Program-made: the position numbers and the translations under genes | Notes under the pieces: generated by a model | Seen by the model: the letters and a program-made list of their open reading frames with translations, nothing else | Told to the model about the DNA's origin: nothing | Databases searched by the model: none | Shown: positions 1 to 64,000 of the stretch, piece after piece | How the letters are laid out: every line of letters starts with the position of its first letter | Position numbering within the stretch: the first letter of the stretch is position 1 | Source: Agathobacter sp. | GTDB lineage: Bacteria > Bacillota > Clostridia > Lachnospirales > Lachnospiraceae | Direction of reading: 5' to 3' | DNA length: 64,000 bases | NCBI GenBank assembly: GCA_022772675.1 | Contig: JALEZW010000013.1 | Span: 1 to 64,000, forward strand

Positions 1-18
1 AGAATACAAGGGCAGGAA

Positions 19-435
19 TTACCTGCCCCTGTGCTTCTCTTTCCTTTTCTGCTGCTTCTGCTCAAAACGGAGTTGTTTTTCCTCCTCCCGCCGCCTTCGG
101 CTTTCGGTTTTTCGCTCCGTTTTCATCTGCTCCTGCTGCAGTTTCAAGGCCTGCTGTGCTTTCGTACCGATACCGGTATTCTGCACCTGCCTTTGTATCT
201 CTCTCTGTATCCGTTTCGGGTTGTGGCTTGTTTTTTTCACTTCCGCCTCCACGGCAGGACTGAACTTCAGCCTCCCATGATTCTGGAGCACAAAAGCATA
301 AATCTCGTAATCTTTAGGCTCCGCTCCAAAGGTCACTTTACAGACGGACAGTTTGCCATCTGAGATGCGTTCAAAAACGCCCACCCAAAAGGGATCCTCA
401 AAAAATACAGTTAGTTTGCCGGATTGTTCTTCCAT
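19..435 (-). CDS. yjdF: YjdF family protein (DUF2992)
   Basis: 138-aa ORF; N-terminal GKLTVFFEDPFWVGVFER...LSVCKVTFGAEPKDYEIYAFVL and basic RRREEEKQLRFEQKQQKRKEKHRGR tail typical of YjdF. Confidence 0.9.
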   Translation of the reverse strand: MEEQSGKLTVFFEDPFWVGVFERISDGKLSVCKVTFGAEPKDYEIYAFVLQNHGRLKFSPAVEAEVKKTSHNPKRIQREIQRQVQNTGIGTKAQQALKLQQEQMKTERKTESRRRREEEKQLRFEQKQQKRKEKHRGR

Positions 436-474
436 GCAAAATCCCTCCTTATTGAGCCTTTCGGCCGGTATTGC

Positions 475-582
475 ACAGAGAACGGACGACCCAAGGAGGG
501 AGGGTTACTTACACCTTTATGGTGCGGCCGGACTACCTACCGGCTCTGCAGGTGGTGCCTGCGTTTGTGTTTTTATCTCTGT
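475..582 (-). ncRNA. Probable yjdF-motif RNA (azaaromatic-type riboswitch) in the yjdF leader
   Basis: GC-rich structured leader just upstream of yjdF; closing stem ACAGAGA (576-582) / TCTCTGT (475-481) on the minus strand; gene association is the hallmark of the yjdF motif. Covariance search not run. Confidence 0.7.
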
Positions 583-918
583 ATTTTCATCTTAGCACAA
601 CTGTCGTTATTTTTCCACGGAAATAAAACAAAAAGGAGCATTTGAAACCGAACTTCCATGCTCCCAATCGTCAAACCGAAAAATGCCTGCCCGCAGGAAA
701 GGTCTTTCTCCGATTCTTCCTATGAAGTTTTCTGCAGAAAAGAGTTCTTTTCTGAAAATATTAATCCCCCTATGTGACTACGAACAATAAACACTACAGA
801 ATAATAAATAACGCAATAATCACAAACCGGATCCATAAACCTTACTCATTCCTTCATCTTAAAACCATATGATTTACAGACTCTCTCTGCACGGAAACGC
901 TGCCCTCTGCAGTAATGG

Positions 919-1434
919 CTACAGTGCCACCTCAAACTCAAAGGTCTGGTTATACTTATCCAACGCAATCTGCATTTCTGCAATCCGGCTGTCAACCTGC
1001 TCGTACTCCTTCTTGATCAGCTCCAGATCATAGTTGATGTACTGATACTCCGGTGCCGTTTTCCTGTTCTGGTAAAAGCCGGAATTGATCCTGGTTTTCG
1101 GCTGCTGCTTTCTCATTTCATCAAGCACATTTTTTCTCCGATTGAGCTGCGCCATCCGCACCAGAATCTCGTCGATGGTCATTCTGTCTGAGCCCACCAG
1201 AATGGAATTGTTCACATTATTTACGTTGATTGCATGCTTGATGCGAACAATTTTTTCATCTATCTCCGTGATGTGTCCCGCAACCTCTGTATAATCATAC
1301 TCCGGAATCACCGGCTCCTCATCCAGGGCTGCGATGTAAAGTGCGCCCTCCTGCTCCTTGTTCCTCCAGAATTCCTTGTCCTCCTGCAACTTTCTAAGAA
1401 CCTTATTTGCATATGCTGATGTCATCTTTGCCAT
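919..1434 (-). CDS. Hypothetical coiled-coil-rich protein
   Basis: ORF 919-1554; more likely start at MAKMTSAYANK (1434); no family recognised with confidence. Confidence 0.6.
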   Translation of the reverse strand: MAKMTSAYANKVLRKLQEDKEFWRNKEQEGALYIAALDEEPVIPEYDYTEVAGHITEIDEKIVRIKHAINVNNVNNSILVGSDRMTIDEILVRMAQLNRRKNVLDEMRKQQPKTRINSGFYQNRKTAPEYQYINYDLELIKKEYEQVDSRIAEMQIALDKYNQTFEFEVAL

Positions 1435-1545
1435 TACACTTTCCTCCGTAAAAAAGTTTATCTCGCTCTCACTGATGTCAGTATAATACAGTTCACACAA
1501 GCTGTCATTGAACGCATCGTTCAATAGTATGGTTAAGTATTTTAT

Positions 1546-1585
1546 ATGATACAAGGGTCAAAATACCTTTTGACCCTCATATCAT
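1546..1585. repeat. Short palindromic repeat ATGATACAAGGGTCAAAA-TACCTTTTGACCCTCATATCAT
   Basis: Near-perfect inverted repeat; same ends as the elements at 12861 and 15939. Confidence 0.8.
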
Positions 1586-1697
1586 TTTATATTTACACCA
1601 AATATACAGAAATGCTATAATCATATACAGAGCATAAAACCGTGGATATTTCCAAAACATATCATAAATGGAACAAAAATGCGAAAGGAGTGTTACG

Positions 1698-2237
1698 ATG
1701 CCATTACCACAAGAACATATTTATACGACCGAAGATATTTATGCCCTGCCGGATGGCCAACGGGCGGAGCTGATTGACGGACATATATATTACATGGCAC
1801 CGCCAACCCGCAAGCACCAGCTCATATCCGGAGAACTCTTTACCATCATAAACAATTATATCAAATCAAAAGGGGGATCCTGTGAGCCTTATATTGCGCC
1901 CTTTGCAGTCTTTCTAAATGAAGACGACAAGAACTATGTTGAACCGGATATCAGTGTGATCTGCGACAAATCCAAGCTTACAGACAGAGGATGCTCAGGT
2001 GCGCCTGACTGGATTATCGAAATAGTCTCTCCGGGCAGCAGGCGGATGGACTATTATACAAAGCTATTTAAGTACCGCACAGCGGGAGTCCGTGAATATT
2101 GGATAGTCGATCCGGAAAAAAGCCGGATCACTGTGTATGATCTGGAACATGAAGATATGCAGGAATATTCTTTTTCTGATACTGTGAAAGTAAACATATA
2201 CCCGGATCTGTCAATAGATTTCAGCCATCTGGATTAA
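1698..2237 (+). CDS. Uma2 family (DUF820) putative PD-(D/E)xK nuclease
   Basis: ELIDGHIYYMAPPTRKHQLISGEL, YVEPDISVIC, PDWIIEIVSPGSRRMDYYTKLFKYRTAGVREYWIVDPE are characteristic. Confidence 0.9.
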   Translation: MPLPQEHIYTTEDIYALPDGQRAELIDGHIYYMAPPTRKHQLISGELFTIINNYIKSKGGSCEPYIAPFAVFLNEDDKNYVEPDISVICDKSKLTDRGCSGAPDWIIEIVSPGSRRMDYYTKLFKYRTAGVREYWIVDPEKSRITVYDLEHEDMQEYSFSDTVKVNIYPDLSIDFSHLD

Positions 2238-2238
2238 G

Positions 2239-2282
2239 AAAATCCCCGTGGTGTATTCCACACACCCCGGGGATTTTCTTTT
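2239..2282 (+). terminator. Rho-independent terminator after the Uma2 gene
   Basis: AAAATCCCCGTGGTGTATTCCACACACCCCGGGGATTTTCTTTT hairpin + T tract. Confidence 0.85.
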
Positions 2283-2299
2283 ATTTCCACCCAAAACCG

Positions 2300-2554
2300 T
2301 CACGCCACATTCTTACGCTGTCTGCTGCTTTCCTTCTCAAAGTGGATAATTTCGTGATCGCAGATAATGTCCTGAAGGTCTGCCTCATATAATTCCATAA
2401 GTGCAAACATGGTATCGGCCTGAGGATAACCTTTTCCTCTTTCGTACTTGTACACGGCCTGTACGGAACCCAGCCGCAGGTATTCCCTCACCTCTTCCAC
2501 CGAAAGATGCTTCGCTTCCCGCAGCCTTCTCAGGTTGCGCCCAATCAACTTCAT
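2300..2554 (-). CDS. XRE-type helix-turn-helix protein
   Basis: MKLIGRNLRRLREAKHLSVEEVREYLRLGSVQAVYKYERGKGYPQADTMFALMELYE. Confidence 0.8.
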   Translation of the reverse strand: MKLIGRNLRRLREAKHLSVEEVREYLRLGSVQAVYKYERGKGYPQADTMFALMELYEADLQDIICDHEIIHFEKESSRQRKNVA

Positions 2555-2794
2555 GTCATATTCCGGTCTGTACTTCAATGCTTCCTCCTTTGTACTCGTT
2601 ACGCGAGCACGCGGTGCCAATTCACTTAAGCATCTATAGCTCTGGTGCCTTTCTTCGCCAGGCGAGTATTTCAATATACCATATCCCCCGCGTAAAGGCA
2701 AGCCTTTTTCTCAATTGAACTTAAGGATATGGTCGAATGGACAAGAAAATTTTCTATACGCCCAATGAAATCTTCAGGCAGCATAAACTTAACC

Positions 2795-3301
2795 TCAAGT
2801 AAGTCCCTGTGTTCTCTCATCCGTGACAATATGTTCGATCCCGCTATGTTCACTGTTCAAATACGCTTTCAAAAAACTTGGAAACGCTTTATATTGATCC
2901 AATTCATCAATCGGAATCCAATGCATGTTCTCTTTATCTCCAAAACGGGTATAACTATTGCTGTGAAGTTCTTGTGATCCTCTTTGTTTCATGACAAAAT
3001 AAAAACATATTTCATGACAATTCATTCCCTTCAGTGTACCAGTATTTTCATTGAAAAAATTTTCGTGAATAACCGCTAAATGATCTATTTCATAGTGTAC
3101 TCCTGTTTCCTCGAACACTTCTCTCAATACAGCATCCTCTGCGCTTTCGCCCATATGTACGCCACCACCGATTGAATAGAAGTAATCCTCACGCTCATTT
3201 CCTGCAAACAACACACAGCCATCTTCAATTATAATGGCAGCGGCCCGATATCTAAACCAGTTGTTTTCTCTTGTAAAACCACAATCATATATTTTTTGCA
3301 T
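2795..3301 (-). CDS. NUDIX hydrolase
   Basis: NUDIX box GGGVHMGESAEDAVLREVFEETGV. Confidence 0.93.
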   Translation of the reverse strand: MQKIYDCGFTRENNWFRYRAAAIIIEDGCVLFAGNEREDYFYSIGGGVHMGESAEDAVLREVFEETGVHYEIDHLAVIHENFFNENTGTLKGMNCHEICFYFVMKQRGSQELHSNSYTRFGDKENMHWIPIDELDQYKAFPSFLKAYLNSEHSGIEHIVTDERTQGLT

Positions 3302-3363
3302 TATATCCCCCCTTCCCCTTAGATAAAATCTTTCATCCTTTACACTCGTAATACCGCTATTCT

Positions 3364-3699
3364 TTACATCACAATCTTACTGTCAAAATACTGTTCTTGA
3401 AAATAAATCTGCTCCCTGATCTCTTCCTTTGTAAAACTCACACCTTTAGGTGCAACAACCCATTTTTCTTCCGCATCATCATTTCTGTGTACAATTGCAA
3501 TGATCGTTCCTGTAAATTTGTCAACTACTTCATCCACGCCTAATATGTAAGCATCCTGTTCCTCTCCGTCCGGTGCCATAATACCTTCTACGTACCCATA
3601 ATTGATTGGGTAATACATATCCTTATGTTGTGGATGGTAACTGCCTAATGGTCTGTCAACTGTTACGGTTACTGTTCTGCCAATAACGGAATCTATCAT
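3364..3699 (-). CDS. Inorganic pyrophosphatase-like protein (short form)
   Basis: TVTVDRPLGSYHPQHKDMYYPINYGYVEGIMAPDGEEQDAYILGVDE resembles family I PPase, with an altered signature. Confidence 0.75.
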   Translation of the reverse strand: MIDSVIGRTVTVTVDRPLGSYHPQHKDMYYPINYGYVEGIMAPDGEEQDAYILGVDEVVDKFTGTIIAIVHRNDDAEEKWVVAPKGVSFTKEEIREQIYFQEQYFDSKIVM

Positions 3700-4050
3700 C
3701 TGTCCTCCCTGTATTTTGAACATCGGTCCATGCAGAATTTGCCTTCGGCAAATGGACCGACAATTGTGGTACATCTTCGATGTATCACTTTCTACATGTC
3801 AAGTTTTCATAGAAAACCTGACACAATCTTCGCTCAAAAAGGTAATATGAATATTGTTCATATTACCGCAAAAGATCTTAACCGTCAATTCTGCAACACT
3901 ACTTCTTTTTCAACATATTTCGAAAAAATAATGCAATTCTGTAACAACTGTAGTATGATATGTGAGAGTTGTTTGAATGACAAAATATGGAGCGATTCGT
4001 ATGTCCGGAGTGACAAAAGTCATTCACATTATCAAATTGGAGGAGTTGTT

Positions 4051-5595
4051 ATGCAGGCTATTTTTGAATCCATCAACCAGATTTTTGCATTTATCGGCCC
4101 TCTGGCCGATTTCCTGTGGGATTTCCCGACCAATTTTGAATGGTATTCATCCATTCCGATTCTGGGAAATTTTTCCTTTGCAATTATCTTACTCTTAGGA
4201 TCCGGAATCTATTTTAGCTTCCGCATCGGTTTCATGCAGATTACACATTTCAAAAAAGGAATTCAGATCATGGCAAAGGAGCGAACGGCCAAAACCGGAA
4301 TTTCGCCCCTCGCCTCATTTCTCCTAAGTTCAGCCATGCGCGTTGGACCGGGAAATATTCTGGGTGTTACCGGAGCCATCGCAGTTGGCGGTCCGGGTGC
4401 ACTGTTCTGGATGTGGATCTCCGCATTTTTCGGTATGGCAGTGGCCTATATGGAAAGTGTGCTGGCACAGATTTTTAAGGAGAAAAAGGAGGATGAATTC
4501 GTGGGAGGACTTCCCTTCTACGGAAGAAAGCTTCTGGGAAACAAGGTTTTTGTCGGTGTTTTCCTTTCCATTCTCTATATCCTCTACGCATTCTGCTGTC
4601 TCCCGGCACAGGGCTTTAACGTGGTTTCATCGATCGGGCGTATGACCGAGATTGCCACCAGCTCTACCATAGCAGCGAATTCTGTATTTTATTACATCAT
4701 AGGTGCCTTGATTATCGTACTGACTGCAGTGATCACCTATGGCGGAATCAAAAAAGTTTCCAACTGGACCAATAAAATGGTACCGGTAATGGCGGTTCTG
4801 TACATCCTTACAGTCATTGTACTGATACTTTTAAACCTTGGTTCAGTACCTTATTTCTTTACCTCTGTATTTCAGGGCGCCTTCAAACCGGAGGCCTTTT
4901 TCGGGGGTGTATTCGGCACCGTGCTGGCTCAGGGTGTCCGGAGAGGACTGATGTCCAACGAGGCAGGACAGGGAACCATCACCATGTCAGCGGCAGCCGC
5001 TGATGCAAAGCATCCGTGCGAGCAGGGTATTTTAGCATCCATCGGTGTATTCTTAGATACCATTGTCATCTGTACCCTTTCCGGATTTGTTGTTGTCATG
5101 GCTCACTGCTGGGACGGCACAAACGGACAAGCCTGGATGGATCTGGATAAGCTGCCAAAATTCACAGAGTCCATTGCGGCACTGACGCCGGGAACCGCGG
5201 CTAATGCCATTATTTCTTTTCTGGTAACCCTTTGCTTCTGCATGTTTGCCTACACCTGCCTTCTGGGCATGATCAGCTTTTCTGAAATTGCAGCCAACCG
5301 TATCCGCAAGGACAGGAAGTTTATCAATATCATCCGTGGTCTGGCGCTGTTTGTCGCTGCATTCGGAATCTTATGTAACATTGCCGGTCTGGAACTTGGA
5401 AACCTCTGGGCATTCTCCGATCTGGGGAATATCCTGATCGTGTTCTTCAACGTGCCGATTGTCTACGTGGGAGCAAAGTACGTCATTCGCGCCACCAAAC
5501 ATTACAAGAGGCAGGATGGCACGCCTTTTACCTCTGCGGTCATAGGACGGGATGACTGCACCTACTGGGACGAGCGGGCGAAAGAAAACAAATAA
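4051..5595 (+). CDS. Sodium:alanine/glycine symporter (AGCS family)
   Basis: GPGNILGVTGAIAVGGPGALFWMWISAFFGMAVAYMESVLAQ and GRRGLMSNEAGQG-like motif; start MQAIFES at 4051 with RBS GGAGGAG. Confidence 0.93.
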   Translation: MQAIFESINQIFAFIGPLADFLWDFPTNFEWYSSIPILGNFSFAIILLLGSGIYFSFRIGFMQITHFKKGIQIMAKERTAKTGISPLASFLLSSAMRVGPGNILGVTGAIAVGGPGALFWMWISAFFGMAVAYMESVLAQIFKEKKEDEFVGGLPFYGRKLLGNKVFVGVFLSILYILYAFCCLPAQGFNVVSSIGRMTEIATSSTIAANSVFYYIIGALIIVLTAVITYGGIKKVSNWTNKMVPVMAVLYILTVIVLILLNLGSVPYFFTSVFQGAFKPEAFFGGVFGTVLAQGVRRGLMSNEAGQGTITMSAAAADAKHPCEQGILASIGVFLDTIVICTLSGFVVVMAHCWDGTNGQAWMDLDKLPKFTESIAALTPGTAANAIISFLVTLCFCMFAYTCLLGMISFSEIAANRIRKDRKFINIIRGLALFVAAFGILCNIAGLELGNLWAFSDLGNILIVFFNVPIVYVGAKYVIRATKHYKRQDGTPFTSAVIGRDDCTYWDERAKENK

Positions 5596-5692
5596 TCGGA
5601 GTTTCCCATTTTCGACCGTACAAAACTCTTCAGCTGTACAGATAATTTTCGGTCTTTCTTATTTTTGACTAATTTTCGATAAAAACCCTTTC

Positions 5693-5735
5693 AAAATGGG
5701 CGATAGAGCTAAAAATTGTCTCTGCCGCCCATTTT
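5693..5735 (+). terminator. Probable terminator downstream of the AGCS gene
   Basis: AAAATGGGCGATAGAG...CTCTGCCGCCCATTTT inverted repeat. Confidence 0.6.
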
Positions 5736-5790
5736 CAGCCTGAATCCGGACTTGTGATTAATCCTTTCATAATAGGCCCTTTTCTTTATT

Positions 5791-5907
5791 TCACATGCAA
5801 AAACAGTTCTTCTCCGGCTGTGTGTCATGATTGTCCACAAAGGTTACGGCATGTTCCAGGTCCTCCCCAGTCAAAGTATCATCAAAAATGGTACTCATGT
5901 CATTTCT
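5791..5907 (-). pseudogene. Relic of a GH13 alpha-amylase
   Basis: Minus-strand translation FRNDMSTIFDDTLTGEDLEHAVTFVDNHDTQPEKNCFCM*; DMSTIFD-TL...HAVTFVDNHDTQP matches GH13 cytoplasmic-type amylases, rest of gene absent. Confidence 0.75.
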
Positions 5908-6000
5908 GAAAATTTGCCGTCTTTTTAAAGAATCCCTTTAAAAACTCCCTTTAAAACTCTTTTGTTTGAGGCCAATATATAATTCTAAGTTGACAGCCGA

Positions 6001-6135
6001 TCAATGGCACCCGCGGCAGCTGCTGCAATTCCCGCCGCAGGAAGAAGACTTTCCCTTTTTCCTGTTTTTCACGAGAGTCCGGCACACCAGAACAACAAGA
6101 AGAATTAAAATGATTAGTACAACTGCAGTCCCCAC
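6001..6135 (-). CDS. FeoB-associated Cys-rich membrane protein (GTG start, not in ORF track)
   Basis: Manual translation (M)GTAVVLIILILLVVLVCRTLVKNRKKGKSSSCGGNCSSCRGCH*; RBS GGAAAGGAG upstream. Confidence 0.88.
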   Translation of the reverse strand: MGTAVVLIILILLVVLVCRTLVKNRKKGKSSSCGGNCSSCRGCH

Positions 6136-6205
6136 ATTTCTCACTCCTTTCCATGTAACATCAGACAGGTCTTTCTTTCCTATAGACCCCGTTGGGGAAA
6201 TATGC

Positions 6206-6239
6206 TATAATCATGTTCATTACATATATCATATGGTAA
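6206..6239 (+). promoter_or_regulatory. -10 element (TATAAT) and downstream imperfect palindrome upstream of the DtxR-type regulator
   Basis: TATAAT 6206-6211; TTACATATATCATATGGTAA 6220-6239. Confidence 0.45.
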
Positions 6240-6270
6240 TGAAAGCTGTATATTTTGTGTGGAGGTAACT

Positions 6271-6684
6271 ATGTCAGCAAAAGAATCCCATAATACCGAA
6301 TCATCCGAAAATTATCTGGAAACCATTCTGATCTTAAGTAAAAAATTACCGGTGGTGCGCTCTGTGGATATTGCAAAGGAGCTGGGCTTTAAAAAATCCA
6401 GCGTCAGCATTGCAATGAAAAATCTCCGTGCCAAAAACCAGATTACTGTCACAGATGCCGGATTTATCTACCTGACAGAGGAGGGACTTGCCATAGCAGA
6501 AATGATCTACGAAAGACATGAACTGTTATCGAAAGGGCTCATCTCCCTGGGGGTAGACCCTAAGGTTGCAGTAGAGGATGCCTGCAGAATTGAGCATGTC
6601 ATCAGTTCAGAAAGCTTTGCGGCCATTAAAGCGCATATGCATCTGTCTGATGACAAAACTCCCTCCGGTCCATCAGTCCCCTGA
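6271..6684 (+). CDS. DtxR/MntR-family metal-dependent transcriptional regulator
   Basis: ENYLETILILSKKLPVVRSVDIAKELGFKKSSVSIAMKNL...YLTEEGLAIAEMIYERHELL. Confidence 0.93.
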   Translation: MSAKESHNTESSENYLETILILSKKLPVVRSVDIAKELGFKKSSVSIAMKNLRAKNQITVTDAGFIYLTEEGLAIAEMIYERHELLSKGLISLGVDPKVAVEDACRIEHVISSESFAAIKAHMHLSDDKTPSGPSVP

Positions 6685-6692
6685 TATCCCTG

Positions 6693-9032
6693 TCAGAATA
6701 ATCCGCCAATTCCATAAACCAGAAAGGCCATGAGCCATGCAATCAGGCACTGCCAGATTACCACAAAAGCGGCCCATCTGGTTCCCAGTTCCCGCTTGAT
6801 GGATGCAATTGCAGCCACACATGGTGAATATAACAGACAGAAGGTAAGAAGGCTTGCTGCCGCACGGGGTGATAAAAGCCCCACTACCGCGTTCTGTCCG
6901 CCAAAAAGAATCGTAAGTGTGGAAACCACACTCTCCTTTGCCATAATCCCGGTAATCAGTGCAGAGGAAACCCTCCAGTCCCCAAATCCAACCGGTGCAA
7001 ATACCGGGGAAATCAATCCTGCCAGAGCTGCAAGCATGCTGTTTCTGGAATCCGTTACCACATTCATGTGGATATCAAAGGTCTGCAGGAACCAGATTAC
7101 AATCGTTGCGATAAAAATCACGGTAAATGCCTTCTGTAAGAAATCCTTTGCTTTCTCCCATAACAGCTGTGCCACATTTTTCACTCCCGGCATGCGGTAA
7201 TTGGGAAGTTCCATTACAAAAGGAACCGCCTCCCCTTTAAACATGGTTTTCCGGAGTAAAAATGCCATGAGAATTCCAACTGCAATTCCACCGAAATACA
7301 ATGCTATCATAACAAGTGCAGAATGCTTTGGGAAAAATACCGCTGCAAAAAATGCATATATAGGCAGTTTTGCAGAGCAGCTCATATAGGGTGTCAGTAA
7401 AATTGTCAGCTTCCGGTCACGCTCCGACGGCAGGGTCCGGCTGGCCATTACGCCCGGAACCGTACAGCCGAAGCCAATCAGCATTGGCACAATGCTCCGC
7501 CCTGACAAACCGATTTTGCGAAGCAGCTTGTCCATAACAAAGGCCACCCGCGCCATATACCCGCTGTCCTCCAGCAGTGACAAAAACAAAAACAAAGTCA
7601 CAATGATTGGTAAAAAGCCAAGGACAGAACCCACTCCCTGGAAAATTCCATCAATCACAAGGGAATGCAGCACCGGGTTGACATGTGCCCCTGTAAGGGC
7701 GGTATCCACCAGTTTGGTCAATGCCTCTATCCCTATATTAAGGAGATCCGAAAGTGCTGCCCCAATCACACTGAAGGTCAGCCAGAACACCAGCCCCATA
7801 ATTCCGATAAAGCATGGAATGGCTGTATATTTTCCCGTGAGTATCCGGTCCATTTTTTCACTGCGGATACGCTCTTTGCTCTCCCCGGGCTTAACTACAG
7901 TCTCCTGACACACTTTATTTATGAAGGAAAAACGCATATCTGCAATGGCAGCAGCACGGTCAAGACCACGCTCCTTTTCCATCTGACAGATAATGTGTTC
8001 CAGTGCCTCCTTTTCATTCTGGTCAAGCCCCAGCTGGTCCTCAATCAGGTGATCTCCCTCTGCCAGTTTGCTGGCAGCAAACCTAACCGGAATATCTGCC
8101 TGCTTTGCATGATCCTCTATCAGGTGCATAATTCCGTGCAGGCAGCGGTGCACCGCACCACCATTATCATCTGCACTGCAGAAATCCAGCCTCTCAGGCT
8201 TTTCCTGATACTTTGCAATATGCAGTGCATGGGCAATCAGCTCGTCAATTCCCTCATTCTGTGCTGCGGAGATTGGAACCACCGGAATCCCTAACATCTC
8301 TTCCATCCGGTTCACCATAATAGAGCCGCCGTTTTCCCTCACCTCATCCATCATATTAAGAGCCAGCACAATGGGAATATCCAGCTCCATGAGCTGCATG
8401 GTCAGGTAGAGATTCCTCTCTATATTGGTGGCATCCACAATATTGATAATCCCCTTCGGATGCTCCTTAAGTACAAAATTTCTGGTGACGATTTCTTCAC
8501 TGGTGTAAGGCGACATGGAATAGATACCCGGAAGATCTGTAACCAGCGTATGACTCTTTCCACGTATTTCCCCATCCTTACGATCCACGGTTACTCCCGG
8601 AAAATTTCCTACATGCTGGTTGGATCCTGTCAGCTGATTAAATAAAGTTGTCTTACCGCAGTTCTGATTTCCGGCAAGGGCAAAAGAAAGAACCGTTCCC
8701 TCCGGCAGTGGTTTTTCTGTTTTTTTCTCATGATATTTGCCACCCTCTCCCAGTCCCGGATGGGGAATTACCTTATTCCGTTCCTTTGCCTGCACCGGTC
8801 TTTCGTCTGTCACATTTTCGATTTCAATCTTTTCTGCATCTGAAAGACGTAATGATAGTTCATAGCTTCTGATCCGAAGTTCCACCGGATCCCCCATCGG
8901 TGCATACTTTACCATGGTAATTTCCGCTTTGGGAATAATACCCATATCCAGAAAATGCTGACGCAGCTCCCCTTCCCCACCAACACTTTTTACTGTTGCT
9001 GTCTTACCGATCGGTAAATCTTTTAACGTCAT
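6693..9032 (-). CDS. feoB: Ferrous iron transport protein, fused FeoA-FeoB
   Basis: N-terminal FeoA-like MTLKDLPIGKTATVKSVGGEGELRQHFLDMGIIP followed by FeoB G domain NQNCGKTTLFNQLTGSNQHVGNFPGVTVDRK and Gate domains. Confidence 0.95.
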   Translation of the reverse strand: MTLKDLPIGKTATVKSVGGEGELRQHFLDMGIIPKAEITMVKYAPMGDPVELRIRSYELSLRLSDAEKIEIENVTDERPVQAKERNKVIPHPGLGEGGKYHEKKTEKPLPEGTVLSFALAGNQNCGKTTLFNQLTGSNQHVGNFPGVTVDRKDGEIRGKSHTLVTDLPGIYSMSPYTSEEIVTRNFVLKEHPKGIINIVDATNIERNLYLTMQLMELDIPIVLALNMMDEVRENGGSIMVNRMEEMLGIPVVPISAAQNEGIDELIAHALHIAKYQEKPERLDFCSADDNGGAVHRCLHGIMHLIEDHAKQADIPVRFAASKLAEGDHLIEDQLGLDQNEKEALEHIICQMEKERGLDRAAAIADMRFSFINKVCQETVVKPGESKERIRSEKMDRILTGKYTAIPCFIGIMGLVFWLTFSVIGAALSDLLNIGIEALTKLVDTALTGAHVNPVLHSLVIDGIFQGVGSVLGFLPIIVTLFLFLSLLEDSGYMARVAFVMDKLLRKIGLSGRSIVPMLIGFGCTVPGVMASRTLPSERDRKLTILLTPYMSCSAKLPIYAFFAAVFFPKHSALVMIALYFGGIAVGILMAFLLRKTMFKGEAVPFVMELPNYRMPGVKNVAQLLWEKAKDFLQKAFTVIFIATIVIWFLQTFDIHMNVVTDSRNSMLAALAGLISPVFAPVGFGDWRVSSALITGIMAKESVVSTLTILFGGQNAVVGLLSPRAAASLLTFCLLYSPCVAAIASIKRELGTRWAAFVVIWQCLIAWLMAFLVYGIGGLF

Positions 9033-9086
9033 TTCCACCCTTTCCTTTCGTACCTTTCTTATTGATGTTTCATACATCAACCATAT

Positions 9087-9101
9087 GTTAGTTTAGCCTA
9101 A
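9087..9101 (-). promoter_or_regulatory. Putative DtxR/IdeR-type iron box upstream of feoAB
   Basis: TTAGGCTAAACTAAC on the minus strand, resembling TTAGGTTAGCCTAACCTAA-type operators. Confidence 0.55.
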
Positions 9102-9114
9102 TTCTTTTGTTTTG

Positions 9115-10266
9115 TCAATCTCCATATGTTTCCAGAAAGTTATGACGTACTCCATCCTGTTTGTACCCGATCACGGTATTTAAGTTCACATTTTCCACAC
9201 TTCTGAATATATTTTTGGCCACATAGGGATTGTCCTTTTCCAGTGTATGGATCAGTTTCTTCACCTCTGCCCTCTTTGAGCCCTTCTCTGTTCCCCCGCA
9301 AGATGCACAATTTTCCGTAAACCTGCATGCACACTGGATAAAATGCAGATCATTGTAGCGTGCCCAGTGGATAATATCCGCTTCCCGGATCAGATAAAGG
9401 GGCCGGATCAATTCCATTCCCGGAAAATTTGTGCTGTGAAGCTTCGGCATCATGGTCTGGATCTGTGCGCCGTAGAGCATCCCCATTACGATGGTCTCAA
9501 TCACATCATCAAAATGGTGTCCCAGCGCTATTTTATTACATCCCAGCTCCCTTGCCTTACTGTAAAGATAGCCTCTTCTCATCCGGGCACACAAATAACA
9601 CGGCGATTCTGTGATATCAGCTACGGTATCAAAAATCTCCGTGCGAAAAACGGTGATGGGAACGTTTAAGATTTTCGCATTATTTACAATTCTCTCATAA
9701 TTTTCTTCATTGTATCCCGGATTCATCACCAGAAAAACGGTCTCAAAATTCTTCTTTCCATGGCGCTCCAGTTCCTGAAACAGCTTCGCCATCAGCATGG
9801 AATCCTTTCCCCCTGAAATGCAGACAGCAATCTTATCCCCGTCCTGTATCATCTCATAGGTATTGATTGCTTTGGTAAAGGGTCTCCAGATGGTCTTCTT
9901 AAATTTCTTAATTATACTGCGTTCTGCATCTGCTGCCCGCTCTGCAAAGGTATCCTTTGCTTCCGGTTTCATGAAATCCGCCAGCTTTTTCTTAAGATAT
10001 GCGCGGTATCCCCCCTCCACGCTGTAAATCTCATAGCCTTTTTCCATGTATTCTTCTGCCAGCTCATCACTTTTTTCTCCGGTATAGCAGATTAAATAGA
10101 CCGGCCGATCCTTAGGAATATCCTTCAGATGCTCCTCAAATTCCTCCCAGAAAATATTGACGGCATCCGGATAGGTTTCCCTTTCATAATCCTCCCCCCG
10201 CCTTATATCAATTATAAGCTTCTGTCTTTTATCCTCTTCCAGTTCATCCACAGTCTTACGGTACAT
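9115..10266 (-). CDS. Rhodanese domain fused to TtcA-like PP-loop ATPase
   Basis: N-terminal rhodanese (LIDIRRGEDYERETYPDAVNI, YLICYTGEKSDELAEEYMEKGYEIYSVEGGY), then PP-loop AVCISGGKDSMLMAK and CxxC motifs. Confidence 0.88.
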   Translation of the reverse strand: MYRKTVDELEEDKRQKLIIDIRRGEDYERETYPDAVNIFWEEFEEHLKDIPKDRPVYLICYTGEKSDELAEEYMEKGYEIYSVEGGYRAYLKKKLADFMKPEAKDTFAERAADAERSIIKKFKKTIWRPFTKAINTYEMIQDGDKIAVCISGGKDSMLMAKLFQELERHGKKNFETVFLVMNPGYNEENYERIVNNAKILNVPITVFRTEIFDTVADITESPCYLCARMRRGYLYSKARELGCNKIALGHHFDDVIETIVMGMLYGAQIQTMMPKLHSTNFPGMELIRPLYLIREADIIHWARYNDLHFIQCACRFTENCASCGGTEKGSKRAEVKKLIHTLEKDNPYVAKNIFRSVENVNLNTVIGYKQDGVRHNFLETYGD

Positions 10267-10324
10267 GATTTACACACCTTTCTTTCTTTGCTGCTGTGAT
10301 TATACCATTGACTGCAGATACTGT

Positions 10325-11077
10325 CTACTCTTCGTGCTCCCGCACCATCTTGAACAGCTGTACCCGGTTCCGTATTCCCAGTTTCCTGTATATATTTAAA
10401 ATGTGTTTTTTCAGAGTGTTGGTACTAATGGTCAGTTCATCGCAGATCACGGCATTTTCCTTGCCCTGCATCAGGCACCGCAGAATCGTATCTTCCCTGC
10501 GGGTCAGATTGTATTTCTCCACCGTCTCTGTGACCGTCAGTTTTTCCTTTTCCTCGCCGCCGTTCTTTTTGTACTTTTCCAGCCGGTATGCCAGATGATC
10601 CTTTAACATATCTAAAATAAAAATATCGTCATACTCAAAATTCTGCTTTCCAATGGTCCGGTAAAAGGTGATAGTCCCAAGAAAATGATGATCCTTTGCG
10701 ATTACCATCTGAAGGGAATAATGCCAGTTGTTGGGTTTATATACTTTCTTATAATACTCAGTCTGTTCTCTTACCTCATCACTCATGATATCTGTTTCCC
10801 GGTAAATCAACGCCTTGCCGCTGAGCATGATTCCCCTGCTGTAATCCAGTTCCTCATACTCCTGTGCCAGATTTCCCTCACAGTTATAGGTTACCGGCCG
10901 GTCCAGCTTCTTGTCATCCTCCATGGATGCCAGATAGAAATCCGCACTGTCATAATCAATCAGAAGTTTTAGCTGTTCCAACAGTTCTTTACGCATTTCA
11001 TCAAAATTTTCCATGGTATAAATCTTATAAATAATGGTATTTAAGATAATCCAGTCATTCGTCTCACGCATTTTCAT
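10325..11077 (-). CDS. LuxR-type HTH transcriptional regulator
   Basis: C-terminal NLTRREDTILRCLMQGKENAVICDELTISTNTLKKHILNIYRKLGIRNRVQLFKM. Confidence 0.88.
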   Translation of the reverse strand: MKMRETNDWIILNTIIYKIYTMENFDEMRKELLEQLKLLIDYDSADFYLASMEDDKKLDRPVTYNCEGNLAQEYEELDYSRGIMLSGKALIYRETDIMSDEVREQTEYYKKVYKPNNWHYSLQMVIAKDHHFLGTITFYRTIGKQNFEYDDIFILDMLKDHLAYRLEKYKKNGGEEKEKLTVTETVEKYNLTRREDTILRCLMQGKENAVICDELTISTNTLKKHILNIYRKLGIRNRVQLFKMVREHEE

Positions 11078-11133
11078 CCTTGTATTCTCCTGTAAGTTTC
11101 TGCCTCTTATTTACGCTGCCCTATTTTTTTCAT

Positions 11134-11173
11134 AAAAAAAGACGTACTTCATTTCCTGAAGTACGCCGTCTTT
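11134..11173 (-). terminator. Terminator downstream of tRNA-Gly(CCC)
   Basis: AAAGACGGCGTACTTCAGGAAATGAAGTACGTCTTTTTTT on the minus strand. Confidence 0.8.
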
Positions 11174-11200
11174 GGCATAGAAACCGGCTTTTTTCTATAA

Positions 11201-11271
11201 AGCAGATGACGGGAGTCGAACCCGCCTCCCCAGCTTGGGAAGCTGGTGTTCTACCGATGAACTACATCTGC
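11201..11271 (-). tRNA. tRNA-Gly (anticodon CCC)
   Basis: Acceptor GCAGATG/CATCTGC, anticodon arm CCAGC-TTCCCAA-GCTGG, T arm CGGGTTCGACTCCCG. Confidence 0.93.
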
Positions 11272-11335
11272 ACTTATCAACTCTCTTATTATAGCACTTG
11301 AATGCTTAATTGTCACTAAAAAATTTTAATTTTAT

Positions 11336-11531
11336 GTAACTATTCAGAACCCCTTAGAATTAGATAATCAGAATCGTCATGCTTGCATGTAAGAGGCTGA
11401 TTATCTAATTCGTAAGGTGGCTCGGATAGAGTCACTGCCCCATATATGAGCAAAATTAGCTGCAAAGCAGCGAGAAAGCACGTGAAACGTGCGGTTTTGC
11501 GAATGTATGGGGAGGGGGTCTGAATAGTTAC
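11336..11531. mobile_element. MITE-like non-coding element, possibly IS66-derived
   Basis: Terminal inverted repeats GTAACTATTCAGA(A)CCCC / GGGGTCTGAATAGTTAC; exact 8-bp direct repeat AATTTTAT at 11328-11335 and 11532-11539. Confidence 0.75.
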
Positions 11532-11565
11532 AATTTTATTTCACTTCACTGGCGGCTTACGGTTG

Positions 11566-12831
11566 TCAGGGCATAACCACCTGGTTCAGAATTCCAGTCA
11601 GATGTGCAATTACCACACCATAATTTGTCATGGGAATCTTCTGGGCTTTTGCCCGGTCAATCCTGGACAAAACATACTTTCGGTTAAACATACAGGCACC
11701 GCACTGGATAACCAGATCATATTTTGACAAATCTTCCGGAAAATCCGTCCCGCTCACATTCTCTATGGAGATTTTCTCTCCGAACCGTTTCCTGAGCATC
11801 CGGGGAATCTTAACCCTTCCGATATCCTCAGCCAGAGGTGCATGGGTGCAGCACTCCGCAATCAGAACATGGGACTGTTCCGTCAGGGAATCAATCTTTT
11901 TTGCCCCCTCCACGTAATAAGGCAGATCCCCCTTATAAGCAGCAAACAACACGGAAAAAGAAGTCAGCATGCTCTCCCCGGGCTTATGCTCATAGACATA
12001 ATCAAAGACCTGGGAGTCCGTAATAATAAGCTTCGGAGGCTTTGCAAGGGTTTTCAGTGCGGGAATCAGCTTGTCCGTTGTCACACTCATGATCAGACAT
12101 TTCTTATCCAGAAGTTCTCTTAATGTCTGCACCTGCGGTAAAATCAGTCTTCCTTTCGGTGCCTGGATATCCTGGGGCATCACCAGCATGACCAGATCAT
12201 TTTCCCCCACCAGATTTCCGGTAATGAGACGCTCACCAAAATTTTCCGGCATTTTCCGTGCCATTGCTTCCCGGACAGAATCCATTCCCTCGCCGGTTCT
12301 AGCACTTACGATCAGTGCCTCCTCACCGGTTTTACTCTTTAAGAATTCAAAAAGAGGTTTTGTTGGGGAAATATCTGCTTTGTTGATCACAAGAAGAACC
12401 GGGGTATTTTTCTCCCGGAAAAAATGATACCATTTGATTTCCTCTCTAAAAATCACTTCCCGGTCTGCCGGTATCATTTCTTTTGCAGTTCCAGCCTTCG
12501 CCCCCTCGCCTTCTGCTGTCCCATCCTCAGCAAATACAATCACTGCAAGGTCTGTTTTATCCGCAGCCAGCCTGGTACGTTCCACCCGCTGTTCCCCGAG
12601 AATGCTCTCGTCATCAAACCCCGCAGTATCGATAATCGTGCATGGGCCAAGGGGATGAATTTCCATGGCCTTATAAACCGGATCCGTGGTGGTTCCTGCC
12701 ACCTCCGCCACGATGGACACCTCCTGTCCGGTAAAAGCATTGATAAATGATGATTTTCCACTGTTGGTTTTTCCAAATACACCGATATGCAGCCGGTTTG
12801 CTGATGGTGTTTCATTTAAGGATCCACTCAT
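11566..12831 (-). CDS. hydF: [FeFe]-hydrogenase maturation GTPase HydF
   Basis: HIGVFGKTNSGKSSFINAFTGQEVSIVAEVAGTTTDPVYKAMEIHPLGP; C-terminal CxH/CxxC cluster ligands (IAECCTHAP, IQCGACMFN). Confidence 0.95.
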   Translation of the reverse strand: MSGSLNETPSANRLHIGVFGKTNSGKSSFINAFTGQEVSIVAEVAGTTTDPVYKAMEIHPLGPCTIIDTAGFDDESILGEQRVERTRLAADKTDLAVIVFAEDGTAEGEGAKAGTAKEMIPADREVIFREEIKWYHFFREKNTPVLLVINKADISPTKPLFEFLKSKTGEEALIVSARTGEGMDSVREAMARKMPENFGERLITGNLVGENDLVMLVMPQDIQAPKGRLILPQVQTLRELLDKKCLIMSVTTDKLIPALKTLAKPPKLIITDSQVFDYVYEHKPGESMLTSFSVLFAAYKGDLPYYVEGAKKIDSLTEQSHVLIAECCTHAPLAEDIGRVKIPRMLRKRFGEKISIENVSGTDFPEDLSKYDLVIQCGACMFNRKYVLSRIDRAKAQKIPMTNYGVVIAHLTGILNQVVMP

Positions 12832-12860
12832 CCTGCTTTCCTCCCTTCTCTTTTCATTTT

Positions 12861-12932
12861 ATGATACAAGGGTCAAAAGGTCAGAGCTCGTTCCTGCTTG
12901 CAGGATAAAAGTTCTGACTTGTTGACCCGCAG
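12861..12932 (+). repeat. Truncated copy of the ATGATACAAGGGTCAAAAGGT palindromic repeat
   Basis: ATGATACAAGGGTCAAAAGGTCAGAGCTCGTTCCTGCTTGCAGGATAAAAGTTCTGACTTGTTGACCCGCA; matches 15939-16049 in reverse complement. Confidence 0.85.
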
Positions 12933-12971
12933 CATTCTTAATAGAAAGCCTTTCTCTTACCGTACGCGGAT

Positions 12972-14399
12972 TTAGAATCGGAAATCTCTCTTTCCCTCTG
13001 AAATATCATGGATATGTTCATAGGTTGTCTGCTTAACCTTTGGATTTGGAATGGTTTCAATTTCCCGCTCAATAAGCTCCATTCCAATTTTTCTGGTCTC
13101 AGGGCTGGCATAATCTTCCAAATATTCCTTTAAGGTCATAAGTGCATTGGGATGACAGCAGTTTAAGATCTGCATATTCTTGCATAGTGCCATAAAACGG
13201 TCACCGGTTCTGCCCTCTCTGTAGCAGGCAGTACAAAATGAGGGAATATACCCCAGCTTCATCAGCCAGTTTACCACTTCATCCAGGGTTCTCTGGTCGC
13301 TGACATCAAACTGCTCGGAAGTCTCACTGGCATTTTTCTCTGCCTCCGGATTCGCATAGCCGCCTACACTGGTCTTTGAGGCCCCACTGATCTGGGAGAC
13401 TCCAAGGGGAAGCACCTTTTCACGGACAGCCTGGCTCTCACGGGTTGAAATGATCATACCGGTATATGGCACTGAAATACGGATCAGTGCACAGATTTTT
13501 GCAAAAATGTCATCACTGATTCCATTATCGAATACGGATGGGTCAATATCATCTGCACGCTTGATTCTTGGCACACTGATGGTATGGGGCCCCACTCCAT
13601 GAACGGCCTCCAAATGCTCCGCATGCATAAGAATGCCTGCAAATTCATAGCGGTAGAGTTCCAGTCCAAAGAGTACGCCAAGTCCTACATCGTCAATACC
13701 ACCCTCCATTGCCCGGTCCATTGCCTCCGTATGGTAAGCATAATCATGCTTTGGTCCGGTGGGATGCAGCCTTTCATAGCTTTCTTTATTGTAGGTTTCC
13801 TGGAAAAGGACGTAGGTTCCGATCCCGGCATCTTTAAGCTTTCTGTAGTTTTCCACAGTGGTGGCTGCAATATTGACGTTGACCCGGCGGATTGCCCCGT
13901 TTTTATGTTTAATACTGTAAATCGTGTTGATGCACTCTAAAATGTACTCGATAGGATTGTTCACCGGATCTTCTCCCGCCTCAATTGCCAGACGTTTGTG
14001 TCCCATATCCTGCAGTGCCGTAACCTCTTTTACAATTTCCTCCTGGGTCAGCTTTTTCCTTGCAATATGCTTGTTTTTCATATGGTACGGACAGTACACA
14101 CAGCCGTTTACGCAATAATTGGACAAATACAGCGGCGCAAAAAGCACGATACGGTTTCCGTAGAAATCCTTTTTTATCTGCTGTGCCAGTTCAAAAACCT
14201 CCTGAATCCTGTCCTCATTCTCACAGGCTAACAGAACCGATGCCTCCCGGTGATTTAAGCCTTTTCGCTCTTTTGCCTTCTCAATAATGGCATCCACCAG
14301 TTCCATATTATCCTTGTTGGCATCCGCATATGCCAGTGTATCTTTAATTTCCTCGTCGGAGATAAACTCCTCCGCCTTCATTGATTTCACATCGTACAT
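12972..14399 (-). CDS. hydG: [FeFe]-hydrogenase radical SAM maturase HydG
   Basis: LSNYCVNGCVYCPYHMKNKHIARKKLTQEEI; C-terminal CTACYREGRTGDRFM. Confidence 0.96.
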   Translation of the reverse strand: MYDVKSMKAEEFISDEEIKDTLAYADANKDNMELVDAIIEKAKERKGLNHREASVLLACENEDRIQEVFELAQQIKKDFYGNRIVLFAPLYLSNYCVNGCVYCPYHMKNKHIARKKLTQEEIVKEVTALQDMGHKRLAIEAGEDPVNNPIEYILECINTIYSIKHKNGAIRRVNVNIAATTVENYRKLKDAGIGTYVLFQETYNKESYERLHPTGPKHDYAYHTEAMDRAMEGGIDDVGLGVLFGLELYRYEFAGILMHAEHLEAVHGVGPHTISVPRIKRADDIDPSVFDNGISDDIFAKICALIRISVPYTGMIISTRESQAVREKVLPLGVSQISGASKTSVGGYANPEAEKNASETSEQFDVSDQRTLDEVVNWLMKLGYIPSFCTACYREGRTGDRFMALCKNMQILNCCHPNALMTLKEYLEDYASPETRKIGMELIEREIETIPNPKVKQTTYEHIHDISEGKRDFRF

Positions 14400-14437
14400 T
14401 GATTTTTCCTCCTTATCATCGTTTCATACACCCAAAA

Positions 14438-15478
14438 TCATGAAACATAGTCTCCCCTGCTTACCACCACTTCATATCCGATACTTTCCATCCGCCTCTG
14501 CATGCAGTACCGGCACTCTGCCGCCTCATCTCCGGTGCAGATTTTATTGTCATACAACAGATACTTATCTCTGACTGCCACCGGTGACAGATTGGGCATT
14601 ACCACGTTGGCACCGGCTTTAATGCCTTTTTCCCGTCCCAGGGGATGGATGGTTCCAAGGGCTGTGGTAGCCGGAAGCAGTACATGGGGATGTATCAGCC
14701 GGATGATGGAAAGAAGCCTCAGAGTATCTTCCATGGTTCCCGCTTTCTCATGCCCCAATGGTGTATCCTTCTGGGGAATAAAGGGACCGATTCCCACCAT
14801 CTGGGGCTTAAGCTCCTTAATAAACTGTAAATCTTCATATAAAGTATCCACTGTCTGCCCCGGGGAACCCACCATAAATCCACAGCCGGTCTGATAACCG
14901 ATTTCCTTCAAATCCCACAGACACTGTTTGCGGTTTACAAGGGACATTTCCGGCGGATGCAGGGCATGGTAGTGATCTTCATCCGCCGTTTCATGCCGGA
15001 GCAGATACCGGTCTGCCCCCGCATCAAAATAAGCCTGATAACTTTCCTTTGATTTTTCTCCGATTGAAAGGGTGATGGCACAATCCGGATAAGCCTGCCG
15101 GATTTTTTTAATGATTCCACAGAGCACTTCATCCGTATAAAAAGGGTCCTCTCCCCCCTGCAGCACAAAGGTCCTAAATCCCAGCTCATAGCCGTTTTTG
15201 CAGCAGGAAAGAATTTCCTCCTCCGTGAGACGATACCGGTCCGCCCTTCTGTTACTCCGGCGGATTCCGCAGTATCTGCAGTCATTTTTGCAGTAATTGG
15301 TAAACTCGATGAGTCCACGGATAAAAACCTGCTTTCCATAAATCTGATCCGCCCTCTCCCTTGCCCTTGCATGAAGATAATCCATCGTTTCCCTGTCCTC
15401 TGTGGTAAGCAGAAGTTTCAGACTGTCTTTATCGATATTCTGTTCTTTTTCTATTCTGTCAACGAGTTCCCTTAACAT
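14438..15478 (-). CDS. hydE: [FeFe]-hydrogenase radical SAM maturase HydE
   Basis: GLIEFTNYCKNDCRYCGIRRSNRRADRYRLTEEEIL, FRTFVLQGGEDPFYTD. Confidence 0.95.
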   Translation of the reverse strand: MLRELVDRIEKEQNIDKDSLKLLLTTEDRETMDYLHARARERADQIYGKQVFIRGLIEFTNYCKNDCRYCGIRRSNRRADRYRLTEEEILSCCKNGYELGFRTFVLQGGEDPFYTDEVLCGIIKKIRQAYPDCAITLSIGEKSKESYQAYFDAGADRYLLRHETADEDHYHALHPPEMSLVNRKQCLWDLKEIGYQTGCGFMVGSPGQTVDTLYEDLQFIKELKPQMVGIGPFIPQKDTPLGHEKAGTMEDTLRLLSIIRLIHPHVLLPATTALGTIHPLGREKGIKAGANVVMPNLSPVAVRDKYLLYDNKICTGDEAAECRYCMQRRMESIGYEVVVSRGDYVS

Positions 15479-15716
15479 TTGAATATACCGTCCTGGCACT
15501 CACGCCATCCAATCTTCCAATTTTTCCTGAAAGCGCATTGATTTCATCCTGGGAAGCATCCACTGCCACACTGATGATATTCACCCCCCGCTCCCGGTAG
15601 GGAATTCCCATACGCCCCACCACACAATCTCTGTATTCATGGAGTAACGCATTTAAAGGCTCTGCCGCCTCATCCTTCTCCACAATAATTCCGATTAATG
15701 CTATTCTTGTTTCCAT
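15459..15716 (-). CDS. TM1266-family putative iron-only hydrogenase system regulator
   Basis: METRIALIGIIVEKDEAAEPLNALLHEYRDCVVGRMGIPYRERGVNIISVAVDA...; overlaps hydE start. Confidence 0.9.
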   Translation of the reverse strand: METRIALIGIIVEKDEAAEPLNALLHEYRDCVVGRMGIPYRERGVNIISVAVDASQDEINALSGKIGRLDGVSARTVYSNVKGTR

Positions 15717-15772
15717 CTTCTCCTCTTTTCCAATATGCCGATATGTTTCCCTTACGAATAGACTTCCTCGAA

Positions 15773-15808
15773 CTAAAAAAGCTGCACCTCATGAAAGGTA
15801 CAGCTTCT
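15773..15808 (-). terminator. Terminator of the AICAR transformylase operon
   Basis: GAAGCTGTACCTTTCATGAGGTGCAGCTTTTTT on the minus strand. Confidence 0.75.
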
Positions 15809-15938
15809 AAACCCTTCCGGCTTCAGCCGGAGGGGAAAATACTATGATACATAATTCCTGTATCAAATGACTACTGTTCTTTCATGTCAACCATGATTTT
15901 CATGTCAGAGTGTCAGCTTATTCTATTATATCAATGGT

Positions 15939-16049
15939 ATGATATGAGGGTCAAAAGGTATTTTGCCCCTCATGTGTGTGCGGGTCAACAAGTCAGAGCT
16001 CTTATCCTGCAAGCAGGAACGAGTTCTGACCTTTTGACCCTTGTATCAT
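15939..16049 (-). repeat. Full-length ~111-bp palindromic repeat element
   Basis: Minus strand: ATGATACAAGGGTCAAAAGGTCAGAACTCGTTCCTGCTTGCAGGATAAGAGCTCTGACTTGTTGACCCGCACACACATGAGGGGCAAAATACCTTTTGACCCTCATATCAT; ~21-bp terminal inverted repeats. Confidence 0.88.
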
Positions 16050-16053
16050 GGTA

Positions 16054-17235
16054 TTAGTGATGGAACAGACGGATTCCCGTAAAGCTCATGACCATTCCAT
16101 ATTTATTACATGTCTCAATGACATTGTCATCACGAACCGAACCGCCCGGCTCAGCCACATATTTCACACCACTCCTGTGAGCCCGCTCAATGTTATCTCC
16201 GAATGGGAAAAATGCATCAGAGCCTAATGCCACATCGGTATTCTTATCCAGCCATGCACGCTTTTCCTCCGGAGTAAATACCTCCGGTTTTACTTTGAAA
16301 ATATTCTGCCATGCGCCATCTGCAAGGACATCCATATAATCCTCCCCCATGTACAGATCAATCGCATTGTCACGGTCCGCACGCTTGATGCCGTCTACAA
16401 ACTGAAGTCCCAGCACCTGCGGAGACTGACGCAGCCACCAGTTATCTGCCTTGCTTCCTGCAAGACGGGTACAATGGATTCTGGACTGCTGGCCGGCACC
16501 GATACCGATTGCCTGTCCGCCCTTTACATAGCATACAGAGTTGGACTGGGTATACTTTAAGGTAATCATGGAAATAGCCAGATCAATCTTTGCCTGTTCT
16601 GTCAGTTCCTTGTTCTCTGTTACAATATTATCAAAGAATTTATCGTCTATATGCAGTTCATTTCTTCCCTGCTCAAAGGTGATACCAAATACATCCTTGC
16701 GCTCGATTGGTGCCGGTTCATAATCGGGATCAATCTGAATCACACAGTAATTGCCCTTTTTCTTCTGCTTTAAGATTTCAAGAGCTTCCTCCGTGTAGCC
16801 CGGTGCAATCACGCCATCCGATACCTCACGCTTAATCACCTTTGCCGTGGAAGCATCACAGACATCTGACAGAGAAATGAAATCTCCAAAGGAAGACATA
16901 CGGTCAGCTCCTCTTGCCCGGATATAGGCATTGGCAAGGGGTGTAAACTCAATATCCATATCATCCACCCAGTAAATTTTCTTCTCCACGTCAGAAAGTG
17001 GAAGTCCCACTGCTGCACCTGCCGGTGAAACATGCTTAAAAGAAGCTGCTGCCGGAAGTCCGGTTGCCTTCTTAAGCTCCTTTACCAGCTGCCATCCATT
17101 GAAAGCATCCAGAAAGTTTATGTATCCTGCCCTGCCGGAAAGTACCTGAATTGGCAGCTCTCCTCCCTTTTGCATATAAATTCTGGCGGGTTTCTGATTT
17201 GGGTTACAACCGTATTTTAATTCATATTCCTGCAT
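16054..17235 (-). CDS. Stand-alone AICAR formyltransferase (PurH C-terminal-type)
   Basis: LKYGCNPNQKPARIY...FLDAFNGWQLVKELKKATGLPAAASFKHVSPAGAAVG; AHRSGVKYVAEPGGSVRDD. Confidence 0.93.
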   Translation of the reverse strand: MQEYELKYGCNPNQKPARIYMQKGGELPIQVLSGRAGYINFLDAFNGWQLVKELKKATGLPAAASFKHVSPAGAAVGLPLSDVEKKIYWVDDMDIEFTPLANAYIRARGADRMSSFGDFISLSDVCDASTAKVIKREVSDGVIAPGYTEEALEILKQKKKGNYCVIQIDPDYEPAPIERKDVFGITFEQGRNELHIDDKFFDNIVTENKELTEQAKIDLAISMITLKYTQSNSVCYVKGGQAIGIGAGQQSRIHCTRLAGSKADNWWLRQSPQVLGLQFVDGIKRADRDNAIDLYMGEDYMDVLADGAWQNIFKVKPEVFTPEEKRAWLDKNTDVALGSDAFFPFGDNIERAHRSGVKYVAEPGGSVRDDNVIETCNKYGMVMSFTGIRLFHH

Positions 17236-17325
17236 GATGATTCTCCTTTTCTCTGTACTGGTTCCTTTAAAAGTTCACACTTCACCGCCCTCACGGGTAA
17301 TACTGTGTGGACATAAGATCGTATC

Positions 17326-18039
17326 TTACACATTTTTATTCACGATTCTTGACTCATATTTTCCGGTTGCAATATCGATAAAACGGACAAACAATGACAC
17401 TTTATTGTCCTCATTCAAGTTAGACCATACCATATTGGTAAAGGTATCGATATCTCCGTCAATATCTACCCAGGCAGGCTCTCCCTCAAAGCTTGGAAGC
17501 GGATTTCCATCTCCCATATAAGTGTGGATGAAATGTCCCTCTCCGGCTATGGGGTTATGATAAGCAAAAGTATAACGGTTGCACGCATCCGGATTTCCGT
17601 TATTGCTCTTTAAAATAGACATGGCATAATTGAACTCCCCGTTTTCCACATGTAGAATTCCAGAAATACGAGGTGTATAGTTGGGAGCATCCGGCTCAAA
17701 CTCTCTTGTGCGCAGTGCCTGCTCAAAAGTCTGCTGCTTATCCATCAGCTCATAAATAGTATCGGTCTGGTCTCCATTGGTCACAATGGTCTTGTTTCCA
17801 AGAACCCGTACCGGTGCATAGATAATAAGACTTGGGTCCTCCAGCTTTGACGGATCAAAAGCCTGTGTTCTGATTCCCTCTCCATCCTCTGCAAATACAC
17901 GGTTACGGCTGTTTTCACTTCTTCCCATAATAAAGTAAGCGGTTACCGCCTTTGTCCCATCTTTGGAGCGGCCGATCACAATCCCGCGTCCCGGATAAGT
18001 TGTTGCGCTTAATTCACTGCTCAGAGCTTTCTTTTGCAT
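17326..18039 (-). CDS. IMP cyclohydrolase, PurO-like
   Basis: YPGRGIVIGRSKDGTKAVTAYFIMGRSENSRNRVF...PDAPNYTPRISG; adjacent to AICAR transformylase. Confidence 0.88.
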   Translation of the reverse strand: MQKKALSSELSATTYPGRGIVIGRSKDGTKAVTAYFIMGRSENSRNRVFAEDGEGIRTQAFDPSKLEDPSLIIYAPVRVLGNKTIVTNGDQTDTIYELMDKQQTFEQALRTREFEPDAPNYTPRISGILHVENGEFNYAMSILKSNNGNPDACNRYTFAYHNPIAGEGHFIHTYMGDGNPLPSFEGEPAWVDIDGDIDTFTNMVWSNLNEDNKVSLFVRFIDIATGKYESRIVNKNV

Positions 18040-18130
18040 GTTTTTCTCCCTCCTGTTTTCCTTATGTTTTAATGATAAAATGATAGGTACGGATTGTCAA
18101 GCTTGCTTGTAAAAAAGTACCCTTATCTCC

Positions 18131-19294
18131 CTATATCTGCCTCTTAAGGGCATCTACTGCGGTGATTTCCTCCATCATACACATTTCCTTCAGATCATCC
18201 GCATTTCCATCTGAGTGTTCCACCTCTTTTGAAAAAATACGGGCAGTATCTATACGGTCCGCCAGTGTGAATTTTCCACCATTTTTCTTAAAACGGGCAG
18301 CATCCATATCCCTTATTACCAGTGTGGATACAATCGCCATCTTGGCGTAAGACAGGATGTCATAATCATAGACGGCATTCATCAGATACCGGTACACAAA
18401 GTATACCAGCAGATGCTCATAATAAAGCTCCGAATAATCCGGTGACATAAGATATTCCGTCATCAGTGTTACATAGGTATCTTCATGAAAAAGTTCCGCA
18501 AACTCTGCTTTTGTATGAATCCACTCCTCATCCAGTTCCTCCATCGTCAGAAAAAAGGAAAATCGTTCGGAAAAATCCTTATAGGACAGACTTTGTTCCA
18601 TCCTGGCCACCGACTCATTTTCACCTTCTTTCAGCTCCGGGCTGTCTGATTTATGTTCCGTGACCCGGACCCTCCACTCCTCCAGAATGGAAAAATCATC
18701 CTTTGCCTGTGCATGGTTCAAAATTCCCTGAGCCTGATCACAAAATGTAAGAAATTCCTGCATTCTCCGGGCAATCGAATGCTCCCTGTTCTGCAAGATA
18801 AAAACTGCCTCATTCTGCACCCATTCCATAAAGGAAACACAGAGCGGATCATCTTCCCCGTCATCACAGATTCCCGGCAGTTCAATATCCACAAGCTTTT
18901 CCGGTTCCGTTCTGGAAAAAAGAATGCGGCCTGCCTCCTCACAGGAGAGACTTAATCCCTTCTGTTCCACATCCCCATATGCAATGGAAAAACGCGGATA
19001 CTCCGTACACACTTCGCACAGGGCCTCTTCCCCCAGTGCCGTGTAAAGGTCACAGAGATTCTGATCATTTAACATGGCACAGCGTTTCGGTCCTTTTAGC
19101 TTGAAACGGTATCCGCCATCCTCCGCCACAAACATGCTGTCTTTTAATCTTGCTCCGAAATCACCCTCCACGCTGTTGTAGTAACCGTAGGAGTCCTCAT
19201 CAATATCAATTTCCCACCCCGCACAGCAGCTGTCCTTACACTTATCTGCAATGCAGGAAAATTCCTCATAGTACTCCGGGACACGTAAAATCAC
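18131..19294 (-). CDS. FliB-like (flagellin lysine N-methylase family) protein
   Basis: MILRVPEYYEEFSCIADKCKDSCCAGWEIDIDEDSYGYY, CEVCTEYPRFSIAYGDVEQKGLSLSCEEAGRILF. Confidence 0.85.
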   Translation of the reverse strand: MILRVPEYYEEFSCIADKCKDSCCAGWEIDIDEDSYGYYNSVEGDFGARLKDSMFVAEDGGYRFKLKGPKRCAMLNDQNLCDLYTALGEEALCEVCTEYPRFSIAYGDVEQKGLSLSCEEAGRILFSRTEPEKLVDIELPGICDDGEDDPLCVSFMEWVQNEAVFILQNREHSIARRMQEFLTFCDQAQGILNHAQAKDDFSILEEWRVRVTEHKSDSPELKEGENESVARMEQSLSYKDFSERFSFFLTMEELDEEWIHTKAEFAELFHEDTYVTLMTEYLMSPDYSELYYEHLLVYFVYRYLMNAVYDYDILSYAKMAIVSTLVIRDMDAARFKKNGGKFTLADRIDTARIFSKEVEHSDGNADDLKEMCMMEEITAVDALKRQI

Positions 19295-19614
19295 AGTGTC
19301 TGCCTCTCTTTCTGTTCTTTCTCTGCCAGCTGTCTTTCCTCTTCCATAGCCTTGAAATCTGGATCTTCCGTACCTTTAAAATGGTTATAAGCCATGTAGC
19401 CGATACACCAGATCAGACCTGCCATGGTAGTGGAAAGAAGTATTTTAACACCACAGGAAGCCACAAGCGGAAACGTCATCCCACCCGTCCTAAAAGAGAT
19501 GGCAAGAGTATGTATTGGAAGAAGAAGCATCTTCCATAATCCGTAGTAGGCTGCCGCGATCACACCAAGGCCATAGCAGATAAGACCCAGCAGCTCATTC
19601 ATATGTTTTCTCAT
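19291..19614 (-). CDS. Small hypothetical membrane protein
   Basis: MRKHMNELLGLICYGLGVIAAAYYGLWKMLLLPIHTLA; two hydrophobic segments; overlaps FliB-like start. Confidence 0.65.
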   Translation of the reverse strand: MRKHMNELLGLICYGLGVIAAAYYGLWKMLLLPIHTLAISFRTGGMTFPLVASCGVKILLSTTMAGLIWCIGYMAYNHFKGTEDPDFKAMEEERQLAEKEQKERQTL

Positions 19615-19650
19615 ATATGAGATCCCTCTTTCTTTTTTAGTGTGTTTCAC

Positions 19651-20172
19651 TCATTCCATAAACAACACGATTTTTCCCTCTTCCAGGGTCTTTTTTAAAT
19701 CAATCACCCTCTGATTGGATGACCCTCTGAATTTAAGGGTAATATCCTTTTTTTCCTCCATAAAGGGGCCATCCACCAGAATATCGATAAGCGAAAGCAT
19801 CTCTTTCGTATCCTTCGTAAATTTCCGGCCGCCCTCTGTCAGGTCCCTGTCATAAATATATCCGGTAAAAGCCCAGATATTCTTATCCGGATGTTCTTTT
19901 CTCACCCTTCTTAAAAACGGCAGCAGAGTCTCCTGATTTTCCTCCTCAAAGGGTTCTCCCCCCAGCAGGGTAAGTCCTGCAATATAAGCAGGCTCCAGCG
20001 AATCCAGAATCTCCTTCTGCACTTTTTCATCAAAGGGCTCTCCATAAGAAAAATCCCATGTCTGGGGCTGAAAGCAACCCTTGCAGGCATTCCGGCAGCC
20101 GGACACAAACAAAACCGTCCGGCAGCCCAGTCCATTTGCTATATCACAATATTTGATTCCCGCATAATTCAT
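19651..20172 (-). CDS. nrdG: Anaerobic ribonucleotide reductase activating protein NrdG
   Basis: MNYAGIKYCDIANGLGCRTVLFVSGCRNACKGCFQPQTWDF radical SAM motif. Confidence 0.95.
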   Translation of the reverse strand: MNYAGIKYCDIANGLGCRTVLFVSGCRNACKGCFQPQTWDFSYGEPFDEKVQKEILDSLEPAYIAGLTLLGGEPFEEENQETLLPFLRRVRKEHPDKNIWAFTGYIYDRDLTEGGRKFTKDTKEMLSLIDILVDGPFMEEKKDITLKFRGSSNQRVIDLKKTLEEGKIVLFME

Positions 20173-20245
20173 ATACTACATATTCTTCTTTCTTAACACA
20201 TTGATACATAATACTGCAGACATTGGACAGCCGAAAACTCATAAT

Positions 20246-22432
20246 TTACAGATGCAGAACTCTCTCTTTAATTTCCTGCGTTCTTCCCTGATTCCAGAAC
20301 TGGGTGCCGATATAACCGCAGGTACGGCGGGCCACACTCATCCTTGCCTGATCGCGGTTTCCACAGTTAGGGCACTCCCAGACGAGCTTTCCGCTTCCCT
20401 CTTCCTCTACGATCTTGATTTCGCCATCATAGCCACAGGCCATGCAGTAATCACTCTTGGTATTCAGCTCAGCATACATGATGTTTTCATAAATATACTG
20501 CATAACCGCAATCACCGCATCAATGTTATTCTGCATATTCGGAACCTCCACATAGCTGATGGCACCACCCGGAGAAAGTTTCTGGAACTGTGCCTCAAAT
20601 TTCAGCTTGTCAAAGGCATTGATTTCCTCGGTCACATGCACGTGGTAGCTGTTTGTAATGTAATTGCGGTCTGTTACTCCCTCAATAATGCCAAAACGCT
20701 TCTGCAGGCATTTTGCAAATTTATAGGTGGTGGACTCAAGGGGTGTTCCATATAAACTAAAGTCAATATTTTCCTTTTCTCTCCACTCTGCACATGCATC
20801 GTTTAACCGCTGCATGACTCGCAGAGCAAAGGGAGTCCCCACTTCCGGATCCGTATGGGAAACCCCTGTCATATAACGGGTACACTCACATAGCCCCGCA
20901 TATCCCAGAGAAATAGTAGAATATCCGCCATAGAGAAGCTTGTCAATGGTTTCTCCCTTCTTAAGTCTCGCCAGCGCACCATTCTGCCATAAAATCGGAG
21001 CCACATCGCTGGGTGTGCCAAGCAGTCTCTTATGCCGGCACATCAGTGCCCGGTAGCACAAATCCAGCCTCTCATCTAAAAGCTTCCAGAATTTCTCCTC
21101 ATCCCCATTGGAAGAGCATGCCACATCCACCAGATTGATTGTCACCACGCCCTGGTTGAAACGTCCGTAATACTTTGGTTTCCCAGTCTCCGGATCCACA
21201 TACGGTGTCAAAAAGCTCCGGCAGCCCATACATGGATAGCAGTTTCCGTTTCCGTCTTTATCTACTTTCAGTTCCTTCATCTTTTTCTCGGAAATATAAT
21301 CCGGAACCATACGCTTTGCCGTACACTGGGCAGCCAGCTTTGTCAGATAAAAATATTTGGAATCCTCATGGATATTATCCTCTTCCAGTACATAGATAAG
21401 TTTCGGGAAAGCCGGTGTGATATATACCCCCTTCTCATTCTTAACGCCCTTGATTCTCTGGTGCAGCATCTCCTCAATGATTGCTGCCAGATCTGCACGG
21501 GTCTGCCCCTCCGGAACCTCATCCAGATACATGAACACCGTGATAAATGGTGCCTGCCCGTTTGTGGTCATCAAGGTGATGACCTGGTACTGAATCATCT
21601 GTACTCCCCTGTTGATTTCCTCTTTTACACGCATCTCGGCAACTTCATTGATTTTTTCTTCATTTAAGTCAAGTCCTACCTGCTTAAACTCCTCACGAAC
21701 CTGCTCCCGGAATTTCTCACGGCTGACCTGTACAAAGGGTGCCAGGTGGGAAAGGGAAATACTCTGTCCCCCATACTGGGAACTTGCAATCTGTGCAATG
21801 GCCTGTGTTGCAATATTACATGCCGTGGAAAAGCTGCGGGGCCTGTCTATTCTCGTCTCGCTGATGACTGTGCCATTCTGAAGCATATCCTCCAGATTCA
21901 CCAGACAGCAGTTATGCATATGCTGGGCAAAATAGTCCGCATCGTGGAAATGGATAATTCCCTTCTCATGTGCCTCAACAATGTCCTCCGGCAAAAGAAA
22001 ACGCTTGGTGATATCCTTGCTGACCTCTCCTGCCATATAGTCACGCTGAACACTGTTCACTGTTGGATTCTTATTGGAATTCTCCTGCTTAACCTCCTCG
22101 TTATTACACTCCAGAAGAGACAGGATCTGCTCATCCGTGGAATTTGACTTACGCACCAGAGCCCGCTTATACCGGTATGTAATATAATTTCTCGCAACCG
22201 TAAAGGCGTGTTTGTTCATCAGCTGGTTCTCCACCATATCCTGAATTTCCTCCACGCTGGGGGAACGCTTCATATTCTCGCAGGCATTCTCCACATTTTC
22301 TGCAATTTCTTTAATCTGCTCATCGGTAAGCTTCTCATAGTCAATTACAGACGCATTTGCTTTCTGTACCGCTGCCACAATCTTATTAACATCAAAAAAT
22401 ACCTCTGTGCCGCTTCTCTTAATAATCTTCAT
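20246..22432 (-). CDS. nrdD: Anaerobic ribonucleoside-triphosphate reductase NrdD
   Basis: N-terminal ATP-cone (IKRSGTEVFFDVNKIVAAVQKAN), C-terminal RRTCGYIGTQFWNQGRTQEIKERVLHL and zinc Cys pairs. Confidence 0.97.
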   Translation of the reverse strand: MKIIKRSGTEVFFDVNKIVAAVQKANASVIDYEKLTDEQIKEIAENVENACENMKRSPSVEEIQDMVENQLMNKHAFTVARNYITYRYKRALVRKSNSTDEQILSLLECNNEEVKQENSNKNPTVNSVQRDYMAGEVSKDITKRFLLPEDIVEAHEKGIIHFHDADYFAQHMHNCCLVNLEDMLQNGTVISETRIDRPRSFSTACNIATQAIAQIASSQYGGQSISLSHLAPFVQVSREKFREQVREEFKQVGLDLNEEKINEVAEMRVKEEINRGVQMIQYQVITLMTTNGQAPFITVFMYLDEVPEGQTRADLAAIIEEMLHQRIKGVKNEKGVYITPAFPKLIYVLEEDNIHEDSKYFYLTKLAAQCTAKRMVPDYISEKKMKELKVDKDGNGNCYPCMGCRSFLTPYVDPETGKPKYYGRFNQGVVTINLVDVACSSNGDEEKFWKLLDERLDLCYRALMCRHKRLLGTPSDVAPILWQNGALARLKKGETIDKLLYGGYSTISLGYAGLCECTRYMTGVSHTDPEVGTPFALRVMQRLNDACAEWREKENIDFSLYGTPLESTTYKFAKCLQKRFGIIEGVTDRNYITNSYHVHVTEEINAFDKLKFEAQFQKLSPGGAISYVEVPNMQNNIDAVIAVMQYIYENIMYAELNTKSDYCMACGYDGEIKIVEEEGSGKLVWECPNCGNRDQARMSVARRTCGYIGTQFWNQGRTQEIKERVLHL

Positions 22433-22521
22433 ACTCTGACCTCTCCTAAATAACGGCCCCTGGAAAAGGTATCTCTTTTCGCCGGAGCCTGATAGCTGTA
22501 AAATCTTTCGATATAAACATT

Positions 22522-22570
22522 ACACTATATCTTGTATGTTTGTCAACCATTATTCTACATTATGTGGTTA
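22522..22570 (-). promoter_or_regulatory. Paired NrdR-like boxes upstream of nrdD
   Basis: ATACAAGATATAGTGT (22522-22537) and TAACCACATAATGTAG (22555-22570) on the minus strand, 33 bp apart. Confidence 0.65.
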
Positions 22571-22617
22571 TTTTTTATGTTTTCTGTTGTGTGAACAGTA
22601 ACCTGTTACAATCCTGT

Positions 22618-23547
22618 TCACAACCTGTGGTCACTGCGCAGCACGTCTATGAATTTTCCTGCCTCCGCCCACGCCTTTTTGGACTCTGGAATATTCAGAT
22701 ATGCCATCTGGAACACATGGAACATTCCCTCATAGATTGAAAGACGCACTTTCACCCCCTGGGATCTCGCTTTCGCCGCCACAGACACCGAATCACTTAA
22801 CAGCATCTCTATGGATCCCACCTGAATAAGCATCGGAGGGAATCCCCGGAAATCACCAAAAAGCGGTGAAATATAGGCATCCATGGGATCATGGTCTCCC
22901 GGGTAGTCATTCTGATAGATGAGACTCTCCCTAGTATTTCCAAACAGGGGATCCTTCTCATAATTTGTGGTATAGGATTCGCCGCTGGCGGTCAGATCCG
23001 TCCAGGGAGACATGGCGATAATCCCCGCCGGCATCGGCATATTGTGGTCCTTTAAATACATGCAGAGTGCCATTGCAAGACCACCGCCTGCAGAATCTCC
23101 GGCAAGTATGATCTGCTCCCCGAAATAGCCATTATCAAGGAGCCACTGGTAGGAGGCCACTGCATCCAATAGGGCTGCCGGATAGGGATTTTCCGGTGCA
23201 ACCCGGTAATCCGGAGTCAGAACACTGCAGCCATGGCTGACCTCATTATACAGTCCTGCAAACACATAGTAGGCATTTCGGACAGCCCCCGTATAGCCGC
23301 CTCCGTGCAGCTGCAAAATCACATAATCCGAATTGGGATTCTCCTTAAGGGATAACAGCTTCATGGTAAAATTATCCATGTCAATGGCTGTCATGTTAAA
23401 ACATGCCGGCGGAATCCATGCCGGTTCCCTTAATCGTTTCCGAAGCTCCCCGCTTTTAATTTTTTTCCCGATTTTAAAATCATTGGTCAGGTGTGACAGC
23501 ATTTCCGCAATCACACGTCCTTTTATACTTGCCTCATTTTCCATCAT
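22618..23547 (-). CDS. Alpha/beta hydrolase (HSL-type esterase/lipase)
   Basis: LQLHGGGYTGAVRNAYYVFAGL and ILAGDSAGGGLAMALCMYL; C-terminal Asp/His region. Confidence 0.92.
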   Translation of the reverse strand: MMENEASIKGRVIAEMLSHLTNDFKIGKKIKSGELRKRLREPAWIPPACFNMTAIDMDNFTMKLLSLKENPNSDYVILQLHGGGYTGAVRNAYYVFAGLYNEVSHGCSVLTPDYRVAPENPYPAALLDAVASYQWLLDNGYFGEQIILAGDSAGGGLAMALCMYLKDHNMPMPAGIIAMSPWTDLTASGESYTTNYEKDPLFGNTRESLIYQNDYPGDHDPMDAYISPLFGDFRGFPPMLIQVGSIEMLLSDSVSVAAKARSQGVKVRLSIYEGMFHVFQMAYLNIPESKKAWAEAGKFIDVLRSDHRL

Positions 23548-24209
23548 ATATGAAATCTCCGTTTCAATTCCGTTCTCGCACGCCGATCTCCTAATATCAG
23601 GGTTCCCAGAAATAAAAATACCGATGCCCCCAGTGACATCCACGCCAGATACGGAAATGTCATCACATGGCAGGCCACAAGGACAACCGGAATGATACTT
23701 AAAAGAACCGTCAAAATTTCCGCCATCATATAGCTCTGCCAGTTTCTCCGGTTTACCAGAATCAGCACCAGCAGCGTAACATCAATGGCAAGAATTCCTC
23801 CCGGAAACACATAGTCTAAGGACCATCTGTTATAACCTGTCAGATAATCAATTCCAAGAAGCAGTACAACTGCCAGAAGAATCAGGCTTACAGTTTTTGC
23901 CATATAACCGGATTTTCCCAGTACTGCCATCCGAAGAACCACATTCAGATACAACAGAATATTACCGGCAATCAGGCTCCAGGCCACATCCTTATCCACC
24001 GTATAATTGATGATTACAAGGATTGTCTCCACCACAATAGACAGAAACAGCACCAGATTTTCCAAAAAGCGAAACCGTCTGGTTACCTCAATTGCATCCG
24101 GATACCGGTTTTCTCCCTTGGTTCCGTCCGTTTCCAGCACATGCTGGCAGAGAGGACAGCGATCCGTGTCATCCAGAATCACCACATTACATTTCTGACA
24201 TCTATTCAT
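23544..24209 (-). CDS. Membrane protein with N-terminal zinc ribbon (DUF6320-like)
   Basis: CQKCNVVILDDTDRCPLCQ followed by multiple TM helices. Confidence 0.75.
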   Translation of the reverse strand: MNRCQKCNVVILDDTDRCPLCQHVLETDGTKGENRYPDAIEVTRRFRFLENLVLFLSIVVETILVIINYTVDKDVAWSLIAGNILLYLNVVLRMAVLGKSGYMAKTVSLILLAVVLLLGIDYLTGYNRWSLDYVFPGGILAIDVTLLVLILVNRRNWQSYMMAEILTVLLSIIPVVLVACHVMTFPYLAWMSLGASVFLFLGTLILGDRRARTELKRRFHI

Positions 24210-25500
24210 AGTACACCCCGTTTGTCTCTATTTCCACATCCACACCATCTGCTGCAATTTTCCGGAAAAACGCCTTCTGCACCAGCGGTTCGGATAAAAT
24301 CGAGCTGAAGGTAAATACCAGTGTATCCTGATAGGAACAGATGGTTCCCTTTATGTCCTGTCCCTTTGACATGGCGATAAAAGCGGAAAATCCGTCCACA
24401 TGGGACTGATACAGCTCATCTATTTTAATATTCCCGATATTCGTGATTGTAGTCGTATTTGCCACTGCCGACTTCGTATAAACCACACGCATGGCTATTT
24501 TTTTGATAAACAGCGGCACCGGACGCAGGAACTTATTTCTCTGATTTGACACACTGTAGGAAAAGAGATCCTCCAGATGCTCTTTATTGATCTGGGAGTG
24601 CAGACTCTCTTTTATCAGTGCCAGAACCTCCTCAAAGGTATAGGATTCTTTCCTGGGACAAAACTCTGCCGAAACCATCACAAAGAAATTTTTTGTGGTA
24701 TCAGAGTCAAAATACGGGCGCAGATTAACGGGAACCGCCACCCGGATTGGTCGTTTTCCCGGCATCCCGTGCAAAAGTTCCTGATAAACACTCCACACAA
24801 AAACAGCCACAAAATACTCATTCAAAGAGGCGCCATAGTCATGTGCCACCTTCTTCAACTGTGTAACCGGCATTCTGCCGTGCATCACACCAAATTCCCC
24901 TGCCGGAAGCCTGTCTTCATGGATCAGATATGCTTTTTCCCGGATAAAACCGCTGGGTCTGCTTCTCTTATAGTTGCGGACAAAACTGTCCTCCCGGCTC
25001 AGGGATGTATCCACACTCAAATTGTCCCCGGTCTGCTTTGCCAGCTCCGGATGTACCAGTCTTAAATACTGATAGGTCAGTTCCCTCAAAAAATTGATGG
25101 CTCCCATTCCGTCCGTCAGAACGTGGAATACTTCCAGATTGATTCTTGTTTTGTAATAAGTAACCCGAAACAGGTAACTCCGGTTCTTATTCTGCCGGAT
25201 AAAACGGCAGGGAAACATATTTTCCTCTGTGACCCTTGGTGCTTTTTTTCCATTTTCCTCAAAATAGTACCAAAACACCCCGGTTCTTAAGCGGACATTA
25301 AATCCATCAAATTTCGGCAGTACCATATCAAGTGCCTTCTGCAGAAACTCTCTTTTAATCTCCTCTTTTAACGTCACGCTGATGCGAAATACATTGGTCA
25401 TGCTCTCCCCTGCAATGGAGGGAAAGAGATGCGCTGTATTATCCAGTTTATCCCAGCGGATCTGCCTGGAAACCGGTTTCTTATTTTTTTTATTTTTCAT
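24202..25500 (-). CDS. Condensation-domain/PapA-like acyltransferase
   Basis: FHVLTDGMGAINFLRELTYQYL (HHxxxDG-like), PIRVAVPVNLRPYFDSDTTKNFF (DFGWG-region analogue). Confidence 0.78.
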   Translation of the reverse strand: MKNKKNKKPVSRQIRWDKLDNTAHLFPSIAGESMTNVFRISVTLKEEIKREFLQKALDMVLPKFDGFNVRLRTGVFWYYFEENGKKAPRVTEENMFPCRFIRQNKNRSYLFRVTYYKTRINLEVFHVLTDGMGAINFLRELTYQYLRLVHPELAKQTGDNLSVDTSLSREDSFVRNYKRSRPSGFIREKAYLIHEDRLPAGEFGVMHGRMPVTQLKKVAHDYGASLNEYFVAVFVWSVYQELLHGMPGKRPIRVAVPVNLRPYFDSDTTKNFFVMVSAEFCPRKESYTFEEVLALIKESLHSQINKEHLEDLFSYSVSNQRNKFLRPVPLFIKKIAMRVVYTKSAVANTTTITNIGNIKIDELYQSHVDGFSAFIAMSKGQDIKGTICSYQDTLVFTFSSILSEPLVQKAFFRKIAADGVDVEIETNGVYYE

Positions 25501-25596
25501 TTTAACACATGCTTTCCTATCCCGTCATAACTTTCCTGATCTATTCAAAACCTCTCCCCATACATTCGCAGAACTGCACGACAAGTCGTGCTTTCT

Positions 25597-26064
25597 TTAT
25601 AAAAACAGGCTGAATCCGGCAACACTGACAACCATCATAATCACACCTGCCAGCAGCACACCAAGCATAACGGCTGCAACGGTTGACTTAAAATCCATAT
25701 CCAGAATACTTGCTGCCAGAGTCCCGGTCCATGCTCCTGTTCCCGGAACCGGAATCCCCACGAATAAAAGCAGTGCCACAAAAAGGCCTCTTCCTGCCTT
25801 TTCCTGCAGCTTCTTTCCGCCTTTTTCCCCTTTTTCAATACACCAGGAGAAAAATTTTCCAATCACCGGCTTATCCGCGCCCCACAAAAGCACCTTTCGC
25901 GCAAACAGGTAGATGACCGGCACCGGAAGCATATTCCCGATAATTGCGATGATAAAGGAGGGAATCACAGGAAGCTTCAGTGCCTGGGAAATCGGAACGG
26001 CTCCCCGCAGCTCAATCAGCGGAACCATGGAAACAAAAAACACCCAAAGATATTTTTTTAACAT
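25597..26064 (-). CDS. Small multidrug export-type membrane protein (COG2426)
   Basis: PLIELRGAVPISQALKLP, GIPVPGTGAWTGTLAASILDMDFKSTVAAVMLGVLLAG. Confidence 0.9.
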   Translation of the reverse strand: MLKKYLWVFFVSMVPLIELRGAVPISQALKLPVIPSFIIAIIGNMLPVPVIYLFARKVLLWGADKPVIGKFFSWCIEKGEKGGKKLQEKAGRGLFVALLLFVGIPVPGTGAWTGTLAASILDMDFKSTVAAVMLGVLLAGVIMMVVSVAGFSLFL

Positions 26065-26174
26065 ACAAAATCCTCATTTCTTAATCTATTATTTCTTAAC
26101 CGGCAGTTATCTGCCTGCCCTGACGAACAACGAACATTGCTCCGGTTGGCATGAAACCAGTGCATTTGTATCTG

Positions 26175-27242
26175 TCATTTTCTCTCAGCCAGATAATTGG
26201 TTAGAAAAGCAATGAAGGTTTCCATCTGCTCATCCGTTCCAATCGTAATACGAAGATAATCGTTAATACGCTCCGGTCTGCTGAAATGACGCACAAAAAT
26301 ATTTTCTGCCTTTAACGCTTCGAACAGCTCCGGTCCCGGCACATCCGGGTGTTTTGCAAAGATAAAATTACTTTTGGAATCTCCGAACGCAAAACCAAGT
26401 TTCTTTAACTGCTCCTTGGTCCACTCTCTCGTCTTAATAATTTTTCCCGTTGTCTCCTCAAAATATGCCCGGTCACGGATTGCCGCTGTCCCAAGGGCGA
26501 TGGTGATACGGTCCATGGTATAAGAATTATAAGAATATTTCACATCATTCAAATACCTGATGAGAGTCGGATTGCTGATGGCAAAACCGATTCGGGAGCC
26601 TGCAAGGGATCGGGATTTGGAAAAGGTCTGTACCACCACCAGATTATCATACTTGTCAATAAGCGGCAGCGCACTCTCCCCACCAAAATCAATATATGCC
26701 TCATCCACAATGACAATGACATCCGGATTCGCCCTGATGATTTTCTCAATCTCTGCAAGTGGCAGAAGCTCGCCTGTGGGTGCATTCGGATTCGGAAATA
26801 CCACTCCGCCGTTTTCTTTTTTATAATCCGACGGCACAATGTGAAACCTTTCATCCAGTGGAATCTGTTCATAGGGAATCCGAAGCATCTGGGCCCACAC
26901 ATCATAAAAAGAATAGGTAATATCCGGAAACAGGATCGGCTTGTCCGAATTAAAAAACGTCAGAAACAGCATGGCAAGCACATCGTCCGAACCCACTCCC
27001 ACAAAAACCTGTGAGCTGTCTACCTGATAAAAATCTGCAATTCCCTTCACCAGATCGGTGACCGCCGGATCCGGATACAGACGCAGATCATCGGTGTTCG
27101 TATGTAATAAAGCCTCCCTCACCCCCGGTGCCGGCGGATATGGATTCTCATTGGTATTTAATTTAATGATATTTTTCTGTTTTGGCTGCTCTCCCGGAAC
27201 ATAAGGAACAACCTTTCGTATATTTTTTTCCCAGTTTTTCAA
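26175..27242 (-). CDS. hisC: Histidinol-phosphate aminotransferase
   Basis: IKLNTNENPYPPAPGV, VGVGSDDVLAMLF, VIVDEAYIDFGGES, VVVQTFSKSRSLAGSRIGFAI. Confidence 0.95.
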   Translation of the reverse strand: MKNWEKNIRKVVPYVPGEQPKQKNIIKLNTNENPYPPAPGVREALLHTNTDDLRLYPDPAVTDLVKGIADFYQVDSSQVFVGVGSDDVLAMLFLTFFNSDKPILFPDITYSFYDVWAQMLRIPYEQIPLDERFHIVPSDYKKENGGVVFPNPNAPTGELLPLAEIEKIIRANPDVIVIVDEAYIDFGGESALPLIDKYDNLVVVQTFSKSRSLAGSRIGFAISNPTLIRYLNDVKYSYNSYTMDRITIALGTAAIRDRAYFEETTGKIIKTREWTKEQLKKLGFAFGDSKSNFIFAKHPDVPGPELFEALKAENIFVRHFSRPERINDYLRITIGTDEQMETFIAFLTNYLAERK

Positions 27243-27281
27243 TTTTTTGTCTCCTTTTTCTTCTTCCTTTAGTTGCTGTCT

Positions 27282-30200
27282 TTATTTCAATTTACGAATA
27301 ACATCTCCTATTTCTTTTTGATTATCTGGAATATATATTAATAAATTCTCAACCTTACTTTTATTTAATTGTGCATTATTCGAGATGGACTGTCTCTCTT
27401 TCCTCAATTGTCCCTCAATATAAAATTTCAAAAATGTAAAATCATATTTGATTGTATTATCTTTGGGCATAATTGTGCCGGATACATCTGAAATATAAAA
27501 TTCTGTATTGTTATCGAATATTTGTATTGTTCCTGCTTTTGCACCTTTCCTGCTCCAGATTAATGTTTTTCCTTTTAACATTGTTTTTCCCGGAATATTC
27601 TTTTGGACAAAATACGCCGGTCCATCCGTTGCTGCTGTAAATACAGGGATATCTCCCGGATTCTGATATGCATCTTCTTTAGAGAACTGACTTCCCTGAT
27701 ATACATAAAACAAATCCATTATCCTTACAGGTTCATAAATATCAGAACTAATATCACGGGAAAAGAAGTCAACTAATTGTTCTTTGGAAATAGATCCACT
27801 CTGTAGAATTTCCATAATATTTTCTATCATCACAGGCTCTCTCTTTTCTCCTAAATATCGTTCACTATCTACGTTCATGTCAACATCAACTATATTCTCC
27901 AACTTTGAAAAAATAATCTCGCCATCCTCAATTTCAATATAATCTATTTCATCTAACTTAGCCTGTTCTGTCGCAGATAAAATGTATTCATTTTGCAATT
28001 CTTCTTTTACCAAATCAATATCACACAATTTATCCTCCAGTTCTTTCCCGTCAAGTGTACTGAAATATTCCAAGAACTTTTCTTTCAAAGTTTTGCATGT
28101 AATCTTTTTCTTATTGACGCGCTCATATTTCTCCAGCCTAAAAAAGCCCCATTTTTTCCCTGGCACGCAGTCCCAATTCCTGCCATTCCACGTTTCTAAT
28201 CGGCGAACCTGATCCCAATTTGAATCTTTTAAATAAGTTTTTGCATTCCAGGCCCTTTCCAATTTAGAAAAATATTCTAATGTATTGTCATATGATTCAA
28301 AACAAGGTTCGAAATCATTATGCAAAAATTCATTTACCTCTTTCGTTGTACCATCATTTAAAATAACTGGACTTGAGGTTATTTTATTGGTCCTATATCG
28401 ATTCTTGGAATTTGCTCTTCCATCGCACATAGAAATATACATAAATGTACTTTTATCAATTTTTCTATTATAATTAAACTCTTCAGGTGCCAATTTCTGA
28501 AGTACAATGGCATACGTTTTTTCCATTGCATAGGGTGAAAAAGTATACTCCGGCAAACTAACTATTCCTAACACATCGCATCTTGATATCATATAATCTC
28601 TTATAGGCTTATTAGTCGGATTTTCCAATATAGAATCTGGCACAATAATTATAGCAACTCCGCCATCAGATACCTTATCTATCCCTTGCATTTTTCCAGG
28701 TTTTAACAAATCTATACATTCACGTAATGCATTTGCCTCTAACGAGTTCCCATATACTTTTATACCATTTTGCATAATTTGATTTGTAGCATCTGTTACT
28801 TTTCCATAAGGAACATTTGTTAATAATAAATCTACATTTCCCAACTCGTCAGCAGATGATACACCTGTTTTTTCCCTCAATATAACCTTCTGTATAATAT
28901 CTTCATCGCATATTTCATTTTCGCCATAACATTCCATTATATCATCAAGCTCAATTGAAAACTCCCTATCAACATACACTTTTAAAAAATTATTAATATC
29001 TTCTACATTCTTAGATATTTCTCTCATTATCTCTTGTCTTGACGACAATGCCATAATATCATACTTACTATCTTTTTTAGTTTTGTATAAAAAATGCTTT
29101 TTCCAGTTAATTGAAGTATTGACTTTAGATAAATTTGTCTTACCATCTCCAACTAAATACATATTCAATTGTGCTGCCAAAACCCCATTTTTATCAAATC
29201 CATAAATGGAGTTTTTCGTTACCTGATTTATTTCATCATCAGACAAATCAAACTTTTTTCTAATAAAATGAACAAATTCATACAGAAATCCTCCCGATCC
29301 ACAAAATGGATCAACAATATTCTTATATTCCAGTTCATCTTTTGACCACTTCAAATAATTATTATATACAGCTCCAATTAATGGTCGTATTGTATGACGA
29401 GGTGTATAATATTCTCCTTGTTCTTTTTTCACATCCTTCGTTGCAAGTTCTTCATAGATAAATCCATATAAATCCATTCCTCTATCTTGTGATAACTCAT
29501 AAAGCTGAGCTGCACACTCTACATACAGTTTGGAAATCTTATTATCCTCATCACCAATTATCTCTTTTAGCTCAGTCCACATACTATATAAGATTTGTTC
29601 ATATGTTATTTGCGATGATTTTAATTTTTTTATTGCACTATCAATTTCTATGTCTTTTGTTTGGCCATACACAGAAGACAATACCGTCATAACAAAAGCT
29701 TTATTTTTCTGAATTTTCTCACTTCCTCTAATTATTCTGGCTATATTATTGATTAATCCTTTTTCATCCTGTTCTCTATTTATAGCGGTCTTCTTTGGAA
29801 ACTGTTCAAGAATAATTTTACTATTGCTATGAGATGCATCGTCAATTGGTTCGTTATTAATCAATACTTTTTCATTTCCCGTTACCAGTGAATATAATGA
29901 TAAATACACATTCTGACCATCATATACAATTAGAACCAGCTCTTTATTGTGAATCTTCTTTACAAATTTTTTTTGTTCTTCTGTTAAGGATTTACTCAAA
30001 AAACCACTTGCATATTTTCTGATTTGAACAATTCCAAGATGTAAATTACCTGTAGATTCCAGTTCAAGCAGTCCCATTAAATCCTCTGCCTTTTCTCCCG
30101 AAAAGAAATATGCATCACACGATCCCTTCCCCCTTATGCCCGAATTTGCCGAAGGAATTATACTATCCACCTCTATATATCCTGTTCTTTTAACTCTGAA

Positions 30201-30302
30201 AGAATATCCTTTATTATTCATAATAAGTCTAAAAAAACTATACACAATATCTTCATTTGTTGTCTCAGATCCATTATATTTAGGTATCAACATTCTATTC
30301 AT
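27282..30302 (-). CDS. Single-chain N-6 adenine methylase with C-terminal HsdS-like specificity domain (type IIG/I-like R-M protein)
   Basis: GEYYTPRHTIRPLIGAV, motif I VDPFCGSGGFLYEF, motif IV-like LLTNVPYGK, C-terminal TRD-like GSQFSKEDAYQNPGDIPVFTAATDGPAYFV...SNNAQLNKSKVENLLIYIP. Confidence 0.9.
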   Translation of the reverse strand: MNRMLIPKYNGSETTNEDIVYSFFRLIMNNKGYSFRVKRTGYIEVDSIIPSANSGIRGKGSCDAYFFSGEKAEDLMGLLELESTGNLHLGIVQIRKYASGFLSKSLTEEQKKFVKKIHNKELVLIVYDGQNVYLSLYSLVTGNEKVLINNEPIDDASHSNSKIILEQFPKKTAINREQDEKGLINNIARIIRGSEKIQKNKAFVMTVLSSVYGQTKDIEIDSAIKKLKSSQITYEQILYSMWTELKEIIGDEDNKISKLYVECAAQLYELSQDRGMDLYGFIYEELATKDVKKEQGEYYTPRHTIRPLIGAVYNNYLKWSKDELEYKNIVDPFCGSGGFLYEFVHFIRKKFDLSDDEINQVTKNSIYGFDKNGVLAAQLNMYLVGDGKTNLSKVNTSINWKKHFLYKTKKDSKYDIMALSSRQEIMREISKNVEDINNFLKVYVDREFSIELDDIMECYGENEICDEDIIQKVILREKTGVSSADELGNVDLLLTNVPYGKVTDATNQIMQNGIKVYGNSLEANALRECIDLLKPGKMQGIDKVSDGGVAIIIVPDSILENPTNKPIRDYMISRCDVLGIVSLPEYTFSPYAMEKTYAIVLQKLAPEEFNYNRKIDKSTFMYISMCDGRANSKNRYRTNKITSSPVILNDGTTKEVNEFLHNDFEPCFESYDNTLEYFSKLERAWNAKTYLKDSNWDQVRRLETWNGRNWDCVPGKKWGFFRLEKYERVNKKKITCKTLKEKFLEYFSTLDGKELEDKLCDIDLVKEELQNEYILSATEQAKLDEIDYIEIEDGEIIFSKLENIVDVDMNVDSERYLGEKREPVMIENIMEILQSGSISKEQLVDFFSRDISSDIYEPVRIMDLFYVYQGSQFSKEDAYQNPGDIPVFTAATDGPAYFVQKNIPGKTMLKGKTLIWSRKGAKAGTIQIFDNNTEFYISDVSGTIMPKDNTIKYDFTFLKFYIEGQLRKERQSISNNAQLNKSKVENLLIYIPDNQKEIGDVIRKLK

Positions 30303-30324
30303 AAATTATTTCTCCTTTTTACCT

Positions 30325-30353
30325 ATTATAGAACAAATGTTCTGATTATGCAA
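30325..30353 (-). promoter_or_regulatory. Promoter of the R-M-like gene with embedded LexA/SOS-type box
   Basis: Minus strand TTGCAT-(17 bp)-TATAAT; GAACATTTGTTC (30331-30342) lies in the spacer adjacent to -10. Confidence 0.7.
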
Positions 30354-30609
30354 GTTTTTTTCTATAGACATCGTTCATTATTGTTTCATGAACTCTTAGC
30401 CGGGAAAGGTGATTCCTTTATTCTATGAAAAAAAGGAGGATTGCCTCAGTTACGTGAAAATTAAGGTATCAATTCTCAGTAACAGGTCCTATGATTAGTT
30501 TAAAGGACACTATCCTAAAATGCAATAAGCAGATTGAAATAAATTATCGTTGCTGCTCACGGATTTCATACTCTGTTTCCCTCCTTTTGCGAAATCTCCT
30601 TTGCACAAC

Positions 30610-30647
30610 CAAAAACTGCCGGTTATCAAATAACCGACAGTTCCTTT
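30610..30647 (-). terminator. Terminator downstream of galT
   Basis: AAGGAACTGTCGGTTATTTGATAACCGGCAGTTTTT on the minus strand. Confidence 0.75.
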
Positions 30648-30719
30648 AAATCGTAATCTTAAAATCCTCTACTCCGCAAGCGAGATATCATCTTACCATA
30701 CCGGGAATACCGCGACAAG

Positions 30720-32258
30720 CTATGAATGATTTACCGTGTCGATGAATTTAAGGAATGCTTCTCTGCCTTCCTCTGTACATTTATACACTCCCGCATCCTC
30801 CAGCACTTCCTTAAAGACCAGTCCGATCTCCTTATTAAGAATGTCCATGACATTATCATCGGTAATGGAAGAATACTTTGGCAGGAACTCCTCTGCCCAA
30901 TCTGCGTGGGAAGCAAGAGTCTCTGTGGAGCGCAGATCTTTTCCAGTAACCAGTGCATCGGCAAGTTCTGCCATTTCATCCTTTAATCGTGCCGGAAGCA
31001 CAGCAAGTCCCATGACTTCAATCAATCCGATATTTTCTTTCTTGATATGGTGCAGCTTTGCATGGGGATGATACACTCCCAGGGGATGCTCCTCTGTGGT
31101 AATGTTGTTTCGCAGTACCAGATCCAGTTCAAAATCATCTCCGCGTCTTCTGGCAATGGGAGTGATGGTGTTGTGGGGCTCCCCCTCCGTCTCTGCATAG
31201 ATAAAGGCATCCTCATCCGTATAGCCTCTCCAGGCAAGCAAAATCTTATCTGCCAGTTCTATCAGCCGTTCCTTATCCGGTCCGCTGATACGAATTACAG
31301 ACATGGGCCATTTTACGATTCCTGCTTTCACATCGGAAAAACCGGTAAACTGAATTTCCTTTTCCACCTGCGCTTTTGCCATGGCAAAGGTATAGTGCCC
31401 GCCCTGGAAATGGTCATGGCTTAAAATGGAACCACCTACAATCGGCAGATCCGCATTGGAACCTACAAAATAGTGGGGAAACTGCGTCACGAAATCCAAA
31501 AGTTTTCCAAAGGTTGCCCGCTCGATTTTCATAGGTGTATGTTTCGAATTAAACACTATGCAGTGCTCATTGTAGTAAACATACGGCGAATACTGGAAAA
31601 ACCAGTCGCTGTCATTGATGGTAACTGGAATTATTCTGTGGTTCTGGCGCGCCGGATGGTTTACTCGTCCTGCATACCCCTCATTTTCCTTACAGAGCTG
31701 GCACTTGGGATAGGCACTCTGCTTTGCGTTCTTTGCCGCAGCGATTGCCTTCGGATCCTTCTCCGGCTTGGAGAGATTGATGGTGACATCCAATGTCCCG
31801 TATTCCGTATCCACGGTCCACTTTCTGTCTTTTTTGATTCGCTGTCTTCTGATATAATTACTGTCACAGCTTAATTTATAAAAATAGTCTGTTGCTGCCT
31901 GAGGTGAATCATGGTGATATAAATCCCGGAATTTTGCCCGGATTTCACTGGGACGAGCCAAAAGGCATCCCATAATTTTTGTGTCAAACAGATCCTTGTA
32001 GACAATACTGTTCTCTTTCATGATGCCATGGTCATAGGCATAGGTCATCATTTCATCCAAAATCCCCTCTAAGGCTGCCTCCGCACTCTCCTGGGTCAAC
32101 GGCTGTTTTTTCTCCTGTGCAAAAAATACCTCATCGGAAATTTCATCCACACCAAACAGTTCCAGCAGACGGTTGATGGTGTACACTTTATCTGCCGGCT
32201 CCACCAGACCGGTTGCAAGGCCATAATCAACTAAATCCAAAATATTTTCCTGAATCAT
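30720..32258 (-). CDS. galT: UDP-glucose--hexose-1-phosphate uridylyltransferase
   Basis: CQLCKENEGYAGRVNHPARQNHRIIPVTINDSDWFFQYSPYVYYNEHCIVFN, SHDHFQGGHYTF. Confidence 0.95.
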   Translation of the reverse strand: MIQENILDLVDYGLATGLVEPADKVYTINRLLELFGVDEISDEVFFAQEKKQPLTQESAEAALEGILDEMMTYAYDHGIMKENSIVYKDLFDTKIMGCLLARPSEIRAKFRDLYHHDSPQAATDYFYKLSCDSNYIRRQRIKKDRKWTVDTEYGTLDVTINLSKPEKDPKAIAAAKNAKQSAYPKCQLCKENEGYAGRVNHPARQNHRIIPVTINDSDWFFQYSPYVYYNEHCIVFNSKHTPMKIERATFGKLLDFVTQFPHYFVGSNADLPIVGGSILSHDHFQGGHYTFAMAKAQVEKEIQFTGFSDVKAGIVKWPMSVIRISGPDKERLIELADKILLAWRGYTDEDAFIYAETEGEPHNTITPIARRRGDDFELDLVLRNNITTEEHPLGVYHPHAKLHHIKKENIGLIEVMGLAVLPARLKDEMAELADALVTGKDLRSTETLASHADWAEEFLPKYSSITDDNVMDILNKEIGLVFKEVLEDAGVYKCTEEGREAFLKFIDTVNHS

Positions 32259-32308
32259 CGCACTCTTCTCCTACAATATAAATCCTTATTCCCATTGGTA
32301 TCCAATTC

Positions 32309-33478
32309 TTAAACCAGACGGCTTGGTCCGTCTCCCACCTCTACCACATAAAATTCCGGTGTCTTTCCCACCTTCTCCTCATAAACCTTTGTCAGCTGCT
32401 CCTTAAAGGTATCAATTGCTTCATCCTTCACAATGCTGACAGTACATCCGCCGAATCCGCCTCCGGTAATGCGGGAGCCGATCACGCCGGGAATCTTCCA
32501 TGCCTCCTCTGCAAGGATATCACACTCCTCGCAGGATGTCTCATAGTCATCCCGCAGGGAAACATGGGAGGCATTCATCAGCTTTCCAAAGGTCTCAATA
32601 TCTTTATTCTTTAAAGCATCCACTGCCTTTATAGTACGCTGGTTCTCATAAACAGCATGCTTTGCACGGCGGCGGTTTGTCTCATCCTTAATGGAGGATT
32701 TATATTTCTCAAATTCCTCCTCCGTTAACTCTCCCAGACTCTTGATTCCGCATACTTCCTGCAGATCTTTCAGTGCCTGCGCGCTCTCATTTCGTCTGTC
32801 ATTGTAGGCAGAGGTAACCAGGCTGTGCTTAACCAGGCTGTTGGTTACCACAATCTTTGCTCCCTCCAGTGCAATGGGTGCATAAGTATAGGAGAGATCG
32901 GCCGTATCAAGGAAAATGGCATTGTCCTTCTTTCCCATTGCGGAAGCAAACTGATCCATGATTCCGCAGTTGCATCCATTGAAATTATTCTCTGAATACT
33001 GGCCGATGAGTGCCAGATCCTGATTGGTCACGTCAAAGCCAAACATATCCTTTAACATATATCCGGTTACCACCTCAAGGGATGCCGAGGAGGAAAGACC
33101 GGATCCATTTGGAATATTTCCATAAAGTACGATATCCAGTCCACAGTCCAGCTTCATGCCGCGTCCCTCAAATGCCCAGATCACCCCCACCGGATAATTG
33201 GTCCACTCACCATCCTCCTTGGGTTTCATCTCATCCAGGGAGATTTCAATAACCCCAGGTTTTTCAAAATTCATGGAATAAAACCGAAGGGTTCTGTCGG
33301 TGCGCTTTCTTGCTGCCATATAGGTACCGATTGTCAGTGCACACGGAAAAACATGGCCGCCGTTGTAATCTGTATGTTCACCGATTAAATTTACACGTCC
33401 CGGTGCAAAATACACACGGATTTCTCCTTCGTCTCCAAACAGTTCCCCAAACTTTGCTAATACATCATTCTCAATCAT
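32309..33478 (-). CDS. galK: Galactokinase
   Basis: FAPGRVNLIGEHTDYNGGHVFPCALTIGTY, NGSGLSSSASLEV, RITGGGFGGCTVSIV. Confidence 0.97.
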   Translation of the reverse strand: MIENDVLAKFGELFGDEGEIRVYFAPGRVNLIGEHTDYNGGHVFPCALTIGTYMAARKRTDRTLRFYSMNFEKPGVIEISLDEMKPKEDGEWTNYPVGVIWAFEGRGMKLDCGLDIVLYGNIPNGSGLSSSASLEVVTGYMLKDMFGFDVTNQDLALIGQYSENNFNGCNCGIMDQFASAMGKKDNAIFLDTADLSYTYAPIALEGAKIVVTNSLVKHSLVTSAYNDRRNESAQALKDLQEVCGIKSLGELTEEEFEKYKSSIKDETNRRRAKHAVYENQRTIKAVDALKNKDIETFGKLMNASHVSLRDDYETSCEECDILAEEAWKIPGVIGSRITGGGFGGCTVSIVKDEAIDTFKEQLTKVYEEKVGKTPEFYVVEVGDGPSRLV

Positions 33479-33552
33479 TTGTCTTCTCCTTTTCATTCTT
33501 CTTATGCACCTGTGAAAAAGCGTACCGCAGGTGCCCTTCACTTGATAATTCC

Positions 33553-33580
33553 ATTATACCAAGTGATATAAACTTTGCAA
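33553..33580 (-). promoter_or_regulatory. Sigma-A-type promoter of galK
   Basis: Minus strand TTGCAA-(16 bp)-TATAAT. Confidence 0.65.
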
Positions 33581-33596
33581 TACGCTTTTTGGAAGT

Positions 33597-33625
33597 TGCA
33601 ACATTCCTTTGAACTTATGCAACAT
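33597..33625 (-). promoter_or_regulatory. Two ATGTTGCA direct repeats spaced 21 bp upstream of the galK -35
   Basis: TGCAACAT on + strand at 33597-33604 and 33618-33625. Confidence 0.45.
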
Positions 33626-33637
33626 AATTACATATTT

Positions 33638-34747
33638 TTATTTTTGAAAGTCCCGGATAACCTCCAGTGCCGGAAGGACATTTCCATCATAGTCAAATAA
33701 TGCCTGATTTGCCCACTCATTTCCACAGGGACCGGGATCCTTCATATACTTTAAGGATGCAGGTGTTGCCCATCCGCTGCCAGGTACCGGAATCCACGCA
33801 GGCTCCCACCAGAAAAAGCCTGATCCCTTGTCATTCTGCACACGGGCTACGCGGTTTAATAAATCCTTCGTAAACTCTGCCTGTCCCTCTTTCGTCATGG
33901 GATACTCTATCTTTGCCACCAGTTCCGGCTTTGTGGCATACCCCTTACGCTCACTGTCCCCAAGCTTTTCGTAATCTTTGTAATCCTCCATGGTATATCC
34001 CATGGAAACCTCTGCAATAATGATTTCCTTTCCATAGCGGGCTGCCATGTCATTCATGTTGTCCTCCAGCATTTGAAGTGTTCCATGCCAGAATGGATAA
34101 TAGGACATGCCGATATAGTCAAAATCCTCTCCCCGCTCCATATAATGGTCGAACCAGTCCCGGTACATCTCATTATTTCCGCCATTATCCAGATGAATCA
34201 TAAGCGGAATCTCCGCTTTTACCTCACGGCAGGCTTTGATTCCCGCACTGATAAATCTTGCAATGTTATCATAGTTGGGTTTCTGTCCCTCCGGCCAGAG
34301 CAGACCATTGGTCACCTCATTTCCCACCTGGACCATGGTAACATGAACGCCTGCATCAAGCACTGCTTGTAACGATTCTTTTGTATAGTCATAGACTGCC
34401 TGCTCCAGCTGGTCAGCGTTGTAAAAAGCCCAAGCCTTTGGCTTAATCTGTTTCCCCGGATCTGCCCAGAAATCACTGTAGTGGAAATTCAAAAGGACTC
34501 CAAACCCTGCATCGGTTACACGCTTTCCGATGGCAATGGTCTCTGCCAGATCATTGCAGCCTGCTCCGTAGGCTTCCCCACTCTCAGAATAGGGATGATT
34601 CCAAAGACGAAGGCGGATGGTATCCACATCGTAATCCTTCATAATATCCAGAATGTCTCTTTCTTTTCCCTGGTCGTAATATTTTGCGCCGCAACGCTCT
34701 AATTCCAGCATGGTTGAAAGATCCATGCCCTTAATAAATCTGCTCAC
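33638..34747 (-). CDS. Arabinogalactan endo-beta-1,4-galactanase (GH53), probable GTG start
   Basis: VDTIRLRLWNHPYSESGEAYGAGCNDLAETI, VGNEVTNGLLWPEG, IIIAEVSMGYT; AGGAG RBS before GTG at 34747; no signal peptide. Confidence 0.9.
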   Translation of the reverse strand: MSRFIKGMDLSTMLELERCGAKYYDQGKERDILDIMKDYDVDTIRLRLWNHPYSESGEAYGAGCNDLAETIAIGKRVTDAGFGVLLNFHYSDFWADPGKQIKPKAWAFYNADQLEQAVYDYTKESLQAVLDAGVHVTMVQVGNEVTNGLLWPEGQKPNYDNIARFISAGIKACREVKAEIPLMIHLDNGGNNEMYRDWFDHYMERGEDFDYIGMSYYPFWHGTLQMLEDNMNDMAARYGKEIIIAEVSMGYTMEDYKDYEKLGDSERKGYATKPELVAKIEYPMTKEGQAEFTKDLLNRVARVQNDKGSGFFWWEPAWIPVPGSGWATPASLKYMKDPGPCGNEWANQALFDYDGNVLPALEVIRDFQK

Positions 34748-34763
34748 TTTTTCTCCTCTCCTA

Positions 34764-34823
34764 TCTAGACAGTATGTAATGAACTCCATATTGTCTAGAC
34801 AATATGTAATGAACTCCGCATTG
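34764..34823 (-). repeat. Two 30-bp tandem repeats with an 18-bp perfect palindrome at the junction
   Basis: TCTAGACAGTATGTAATGAACTCCATATTG / TCTAGACAATATGTAATGAACTCCGCATTG (27/30); ATATTGTCTAGACAATAT at 34788-34805. Confidence 0.9.
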
Positions 34824-34857
34824 TCCGGTAACTCCTGTTTCAACTTCACCGTATATG

Positions 34858-34891
34858 AAAAAATCGTGCGGCAGAGCCGCACGGTTTCTTC
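34858..34891 (-). terminator. Terminator after the zinc-ribbon gene
   Basis: AAACCGTGCGGCTCTGCCGCACGATTTTTT on the minus strand. Confidence 0.75.
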
Positions 34892-35110
34892 TTAGTCAAA
34901 ATCAAACTTATCAAACCTCTTGTTCATTGCCTTATATCGGAAGCGTACCATCTCATTTTTTTCCAAAACATCCTCTTCCGTTCCTCTGTACTGGCATCGG
35001 ATGCAGCTGTACATCTTTGTATCTTTGTCATAGAACATGTCAATATCAAGATCCCTCATAAAGCATGACGGGCATCTGTAATTTAATTTGCCTTTTCCAA
35101 GTTGAGCCAT
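34892..35110 (-). CDS. Small zinc-ribbon protein
   Basis: YRCPSCFMRDLDIDMFYDKDTKMYSCIRCQYRG; overlaps the end of the preceding NodB-like gene. Confidence 0.75.
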   Translation of the reverse strand: MAQLGKGKLNYRCPSCFMRDLDIDMFYDKDTKMYSCIRCQYRGTEEDVLEKNEMVRFRYKAMNKRFDKFDFD

Positions 35111-36915
35111 GTTGCAAATACCTCCTTATCTGAGATTGTCTTTCTGAATCCAAGCTTAAACATCGGTGAGAATGCATATCCCTCTTCGATATATCCTTCT
35201 GCTTCTGTAGACGGAGTCAGGGAAACCTTTGTCTCAATCTGTGGAACCGTTGCGCTTACGGCAGTAGCTCCCTGCAGGGATGCTTCACGGCACTTGTATT
35301 CATATTCAATTGTCTTTTCATCTCTGCCTTCGCACTTTAAGGTAATGCCTGTCATATCTTCCGGATACTCGGTGGTACCATAGCAGGCTACCATATATTC
35401 ATCTAAAGTCACCTCTGCAGAGGGATCGCTCATCTGAAGAATATGTCTTTCAATCTTGATGCTGGAAGAACCTTCCTCGAAGTACTCCTTCGTCTGCAGC
35501 TTCACAGTAAGTCCGTGGAACTCAATGGTTACAGGATTCAGAGTCAGGATTCTGGTATTTCCCTCCTGTGAAAAATGTGCGTGTGTCGGGCAGAGACATA
35601 AATCAACCTCTTCCCCATTATATTTAAGTTTCGCACTTCTTACCGTTCCCTCTCCTGCGTAATGGGTAAAGTAACCGGCACGGTATTTCTCCTGAATCAA
35701 AAATGGATAGGACGCATCCTGTACATGCTTCGTTCCGATTCCCACCGGCCACTCCAGCTTGGCAACATATGGACGAAGGTCTACAATCGCACCACCCTGA
35801 TCCATGTTGACACAGGCTCTCATAAAGGGATCGCAGTACCAGAATAACTGCTTGTCTGAACCATAGAGAATATCTCTCCACAATGCACACTCCGGTTCTG
35901 TATAGCCCTTCTTCTCTCTATAGTAGTCAGCAAACTCTGACATGGTCATGTCTACCAGCTTACCCTCTTTTTTCAGCTGTCCATAGTACTTACAGCCATC
36001 ACTGTAGGACTTTTCCAGAAGTTCATATGGGGCTTCCCAGCGTCCCATCTTATTCATCCAGCCCGGTCCAACGAACATCATATTATAGGCATATCCGTTG
36101 TTATATTTTTCCAGATCCCGGTACTGGTCAATCAGGTTATACAGATACGGATACTCCCAGGTCTTGGTATCGTAAATCATGCCGCGAAGCACATTCTGGG
36201 GATGGGTACCGAAATTGGATCCGTTTCCATCATAACACGCGATCAAATCCCGGGACAGATGCGGGATTGCCACAATTCCGCTGTCCTCTGCCTTATTTGC
36301 TGCCGGTGCATGGGTGTTCTGCTTTGACGGAATCCAAGGTGCCCATGGACCTCCGTCAAATAATGTATACCAGGAATTATTACAGGTATGGTAAGCTTTC
36401 GGACCTTCCTCCCAGCAGGTAGCAACAGCGCATTTTACACTGGGATAAGCCTGCTTGATATAGTTGATGAGATCCGCATCCATGTAGTAAGAGCCCGTGG
36501 ACTCCGGATAAAATCCGAAACGCTCATAAAACTTTTCAAATACATCATTGACAATGGCCTTCTTATCCTCCATGGAAAACATCCAGATACAGAAATCCTT
36601 TGTCTTATACTTCTCACGGAATTCCTCACAGGGAAGACCCAGAAGTGAAAGTGCAATCTCATCTCCATACACTTCATGGTCATGCTTTGCAATCTCAACT
36701 GCCTCATCATTAAACAAAGATGCATAAGTCATCTGGATTGTAACCTTAAGTCCATTCTCGTGTGCCAGTCTCTGCTGGGTTTTAAAGATATCCAGTGATT
36801 CTGTAAGTAATGCCTTATCTCCGATATCCTCTTCCTTCCCCTGTCCGGTTACAGTTGCAGAATACTCTGGAACCATCTCCGGACGATGGATAATGTTTAC
36901 AACAAATTTGTCCAT
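35083..36915 (-). CDS. Uncharacterised carbohydrate-active protein with polysaccharide-deacetylase/GH-like barrel
   Basis: Start MDKFVVNIIHRPEMVPEYS; FGFYPESTGSYYMDADLINYIKQAYPSVKCAVATCWEEG; located in galactan/galactose locus. Fold assignment by eye only. Confidence 0.55.
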   Translation of the reverse strand: MDKFVVNIIHRPEMVPEYSATVTGQGKEEDIGDKALLTESLDIFKTQQRLAHENGLKVTIQMTYASLFNDEAVEIAKHDHEVYGDEIALSLLGLPCEEFREKYKTKDFCIWMFSMEDKKAIVNDVFEKFYERFGFYPESTGSYYMDADLINYIKQAYPSVKCAVATCWEEGPKAYHTCNNSWYTLFDGGPWAPWIPSKQNTHAPAANKAEDSGIVAIPHLSRDLIACYDGNGSNFGTHPQNVLRGMIYDTKTWEYPYLYNLIDQYRDLEKYNNGYAYNMMFVGPGWMNKMGRWEAPYELLEKSYSDGCKYYGQLKKEGKLVDMTMSEFADYYREKKGYTEPECALWRDILYGSDKQLFWYCDPFMRACVNMDQGGAIVDLRPYVAKLEWPVGIGTKHVQDASYPFLIQEKYRAGYFTHYAGEGTVRSAKLKYNGEEVDLCLCPTHAHFSQEGNTRILTLNPVTIEFHGLTVKLQTKEYFEEGSSSIKIERHILQMSDPSAEVTLDEYMVACYGTTEYPEDMTGITLKCEGRDEKTIEYEYKCREASLQGATAVSATVPQIETKVSLTPSTEAEGYIEEGYAFSPMFKLGFRKTISDKEVFATWLNLEKAN

Positions 36916-36983
36916 CTTTCTGTCCTCCCATTGGTAAATATCCTTATCTGCGCACTTTGCGCAATCGGTTGTTCTATGGTTAT

Positions 36984-37012
36984 AGTATACCAAGGGCAGC
37001 TCTGCATGTCAA
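36984..37012 (-). promoter_or_regulatory. Strong sigma-A-type promoter of the NodB-like/zinc-ribbon operon
   Basis: Minus strand TTGACA-(17 bp)-TATACT. Confidence 0.7.
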
Positions 37013-37048
37013 TGTACAATTTTGATAGATTTAGATTGGCATTTTTGT

Positions 37049-38047
37049 CTACTGTGTCGACTCTTTTAACACTACCTCATAGGATAAAAGCGTAAGTTCC
37101 TCCGTGTCTTCCCCCTCAATCTGAGCCAGAAGATTCCTGCAGGCTTCCATTCCCAGTTCCCTTGCATGAAAGGACAGGGAAGTAATGGAGGGGATATTAT
37201 TTTCCAGTACGGAACTGTTATAAAAAGATGCAATCTTTATGTCCTGGGGAACCCGGACCTCTTTCTGCCGGAGTTTTCGTAAAACCTGCCCACAGACAGC
37301 ATCATCCATACACAGAATACAGTCTGCCCCCTTTTCCAGAACCGCTTCCACTGCTGCATCAATTGCCGCCGGGCTCTCTAAATTCCGGAATACCAGCTCT
37401 TCCGCCAGCTCTGACCCTGTCTGTATGTAAGCTTCCTGATATCCTTTCCACCGGTTCTGATTCACCACAAAGGAATCACTGCCCCCCAGCAGGGCAATCC
37501 GTTTCATATTTCTCATCAAAAGAATGGATGTCAGTTCCCTGCAGGCACTCAGATGGTCATTATCCACCTGTTTTACATTCTTATATGTGGTGCTTCCTGT
37601 TGTCACAAAAGGAATATTCTTTTTTAACAGAAGCTCTATCTGCGGATCCTTCAAAGAGGTTCGTAAAAGAACGATTCCATCCACCTTACGGTTTCTTACA
37701 ATTCTCTCCAAACCTGCCACATCATCTTTCTGACTGATGCAGAGCAGGATATCATACTCATGCATTCCTGCGATTTCCTGTATTCCGGTAAGTGCCTCCT
37801 GGAAAAAAGGAAGATCTACCAGTGCATAATTCTCCGGAATCACCACACAGAGATTATAAGTCTTGGACTGCGCCAGTCCTTTGGCAATGACATTAGGCTT
37901 ATAATCATGTTCTTCAATATAGTCCAGCACCCGTTTTCTGGTTGCCGCTCCAATCCTGCCCTTTCCCGATATGGCACGGCTCACCGTAGTCTTGGATACC
38001 CCCAGTGCTTCTGCCACATCCGCAATCGTTATAGCATTATTCTTCAT
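37049..38047 (-). CDS. LacI-family transcriptional regulator
   Basis: ITIADVAEALGVSKTTVSRAISGKGRIGAATRKRVLDYIEEHDYKPN. Confidence 0.95.
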   Translation of the reverse strand: MKNNAITIADVAEALGVSKTTVSRAISGKGRIGAATRKRVLDYIEEHDYKPNVIAKGLAQSKTYNLCVVIPENYALVDLPFFQEALTGIQEIAGMHEYDILLCISQKDDVAGLERIVRNRKVDGIVLLRTSLKDPQIELLLKKNIPFVTTGSTTYKNVKQVDNDHLSACRELTSILLMRNMKRIALLGGSDSFVVNQNRWKGYQEAYIQTGSELAEELVFRNLESPAAIDAAVEAVLEKGADCILCMDDAVCGQVLRKLRQKEVRVPQDIKIASFYNSSVLENNIPSITSLSFHARELGMEACRNLLAQIEGEDTEELTLLSYEVVLKESTQ

Positions 38048-39749
38048 TATTTTTTTGATTGTCCTTCTTTTTTTCTTTTTTGTCCTTGCTTTCCTTCTTA
38101 GACTTCTCCGTCAGCTTTTTATATGCTGCTTCCGCCTCCTGCAGCTTTTTGTAATTCTTTACATTCTGTTTTCCGTCCGCAGATAACTTGTCATAGGAAG
38201 TTCTTGCACTGTCAATTGCATCTTTCGAATCCTTTGTTACCTCCCCGATGGCATCAATCAGCTTTGTTACCGCCTCTGCCTGCTTTTTATCCTCCTCCTT
38301 CTTTTTATCAGCTTCACTTACACTCTCCGTCCCCGGAAGTTCGTAGACCAGTACCGGATAATTTTTTTTAACGTTTTCAAAAATTACCTTTGCTGCATCA
38401 AGAGGAAGATTGATACACCCGTGGGATCCCGAATATTTGTAAATACTTCCCCCAAAACTGCTGCGCCATGTGGCATCATGCATTCCTACATTTCCCGCAA
38501 AAGGCATCCAGTAGGATACCGGGGTTTCATAATTATCTCCACGAAGAACCGCATCTTTCTTCGTATAAGTGATACCATAGGCCCCTGTGGGCGAACCAAA
38601 ATTACGGGCAAGATTTCCCGATACAAAATCCGACTCGATTACCAGTTTTCCATCTTTATAGAGAAAAAGATGCTGCGCTGTCAGGTTTATCTCCACATAA
38701 GAGTTTCCGTAGTCATTTCCCTCATGGGAATTTGCGGTCATGGAGTAATTTAAGTCTCTTGTAACGGGCTTTCCGGACTTAATCTCTTTTATAATCTCTT
38801 CCACTTCCTTATCCGTATCCACTTTCCAGCCATAATGGCTCTCCGGAATCGTCACGGTTTTCCCATAAGAAGTCTTAAGAGTTTTTGCCGAATAGCAGGT
38901 GTTATATTTTTTGGCAAGACCTTCCACATACTCCGTAACCTTTGACCGGTCAAGCACCGGCTGTACCTTATCATTCAATGAAAACCATTTTCCGAATACA
39001 GATGCATCCAAAGTCTGGGACTCTTTCCCCACCGTAAAGGTGATTACCGTTTTGGCATACTCATTCATGGTCTTTACGGCATCCAGAAGTTTGTCGTTAT
39101 CATCCCTAATCTCAGGATCTGCATAGACTCCCTCTTTGTCAAGATCCAGTGTCTCCCTGAGGCTATTCACTGCCTCTGTAACTGCCTGCTTCATCTTGTC
39201 GGCATCAATGGCAGTTCCCATAATACAGGGCTTTACCGCAAACCCGTTTACAGAATCGTAATCTGCAATGGACGCATCCACAGGTGCCGTCTGGCTCTCT
39301 TTATCCATACAGACAAGCCCGTTTATTTTCCCTTCCAGCTGTTTTTCATTAAACTTAACAATTGTCTGCCCTGTCACGATCTTCTTCTGGAAAATCTTAA
39401 CCGGCCATGCAAAAACTGGCTGTGCCTCTATCATCTGCTTAATCTCATCCCCCCACTCCGGTTCCAATGAAATCTCTTTGCCGCTTATGGTCTCCGTTTT
39501 TCCCTCTCTCGTAACAATATTCAAATGATAGGAATGAATCTCCTCCGTAATCTCATCCATCACTTTCTGTGCCGTATATCCACCGGTCTTTAATCCATCC
39601 AAAACCGTTCCCGGGAAGAAATGACTGTGAAAATAAAATGCCATTCCCAGATAGACAAACAGCACTGCAGCTGCTACGGGAATCAAAATTCCTGCCTTTA
39701 TTTTTTCCTCTTTCTTCTTTGTCTGCTCATGCATCTTTTGTTCTCTCAT
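38037..39749 (-). CDS. L,D-transpeptidase (YkuD) with N-terminal TM and peptidoglycan-binding region
   Basis: VEINLTAQHLFLYKDGKLVIESDFVSG, SGSHGCINLPLDAAKVIFENV. Confidence 0.93.
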   Translation of the reverse strand: MREQKMHEQTKKKEEKIKAGILIPVAAAVLFVYLGMAFYFHSHFFPGTVLDGLKTGGYTAQKVMDEITEEIHSYHLNIVTREGKTETISGKEISLEPEWGDEIKQMIEAQPVFAWPVKIFQKKIVTGQTIVKFNEKQLEGKINGLVCMDKESQTAPVDASIADYDSVNGFAVKPCIMGTAIDADKMKQAVTEAVNSLRETLDLDKEGVYADPEIRDDNDKLLDAVKTMNEYAKTVITFTVGKESQTLDASVFGKWFSLNDKVQPVLDRSKVTEYVEGLAKKYNTCYSAKTLKTSYGKTVTIPESHYGWKVDTDKEVEEIIKEIKSGKPVTRDLNYSMTANSHEGNDYGNSYVEINLTAQHLFLYKDGKLVIESDFVSGNLARNFGSPTGAYGITYTKKDAVLRGDNYETPVSYWMPFAGNVGMHDATWRSSFGGSIYKYSGSHGCINLPLDAAKVIFENVKKNYPVLVYELPGTESVSEADKKKEEDKKQAEAVTKLIDAIGEVTKDSKDAIDSARTSYDKLSADGKQNVKNYKKLQEAEAAYKKLTEKSKKESKDKKEKKKDNQKNNEE

Positions 39750-39896
39750 CTTTTTATCCTCCGTCTCATTAGTATTTTACCAAAGCCGGGAGTATTGTCA
39801 ATGCAGCAAATCTTTAAAGTTTTATGAACAAACGGTATTTGATATTGTGAGTACTATTCTTACGTGCTATAATCAAAGCCGAAAGGAGCGTCCGGG

Positions 39897-40595
39897 ATGG
39901 GAAATATGATAGGTTCTGTGAAATTACGTTTATACAGTTTTTACAAAAAATATAATCATCTTCTGATACTTTTGTATTTTATTGTGTATATGGCATGGTT
40001 TTCCTATGTAGAGAAGACCGTTACCACACATTTTAATGTTGTACATGTGGCACTGGATGACTATATTCCCTTCTGTGAATATTTTGTCATTCCTTATCTG
40101 CTCTGGTTCCCCTTTGTAGCCTGGGGGGTCCTGTATATGGCATTACATAACAAAAGTGATTACTATAAGCTCTGCGCATTTTTATTTACCGGTATGACCA
40201 TCTTTTTAATTATTTCCACGGTATATCCCAATGGTCATTACCTGCGCCCGACTTATTTCAGCCACCATAATATCTGTACTATGCTCTGTGAATATTTATA
40301 TGCCACAGATACTCCTACTAATCTGTTTCCGAGTATCCATGTGTATAATTCTCTCGGCATTTTCCTTGCCGTGATCAATAATAAACATCTGAGCAAAAAT
40401 AAAACGGTCTGTCTCGTTACCCTTTTACTGACCGTAAGCATTATTTTATCCACCATGTTCATCAAACAGCACTCTGTCTTTGATGTGTGCTGTGCCTTTA
40501 TTCTTGCAGCAGTTATGAATCTTATTGTTTACCGCCACAGCTGGGCAAGGGTTCCAACCACCGGAAAAGCCGGAAATGGTCTTACTCTGGAATAA
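39897..40595 (+). CDS. PAP2-like phosphatase membrane protein
   Basis: NLFPSIHVYNSLG, IKQHSVFDVCCAFILA; multiple TM helices. Confidence 0.85.
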   Translation: MGNMIGSVKLRLYSFYKKYNHLLILLYFIVYMAWFSYVEKTVTTHFNVVHVALDDYIPFCEYFVIPYLLWFPFVAWGVLYMALHNKSDYYKLCAFLFTGMTIFLIISTVYPNGHYLRPTYFSHHNICTMLCEYLYATDTPTNLFPSIHVYNSLGIFLAVINNKHLSKNKTVCLVTLLLTVSIILSTMFIKQHSVFDVCCAFILAAVMNLIVYRHSWARVPTTGKAGNGLTLE

Positions 40596-40611
40596 ATACT
40601 TCCCTGCAGAA

Positions 40612-40643
40612 AAAAGTGTACGAAATATTTCGTACACTTTTTT
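40612..40643 (+). terminator. Bidirectional-looking terminator
   Basis: AAAAGTGTACGAAATATTTCGTACACTTTT. Confidence 0.85.
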
Positions 40644-40673
40644 ATATCCTTACATATTACTTCCCGTCCCTGC

Positions 40674-41633
40674 TTACGCGCCTGCGGCTTTTCTTTCTAC
40701 CACATGCCGGTAAAGAGGATCCACTGCCTTCATTAACTCCCCATGGTTCTTCTGCTCTGTAGAAAATTCTTCCGTCAGATCCTCCACCTGCATCCGGTTC
40801 CGCTCCTCTGATTTCATAATTTCCTCATCCGCATTGCGCAGCACCGTAACCTGATTGGAAATCTCTGACAAATCCGGTCCTGCTGCCGCATCTATTGTCT
40901 CCTGAGCATTTCGCACCGCCTCATTACACTTCTTCATCAGCTTTGCGGTTGACACATTGTTTTCCTTTAAAAGAGTGACCAGTCTGTGTACCTGCTCCTC
41001 CAGCTCTGCAATCCGTGTATCTGCTACTGCCAGCCGCTTTCCGGCCTCCGCAACAAGCTTATCATAGTCGGATGCACAGACCCTGATATCCTCTGCCGCA
41101 GTCACAAACTGCTTTCCGGCATCCCCCAGACGTCCAGCTTCAATTGCTGCGTTAAGGGCAAGAACCCCCATCCGTTTTCCATAGCTTTCCATCTGCTCCA
41201 GGGATTCCCTTTCCGTCTCACTCTGTGTCTTTAATGCGGCCGGAAGCTCACTGAAATACTTTGACGGCGAGGTAAAATGCTTATTGTCGTCCACCAGCCT
41301 TGTCAGCTCTGTCTGGATGCCTGTAAACTGATCCAGCGCCTGGGACACCTCTCTGTCATTTCTCTCTGAAAGCTCCTTGTATTCTGCCAGCTGCCGGGTC
41401 AGGTCTGCCTCAACCTCCACATTCCCTGCTGCCAGCTCCGATGCTGTCTGAATGTTAATAGAAAGCTGATTCAGATCCGCCTCTGCCTGTTTAAAGGATT
41501 CTTCCATTTCCGCCGCTGTGGCATCAAACATATCCTTCCCGTCTGCAATCTGCTCAAAAAAGTGCTCGTCCAGCTCGGCGAGCTCCTTCATTTTTAGAAT
41601 TTCTTCCTGATTTTCTTTCTTTTTTCCGAACAT
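40674..41633 (-). CDS. Cytosolic methyl-accepting chemotaxis-like signalling protein
   Basis: Coiled coil with [33 protein letters not shown] hairpin-tip-like motif; no TM. Confidence 0.75.
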   Translation of the reverse strand: [319 protein letters not shown]

Positions 41634-41680
41634 GGTCTGCCCTCCGTTAACATCTATTTTACAATGTCCCAATCAATTTT

Positions 41681-43441
41681 TCAACGGTAACATTTCATCT
41701 CCAGCTGCAGATTTTCATTTCCCTGATAATCATCAATTTTGGGAGAATAAACAATGGACAGCCGGATCTCATTTTTTTGTCCGTGGAGGGCATATTCCAG
41801 TTCCTTTGCCCCATACTGCTGCACAATATAATCCTGAAATGCCTGAATATCACCGAAGTAAATAACAGACACCGGCTGTCCCCCCTCCGGTTCCATGGTC
41901 ATACGCAGGACATTTTTATTTTTTCCCAGCACCCACATCCGTTTTACCGATAAATTTCTGTCGGCAAAAAGTGGAGACGGATTATCCTTTCCAAAAGGAG
42001 CCAGCTGGGAAAACTGATGCACCAGTTCCGTGGTTGCGTAACCTACAGGCATTGCCATATCGATATGAATCACAGGACAAACCTCCTCCACCGTAAGGGG
42101 ACAGGTCTCGTTAATTCGTTTCCGGAACAAATCAATATTTTCTTCCGGCAGGGAAAGCCCTGCCGCCATGGGATGTCCGCCGAATTTGGTAAACAAATCC
42201 CTGCAGGCACACATATTTTCATACATGGAATAGGCTTCTGTGGAACGGCCGCTTCCTTTTGCTCCCTCTTCACCACGGGTTAAGACAAACACCGGCCTCT
42301 CATAGATTTCCCTTATCTTTCCGGCCACCAGTCCTGCGATACTCTCATGGACATCCGGCAGAAAAAGCACCAGCACCGGATCCTTTTCGTATCCGCTTTC
42401 CCCGCAAATCCGCTTTGCCTCCTCTACCCCCTGTCTTGTAAGTTCTTTTCTCTCCTGATTCAATTCCACAAGCTCGTCTGCGATGATTTCTGCCTCCTGT
42501 TCATCCTCTGTCTCAAAAAGCCGAAGGGCCCGCCTTGCCGTATCCAGTCTTCCTGTCGCATTTACACAGGGGCCTAACACAAACCCAAAATGGTAAGCAC
42601 TGACATCCTGTGGTGCAATCCCACAGGCTGCCATTAGTGCCCGTAATCCCTTGTTTCCTGTGGTTTTGATTCTCTTTAATCCTTCCTTTACCAGAATCCG
42701 GTTGACACCTGTTAAGGACATCACATCACAGACCGTCCCCAGGGCAACAAAGTCCAGAAGTTCCTCCGCTTCCTCTTTTGGAATATCAAACAGCTCATAC
42801 AACACAGTAATTACATGCCAGGCAACTCCTGCTCCGCAAAGTTCTTTGTAGGGATAAGGGCAGGCACTCTGGTGGGGATTTACTACAGCATCTGCCATAC
42901 TTTCCTTTTCCACACGGTTTCCATCCTTTTCCTCAAAGGGAATCGCATGGTGATCCGTAACAAGAACCGTCAGTCTCTTCTCTTTTGCCCATCGGATTTC
43001 CTCCAGCGCAGCAATTCCGTTATCACAGGTAAGGATCGTATCCACCCCCTCCGCCACTGCCTCCTCCAGTAGATGAATGCTTAGGCCATAGCCATCATAA
43101 ATCCGGTGGGGAATCACTACATCCACATCTGCACCCACACGCTTTAAAGCAGTCAGAAATAAATGAGAGGAGGTGACACCATCCACATCATAATCCCCGA
43201 TGATCCGGATTTTCCGGTGGTTTCTGATTTTCTCCGCCAGCATCTCCGTCAGCTTCTTCATGTCCTTCATCTGATGGGCATCCGGGAGATCCGATAGTCC
43301 GCCCTCCAAAAAAATCCGGATATTTTCCTCTCCCACAACGTCCCGGTTCCGGATAATCCGTGCCACCACCTGATCAATCTGAAACTTTTCTCCTATTGCT
43401 TTAAAATCGGCTTTTTTTGCTGCCACCATCCACTTCTGCAT
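41681..43441 (-). CDS. recJ: Single-stranded-DNA-specific exonuclease RecJ
   Basis: IRIIGDYDVDGVTSSHLFLTALKR, VLVTDHHAIPFE, FGFVLGPCVNATGRLDTA, KFGGHPMAAGLSL. Confidence 0.95.
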   Translation of the reverse strand: MQKWMVAAKKADFKAIGEKFQIDQVVARIIRNRDVVGEENIRIFLEGGLSDLPDAHQMKDMKKLTEMLAEKIRNHRKIRIIGDYDVDGVTSSHLFLTALKRVGADVDVVIPHRIYDGYGLSIHLLEEAVAEGVDTILTCDNGIAALEEIRWAKEKRLTVLVTDHHAIPFEEKDGNRVEKESMADAVVNPHQSACPYPYKELCGAGVAWHVITVLYELFDIPKEEAEELLDFVALGTVCDVMSLTGVNRILVKEGLKRIKTTGNKGLRALMAACGIAPQDVSAYHFGFVLGPCVNATGRLDTARRALRLFETEDEQEAEIIADELVELNQERKELTRQGVEEAKRICGESGYEKDPVLVLFLPDVHESIAGLVAGKIREIYERPVFVLTRGEEGAKGSGRSTEAYSMYENMCACRDLFTKFGGHPMAAGLSLPEENIDLFRKRINETCPLTVEEVCPVIHIDMAMPVGYATTELVHQFSQLAPFGKDNPSPLFADRNLSVKRMWVLGKNKNVLRMTMEPEGGQPVSVIYFGDIQAFQDYIVQQYGAKELEYALHGQKNEIRLSIVYSPKIDDYQGNENLQLEMKCYR

Positions 43442-43500
43442 TGTTTTTTCTCCGTTCGTATTTTCTGCTGCAGTTCCTGTATACCCTGTTTCTTTTCTCC

Positions 43501-44754
43501 CTACCGCAATTCTGCAATCCGTGATACTCCTACATAGATATCCGAAATCTTATACCAGGTCGGATAATCCACAACTCCCGTTACCGGCAGCCCGAATACC
43601 GACTGGAATTTTTCCACAGCCTCTCTGGTTCTGCTTCCGTAAATCCCATCTGCGGTAACGGTGGGAATCGCCGGATAAGCACGGGAAATACGTGCCAGCT
43701 GTTCCTGCAGCTGACGTACCTTTGGCCCGCTGGCCCCGATTCCCAGGTCATATCCCGGCCAGGATGCCGGAATCCCGGAGATTCCCTCTGCTGTATTGAT
43801 ATACATGTCGTTCCCATAATAGCTGCGCAGGATATCAATGGCAGAATATCCCTGGTCTCCCAAATACTTGCTGCCCCACTGGGACATCCAGTTTGGACAG
43901 GTCACTCTCTGTCCGTCACAGTACTGGGTTAAGATTGGCTGCTGTACATTGGGACGGGAGAGATAATTTTCAAACATCTCATCCACTACCCGGGAGATAC
44001 TCTGGAAAAAATTTCTCCCGTACATAAATTTATGGTCGTATGCGGTTGAGGAGGTTATCGTAAAGGCATAGCCTTTTCCCCGATACCACTCCGTATACAC
44101 CCGGTTTAATGTAAAAGACATGATTGCCAGAATGTTTGCCCGCAGGGTTGCATCCGGCCAGGTGGCATAAATCTCCGAAGACGCCACATTTTTGATGTAA
44201 TCTCGGTAACGCACATAATAATTGGCGGCAGTGGTATCTCCCGGTGCCCCGTCATGCACCACCACATATTCCGGGATCACCACCCGGCTCAATACAATCT
44301 CTCCGGTTTCCTCCACCGTCTTAATCTCTGACTCCGGAATTTTCGGCGGATATTCCGCATAAAGGGTGTGTGCCGGAATCACAATGGTATCAATGGGATT
44401 TCCCGGGGCATCCTCCGGTTCCATCCTTACCTCCTGTGTCGCCTCTTCCCCGGGAAGGATATCAATCGCCGAAACCGTAATGTTCCGATAGCCTGGGGCC
44501 TGCACCACAATCGTATATTCCGAATACGGCTGCTCTTCTGACGGCTCCATGGAGTACTCCAGTGGCGGAGCATTAAGCGTAATTTCCTCAGTGTTGCCCG
44601 AATCATCGGTACCCACCTCCTCTAATGTTTCCTCCGGATTTCCGGTATAGGAAATCCGGATTTTCGCCCCCTGTACCGGTGTACCAGTTGACTCATTAAT
44701 CAGATGGATTTTCAGTGTTCCCTCATCCACCAGATTTGCCCTAGCATTGTCCAT
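43501..44754 (-). CDS. SpoIID-like/peptidoglycan-binding protein
   Basis: N-terminal carboxypeptidase-regulatory-like repeats, central NWMSQWGSKYLGDQGYSAIDILRSYYG, C-terminal PG_binding_1 (VRQLQEQLARI...DGIYGSRTREAVEKFQSVFGLPVTG). Confidence 0.8.
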   Translation of the reverse strand: MDNARANLVDEGTLKIHLINESTGTPVQGAKIRISYTGNPEETLEEVGTDDSGNTEEITLNAPPLEYSMEPSEEQPYSEYTIVVQAPGYRNITVSAIDILPGEEATQEVRMEPEDAPGNPIDTIVIPAHTLYAEYPPKIPESEIKTVEETGEIVLSRVVIPEYVVVHDGAPGDTTAANYYVRYRDYIKNVASSEIYATWPDATLRANILAIMSFTLNRVYTEWYRGKGYAFTITSSTAYDHKFMYGRNFFQSISRVVDEMFENYLSRPNVQQPILTQYCDGQRVTCPNWMSQWGSKYLGDQGYSAIDILRSYYGNDMYINTAEGISGIPASWPGYDLGIGASGPKVRQLQEQLARISRAYPAIPTVTADGIYGSRTREAVEKFQSVFGLPVTGVVDYPTWYKISDIYVGVSRIAELR

Positions 44755-44899
44755 GACTGCTCCTTTTATTTTACTGCAGTCTTTTCACCTGCAGCTCTTT
44801 TTATTCATGGTATGCATCTTGTAAAAAAATGATTCCATTGCTATACTATACGTAATAATAGAATGATTCAAAGCATAGAAAATACAAAAGGAGGTCTTT

Positions 44900-45409
44900 A
44901 TGCACACATTTCAACCATATCCAATTGATGCTCTGGAGTTTGACCCTTTTACCAAAATCGGGAAAGAATGGGCTCTGGTTTCCGCAGGAGACAAAAATAA
45001 ATACAACACCATGACGGTAAGCTGGGGAGGTGTTGGCGTACTCTGGGGTAAAAATGTCGTTTTCATTTTTATCCGGGATTCCCGCTACACCAAAGAGTTT
45101 CTTGATAAAGGAGAATTATTTTCCCTCTCCTTCTTAAGTGAGCAGTACCGGGATTCTTTAAACTACTGTGGCAGCCACAGCGGACGTGACGATGGCGATA
45201 AGTTTGCCAAAGCAGGACTTACACCGGCATTCCGCCACAGCATTCCATACCCGGATGAGGCAAATCTGTTATTCCTGTGTAAAAAGATGGCCGCTGTCCC
45301 CATTACGGAAGACAGTTTCACAGATGCTTCCATTATGTCCAAATGGTACAGCGACCACGACATGCACATGATGTATGTGGGGGAAATCATTGAGGTTGCC
45401 GCCCGATAA
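44900..45409 (+). CDS. Flavin reductase-like domain protein
   Basis: NKYNTMTVSWGGVGVLWGKNVVFIFIRDSRYTKEFLDKGELFSLSFL. Confidence 0.85.
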   Translation: MHTFQPYPIDALEFDPFTKIGKEWALVSAGDKNKYNTMTVSWGGVGVLWGKNVVFIFIRDSRYTKEFLDKGELFSLSFLSEQYRDSLNYCGSHSGRDDGDKFAKAGLTPAFRHSIPYPDEANLLFLCKKMAAVPITEDSFTDASIMSKWYSDHDMHMMYVGEIIEVAAR

Positions 45410-45422
45410 ATAAGTCTTTTTG

Positions 45423-45929
45423 TTATTTACACTCTGTACTGATAGACTCAATTGCCACAGCACCACCCCGCACCACTGAGATGTGTTTAAATTTTTTCTT
45501 AAGGAGCGCAACCAGATCATCATGTTTGCGCTCCGTTCTTTTGCACTCCAGCATAACACTGTGTTCACCGATATCTACCACATCCACACGCATCGCCTGG
45601 GCAATCTGGAACACCTCCGTCATCTGTGCCGCTGTCAGATCTGTGATGGTCACAAACATCAGCTCCTTCATGCGAAGGGGTACATTGGTCAGGTCAATAA
45701 CTTTAATCACCTCAACCATACAATTTAACTGCTTTTTTATCTGTTCAAAGGTAATATCGTCACTGCACACCCCGATGGTCATACGGGAAATGCTCTCATC
45801 CTCCGTAGTACCAACGGTCAGTGACTGTAAATTATAGGATTTCGCGGAAAACAGTCCGGAAACCTTGGCAAGTACCCCTACCTGATTTTCAACATATAAC
45901 GCAATCCAGCGTTTTTTCATTTCAGACAT
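45423..45929 (-). CDS. ilvN: Acetolactate synthase small subunit
   Basis: ALYVENQVGVLAKVSGLFSAKSYNLQSLTVGTTEDESISRMTI. Confidence 0.93.
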   Translation of the reverse strand: MSEMKKRWIALYVENQVGVLAKVSGLFSAKSYNLQSLTVGTTEDESISRMTIGVCSDDITFEQIKKQLNCMVEVIKVIDLTNVPLRMKELMFVTITDLTAAQMTEVFQIAQAMRVDVVDIGEHSVMLECKRTERKHDDLVALLKKKFKHISVVRGGAVAIESISTECK

Positions 45930-45941
45930 GATTCTCCCCTC

Positions 45942-47663
45942 CTATTTTAAAATCATTTCACTCATGGGATTGCCTCCCTTGACCATGGGAAGCACCAGTT
46001 CCTCCGTTGCAATCATAAATTCAATAACGGTGGGCGCATCCCTATGCTTCTTTGCCTCGGCAAAGGCGGCCGGAATCTCTTCCTCCTTTGTGACTCGGAT
46101 TCCATATGCACCGTAGCTTTCTGCCAGCTTCACGAAATCCGGTACATAGGGTGGACAGGCTTCATTGGGTCCTTTGCAGTCTGCCGGACAACCGGGTCGC
46201 CTTCTCAGACAGGTGGCACTGTAACGCTTTCCGTAAAACAGTTCCTGCATCTGCCGTACCATTCCAAGATAGTAATTGTTAAGCAGGCAGATGGTAATGG
46301 CAGTTCCATTGGTTACCGCAGTGGCCATCTCCTGAATGTTCATCTGAAATCCGCCGTCACCGGTAATGCAGACTACATCCTTATCCGGATTGGCAAGCTT
46401 GGCACCGATTGCCGCCGGAAAACCAAAGCCCATGGTGCCAAGGCCCCCGGAGGTGAGAAGCTTACTTCCTCTGTCCAGCTCTAAGTACTGGGTTGCCCAC
46501 ATCTGATGCTGTCCCACATCCGTCACATAGATGCCATGGGGATATGCCAGATTGATCTGCTCCATGATCATCTGGGGACTCATGCCCCGGTCTCTTCGCA
46601 TGGCAAGAGGATTTTCCTTTTCCCAGGCTTTGATCTGTTCCTGCCACCCGGTTGTTTTCTTGGGCTCAGCCCACTCTAAAAGCTTTTCTAATGCCGTTCC
46701 TGCATCTGCAACCACAGGAACATCCACCACCACATTTCTGGAAATTGATGCAGTATCCACATCAATATGTACGATTTTCGCATGGGGTGCAAATTCATTC
46801 AGGTCACCGGTAATCCGGTCGTTAAAACGGGTTCCAATGGAAAAGAGAACGTCACACTCGCTGACCGCCATATTGGCAGCGTATCTGCCATGCATTCCAC
46901 AGTTTCCCACATATAAAGGATGGGTGGTAGGAATTGCCCCCTTTCCCATAATGGTTGTAACAACCGGAACATTCTCTCTCTCGGCAAACTCCTGCAGCTT
47001 TTCCCCGGCACCGCTTAAATTCACACCTCCTCCTGCCAGAATCAGAGGCTTCTTTGCAGACTTTAAAAGCTTATAGGCACGCTTCAGCTGTCCCACATGA
47101 ACACCGCTTATGGGCTTATAGCCCCGGATATCCACATGCTCCGGATAACCGGCAGGTCCTGATGCTGTCTGAATATCCTTTGGAATATCAATAAGCACCG
47201 GTCCCGGTTTTCCCGTTCTTGCAATATAAAATGCCATCTTGATAATTTTCCCAAGCTCCTCCCGGTTTCTGACCGTCACACCATACTTGGTGATGCTTCT
47301 GGTCATGCCCACAATATCCACTTCCTGAAAAGCATCATTTCCAATCAGACCTAACGGTACCTGACCGGTAAAACAGACAAGGGGAACACTGTCATAATGT
47401 GCATCTGCAAGACCGGTAATAATGTTAGTGGCACCCGGCCCGCTGGTGACCAGACAGACTCCAACCTTTCCCGTTGATTTGGCATAGCCTTCTGCCTCAT
47501 GGATCAGTCCCTGCTCGTGGCGGGGAAGTACCAGCCGGATGTCCTCTGTCTTATACAGTTCGTCAAACAGATCCGTAACGGTACCGCCGGGATACCCGAA
47601 AATCGTATCCACCCCTTCCTCTTCCAGTGCCTTTACGAATAATTTTCTTCCTGTGATGTCCAT
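45942..47663 (-). CDS. ilvB: Acetolactate synthase large subunit
   Basis: EEEGVDTIFGYPGGTVTDLFDEL, LVTSGPGATNIITGLADA, TPP motif GDGGFQMNIQEMATAV. Confidence 0.95.
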   Translation of the reverse strand: MDITGRKLFVKALEEEGVDTIFGYPGGTVTDLFDELYKTEDIRLVLPRHEQGLIHEAEGYAKSTGKVGVCLVTSGPGATNIITGLADAHYDSVPLVCFTGQVPLGLIGNDAFQEVDIVGMTRSITKYGVTVRNREELGKIIKMAFYIARTGKPGPVLIDIPKDIQTASGPAGYPEHVDIRGYKPISGVHVGQLKRAYKLLKSAKKPLILAGGGVNLSGAGEKLQEFAERENVPVVTTIMGKGAIPTTHPLYVGNCGMHGRYAANMAVSECDVLFSIGTRFNDRITGDLNEFAPHAKIVHIDVDTASISRNVVVDVPVVADAGTALEKLLEWAEPKKTTGWQEQIKAWEKENPLAMRRDRGMSPQMIMEQINLAYPHGIYVTDVGQHQMWATQYLELDRGSKLLTSGGLGTMGFGFPAAIGAKLANPDKDVVCITGDGGFQMNIQEMATAVTNGTAITICLLNNYYLGMVRQMQELFYGKRYSATCLRRRPGCPADCKGPNEACPPYVPDFVKLAESYGAYGIRVTKEEEIPAAFAEAKKHRDAPTVIEFMIATEELVLPMVKGGNPMSEMILK

Positions 47664-47703
47664 AAAATCTATAACCTCCTTAGGAACTCCTACCTTTATT
47701 CTG

Positions 47704-48654
47704 TCAGATCAGTCCGAATCTTCGTAATAAGAAAATCCAGAATGTCAGGGTAAATGCCGACAGGAGCGTCGTCGTAACAATTACGCTGGCGGTCAGTACC
47801 CCGTCATTTTTCATATTTTTAGCCATGATAAAACAGCTGGGTGTGGTAGGGGATGACAGCATAATTAATATCGCTATCATTTTCTCTCCGTGAAATCCCA
47901 TATATGCTGCAACCGGCAGAAAGATAAGTGGCTGAATTACCAGCTTTATGGCCGCTGCCCATGCTGTTGGCTTTATTTTCGCAAGGGCTTTTTTCCCTTC
48001 GAAGCCTGCGCCGATTACAATGAGTGCCAAAGGTGTTGCCAGCTGTGCCACGGAATTAATCGTTTTATCAATGATTGTTGGAAACTGAATCCCTGCCAGT
48101 GCCACGGCCATACCAAGAAAAATCGAGATAATAATCGGGTTCTTTATGATATTTACACATGCCTCCTTAATTTTCCCGGATTCTCTTGTGCCATCTTCAT
48201 TCTGTGCCTCAAAGGTCAGAACAATAACCGAATAAATATTATAAAGAGGCACTGCCCCAATAATCATAAGGGGACCCATGGCTGATTTTCCATAAATATT
48301 ACTGATAAATGCAAGTCCCATAACTGCTGCACTGCTGCGAAAAGAAGACTGAACAAAAGCCCCCCGGATGCTGTCATCCTTTACAAACAGCTTTGCAGCT
48401 CCCCAGATTGCCCAGAAACAGACGGTGCTTGCAATCGCGCAGAACAAAACAAATTTCAGGTCGAATACCTCTCTTATATTTACCGATGAGATATCCCGAA
48501 AGAGCATAAACGGCAGTGTCACCTTAAAATTAAAACGGTTGGCAACCGTTACAAAATGTTCATCCAGCATACCGATCTGGTGCAGGAACCATCCAATTAC
48601 CATAACAAGGAAAATGGGAAATGTTACGTTGATACTGAATAAAAAATCACTCAT
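47704..48654 (-). CDS. AEC-family auxin efflux-type transporter
   Basis: Ten-TM-like protein with LVMVIGWFLHQIGMLDE, LSSPTTPSCFIMAKNM. Confidence 0.9.
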   Translation of the reverse strand: MSDFLFSINVTFPIFLVMVIGWFLHQIGMLDEHFVTVANRFNFKVTLPFMLFRDISSVNIREVFDLKFVLFCAIASTVCFWAIWGAAKLFVKDDSIRGAFVQSSFRSSAAVMGLAFISNIYGKSAMGPLMIIGAVPLYNIYSVIVLTFEAQNEDGTRESGKIKEACVNIIKNPIIISIFLGMAVALAGIQFPTIIDKTINSVAQLATPLALIVIGAGFEGKKALAKIKPTAWAAAIKLVIQPLIFLPVAAYMGFHGEKMIAILIMLSSPTTPSCFIMAKNMKNDGVLTASVIVTTTLLSAFTLTFWIFLLRRFGLI

Positions 48655-49148
48655 GACCTCTTCACTCTTTCGTACTTATAGAAGTGAAATTCCAGATCAA
48701 AATAGGTCTGTTCCTCACTGTCCTCCGTAATCTGCCATTCCGGCAGTTCATCCAGATTCGGGAAATAGGCATCCGCATCATAGGCAAAATCAATCTTTGT
48801 GATATGTGCCACATCACACTCATCCAAAAGTTCCCGGTAAATCATCTCCCCGCCGATTACATAGATATCCTCACTGTTGTATTTCTCCAGTTCCTTATGT
48901 AATTCCTCCAGGCTGTGAACAACCAGGGCATCCTTTACCTGATAGGACGGATTGTGTGTCAGAACAATATTGGTACGGTTCTTAAGAGGTCTTCCCTCCG
49001 GAAAACTCTCTAAGGTCTTCCGTCCCATCACCACAACCTTTCCTGTTGTTGTCTCCCGGAAAAACTGCTGATCCATGGGAATTCTCACCAACAGTCTGTT
49101 ATTTTTTCCAATTGCCCAATTACTGTCAACTGCCGCAATGATATTCAT
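48651..49148 (-). CDS. folA: Dihydrofolate reductase
   Basis: IIAAVDSNWAIGKNNRLLVRIPMDQQFFRETTTGKVVVMGRKTLESFP. Confidence 0.96.
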   Translation of the reverse strand: MNIIAAVDSNWAIGKNNRLLVRIPMDQQFFRETTTGKVVVMGRKTLESFPEGRPLKNRTNIVLTHNPSYQVKDALVVHSLEELHKELEKYNSEDIYVIGGEMIYRELLDECDVAHITKIDFAYDADAYFPNLDELPEWQITEDSEEQTYFDLEFHFYKYERVKRS

Positions 49149-49241
49149 TTTTTTCCTCCCTGCATAGTCAAGTCTTTTACTTTATTTTTCAAGAAATTTT
49201 GTAACAGGTCAGCCAGATTATGAACGAAACCAGCTGCATTT

Positions 49242-50090
49242 CTAAATTGCCACCGGAATATTCTTAATCTGGGGTCCGGCCACATAATCGGTGATGGTAA
49301 TGTCATCCACTGTAAACTGATAGAAATCCCTGATATCAGGATTCAGCGAAAATTTCGGTGCCGGATGCTGCTCTCTTGTAATCAGTTCCTCCACCAGTGG
49401 TATGTGCCGGTCATAAATATGGGCATCCGCAATCACATGCACCAGCTCTCCCACCCGCATGTCACACACCTGTGCCAGCATATGCATAAGCACCGCATAC
49501 TGGCAGACATTCCAGTTATTTGCCGTAAGAACATCCTGGGAGCGCTGATTTAAAATCGCATTTAACGTCAGCTTATCATCGCCCTTTTTCTGGGTGACAT
49601 TAAAAGTCATGCTGTAGGCACAGGGATACAGATTCATCTCATGCAGATCCTGATGCACGTAAATATTCGTCAGAATCCTTCGGCTGAAGGGGTTGTTCTT
49701 AAGATCATAAATAACCCGGTCCACCTGATCCATCATCCCCTCCGGATACTGATGCTTCTGTGCCATCTGATACCCATAGGCTTTTCCGATGGAGCCATCC
49801 TCATCAGCCCACTCATCCCAGATGGTACTGTTTAAATCATTTATATTATTGGACTTTCTCTGCCAGATCCAGAGCATTTCCTCGGTACAGGTCTTAATTG
49901 CCGTCTTCCTTAAGGTAATTGCCGGAAACTCCTTTGACAGATCATAGCGGTTTACCACTCCGAATTTTTTAATGGTATAGGCACTGGTTCCGTCCTCCCA
50001 GTGGGGACGAACCTTCTCCCCCTCCGTGCTGGTTCCGTTTTCCAGTATATCCTTACACATGTCTACAAAAACTTTATCTGCTAAACTCAT
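49242..50090 (-). CDS. thyA: Thymidylate synthase
   Basis: LYPCAYSMTFNV, LNQRSQDVLTANNWNVCQYAVLMHML, VIADAHIYDRH. Confidence 0.95.
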   Translation of the reverse strand: MSLADKVFVDMCKDILENGTSTEGEKVRPHWEDGTSAYTIKKFGVVNRYDLSKEFPAITLRKTAIKTCTEEMLWIWQRKSNNINDLNSTIWDEWADEDGSIGKAYGYQMAQKHQYPEGMMDQVDRVIYDLKNNPFSRRILTNIYVHQDLHEMNLYPCAYSMTFNVTQKKGDDKLTLNAILNQRSQDVLTANNWNVCQYAVLMHMLAQVCDMRVGELVHVIADAHIYDRHIPLVEELITREQHPAPKFSLNPDIRDFYQFTVDDITITDYVAGPQIKNIPVAI

Positions 50091-50108
50091 AATTTCCCCT
50101 ATTTTCCA

Positions 50109-50188
50109 AATAATTTTCTATCTGTACAATTTCCTGCCGGTACAATTCTCTGTTGGTATAATTCTCTGTCAGTACAATTTTCTATCTG
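50109..50188 (-). repeat. Five tandem 16-bp repeats in the thyA leader
   Basis: Units on +: aataattttctatctg/tacaatttcctgccgg/tacaattctctgttgg/tataattctctgtcag/tacaattttctatctg. Confidence 0.92.
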
Positions 50189-50289
50189 TTTGAAATGGTT
50201 ATATGCTTTGTCTTTATACAGGCATCACAAATCTGCGCACTGAGATACAGCACATTTACATTCCATTATACCAATTCTTTCTAAAATGT

Positions 50290-51258
50290 CTATGAGAAAA
50301 TTTGCTGTACAATCATTTTATATTCCGGCAGTGACTGGCATTTCTGAATCATCTTTAAATTCTTTTCCCGATTGGGAAAATGTCTGGTCAGATAAAACCA
50401 GAGTTCCTTCAAATGAAAGACCGCATCCTTTTCCGACTGGAAATTACAAAGACAGCCTTCCAGAATCTCATCGTGGAAAGCACGCAGGCTGTCTTTTCCT
50501 GCAGCGGGCATTCCCTTAATCTCTCCCACCAGCCCGGGATTTTCCAGAAGTCCCCGGCCTATCATCACACGGTCAATTCCGGGGAATCTGTCTGTAACTG
50601 CCTTATAATCTGTAACGCTGCAGATATCCCCGTTATAACAGAGAGGCACCTTAATCTTTTCTGCTGCATGGGCAAAGGCTTCCATATGAACCGGATTTTT
50701 ATAGTAATCCTTCTGAAGTCTCGGATGAATGATAAGTTCCTCAAAAGGATATCTGGCATAAACCTCACAAAGTCTGTTCCATTCTTCTTCCTGTTCCATC
50801 CCGATTCGCGTTTTTACGGAAATGGGAAGGGGTGACTCCGAAAACACCGCATCCAGAAGCCTGTCCATTTCATCGGGGCTGGAAAGAAAACCGGCACCTT
50901 TTTTCTTGGATACAACGGTCCCTGATGGGCATCCAAAATTCAAATTCACGCTGGTAAAGCCCATCTGTTCCAACTGTTTTATCATCATAAGAAACTCGTC
51001 TGCCCGGTTTCCGATCAACTGGGGGACAAGATTTATCCCCCTGTTATTTTCCGGAGCAAGGTCTCTTAGAATTTTTTTATTCATCCTTTTGGCCGCGGGA
51101 ATAAACGGGGTAAAATATTTATCCATATAGGGGAAATGATTTGCGAAGGCATTGCGCACAATATAACCGGTGATTCCCTCCATGGGTGCCAGATAAAATA
51201 ACATTTTCTTTCTCCTGACTGCTCTTTGTGGCTGCCAGTACTTATTGATTTGTGGCAC
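50290..51258 (-). CDS. tRNA-dihydrouridine synthase
   Basis: FYLAPMEGITGYIVRNAF, VNLNFGCPSGTVVSKKKGAGF, ISVKTRIGM, VMIGRGLLENPGL. Confidence 0.93.
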   Translation of the reverse strand: MPQINKYWQPQRAVRRKKMLFYLAPMEGITGYIVRNAFANHFPYMDKYFTPFIPAAKRMNKKILRDLAPENNRGINLVPQLIGNRADEFLMMIKQLEQMGFTSVNLNFGCPSGTVVSKKKGAGFLSSPDEMDRLLDAVFSESPLPISVKTRIGMEQEEEWNRLCEVYARYPFEELIIHPRLQKDYYKNPVHMEAFAHAAEKIKVPLCYNGDICSVTDYKAVTDRFPGIDRVMIGRGLLENPGLVGEIKGMPAAGKDSLRAFHDEILEGCLCNFQSEKDAVFHLKELWFYLTRHFPNREKNLKMIQKCQSLPEYKMIVQQIFS

Positions 51259-51425
51259 TGGATTCAGCTTTCAAATTTTGCGAAAATATATCATGATTTT
51301 CAAGTCTGAATCCATTATAGGAATTTTGGAAGAAAAAGAAAAGGTTTTTTTGCTGGAAATTGACAACTTTTTGGGGAAAGCCTATAGTAAATATTATCAG
51401 CATACAGTTTTACAGGAGGTACAGT

Positions 51426-52136
51426 TTGGAAAATAAAGATAAAAATACAAACCGAAAATACATTGCGAAAATTGTCATCGCAATTCTGACATTACTGCTG
51501 GTTGTGGTGATTGCCTATTCTATCGGACGCCCGCTGGTACGTTTCGTTTCCGATCCGGCCAAATTCCGGGACTGGGTAAATGAGAAAGGATTCCTGGGTG
51601 TTCTGGCATTCATCTCCATGAATATCCTCCAGGTACTTCTGGCGGTCATTCCCGGTGGTCCCTTTGAGGTTGGTGCCGGCTACGCCTTTGGCATTGTCCG
51701 TGGAACACTCATCTGCGATTTTTCCATGACACTGGCAGGAATTATTATCTTTTTATTCGTGCGCCGGTTTGGAATGCGCTTTGTGGAATTGTTTGTCAGT
51801 CGTGAAAAGGTAGAATCTGTCCATATATTAAAAAGTTCCAGGAAATCAGAAAGCATTATTTTCCTGCTCTTCCTCATTCCCGGAACGCCAAAGGATCTTT
51901 TGTCCTATCTGGTGGGACTTACAGATATGAAACTGTCACACTGGATTTTCATCTCAGCCATAGGACGCATACCCGCCATCTTTCTTTCGGTCCTGAGCGG
52001 CAATGCACTGAATGAGTCCGACTATGTAAAGGTGGCAGTCATGTTTGCCGTGATGATCGTACTATCTATCTTCGGAGTTGTGTTCTACAATATAAAAAAT
52101 AAAAAAGAATCCGATACGGATTCCACGAACAATTAG
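51426..52136 (+). CDS. TVP38/TMEM64 (VTT/DedA-like) membrane protein, probable TTG start
   Basis: QVLLAVIPGGPFEVGAGYAFGIVRGTLICDFSMTLAGIIIFLFVRRFG; AGGAGGT six bases before in-frame TTG at 51426. Confidence 0.9.
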   Translation: MENKDKNTNRKYIAKIVIAILTLLLVVVIAYSIGRPLVRFVSDPAKFRDWVNEKGFLGVLAFISMNILQVLLAVIPGGPFEVGAGYAFGIVRGTLICDFSMTLAGIIIFLFVRRFGMRFVELFVSREKVESVHILKSSRKSESIIFLLFLIPGTPKDLLSYLVGLTDMKLSHWIFISAIGRIPAIFLSVLSGNALNESDYVKVAVMFAVMIVLSIFGVVFYNIKNKKESDTDSTNN

Positions 52137-52203
52137 ATTTCTGCCTAGTTTTCGCAGATTCCCAGCAACGGATTTACAAATTCCACGAACATATTACTAT
52201 TTC

Positions 52204-52233
52204 AAAAAGAGGACGGAAATTCCGTCCTCTTTT
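52204..52233 (+). terminator. Terminator after the VTT gene
   Basis: AAAGAGGACGGAAATTCCGTCCTCTTTT. Confidence 0.85.
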
Positions 52234-52318
52234 GATACAGGAATTGCTTCGCAAGTCTACGCTTCACTCCGGTGGCTGCAGAACAGACATCCACCGGATG
52301 TATTGCCCCCTGCAATTT

Positions 52319-52807
52319 TTAATAAGGAGCTCGGCAGACTCTCTGCTGTCCCATGCTTCCTTCAATTACCCTGTTCAAACAAATCTCACAAATATCACCA
52401 TCTCTGTCTTTTACGCGGATAACGTGTGTAGATACCCACTGATACTGACCATTTCTGCCTTTCTGATACTGTTTGGAATATACTTCTCTTTTCCCCTGCC
52501 CCAATTTTCGCAGCAATCTCTCTCTGGAAAAATTATCCAGAAAAGATCTCTGGTAATTTGGATGAATATACTCCACCCCAAAATCAATCAGGTCATCATA
52601 CTTTCCGGTAGCCGGAAAATCCCCTGCCAAAAAGCCGTCATCCTTGATCATCATGTAAGTATTCTTGGTCAGATTTGCCGAAATAATCATTGGAAAAGCT
52701 TCCGACACCGCTTCAAAAACCGATAAAACTTCCTCCATGCTGATTCCATTCAGCGCCTCAAACTCTTTAAATGATTTCGCAGCCCTCATCTGATTTGCAC
52801 CTCCCAT
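52319..52807 (-). CDS. Stand-alone PAS-like domain protein (possibly truncated)
   Basis: VFEAVSEAFPMIISANLTKNTYMMI...YQKGRNGQYQWVSTHVIRVKDRDGDICEICLNRVI; stops right after the PAS-like core. Confidence 0.6.
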   Translation of the reverse strand: MGGANQMRAAKSFKEFEALNGISMEEVLSVFEAVSEAFPMIISANLTKNTYMMIKDDGFLAGDFPATGKYDDLIDFGVEYIHPNYQRSFLDNFSRERLLRKLGQGKREVYSKQYQKGRNGQYQWVSTHVIRVKDRDGDICEICLNRVIEGSMGQQRVCRAPY

Positions 52808-52880
52808 AGTAAGCTATTTGACTATTCTCCATAACACCATTATAAACAAATTTTTTACATTTGCATAGTCCCTTTTTTAC

Positions 52881-52919
52881 TAAGAAAAGCACTGCTGGCT
52901 GCAGTGCTTTTCTTTTTTT
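52881..52919 (-). terminator. Terminator after tRNA-Gly pair
   Basis: AAGAAAAGCACTGCTGGCTGCAGTGCTTTTCTTTTTT region (inverted repeat). Confidence 0.8.
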
Positions 52920-52923
52920 AAGA

Positions 52924-52996
52924 AGCGATAGACGGGGCTCGAACCCGCGGTCTCGACCTTGGCAAGGTCGCGCGTTACCAACTACGCCACTATCGC
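52924..52996 (-). tRNA. tRNA-Gly (anticodon GCC)
   Basis: GCGATAG acceptor, CGACC-TTGCCAA-GGTCG anticodon arm, CGGGTTCGAGCCCCG T arm. Confidence 0.95.
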
Positions 52997-53021
52997 ATAT
53001 ATCCAATATGAAGTTTTAAAG

Positions 53022-53094
53022 AGCGATAGACGGGGCTCGAACCCGCGGTCTCGACCTTGGCAAGGTCGCGCGTTACCAACTACGCCACTATCGC
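53022..53094 (-). tRNA. tRNA-Gly (anticodon GCC), second identical copy
   Basis: Sequence repeats the previous tRNA. Confidence 0.95.
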
Positions 53095-53243
53095 ATATGT
53101 TCGCTTTGTTCTCTTGACGAGCACAAGTAAGATAATATCAGAAACTCGAACCAATGTCAACTACTTTTTTAAATATATCCATTATCAGTTCTATTCTCTT
53201 TCCCATATACATAAAATATATAAAACCAAACCGGAGGCAGCTT

Positions 53244-53684
53244 ATGAGTGCAAAAACAAAAATTGTCGTTCTTCATATGAAAAAATTAATTTTTACAGGT
53301 GTTATGACTGCACTGGGGATTCTGATCATTGTAATGCTCATCCTTTTATTCGGTCATTCCTCCAATGATGACAGTAATCAGGAATCCGTTGACACCATGT
53401 ATATTCCCGGCATATATACCTCTTCTGTCACCATTGACGGAACTCCCTTTGATGTCCAGGTTGCGGTGGATGAAAACCATATTAACTCCATCTCCCTCAT
53501 GAATCTTGATGAGAGCGTGGAAACCATGTATCCACTGATCCGACCTACTTTGGACGAACTGGCAAAACAGATTATTGACAGTCAGTCTATCTCAGACATT
53601 ACATATTCCAAGAATAACCAGTACACCTGCCGAATGCTCGTGGATGCTGTCTCAGAGGCACTAAAAAAGGCATCGCCCCAATAG
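53244..53684 (+). CDS. Membrane-anchored FMN-binding-domain-like protein, lacking the SGAT motif
   Basis: TM then YIPGIYTSSVTIDGTPFDVQVAVDENHINSISLMNLDES...IIDSQSISDITYSKNNQYTCRMLVDAVSEALKKA. Confidence 0.6.
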   Translation: MSAKTKIVVLHMKKLIFTGVMTALGILIIVMLILLFGHSSNDDSNQESVDTMYIPGIYTSSVTIDGTPFDVQVAVDENHINSISLMNLDESVETMYPLIRPTLDELAKQIIDSQSISDITYSKNNQYTCRMLVDAVSEALKKASPQ

Positions 53685-53705
53685 GCGGTGCCTTCGCATT
53701 CCGTA

Positions 53706-53954
53706 TTATTCTTCCGTCTCTGTATTTAAATCTGACAGGTAATCAGAAACTGCAGAAACGTTGGTGTAGAATGTCTTTGCAGGCTTATGGGAATCGTAAT
53801 ACTGATACCCGGAATATCCTGCCCATCCGACTAACGCAGCTAAAATTACCCATGCACAGGCAATTCCTGCCACACGCTCTGCCTTCTGCTTTGCCATTTC
53901 TTTTTTACGGTTTGCTTTTTCTTTTTTATGTTGTTCTACCTTTGCCTGACTCAC
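53706..53954 (-). CDS. Small single-TM hypothetical protein
   Basis: Basic N-terminus KKEKANRKKEMAKQKAERV then TM AGIACAWVILAALVGWAGYSGYQYY. Confidence 0.65.
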   Translation of the reverse strand: MSQAKVEQHKKEKANRKKEMAKQKAERVAGIACAWVILAALVGWAGYSGYQYYDSHKPAKTFYTNVSAVSDYLSDLNTETEE

Positions 53955-54116
53955 GTTACATCTCTCCTAAATTCATTATGTATTATAAAGACTATAGTAC
54001 ACATTTTTCTCTCAAAATGCAAGCCCCGTCTTTTTCAAACCACCGGCTGCATATGGCCAATGCCATGCAGACGGAAACTATGCCCACCCCTGAACATAAC
54101 AGTGACTCTCTGCCTA

Positions 54117-54917
54117 TTACATGGACCTGGATATATCCAGACACTTCATCATTGCCTCAAAGACACCGCTTCGCATCCCCTTTTCCTCCAGAACGCGGAC
54201 TGCCTGAATTGTGGTTCCGGCAGGGGAACATACCATATCCTTAAGTTCTCCCGGATGCTTTCCTGTCTCTAAAACCATTTTCGCACTTCCTAAAACTGCC
54301 TGGGAGGCAAATTTATATGCCTGTGCTCTTGGCATCCCTCCTGCCACTGCTGCATCTGCCATGGCCTCGATAAACATAAAGACATATGCCGGAGAGCTCC
54401 CGCTGACAGCAGTCACCACATCCATCAGGTGCTCTGCAATCACCTCTGTTTCAGAAAAACCGCTGCAGAGATTACGAATTTCCTCCATATCCGCCTCCGT
54501 CACCTGATTTCCGGCACACATCCCCATCATTCCAGCCCCCACCATACAGGGTGTATTTGGCATGGTACGGATGACCTTCTGATTCTCTCCCAGAAGTTCA
54601 GCAAACCAGGCAAGAGTCTTTCCCGGTGCGATGGATACAAGTATTTTTTCCTCCGTCAGGACATCCTTGATTTCCCGAAGTACCTCCTCATAAAACTGTG
54701 GCTTTACCGCCACAAATAAAATATCTGCAAAGGCTGCGACTTCACGATTATCTGTCGTGATCTGCACACCATATTCCTCTTTCTTCTTTTGTAGTGTTTC
54801 CCTGGTCCGACAGGAAATCATCATTTCCTGTGGCTCACACTTTCCGGAATCCAGAATTCCCGCCATCATGGCCGTTCCCATATTGCCACAACCAATAAAA
54901 CCGATTTTTTTATTCAT
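54117..54917 (-). CDS. proC: Pyrroline-5-carboxylate reductase
   Basis: KIGFIGCGNMGTAMMAGIL, RTMPNTPCMVGAGM, AVSGSSPAYVFMFIEAMADAAVAGGMPRAQAY. Confidence 0.96.
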   Translation of the reverse strand: MNKKIGFIGCGNMGTAMMAGILDSGKCEPQEMMISCRTRETLQKKKEEYGVQITTDNREVAAFADILFVAVKPQFYEEVLREIKDVLTEEKILVSIAPGKTLAWFAELLGENQKVIRTMPNTPCMVGAGMMGMCAGNQVTEADMEEIRNLCSGFSETEVIAEHLMDVVTAVSGSSPAYVFMFIEAMADAAVAGGMPRAQAYKFASQAVLGSAKMVLETGKHPGELKDMVCSPAGTTIQAVRVLEEKGMRSGVFEAMMKCLDISRSM

Positions 54918-55190
54918 GCTGTTCCTCCTCGTATTCTTCGCTGATCCAGCCTCTCCTAGTTTCTCGTACAGCCTTAAATTAGTTACAGTAGAGGCTGCAC
55001 CATTCGCAAAGCATCTGTGATGCCTCCCCTAGTATACCATTATCCTATCTCGATTTCTACCTCTGTTTCAGTAACTGTACATATGTCCCCTTCCTCTGAA
55101 GAAATCTGCTTTGAAGTCTATCCTTGTATCCCGGAACCATAAATGCTATACTATATTGCAAAGAAATTGCGTGCTTGAGGAGGTGGCAGC

Positions 55191-56105
55191 ATGCGCTATC
55201 TGATGTGTAAAAATACGAAAGTATTAAATTTAGATACCTATGACATACTTGCGGGCGGGCTGCTTCCGGGTTATGTTAAGAAGAATCATCCATCGAAAGA
55301 GACCTATCATGTCTGGATGAAAAGCAGATATTCCTCTTCCTCGAATACGTTAGCTCGTAAATTGCAGGGCATACAGTTCGGTCAGGGTAATCGTTGCCGC
55401 ATCAATCGATTGACTCACGCATTAAGTTTCACTGACTGCTATTGGGAAAAAGATGAAACTGAGACGGTTATGTTTCAGGATATTAGTCCATATTACACCA
55501 GATTTTGGGATGGTTTGTCCGAATTTAACGGCGAGGCAGCACCAACTCTGTATACGGATGGCTGCCTGCCCAAGAAGTGGCTGCAGTCCGGTGAATTGTT
55601 CAAGCAGGGGGATTTGTCTCTGGAGATTGAGTGTATCAACCTCTGTAAAGCATGTGGGATACCCGTAGAGGATGGATATATAACAACAAACGGTATCTGT
55701 GTTACCAATTTCACATCTGATATGATTATGTTTGAAAATGCGAAAGCGTCCGGGGAATTTGATGAATATGACTTTACCGATGAAGACATCGTGAGCAAGT
55801 TTGGAAAGTCAGGTGTACAGATGTTAGTGATTGACGCCATTATCGGTAATGGCGACAGGCATGCCGGAAACTTTGGGTATTTGCGCAATGCGGATTCCGG
55901 CGCATATATTGGTATGGCTCCTCTGTATGATTTTGACCATGCATTAGATTCAACAGCGACTGACAAGCCGGATATTCTGATTTCGGATATGCTGCAGGCC
56001 TGCAAAGCCTACACAGATGAAATATCCCGTATTTGCAATATTTCACTGAAATGCGACAACAACATCTTTCACAAACGGGCACAATTAATACTCGATTTAA
56101 TATGA
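55191..56105 (+). CDS. HipA-like kinase domain protein
   Basis: LVIDAIIGNGDRHAGNFGYLRN and MAPLYDFDHAL motifs; RBS AGGAGGTGG. Confidence 0.75.
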   Translation: MRYLMCKNTKVLNLDTYDILAGGLLPGYVKKNHPSKETYHVWMKSRYSSSSNTLARKLQGIQFGQGNRCRINRLTHALSFTDCYWEKDETETVMFQDISPYYTRFWDGLSEFNGEAAPTLYTDGCLPKKWLQSGELFKQGDLSLEIECINLCKACGIPVEDGYITTNGICVTNFTSDMIMFENAKASGEFDEYDFTDEDIVSKFGKSGVQMLVIDAIIGNGDRHAGNFGYLRNADSGAYIGMAPLYDFDHALDSTATDKPDILISDMLQACKAYTDEISRICNISLKCDNNIFHKRAQLILDLI

Positions 56106-56123
56106 CAGTGACAATTAGCCTAA

Positions 56124-56158
56124 TGAAAACCCCACGAACTGCCATTCGTGGGGTTTCG
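56124..56158 (+). terminator. Terminator after the HipA-like gene
   Basis: GAAAACCCCACGAACTGCCATTCGTGGGGTTTCGCT. Confidence 0.85.
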
Positions 56159-56260
56159 CTTTGTGCCAACTTGGACACTAATCTCATTTTAAGCCTAGTA
56201 TGGCATATGCCAATATTTTTTGCAATATTCGTTTTTGCAAATTCACTGTGTTGGGGTACA

Positions 56261-57493
56261 TTAACTACGGTAATCTCCGTTAATCTTTACATAATCATAA
56301 GTCAGGTCACAGCCCCATGCCTTTGCGGAAGATTCCCCCTGATGTAAATCAATATTGATATAAATCTCATCCTCACCGAGAATAATTTTCGCCTCATCCT
56401 CAGAAAAATCAACTCCGGCACCATTTCTGCAGACTGCCACGCACCCCTTTGCCGAAGCCAGATCCACATCTACTTTATTGATATCAAAATCCGCCTCTGC
56501 ATAACCGATGGCGCAAAGAATTCTTCCCCAGTTGGCATCTTCGCCAAACATTGCACACTTAAACAGCGGGGAACGGATGACACTCTTTGCCACTATGATT
56601 GCAGTATCCTGATCCGGCGCACCGTTACAGGTACACTCTAACAGCTTGGAGGCACCCTCTCCATCCTTTGCCAGCATCCTGGTAAGGGTCATGAGTACCT
56701 GATACAATGCCTTACGGAAAGTCTCGTACTCCTCTCCCTCCTGTGTGATTGGAGTGTTTCCTGCCATACCGTTTGCCATAATGCTGACCATATCGTTTGT
56801 TGAGGTATCACCATCAATACTCAGACAGTTATATGTCACCTTAACGATTTCTGACAGTGCCTTCTGAATCAGTTCGGAAGAGATTGCAATATCCGTTGTG
56901 ACAAAGTTTAAAGTCGTAGCCATATTGGGATGAATCATACCGCTTCCCTTTGCCATACCTCCCACCGTACAGGTCTTTCCGTCAATTGTAAAGGAAACAG
57001 CCGTCTCCTTTGCATAGGTATCCGTTGTCATAATGGCATTGGCAGCCTTTCCGTGATTCTCCGGCGAAAGTCCCTCTGCCAATTCCTTCACATGATCCCT
57101 GATGGGCTCAATGGGGAGTCTCTGTCCGATGACACCGGTAGATGCAACGATTACCTCTTCCGGGCGGATTCCCAGTTCTGCAGCAGCAAGTTCACACATC
57201 ATCTGTGCCTTTTCTTCTCCGTCAGCATTACAGGTATTGGCATTCTTACTGTTTGCAATAACCGCACGGGTCTTATTGCCGGTTGCCTTAAGATGAGCTT
57301 TGGTTACAAGAATCGGTGCTCCCTTAACTTTATTTGTCGTATATACGGCTGCCGCAGTACATTCCCTCTCTGATAATATCAGTGCCAGATCATTCTTATT
57401 CTTATCCTCATTCAGCCCACAGTTTACACCATTTGCCGAAAATCCCTTTGCAGCACAGACACCCCCGTCTACCTGCTTCATATCTAAATCCAT
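56261..57493 (-). CDS. argJ: Bifunctional glutamate N-acetyltransferase/ornithine acetyltransferase
   Basis: GGVCAAKGFSANGVNCGL, GMAKGSGMIHPNMATTLNFVTTD, GEDANWGRILCAIGYA. Confidence 0.96.
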   Translation of the reverse strand: MDLDMKQVDGGVCAAKGFSANGVNCGLNEDKNKNDLALILSERECTAAAVYTTNKVKGAPILVTKAHLKATGNKTRAVIANSKNANTCNADGEEKAQMMCELAAAELGIRPEEVIVASTGVIGQRLPIEPIRDHVKELAEGLSPENHGKAANAIMTTDTYAKETAVSFTIDGKTCTVGGMAKGSGMIHPNMATTLNFVTTDIAISSELIQKALSEIVKVTYNCLSIDGDTSTNDMVSIMANGMAGNTPITQEGEEYETFRKALYQVLMTLTRMLAKDGEGASKLLECTCNGAPDQDTAIIVAKSVIRSPLFKCAMFGEDANWGRILCAIGYAEADFDINKVDVDLASAKGCVAVCRNGAGVDFSEDEAKIILGEDEIYINIDLHQGESSAKAWGCDLTYDYVKINGDYRS

Positions 57494-57549
57494 TTTCTTA
57501 CTCCTATCTTTTTCTTCATGTCAATCTTATGATATAAGGGTCTGTAAGT

Positions 57550-58887
57550 CTACTCTCTTTCCTGCATCACACTCTTGTAGGCAGGACGGATAATCTTGCT
57601 GCTTCCAATCAGTTCCTCCAGTCTGTGGGCACTCCAGCCGGCGATTCTTGCAATGGCAAAAAGCGGAGTAAAAAGTTCTGAGGGAATACCCAGCATATCA
57701 TAGACAAATCCGCTGTAGAAATCCACATTCGGGCTGACACCCTTAAAGATATGGCGTTTTTCTGCAATAAGCTCCGGAGCCAGTTCCTCGATCAGCGTAT
57801 AAAGATGCATATCCTTCTGTCTCCCTTTTGCCTCTGCCAGATGTTCCACATAGCTGCGGAATACCCGCTCTCTCGGGTCGGAAAGGGAGTAAACAGCATG
57901 TCCCATACCATAGATGAGTCCCTTATGGTCAAAGGCTTCTCCGTTTAGCAGCTTTGACAGATATGCCCTGACCTCATCCCGGTCATCCCAGTCCTTTACA
58001 TGTTCACGGATATCGTCCATCATCTGCATTACCTTGATATTGGCACCGCCGTGCTTCGGTCCCTTAAGAGAGGACATGGCAGCTGCAACTGCGGAATAGG
58101 TATCGGTTCCTGCAGATGTCACAACCCTTGTGGTAAAGGTGCTGTTATTTCCACCGCCGTGTTCCATATGAAGCATCAGGGCTACGTCCAAAACCTGTGC
58201 CTCCAGCTGGGTATACTTCATGTCCGGCCGCAGCATGCGAAGGAAATTCTCTGCCGTGGAAAGCTTCGGATCCGGTCTGTGGATATACATACTGGAATCA
58301 TTTTCATAATGGTTGTATGCGTGATAGCCATATACTGCCAGCATCGGAAAATTCGCAATCAACTGCATACACTGGCGGATGTTATTTTCCACAGAAGAAT
58401 CTGTAGTATAGGGATCATAGGCTGCCAGTGTCAGGATACTGCGGGTCATGGAATTCATGATGTCCTTAGAGGGCGCCTTCATGATAACATCACGGGTAAA
58501 GTTTGTGGGAAGCGTCCTGCTGTTTCCCAGAACCTCACAAAATTCTGCCTGCTCCTTTTCATTTGGCAGTTCTCCGAATAAAAGCAGATATGCTGCTTTC
58601 TCAAATCCAAATTCATCCGGCTTCAGATTCCTGATTAATGTCTGGACATTATAGCCTCTGTACCACAGTTCTCCGTCACAGGGAATCTGATTTCCGTTCT
58701 CATCACTTTTAAAGGAAACAATCTTAGAAATTCGGGTAAGACCTGTCAATACCCCTTTTCCATTGACATCCCGGAGACCTCGGTTTACTCCATACTCCTG
58801 AAACAGACCATCTGAGATGGTATCATTTTCAATACACATATTCTGTTTTGATTCTGCGTAGGTTGTTAATAAATCTTTATTCTCCAT
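57550..58887 (-). CDS. gltA: Citrate synthase (citrate/2-methylcitrate synthase)
   Basis: MLHMEHGGGNNSTFTTRVVTSAGTDTYSAVAAAMSSLKGPKHGGAN, GLIYGMGHAVYSLSDPRE. Confidence 0.93.
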   Translation of the reverse strand: MENKDLLTTYAESKQNMCIENDTISDGLFQEYGVNRGLRDVNGKGVLTGLTRISKIVSFKSDENGNQIPCDGELWYRGYNVQTLIRNLKPDEFGFEKAAYLLLFGELPNEKEQAEFCEVLGNSRTLPTNFTRDVIMKAPSKDIMNSMTRSILTLAAYDPYTTDSSVENNIRQCMQLIANFPMLAVYGYHAYNHYENDSSMYIHRPDPKLSTAENFLRMLRPDMKYTQLEAQVLDVALMLHMEHGGGNNSTFTTRVVTSAGTDTYSAVAAAMSSLKGPKHGGANIKVMQMMDDIREHVKDWDDRDEVRAYLSKLLNGEAFDHKGLIYGMGHAVYSLSDPRERVFRSYVEHLAEAKGRQKDMHLYTLIEELAPELIAEKRHIFKGVSPNVDFYSGFVYDMLGIPSELFTPLFAIARIAGWSAHRLEELIGSSKIIRPAYKSVMQERE

Positions 58888-58972
58888 GCTTCACTCTCCC
58901 ATCTGTATTTTTCCATTATATCCTAATTGCCCCATAAAAAAAAGCTTTTCATAAAATTTTAACATTTGATTT

Positions 58973-60724
58973 ATGAATGGAAATGACGGGCGAACCGTTC
59001 CCACACCTGCTGCATACCTTAAAAGAAAAAGGCTTTTCATGGACTGTGACACCCTCATCCGTTCTAATAACACCTATGATATCCTGATTTCCCGCGAATC
59101 CACGGAGATTTTCCCTGTTCCTGTGGAATGTACACAGGAAATCGGTGACAATTATCTGGTAGATTATTTTGACCGTTCCACAGTTGGTCCCCTAAACATC
59201 TCCGAATACGGTTATTCTGTCATCCCCAAATGCTATGGACTCTTAGATACTCTTGCACTGGAAGAAAGCAGAATTATTCAGCTTCAAAATCAGACTGCCG
59301 TTGCGCTGAAAGGACAGGGAGTACTGATTGGCATAATTGACACCGGTATTTCCTATGAACTGCCCTGCTTCCGTAATTCCGACGGCAGCACCAGGATCCA
59401 CGCAGCATGGGATCAGTCAATTCCTGCCACAGAACCGTCACAGCTGCCCGAGGGCTTCCTGTACGGTACAGAGTATTCTTCCGATGACATAAACGCGGCA
59501 CTCCGCAGTGAAAATCCAAAAGAACTGGTTCCACTTTCCGATGAAAACGGACATGGAACCATGCTTTCCAGCATCATTGCCGGCAGCGAAGATCCGACTG
59601 CCGGTTTTACCGGAGCCGCTCCCTATGCAGAGCTTATTGTTGTAAAATTAAAACCTGCCAAACAGTATCTGAAAGAATTCTACTATATTCCCGCAGGGAC
59701 CGATGTCTATCAGGAAAATGACATCATGGCGGCAGTCTCTTATCTGGATCAGACGGCCAGGAAATCCGGAAAACCTCTTGTTATCTGCCTGGGACTTGGC
59801 ACCAATAACGGAAGCCATTCCGGTTCCGGGAACCTGTCAAATTTTCTAAACGATATCGGCAGCCGCTGGCGCAGGTGCATTGTCACTGCCACCGGAAATG
59901 AGGCAAATGCCAGACACCATTTTTATGGGAAAAGTGACGGCAAAAACACAATTGAAATGGAAATTAATGCAGATCAGAAAATGAACGGCTTTTATCTGGA
60001 GCTGTGGGCAAGTGCCACGGAAATGTTTACTGTTTCCGTCCGTTCTCCGGGAGGAACCACACTCTATGGACCAAACTACTCGGAAAATTCCCATACTGAA
60101 CGGGAATTTATTTTTGAAGGAACCCGGGTGGAAATTGATTACTGGCAGGATGCACGCACCCGTGGAAATCAGCTGATCTTTATCCGTTTTACGGAACCCT
60201 CTGCCGGAATCTGGACGGTATTTGTCACTCCCGGAACAACGATCACCGGAACCTTCCATGCCTGGCTTCCCATGAGTGGAATGTTAGAGCGGGATATCAT
60301 CTTTCTAAGACCGGATCCGGATGTAACGCTGACCGGACCATCTGCAGCAGAAATCCCCATCGGTGTCGGCGGTTATAACCCGGGCTCCGGCGCACTGTAT
60401 TTAAATTCCGGCAGGGGTTACTCCCTTTCCTCCGTTGTAAAACCGGATTTTACTGCTCCAGCCGTATCTGTGTCTGCCATCGGAAGGCTTGGAAATCCAG
60501 TAACCATGACCGGAACCAGCGCCGCAGCTGCCATTACCGCCGGTGCCTGCGCCCAGATTATGGAATGGGGAGATGTCAGAGGGAAGAGACCTCTGCTTAA
60601 CTCTGTAGTGATTGGAAATATACTGGTGCGGGGCAGCGTAAGAAGCCAGGATATCTCTTATCCGAATACCTCCTGGGGATATGGGAAAATGAATGTATAT
60701 GATGCAATGATGAGATTATTCTGA
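58973..60724 (+). CDS. S8 subtilisin-like protease (Csp-like); start may be MDCDTL at 59039
   Basis: Intact triad motifs GIIDTGIS, NGHGTMLSSIIAG, GTSAAAAITAG. Confidence 0.92.
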   Translation: MNGNDGRTVPTPAAYLKRKRLFMDCDTLIRSNNTYDILISRESTEIFPVPVECTQEIGDNYLVDYFDRSTVGPLNISEYGYSVIPKCYGLLDTLALEESRIIQLQNQTAVALKGQGVLIGIIDTGISYELPCFRNSDGSTRIHAAWDQSIPATEPSQLPEGFLYGTEYSSDDINAALRSENPKELVPLSDENGHGTMLSSIIAGSEDPTAGFTGAAPYAELIVVKLKPAKQYLKEFYYIPAGTDVYQENDIMAAVSYLDQTARKSGKPLVICLGLGTNNGSHSGSGNLSNFLNDIGSRWRRCIVTATGNEANARHHFYGKSDGKNTIEMEINADQKMNGFYLELWASATEMFTVSVRSPGGTTLYGPNYSENSHTEREFIFEGTRVEIDYWQDARTRGNQLIFIRFTEPSAGIWTVFVTPGTTITGTFHAWLPMSGMLERDIIFLRPDPDVTLTGPSAAEIPIGVGGYNPGSGALYLNSGRGYSLSSVVKPDFTAPAVSVSAIGRLGNPVTMTGTSAAAAITAGACAQIMEWGDVRGKRPLLNSVVIGNILVRGSVRSQDISYPNTSWGYGKMNVYDAMMRLF

Positions 60725-60868
60725 TTCTCTAATTCTAAAGGGGTTCCCAGTAAAGCTGCCAGAATTTCTCATATTTAGAAAAATCTGCCTATTTCTGCCC
60801 GATTTCATACTATCCTGAACAGATACCAGTACACCGGGTAAAAAATTTCTTACGTATTGAACGAGGAT

Positions 60869-60950
60869 GCGGTTTCGAGAGTGCAGGTCAAAAAACGAAG
60901 ACGCAGCGGGCTACGTCAAGGCTTTTTGACCTGTGCTATCGGAATCGCAG
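60869..60950. repeat. Imperfect inverted-repeat element
   Basis: GCGGTTTCGAGAGTGCAGGTCAAAAA ... TTTTTGACCTGTGCTATCGGAATCGC. Confidence 0.65.
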
Positions 60951-61000
60951 ACCGTTCATATTCACTAGAAACTTTTTATTCGGTGTCTGGGATTCAACAA

Positions 61001-61423
61001 TTACAGCCGATCCGGGTTCTCTGTTATAAAAATATACTCTGCAACCGAACGGTCGAAGGCTTTGATATGCTGGAATAACCAGTCAACCACATTCTTCTTT
61101 ACCTGATCCACAAATGCATCAGTGGGACCCTCGGATTCATCTAAGAACGCCTCCAGCTCCTTTAAGTTCTTCTTGAACTCCTCATGCTTTGCCTTATGTT
61201 CTTTAAGACCCGGATATCCCACATCCTCCTGCAGCTTTTCCTCTGCGGAAAAATGAAAATCCGTGTACTCTGCCAGATAATCCAGCATCTGGATTGCCTT
61301 TACTTTTCCTGCGCCCTCCTCACAGCTGTCCACAAACTTTTTAATCCGGTCAATCAGTTCCTTATGCTGGGAATCAATCAACTCATTTTTCGTAATCAGA
61401 TTATCATCAAACTCAATTGTCAT
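61001..61423 (-). CDS. Bacteriohemerythrin
   Basis: DSQHKELIDRIKKF, YTDFHFSAEEKLQ, GLKEHKAKHEEF, WLFQHIKAFD iron ligands. Confidence 0.93.
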   Translation of the reverse strand: MTIEFDDNLITKNELIDSQHKELIDRIKKFVDSCEEGAGKVKAIQMLDYLAEYTDFHFSAEEKLQEDVGYPGLKEHKAKHEEFKKNLKELEAFLDESEGPTDAFVDQVKKNVVDWLFQHIKAFDRSVAEYIFITENPDRL

Positions 61424-61497
61424 AGTATGCTCCTCCTCAAAATATCTGTATCTTTTTATTTTTTATTATAACTCTTCTATAAAACAGACGCAACCTG

Positions 61498-63546
61498 TTA
61501 CCTGTTTTTCCCTGAAGTTTTTAGACAGGCAACACCATATCCCTCCAGCTGCAGCGTTCCATCCACAGGCTCACCGGTTAACAGATTCAGTCCCTTCACT
61601 CCGGAAATCGTCTTTTTCTCCGTTGTATCATTTAATAGGAATCTATAACACACATCATCTGCCTCTCTCGTATGGCACTCCACTCCATCCGGAAGACACA
61701 GTACCGGAATTTCAGCCCTCTTAAGTGCCTGTGCATAAAGATGCCGCATGGACTCCTGAGCCAGTCGTGCTGCTACGTAGACTGCCGTACCTTTCCCACT
61801 CTTTCTCCCGGTAACTGCCGCCATTCCCTTATAATAATCATTCTCGTAGGTTCCGGAAATTTCCGTTCCATCGGCCACACGTAGAACCTCTGCGTAGTCC
61901 CGCACTTCCCCCTCTGAGCCATCGGTAAAACGGACTTTATTTCTATCCTTCGGATACAGGGTATCAATCTCCTCGCTGATTACGCCAAACAAATCCCTTA
62001 AACCATCTCCCGGAAAACCACCCAGATAATTCAGTGTATTTTCATCCACATAGCCGGTCAGATAGGTTGCAATCAGCTGTCCACCTTTTTCCACAAAAGC
62101 TTTCAGTCTCTCAGACACATTTGGATGGAGCATATAAAGCATCGGTGCTGCAATGACGGCATAATCCTCATAGGAATCCTCGCTGGAAATGACATCCACA
62201 TCCAGGCCGAATGAAGACAGATCGCGGTATGCATTCATGCACTCCTCAGGATAATTTTTCGTGTCCTGTGCCAGCCCTCGCATATCCTCAATAGCCCACA
62301 TGCTGTCCCAGTCAAAGATCACTGCCACCTTCGCTTTCACCACTGTTCCTGCTACTTCTTTTATTTTCTTAAGTTCCTGTCCCAGTTCTTCCACCTCACG
62401 GAAAACTCTGGTATCATCGGTTCCAAGGTGATCCACAACCGCACCATGGTACTGCTCAAAGGATCCCCGGCCCTTCCGCCACTGAAAATACTGCACAGTA
62501 TCCGAGCCCAGTGCCACCGCCTGGAAAGATGCAAGTTTGTGCACTCCCGGCCGCTGCATCTTATTATACGGATGCCAGTTGACAAGGCCCGGTGCACTCT
62601 CCATCATCATAAAGGGCTGTTCTTTTTTCATAGAACGCATCACCGCATGGTCAAAGGCATTTTCCGTCATAGTATCAGCAAAAGGCTCCTCATCGTTGTG
62701 AAAACGAGGATAGGAATCCCATGAAATTACATCCAGTTCCTCCGACATTTTTCTATAATCCAGTCCCGGAAAAAGTTTCATGAAATTAGTGGTAATGGGA
62801 ATATCCGGTGTCCGCTCTCTTAAGATGGCAGTCTCCGATTTCATATAATCCGTCATATTCCAGGTAGTAAAACGCTTCCACTCCAGATTGAGTCCCATAA
62901 TGCTGTATTCCCCGTTCTGGTATGGCGGTTCGATTTGCGAAAAATCATTATACTCATGGCTCCAGAACTTTGTCCACCATGCCTGATTCAGTTTCTCAAT
63001 ATCGTGGTCAAATTTCTCTGCAAGATAATTCTGAAATCTTTTTACACAGTGCGGACAATAACATTCCCCACCAAATTCATTGGAAATATGCCACATCAAA
63101 AGTCCCGGATGGGAACCGAATTCATCCACCAGCCTGTTCAATATAATCGAAACCTTTTCCCGGTAAACAAGCGCACTCATGCAATGGTTGTGCCGCACTC
63201 CGTGGTGGGCCCGCACTCCGTATGCGTCCACACGCATTGCCTCGGGATATTTCTCATCCAGCCATGCCGGACGTGCCCCGGATGGTGTGGCTAATATGGT
63301 ATAGATTCCATTTGCATACAGTTCATCCATGATCTGATGAAGCCATTCAAAATGAAATTCTCCCTCCCTGGGTTCAAAGGTGGACCAGGAAAAGACTCCC
63401 AGAGTTGCACAGTTCATACCTGCCTTTTTCATCATGCGGATATCCTCTTTTAAGATATCCGGCCTATCCAGCCACTGCTCAGGGTTATAATCTCCTCCAT
63501 GCATGATTCCATCAATTTTCGGAAACAGTAACTTTCTCTCCATCAT
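61498..63546 (-). CDS. Beta-galactosidase (GH42)
   Basis: GGDYNPEQWLDRPDILKEDIRMMKKAGMNCATLGVFSWSTFEPREG, WHISNEFGGECYCPHC, MMESAPGLVNWHPYNK. Confidence 0.95.
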   Translation of the reverse strand: MMERKLLFPKIDGIMHGGDYNPEQWLDRPDILKEDIRMMKKAGMNCATLGVFSWSTFEPREGEFHFEWLHQIMDELYANGIYTILATPSGARPAWLDEKYPEAMRVDAYGVRAHHGVRHNHCMSALVYREKVSIILNRLVDEFGSHPGLLMWHISNEFGGECYCPHCVKRFQNYLAEKFDHDIEKLNQAWWTKFWSHEYNDFSQIEPPYQNGEYSIMGLNLEWKRFTTWNMTDYMKSETAILRERTPDIPITTNFMKLFPGLDYRKMSEELDVISWDSYPRFHNDEEPFADTMTENAFDHAVMRSMKKEQPFMMMESAPGLVNWHPYNKMQRPGVHKLASFQAVALGSDTVQYFQWRKGRGSFEQYHGAVVDHLGTDDTRVFREVEELGQELKKIKEVAGTVVKAKVAVIFDWDSMWAIEDMRGLAQDTKNYPEECMNAYRDLSSFGLDVDVISSEDSYEDYAVIAAPMLYMLHPNVSERLKAFVEKGGQLIATYLTGYVDENTLNYLGGFPGDGLRDLFGVISEEIDTLYPKDRNKVRFTDGSEGEVRDYAEVLRVADGTEISGTYENDYYKGMAAVTGRKSGKGTAVYVAARLAQESMRHLYAQALKRAEIPVLCLPDGVECHTREADDVCYRFLLNDTTEKKTISGVKGLNLLTGEPVDGTLQLEGYGVACLKTSGKNR

Positions 63547-63668
63547 TATTTCTCCTTTTTGTTTTTTCGACAGTTACTCCGGTACATGAAACGTGGATGC
63601 CGATTCGAAAGTACCGGTCGCTTTTTATCCGGTGCACCGGAGACACCTCTTTTTCATCGCGATGTTCT

Positions 63669-64000
63669 TTACATGACCCGGCTTGCATGGCAGGTAAAAT
63701 ACAAAATCTGGTATTCCCCTGATATTTTTCTTAACAGCTCTTCCCCACGCTCCAGTTTATCTTCATCCAGATTCACAAAGGGGTCATCCAGTATCAGGAA
63801 GGGTTTTTCCTCCGGATACATAGCATCCACAAGGGCCAGGCGCATACAGATGCCCAGCAGATCTTGGTAACCGGCAGACAGCCACTTTGCCTCCCGCATC
63901 TCGCCCTGTTCCTTCATATGCACTTCAATATTGGCATCCACCATCCAGTTTTTCTCATCATCCCCGGTAAGAAGACTGTAGTACTTTCCAAAACCATTTT
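63669..64000 (-). CDS. C-terminal part of AAA/SMC-like ATPase (YhaN-like), truncated by window edge
   Basis: NGFGKYYSLLTGDDEKNWMVDANIEVHMKEQGEMREAKWLSAGYQDLLGICMRLALVDAMYPEEKPFLILDDPFVNLDEDKL (signature and Walker B). Confidence 0.85.
   Translation of the reverse strand, partial: NGFGKYYSLLTGDDEKNWMVDANIEVHMKEQGEMREAKWLSAGYQDLLGICMRLALVDAMYPEEKPFLILDDPFVNLDEDKLERGEELLRKISGEYQILYFTCHASRVM

What the first reader, a model, noticed from the sequence alone, without database searches (positions are those of the whole stretch)
30325..30353. LexA/SOS-type box inside the core promoter of the R-M-like gene
Seen directly: the minus strand has TTGCAT, a 17-bp spacer and TATAAT, and the palindrome GAACATTTGTTC (GAAC-N4-GTTC) sits in the spacer abutting the -10. 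Established: Firmicute LexA/DinR recognises GAAC-RNNY-GTTC and represses by blocking the promoter core. Inference: this methylase/specificity gene is DNA-damage-inducible, an unusual control circuit for an R-M-like or defence gene. A 12-bp match can also be chance, but the placement is textbook.
Basis: partly seen in the sequence, partly recalled or inferred. Interest (0 to 1): 0.72.

Follow-up and report, generated by a model that had tools for sequence, protein, structure and literature searches.

The report
Restriction gene under DNA-damage control
A gut-type bacterium carries a recently acquired gene for a one-piece DNA-cutting-and-marking enzyme whose promoter contains the same LexA switch that guards its DNA-repair genes, so the enzyme is probably made mainly when the cell's DNA is damaged.

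Summary
On the minus strand, TTGCAT-17 bp-TATAAT encloses GAACATTTGTTC (30331-30342), abutting the -10, 28 bp before the ATG of a 1006-aa gene (27282-30302). The bare GAAC-N4-GTTC pattern is uninformative (20 in the genome, about chance). The full site is not: with a matrix built from lexA and uvrB promoters of other species of the genus it scores 20.4 bits, with 0 such hits in 5 Mb of random sequence, and its 12-mer equals this genome's uvrB box. lexA is present, with boxes at lexA, recA and uvrB. The gene encodes a single-chain PD-(D/E)xK-like nuclease + N6-adenine methylase + specificity domain (type IIG-like). It lies on a 3.3-kb AT-rich insert between galT and hisC and has no orthologue in about 900 genomes, so conservation of this box could not be tested. 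LexA-like sites also precede unrelated type IIG genes in the same genus (about 3 independent cases against 0.04 expected; none at 25 type I methylase genes). Best reading: a horizontally acquired restriction-modification gene repressed by LexA and induced by DNA damage. A 2014 metagenome study had predicted HsdS-type genes in the gut SOS regulon, so the concept is not wholly new. No expression or binding data.

The parts
30348..30353 (-). -35 element TTGCAT (3/6 to consensus)
   Evidence: read directly
30331..30342 (.). LexA/SOS box GAACATTTGTTC (plus strand GAACAAATGTTC), last 12 bp of the 17-bp spacer
   Evidence: 20.4 bits on a genus LexA matrix; same 12-mer as the uvrB box of this genome
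30325..30330 (-). -10 element TATAAT (6/6), directly abutting the box
   Evidence: read directly
30307..30315 (-). ribosome-binding site AAAAAGGAG
   Evidence: read directly
27282..30302 (-). single-chain R-M gene, 1006 aa: PD-(D/E)xK-like N-terminus (E80-L-E82, Q93xxxY97), N6-adenine methylase (DPFCGSGG, NVPY), C-terminal Methylase_S domain
   Evidence: Pfam PF02384 E=8e-17 and PF01420 E=8e-11; best PDB sequence relative RM.BsaXI; N-terminal motifs from alignment A1
27250..30600 (.). AT-rich insert (29-35% GC, flanks 43-48%) between galT and hisC; edges approximate
   Evidence: galT and hisC directly adjacent in congener G025
30604..30646 (-). hairpin with T-run after galT, likely terminator shielding the R-M gene from gal read-through; ends approximate
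   Evidence: z = -3.9
26175..27242 (-). downstream hisC-like aminotransferase, starts TTG 39 bp after the R-M stop with no hairpin between; possibly co-transcribed

Best explanation
A recently acquired single-chain restriction-modification gene (type IIG-like, R-M-S in one polypeptide) is part of the host's SOS regulon. The LexA dimer sits on GAACATTTGTTC between -35 and -10 and keeps RNA polymerase off. When DNA damage, phage attack, entering single-stranded DNA or the enzyme's own cuts at unmethylated sites produce RecA filaments, LexA cleaves itself and the enzyme is made. Because cutting and methylation sit in one chain, induction raises both together: most likely a low-cost, on-demand defence, with induction also speeding re-methylation of repaired host DNA. 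Shown: site, placement, LexA gene, matching boxes at lexA/recA/uvrB, domain architecture, foreign composition. Inferred: binding, repression, induction, enzymatic activity and benefit.
For: Site exact and in the core promoter. Genus LexA matrix: 20.4 bits, near the top of the training range; 0 hits in 5 Mb Markov sequence, also under the AT-rich island's own composition. Third best of the genome's 20 sites; the uvrB box has the identical 12-mer. LexA present, with boxes at lexA, recA, uvrB and the TIGR03916/TIGR03915 repair pair. C. difficile LexA binds GAAC....GTTY operators in vitro (PMC4234289). Fused R-M-S architecture. Foreign composition. LexA-like boxes upstream of other type IIG genes: 5 of 23 loci (window gene included) at 15 bits or more (4 after discounting a hairpin; about 3 independent) against 0.04 expected; 0 of 25 type I methylase controls.
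Against: No orthologue, so no conservation test for this gene. The -35 is weak. No binding, expression or methylome data. Other IIG boxes are not all in core promoters: G021's lies upstream of the likely promoter, G022/G029 share near-identical upstream DNA, and about 70%-identical relatives (L207, L225) lack the box. The catalytic lysine of the nuclease motif is glutamate here (E-x-E), so cleavage is unproven. The IIG survey was done after seeing two hits.
Confidence: 0.78

Rival explanations
1. LexA control is real, but its main role is silencing: it keeps a costly, self-harming foreign restriction gene off in a new host, and damage induction brings no defensive benefit.
For: Recent AT-rich insert; no orthologue nearby; a box inside the spacer gives tight repression.
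Against: Boxes recur at unrelated type IIG genes, which suggests that induction is useful; silencing alone would be served by a weaker promoter.
Confidence: 0.35
2. The box is a chance match and the gene is constitutive or controlled otherwise.
For: GAAC-N4-GTTC occurs 20 times per genome, about as expected by chance; no orthologue to test conservation.
Against: Full-site score has 0 hits in 5 Mb random sequence; exact core-promoter placement; identical to the uvrB box.
Confidence: 0.08
3. LexA control is real, but the protein is no longer a restriction enzyme: the nuclease motif E-x-E in place of E-x-K is dead, and it works as a damage-inducible DNA methyltransferase.
For: K to E change at the E-x-K position in alignment A1; no Pfam or PDB match for the N-terminus.
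Against: E80, Q93 and Y97 are invariant in the alignment; E-x-E occurs in active nucleases such as BamHI (own knowledge); the frame is intact.
Confidence: 0.25
4. The box belongs to a phage-type or plasmid-type LexA-like repressor instead of host LexA.
For: The genome holds further LexA DNA-binding-domain fragments, one at C59:83765 on the same contig, and several LexA-type peptidase genes.
Against: The site matches host lexA/uvrB boxes of the genus; the insert carries no repressor of its own.
Confidence: 0.05

Closest known systems
[quoted passage not shown] 2014, PMC3998124)
   Same: LexA-type sites in Gram-positive gut bacteria upstream of genes with a type I specificity domain; purely computational
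   Different: that study reports a COG-level metagenomic signal and did not test this site class in vitro; here one complete single-chain R-M-S gene, its core-promoter operator, host LexA and genome context are shown
Bacillus/Clostridium LexA (DinR) regulon genes such as uvrB and recA
   Same: GAAC-N4-GTTC operator; same 12-mer as the uvrB box here
   Different: the controlled gene is a foreign restriction-modification enzyme, not a repair gene
Type IIG / single-chain R-M enzymes (PADLOC REase_MTase_IIG; RM.BsaXI as nearest solved sequence)
   Same: N-terminal nuclease-like domain, N6-adenine methylase and recognition function; RM.BsaXI is the best PDB sequence hit
   Different: specificity domain in the same chain; divergent N-terminus without a Pfam match and E-x-E in place of E-x-K; LexA operator
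Damage-linked control of defence by WYL regulators (CapW/CBASS PMC9122588, BrxR/BREX PMC9122589)
   Same: transcriptional repression of a defence system, with a possible link to DNA damage
   Different: those use a dedicated local WYL regulator; here the host's global SOS repressor
Restriction alleviation of EcoKI (PMC11109961)
   Same: ties restriction activity to DNA damage and repair
   Different: opposite sign and level: proteolysis lowers restriction there, transcription would raise it here

Membership tests
LexA (SOS) regulon, Gram-positive type | GAAC-N4-GTTC operator fitting the clade's own matrix | tested here: met
   20.4 bits, 0 in 5 Mb random
LexA (SOS) regulon, Gram-positive type | operator overlaps the promoter | tested here: met
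   inside the 17-bp spacer, abutting the -10; -35 is only 3/6
LexA (SOS) regulon, Gram-positive type | host encodes LexA and RecA with the same box at their promoters | tested here: met
LexA (SOS) regulon, Gram-positive type | operator conserved upstream of orthologues | tested here: inconclusive
   no orthologue found; boxes at unrelated IIG genes only
LexA (SOS) regulon, Gram-positive type | LexA binding and induction by DNA damage | not testable with these tools
   needs EMSA/ChIP and mitomycin C expression data
Type IIG (single-chain) restriction-modification enzyme | N6-adenine methylase domain with intact motifs | tested here: met
   PF02384 E=8e-17; D331-P-x-C-G-x-G-G and N496-x-P498 invariant in A1
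Type IIG (single-chain) restriction-modification enzyme | recognition domain in the same chain | tested here: met
   PF01420 E=8e-11, residues 856-1004
Type IIG (single-chain) restriction-modification enzyme | PD-(D/E)xK nuclease domain in the same chain | tested here: inconclusive
   E80, Q93, Y97 invariant, but lysine replaced by glutamate; no Pfam/PDB hit; AlphaFold models unusable
Type IIG (single-chain) restriction-modification enzyme | match to a curated IIG family over its length | tested here: not met
   PADLOC PDLC03630 matches only residues 270-383; hence 'type IIG-like', not filed as a member of that curated family
MADS defence system (MAD2 methyltransferase) | score over the MAD2 cut-off | tested here: not met
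   81 bits against a cut-off of 720

The most novel reading that the evidence does not exclude
In this genus, single-chain type IIG restriction enzymes as a class have repeatedly been placed under the host's LexA, making a damage-inducible branch of innate immunity in which restriction is switched on by SOS, the reverse of classical restriction alleviation.
Probability: 0.35. Interest if true: 0.75.

Novelty: new variant of a known kind. Interest (0 to 1): 0.55.

Why it matters
If true, damage agents (antibiotics, phage, conjugation) would raise the barrier to foreign DNA in these bacteria, and undermethylation would feed back on enzyme supply through LexA. Both are directly testable.

Tried and rejected
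Orthologue searches: 117 relatives, 397 family and 399 phylum genomes, one genome-contig scan, plasmids and phages; only generic methylase matches. Viral-contig scans failed four times, so phage carriage in IMG/VR is untested. AlphaFold single-sequence models were poor (pLDDT 31 and 37) and not used. L214's 17.3-bit site was discounted: it lies in a terminator-like hairpin. Bare 12-bp pattern rejected as evidence on its own. MADS membership rejected. Terms such as 'LexA-regulated restriction' gave no experimental precedent in the open-access library; that is not proof of absence.

Full report
What is there. On the minus strand the sequence reads TTGCAT-AATCA-GAACATTTGTTC-TATAAT-AGGTAAAAAGGAGAAATAATTT-ATG. 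The 12-bp palindrome at 30331-30342 fills the last 12 bases of a 17-bp spacer and touches the -10. The -35 is weak (3 of 6), so a consensus scanner does not list the promoter, and it lists no other minus-strand promoter between the gene and galT. A stable hairpin with a T-run follows galT, so the gene probably depends on this promoter.

Is the box more than chance? The bare pattern is not: 0.60 expected in the window, and 20 in the 2.8-Mb genome against 27 for the reversed pattern. I therefore took boxes upstream of uvrB and lexA in other species of the genus, made a symmetric 20-bp matrix from 90 sites, and scored the window site without using it. It gets 20.4 bits, near the top of the training range, with no equal in 5 Mb of random sequence, also under the composition of the AT-rich island. 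The training sites were chosen by core matches, so part of the score is by construction; centre and flanks are not. Among the genome's 20 exact-core sites it ranks third. First is a site upstream of a SocA/Panacea-domain gene, second the uvrB site, which has the identical 12-mer. Other high sites precede a TIGR03916/TIGR03915 DNA-repair pair (two boxes) and recA, while lexA has a cluster of boxes. LexA is encoded. C. difficile LexA binds operators of this form in vitro (PMC4234289).

What the gene is. The 1006-aa protein has an N6-adenine methylase domain and a C-terminal type I specificity domain; its nearest solved sequence is RM.BsaXI. Aligned with four fused relatives, its N-terminus keeps E80, Q93 and Y97 of a PD-(D/E)xK nuclease with QxxxY motif, but has glutamate where the others have the E-x-K lysine. 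No library recognises the N-terminus. I call it type IIG-like: the curated IIG family matches only the methylase core, and the MAD2 model is far below its cut-off.

Origin. GC falls from 43-48% to 29-35% between about 27.25 and 30.6 kb, covering just this gene and its promoter. In congener G025 galT and hisC are adjacent; in other species other genes lie after galT. No orthologue was found in the relatives, family or phylum samples, in genome contigs, plasmids or phages. Operator conservation for this gene is therefore untested, not refuted.

A wider pattern. Two distant fused relatives had LexA-like sites upstream, so I surveyed type IIG genes in the genus and family. Of 23 fused loci five (the window gene included) have a site of at least 15 bits in a fixed region around the frame start, against 0.04 expected from dinucleotide shuffles; of 25 type I methylase loci none does, 0.06 expected. 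One (L214) sits in a terminator-like hairpin and is discounted. L208 and L210 are 95% identical orthologues with near-identical upstream DNA, so about three independent cases remain: the window gene, the L208/L210 pair and L205. Relatives about 70% identical to L208 (L207, L225) lack the box, and the L205 and L208/L210 boxes are not clearly inside a core promoter. This is suggestive, and was noticed before it was tested.

How it most likely works. LexA blocks the core promoter; RecA-stimulated LexA cleavage releases it; the single-chain enzyme is made, raising cutting and methylation together. Binding, induction and activity are inferred. Whether the gain is defence or only silencing of a costly foreign gene is open.

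Relation to known work. Cornish et al. 2014 (PMC3998124) predicted COG0732/HsdS as a new member of the gut SOS meta-regulon; they validated three other sites in vitro. I found no experimental report of a LexA-repressed restriction enzyme in the open-access library. Classical restriction alleviation runs the other way and is post-translational (PMC12707154; PMC11109961). Hence: a new variant of a known kind, of moderate interest.

Noticed in passing
window 26175-27242 (-): The hisC-like gene starts with TTG 39 bp behind the R-M stop with no hairpin between, whereas G025 has an ATG start and a hairpin with a TATAAT-like stretch between galT and hisC; histidine synthesis may be co-transcribed with an SOS gene.
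   Followed up: partly
L026:3487-4084 (G000:C32:7486): The best LexA site of the genome's exact-core set (22.2 bits) precedes a SocA/Panacea-domain antitoxin-like gene inside a sugar-biosynthesis cluster.
   Followed up: partly
L025:3517-6007 (G000:C7:6516 and 6548): Two LexA boxes precede a TIGR03916 radical-SAM / TIGR03915 (DUF4130) putative DNA-repair pair, suggesting this uncharacterised pair is SOS-regulated.
   Followed up: partly
L024:10928-10939 (G000:C49:70927): A GAAC-N4-GTTC site lies in a long inverted repeat upstream of a cytidylate-kinase-like gene; more likely a hairpin than an operator.
   Followed up: no
L023 (G000:C59:79000-87112): Just outside the window the contig end carries a resolvase-like, Y-family polymerase (UmuC/DinP-type) and LexA/cI-like gene cluster; similar LexA-domain fragments lie on C53.
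   Followed up: no
window 30511-30570 (-): Between the galT hairpin and the R-M promoter a ribosome site and ATG open a 19-codon frame (MKSVSSNDNLFQSAYCILG), perhaps a gene remnant cut by the insertion.
   Followed up: no
G000:C55:273-539 and several congeners: A stretch like the first ~90 codons of UvrB lies upstream of the full uvrB gene in several species, an unexplained partial duplication.
   Followed up: no
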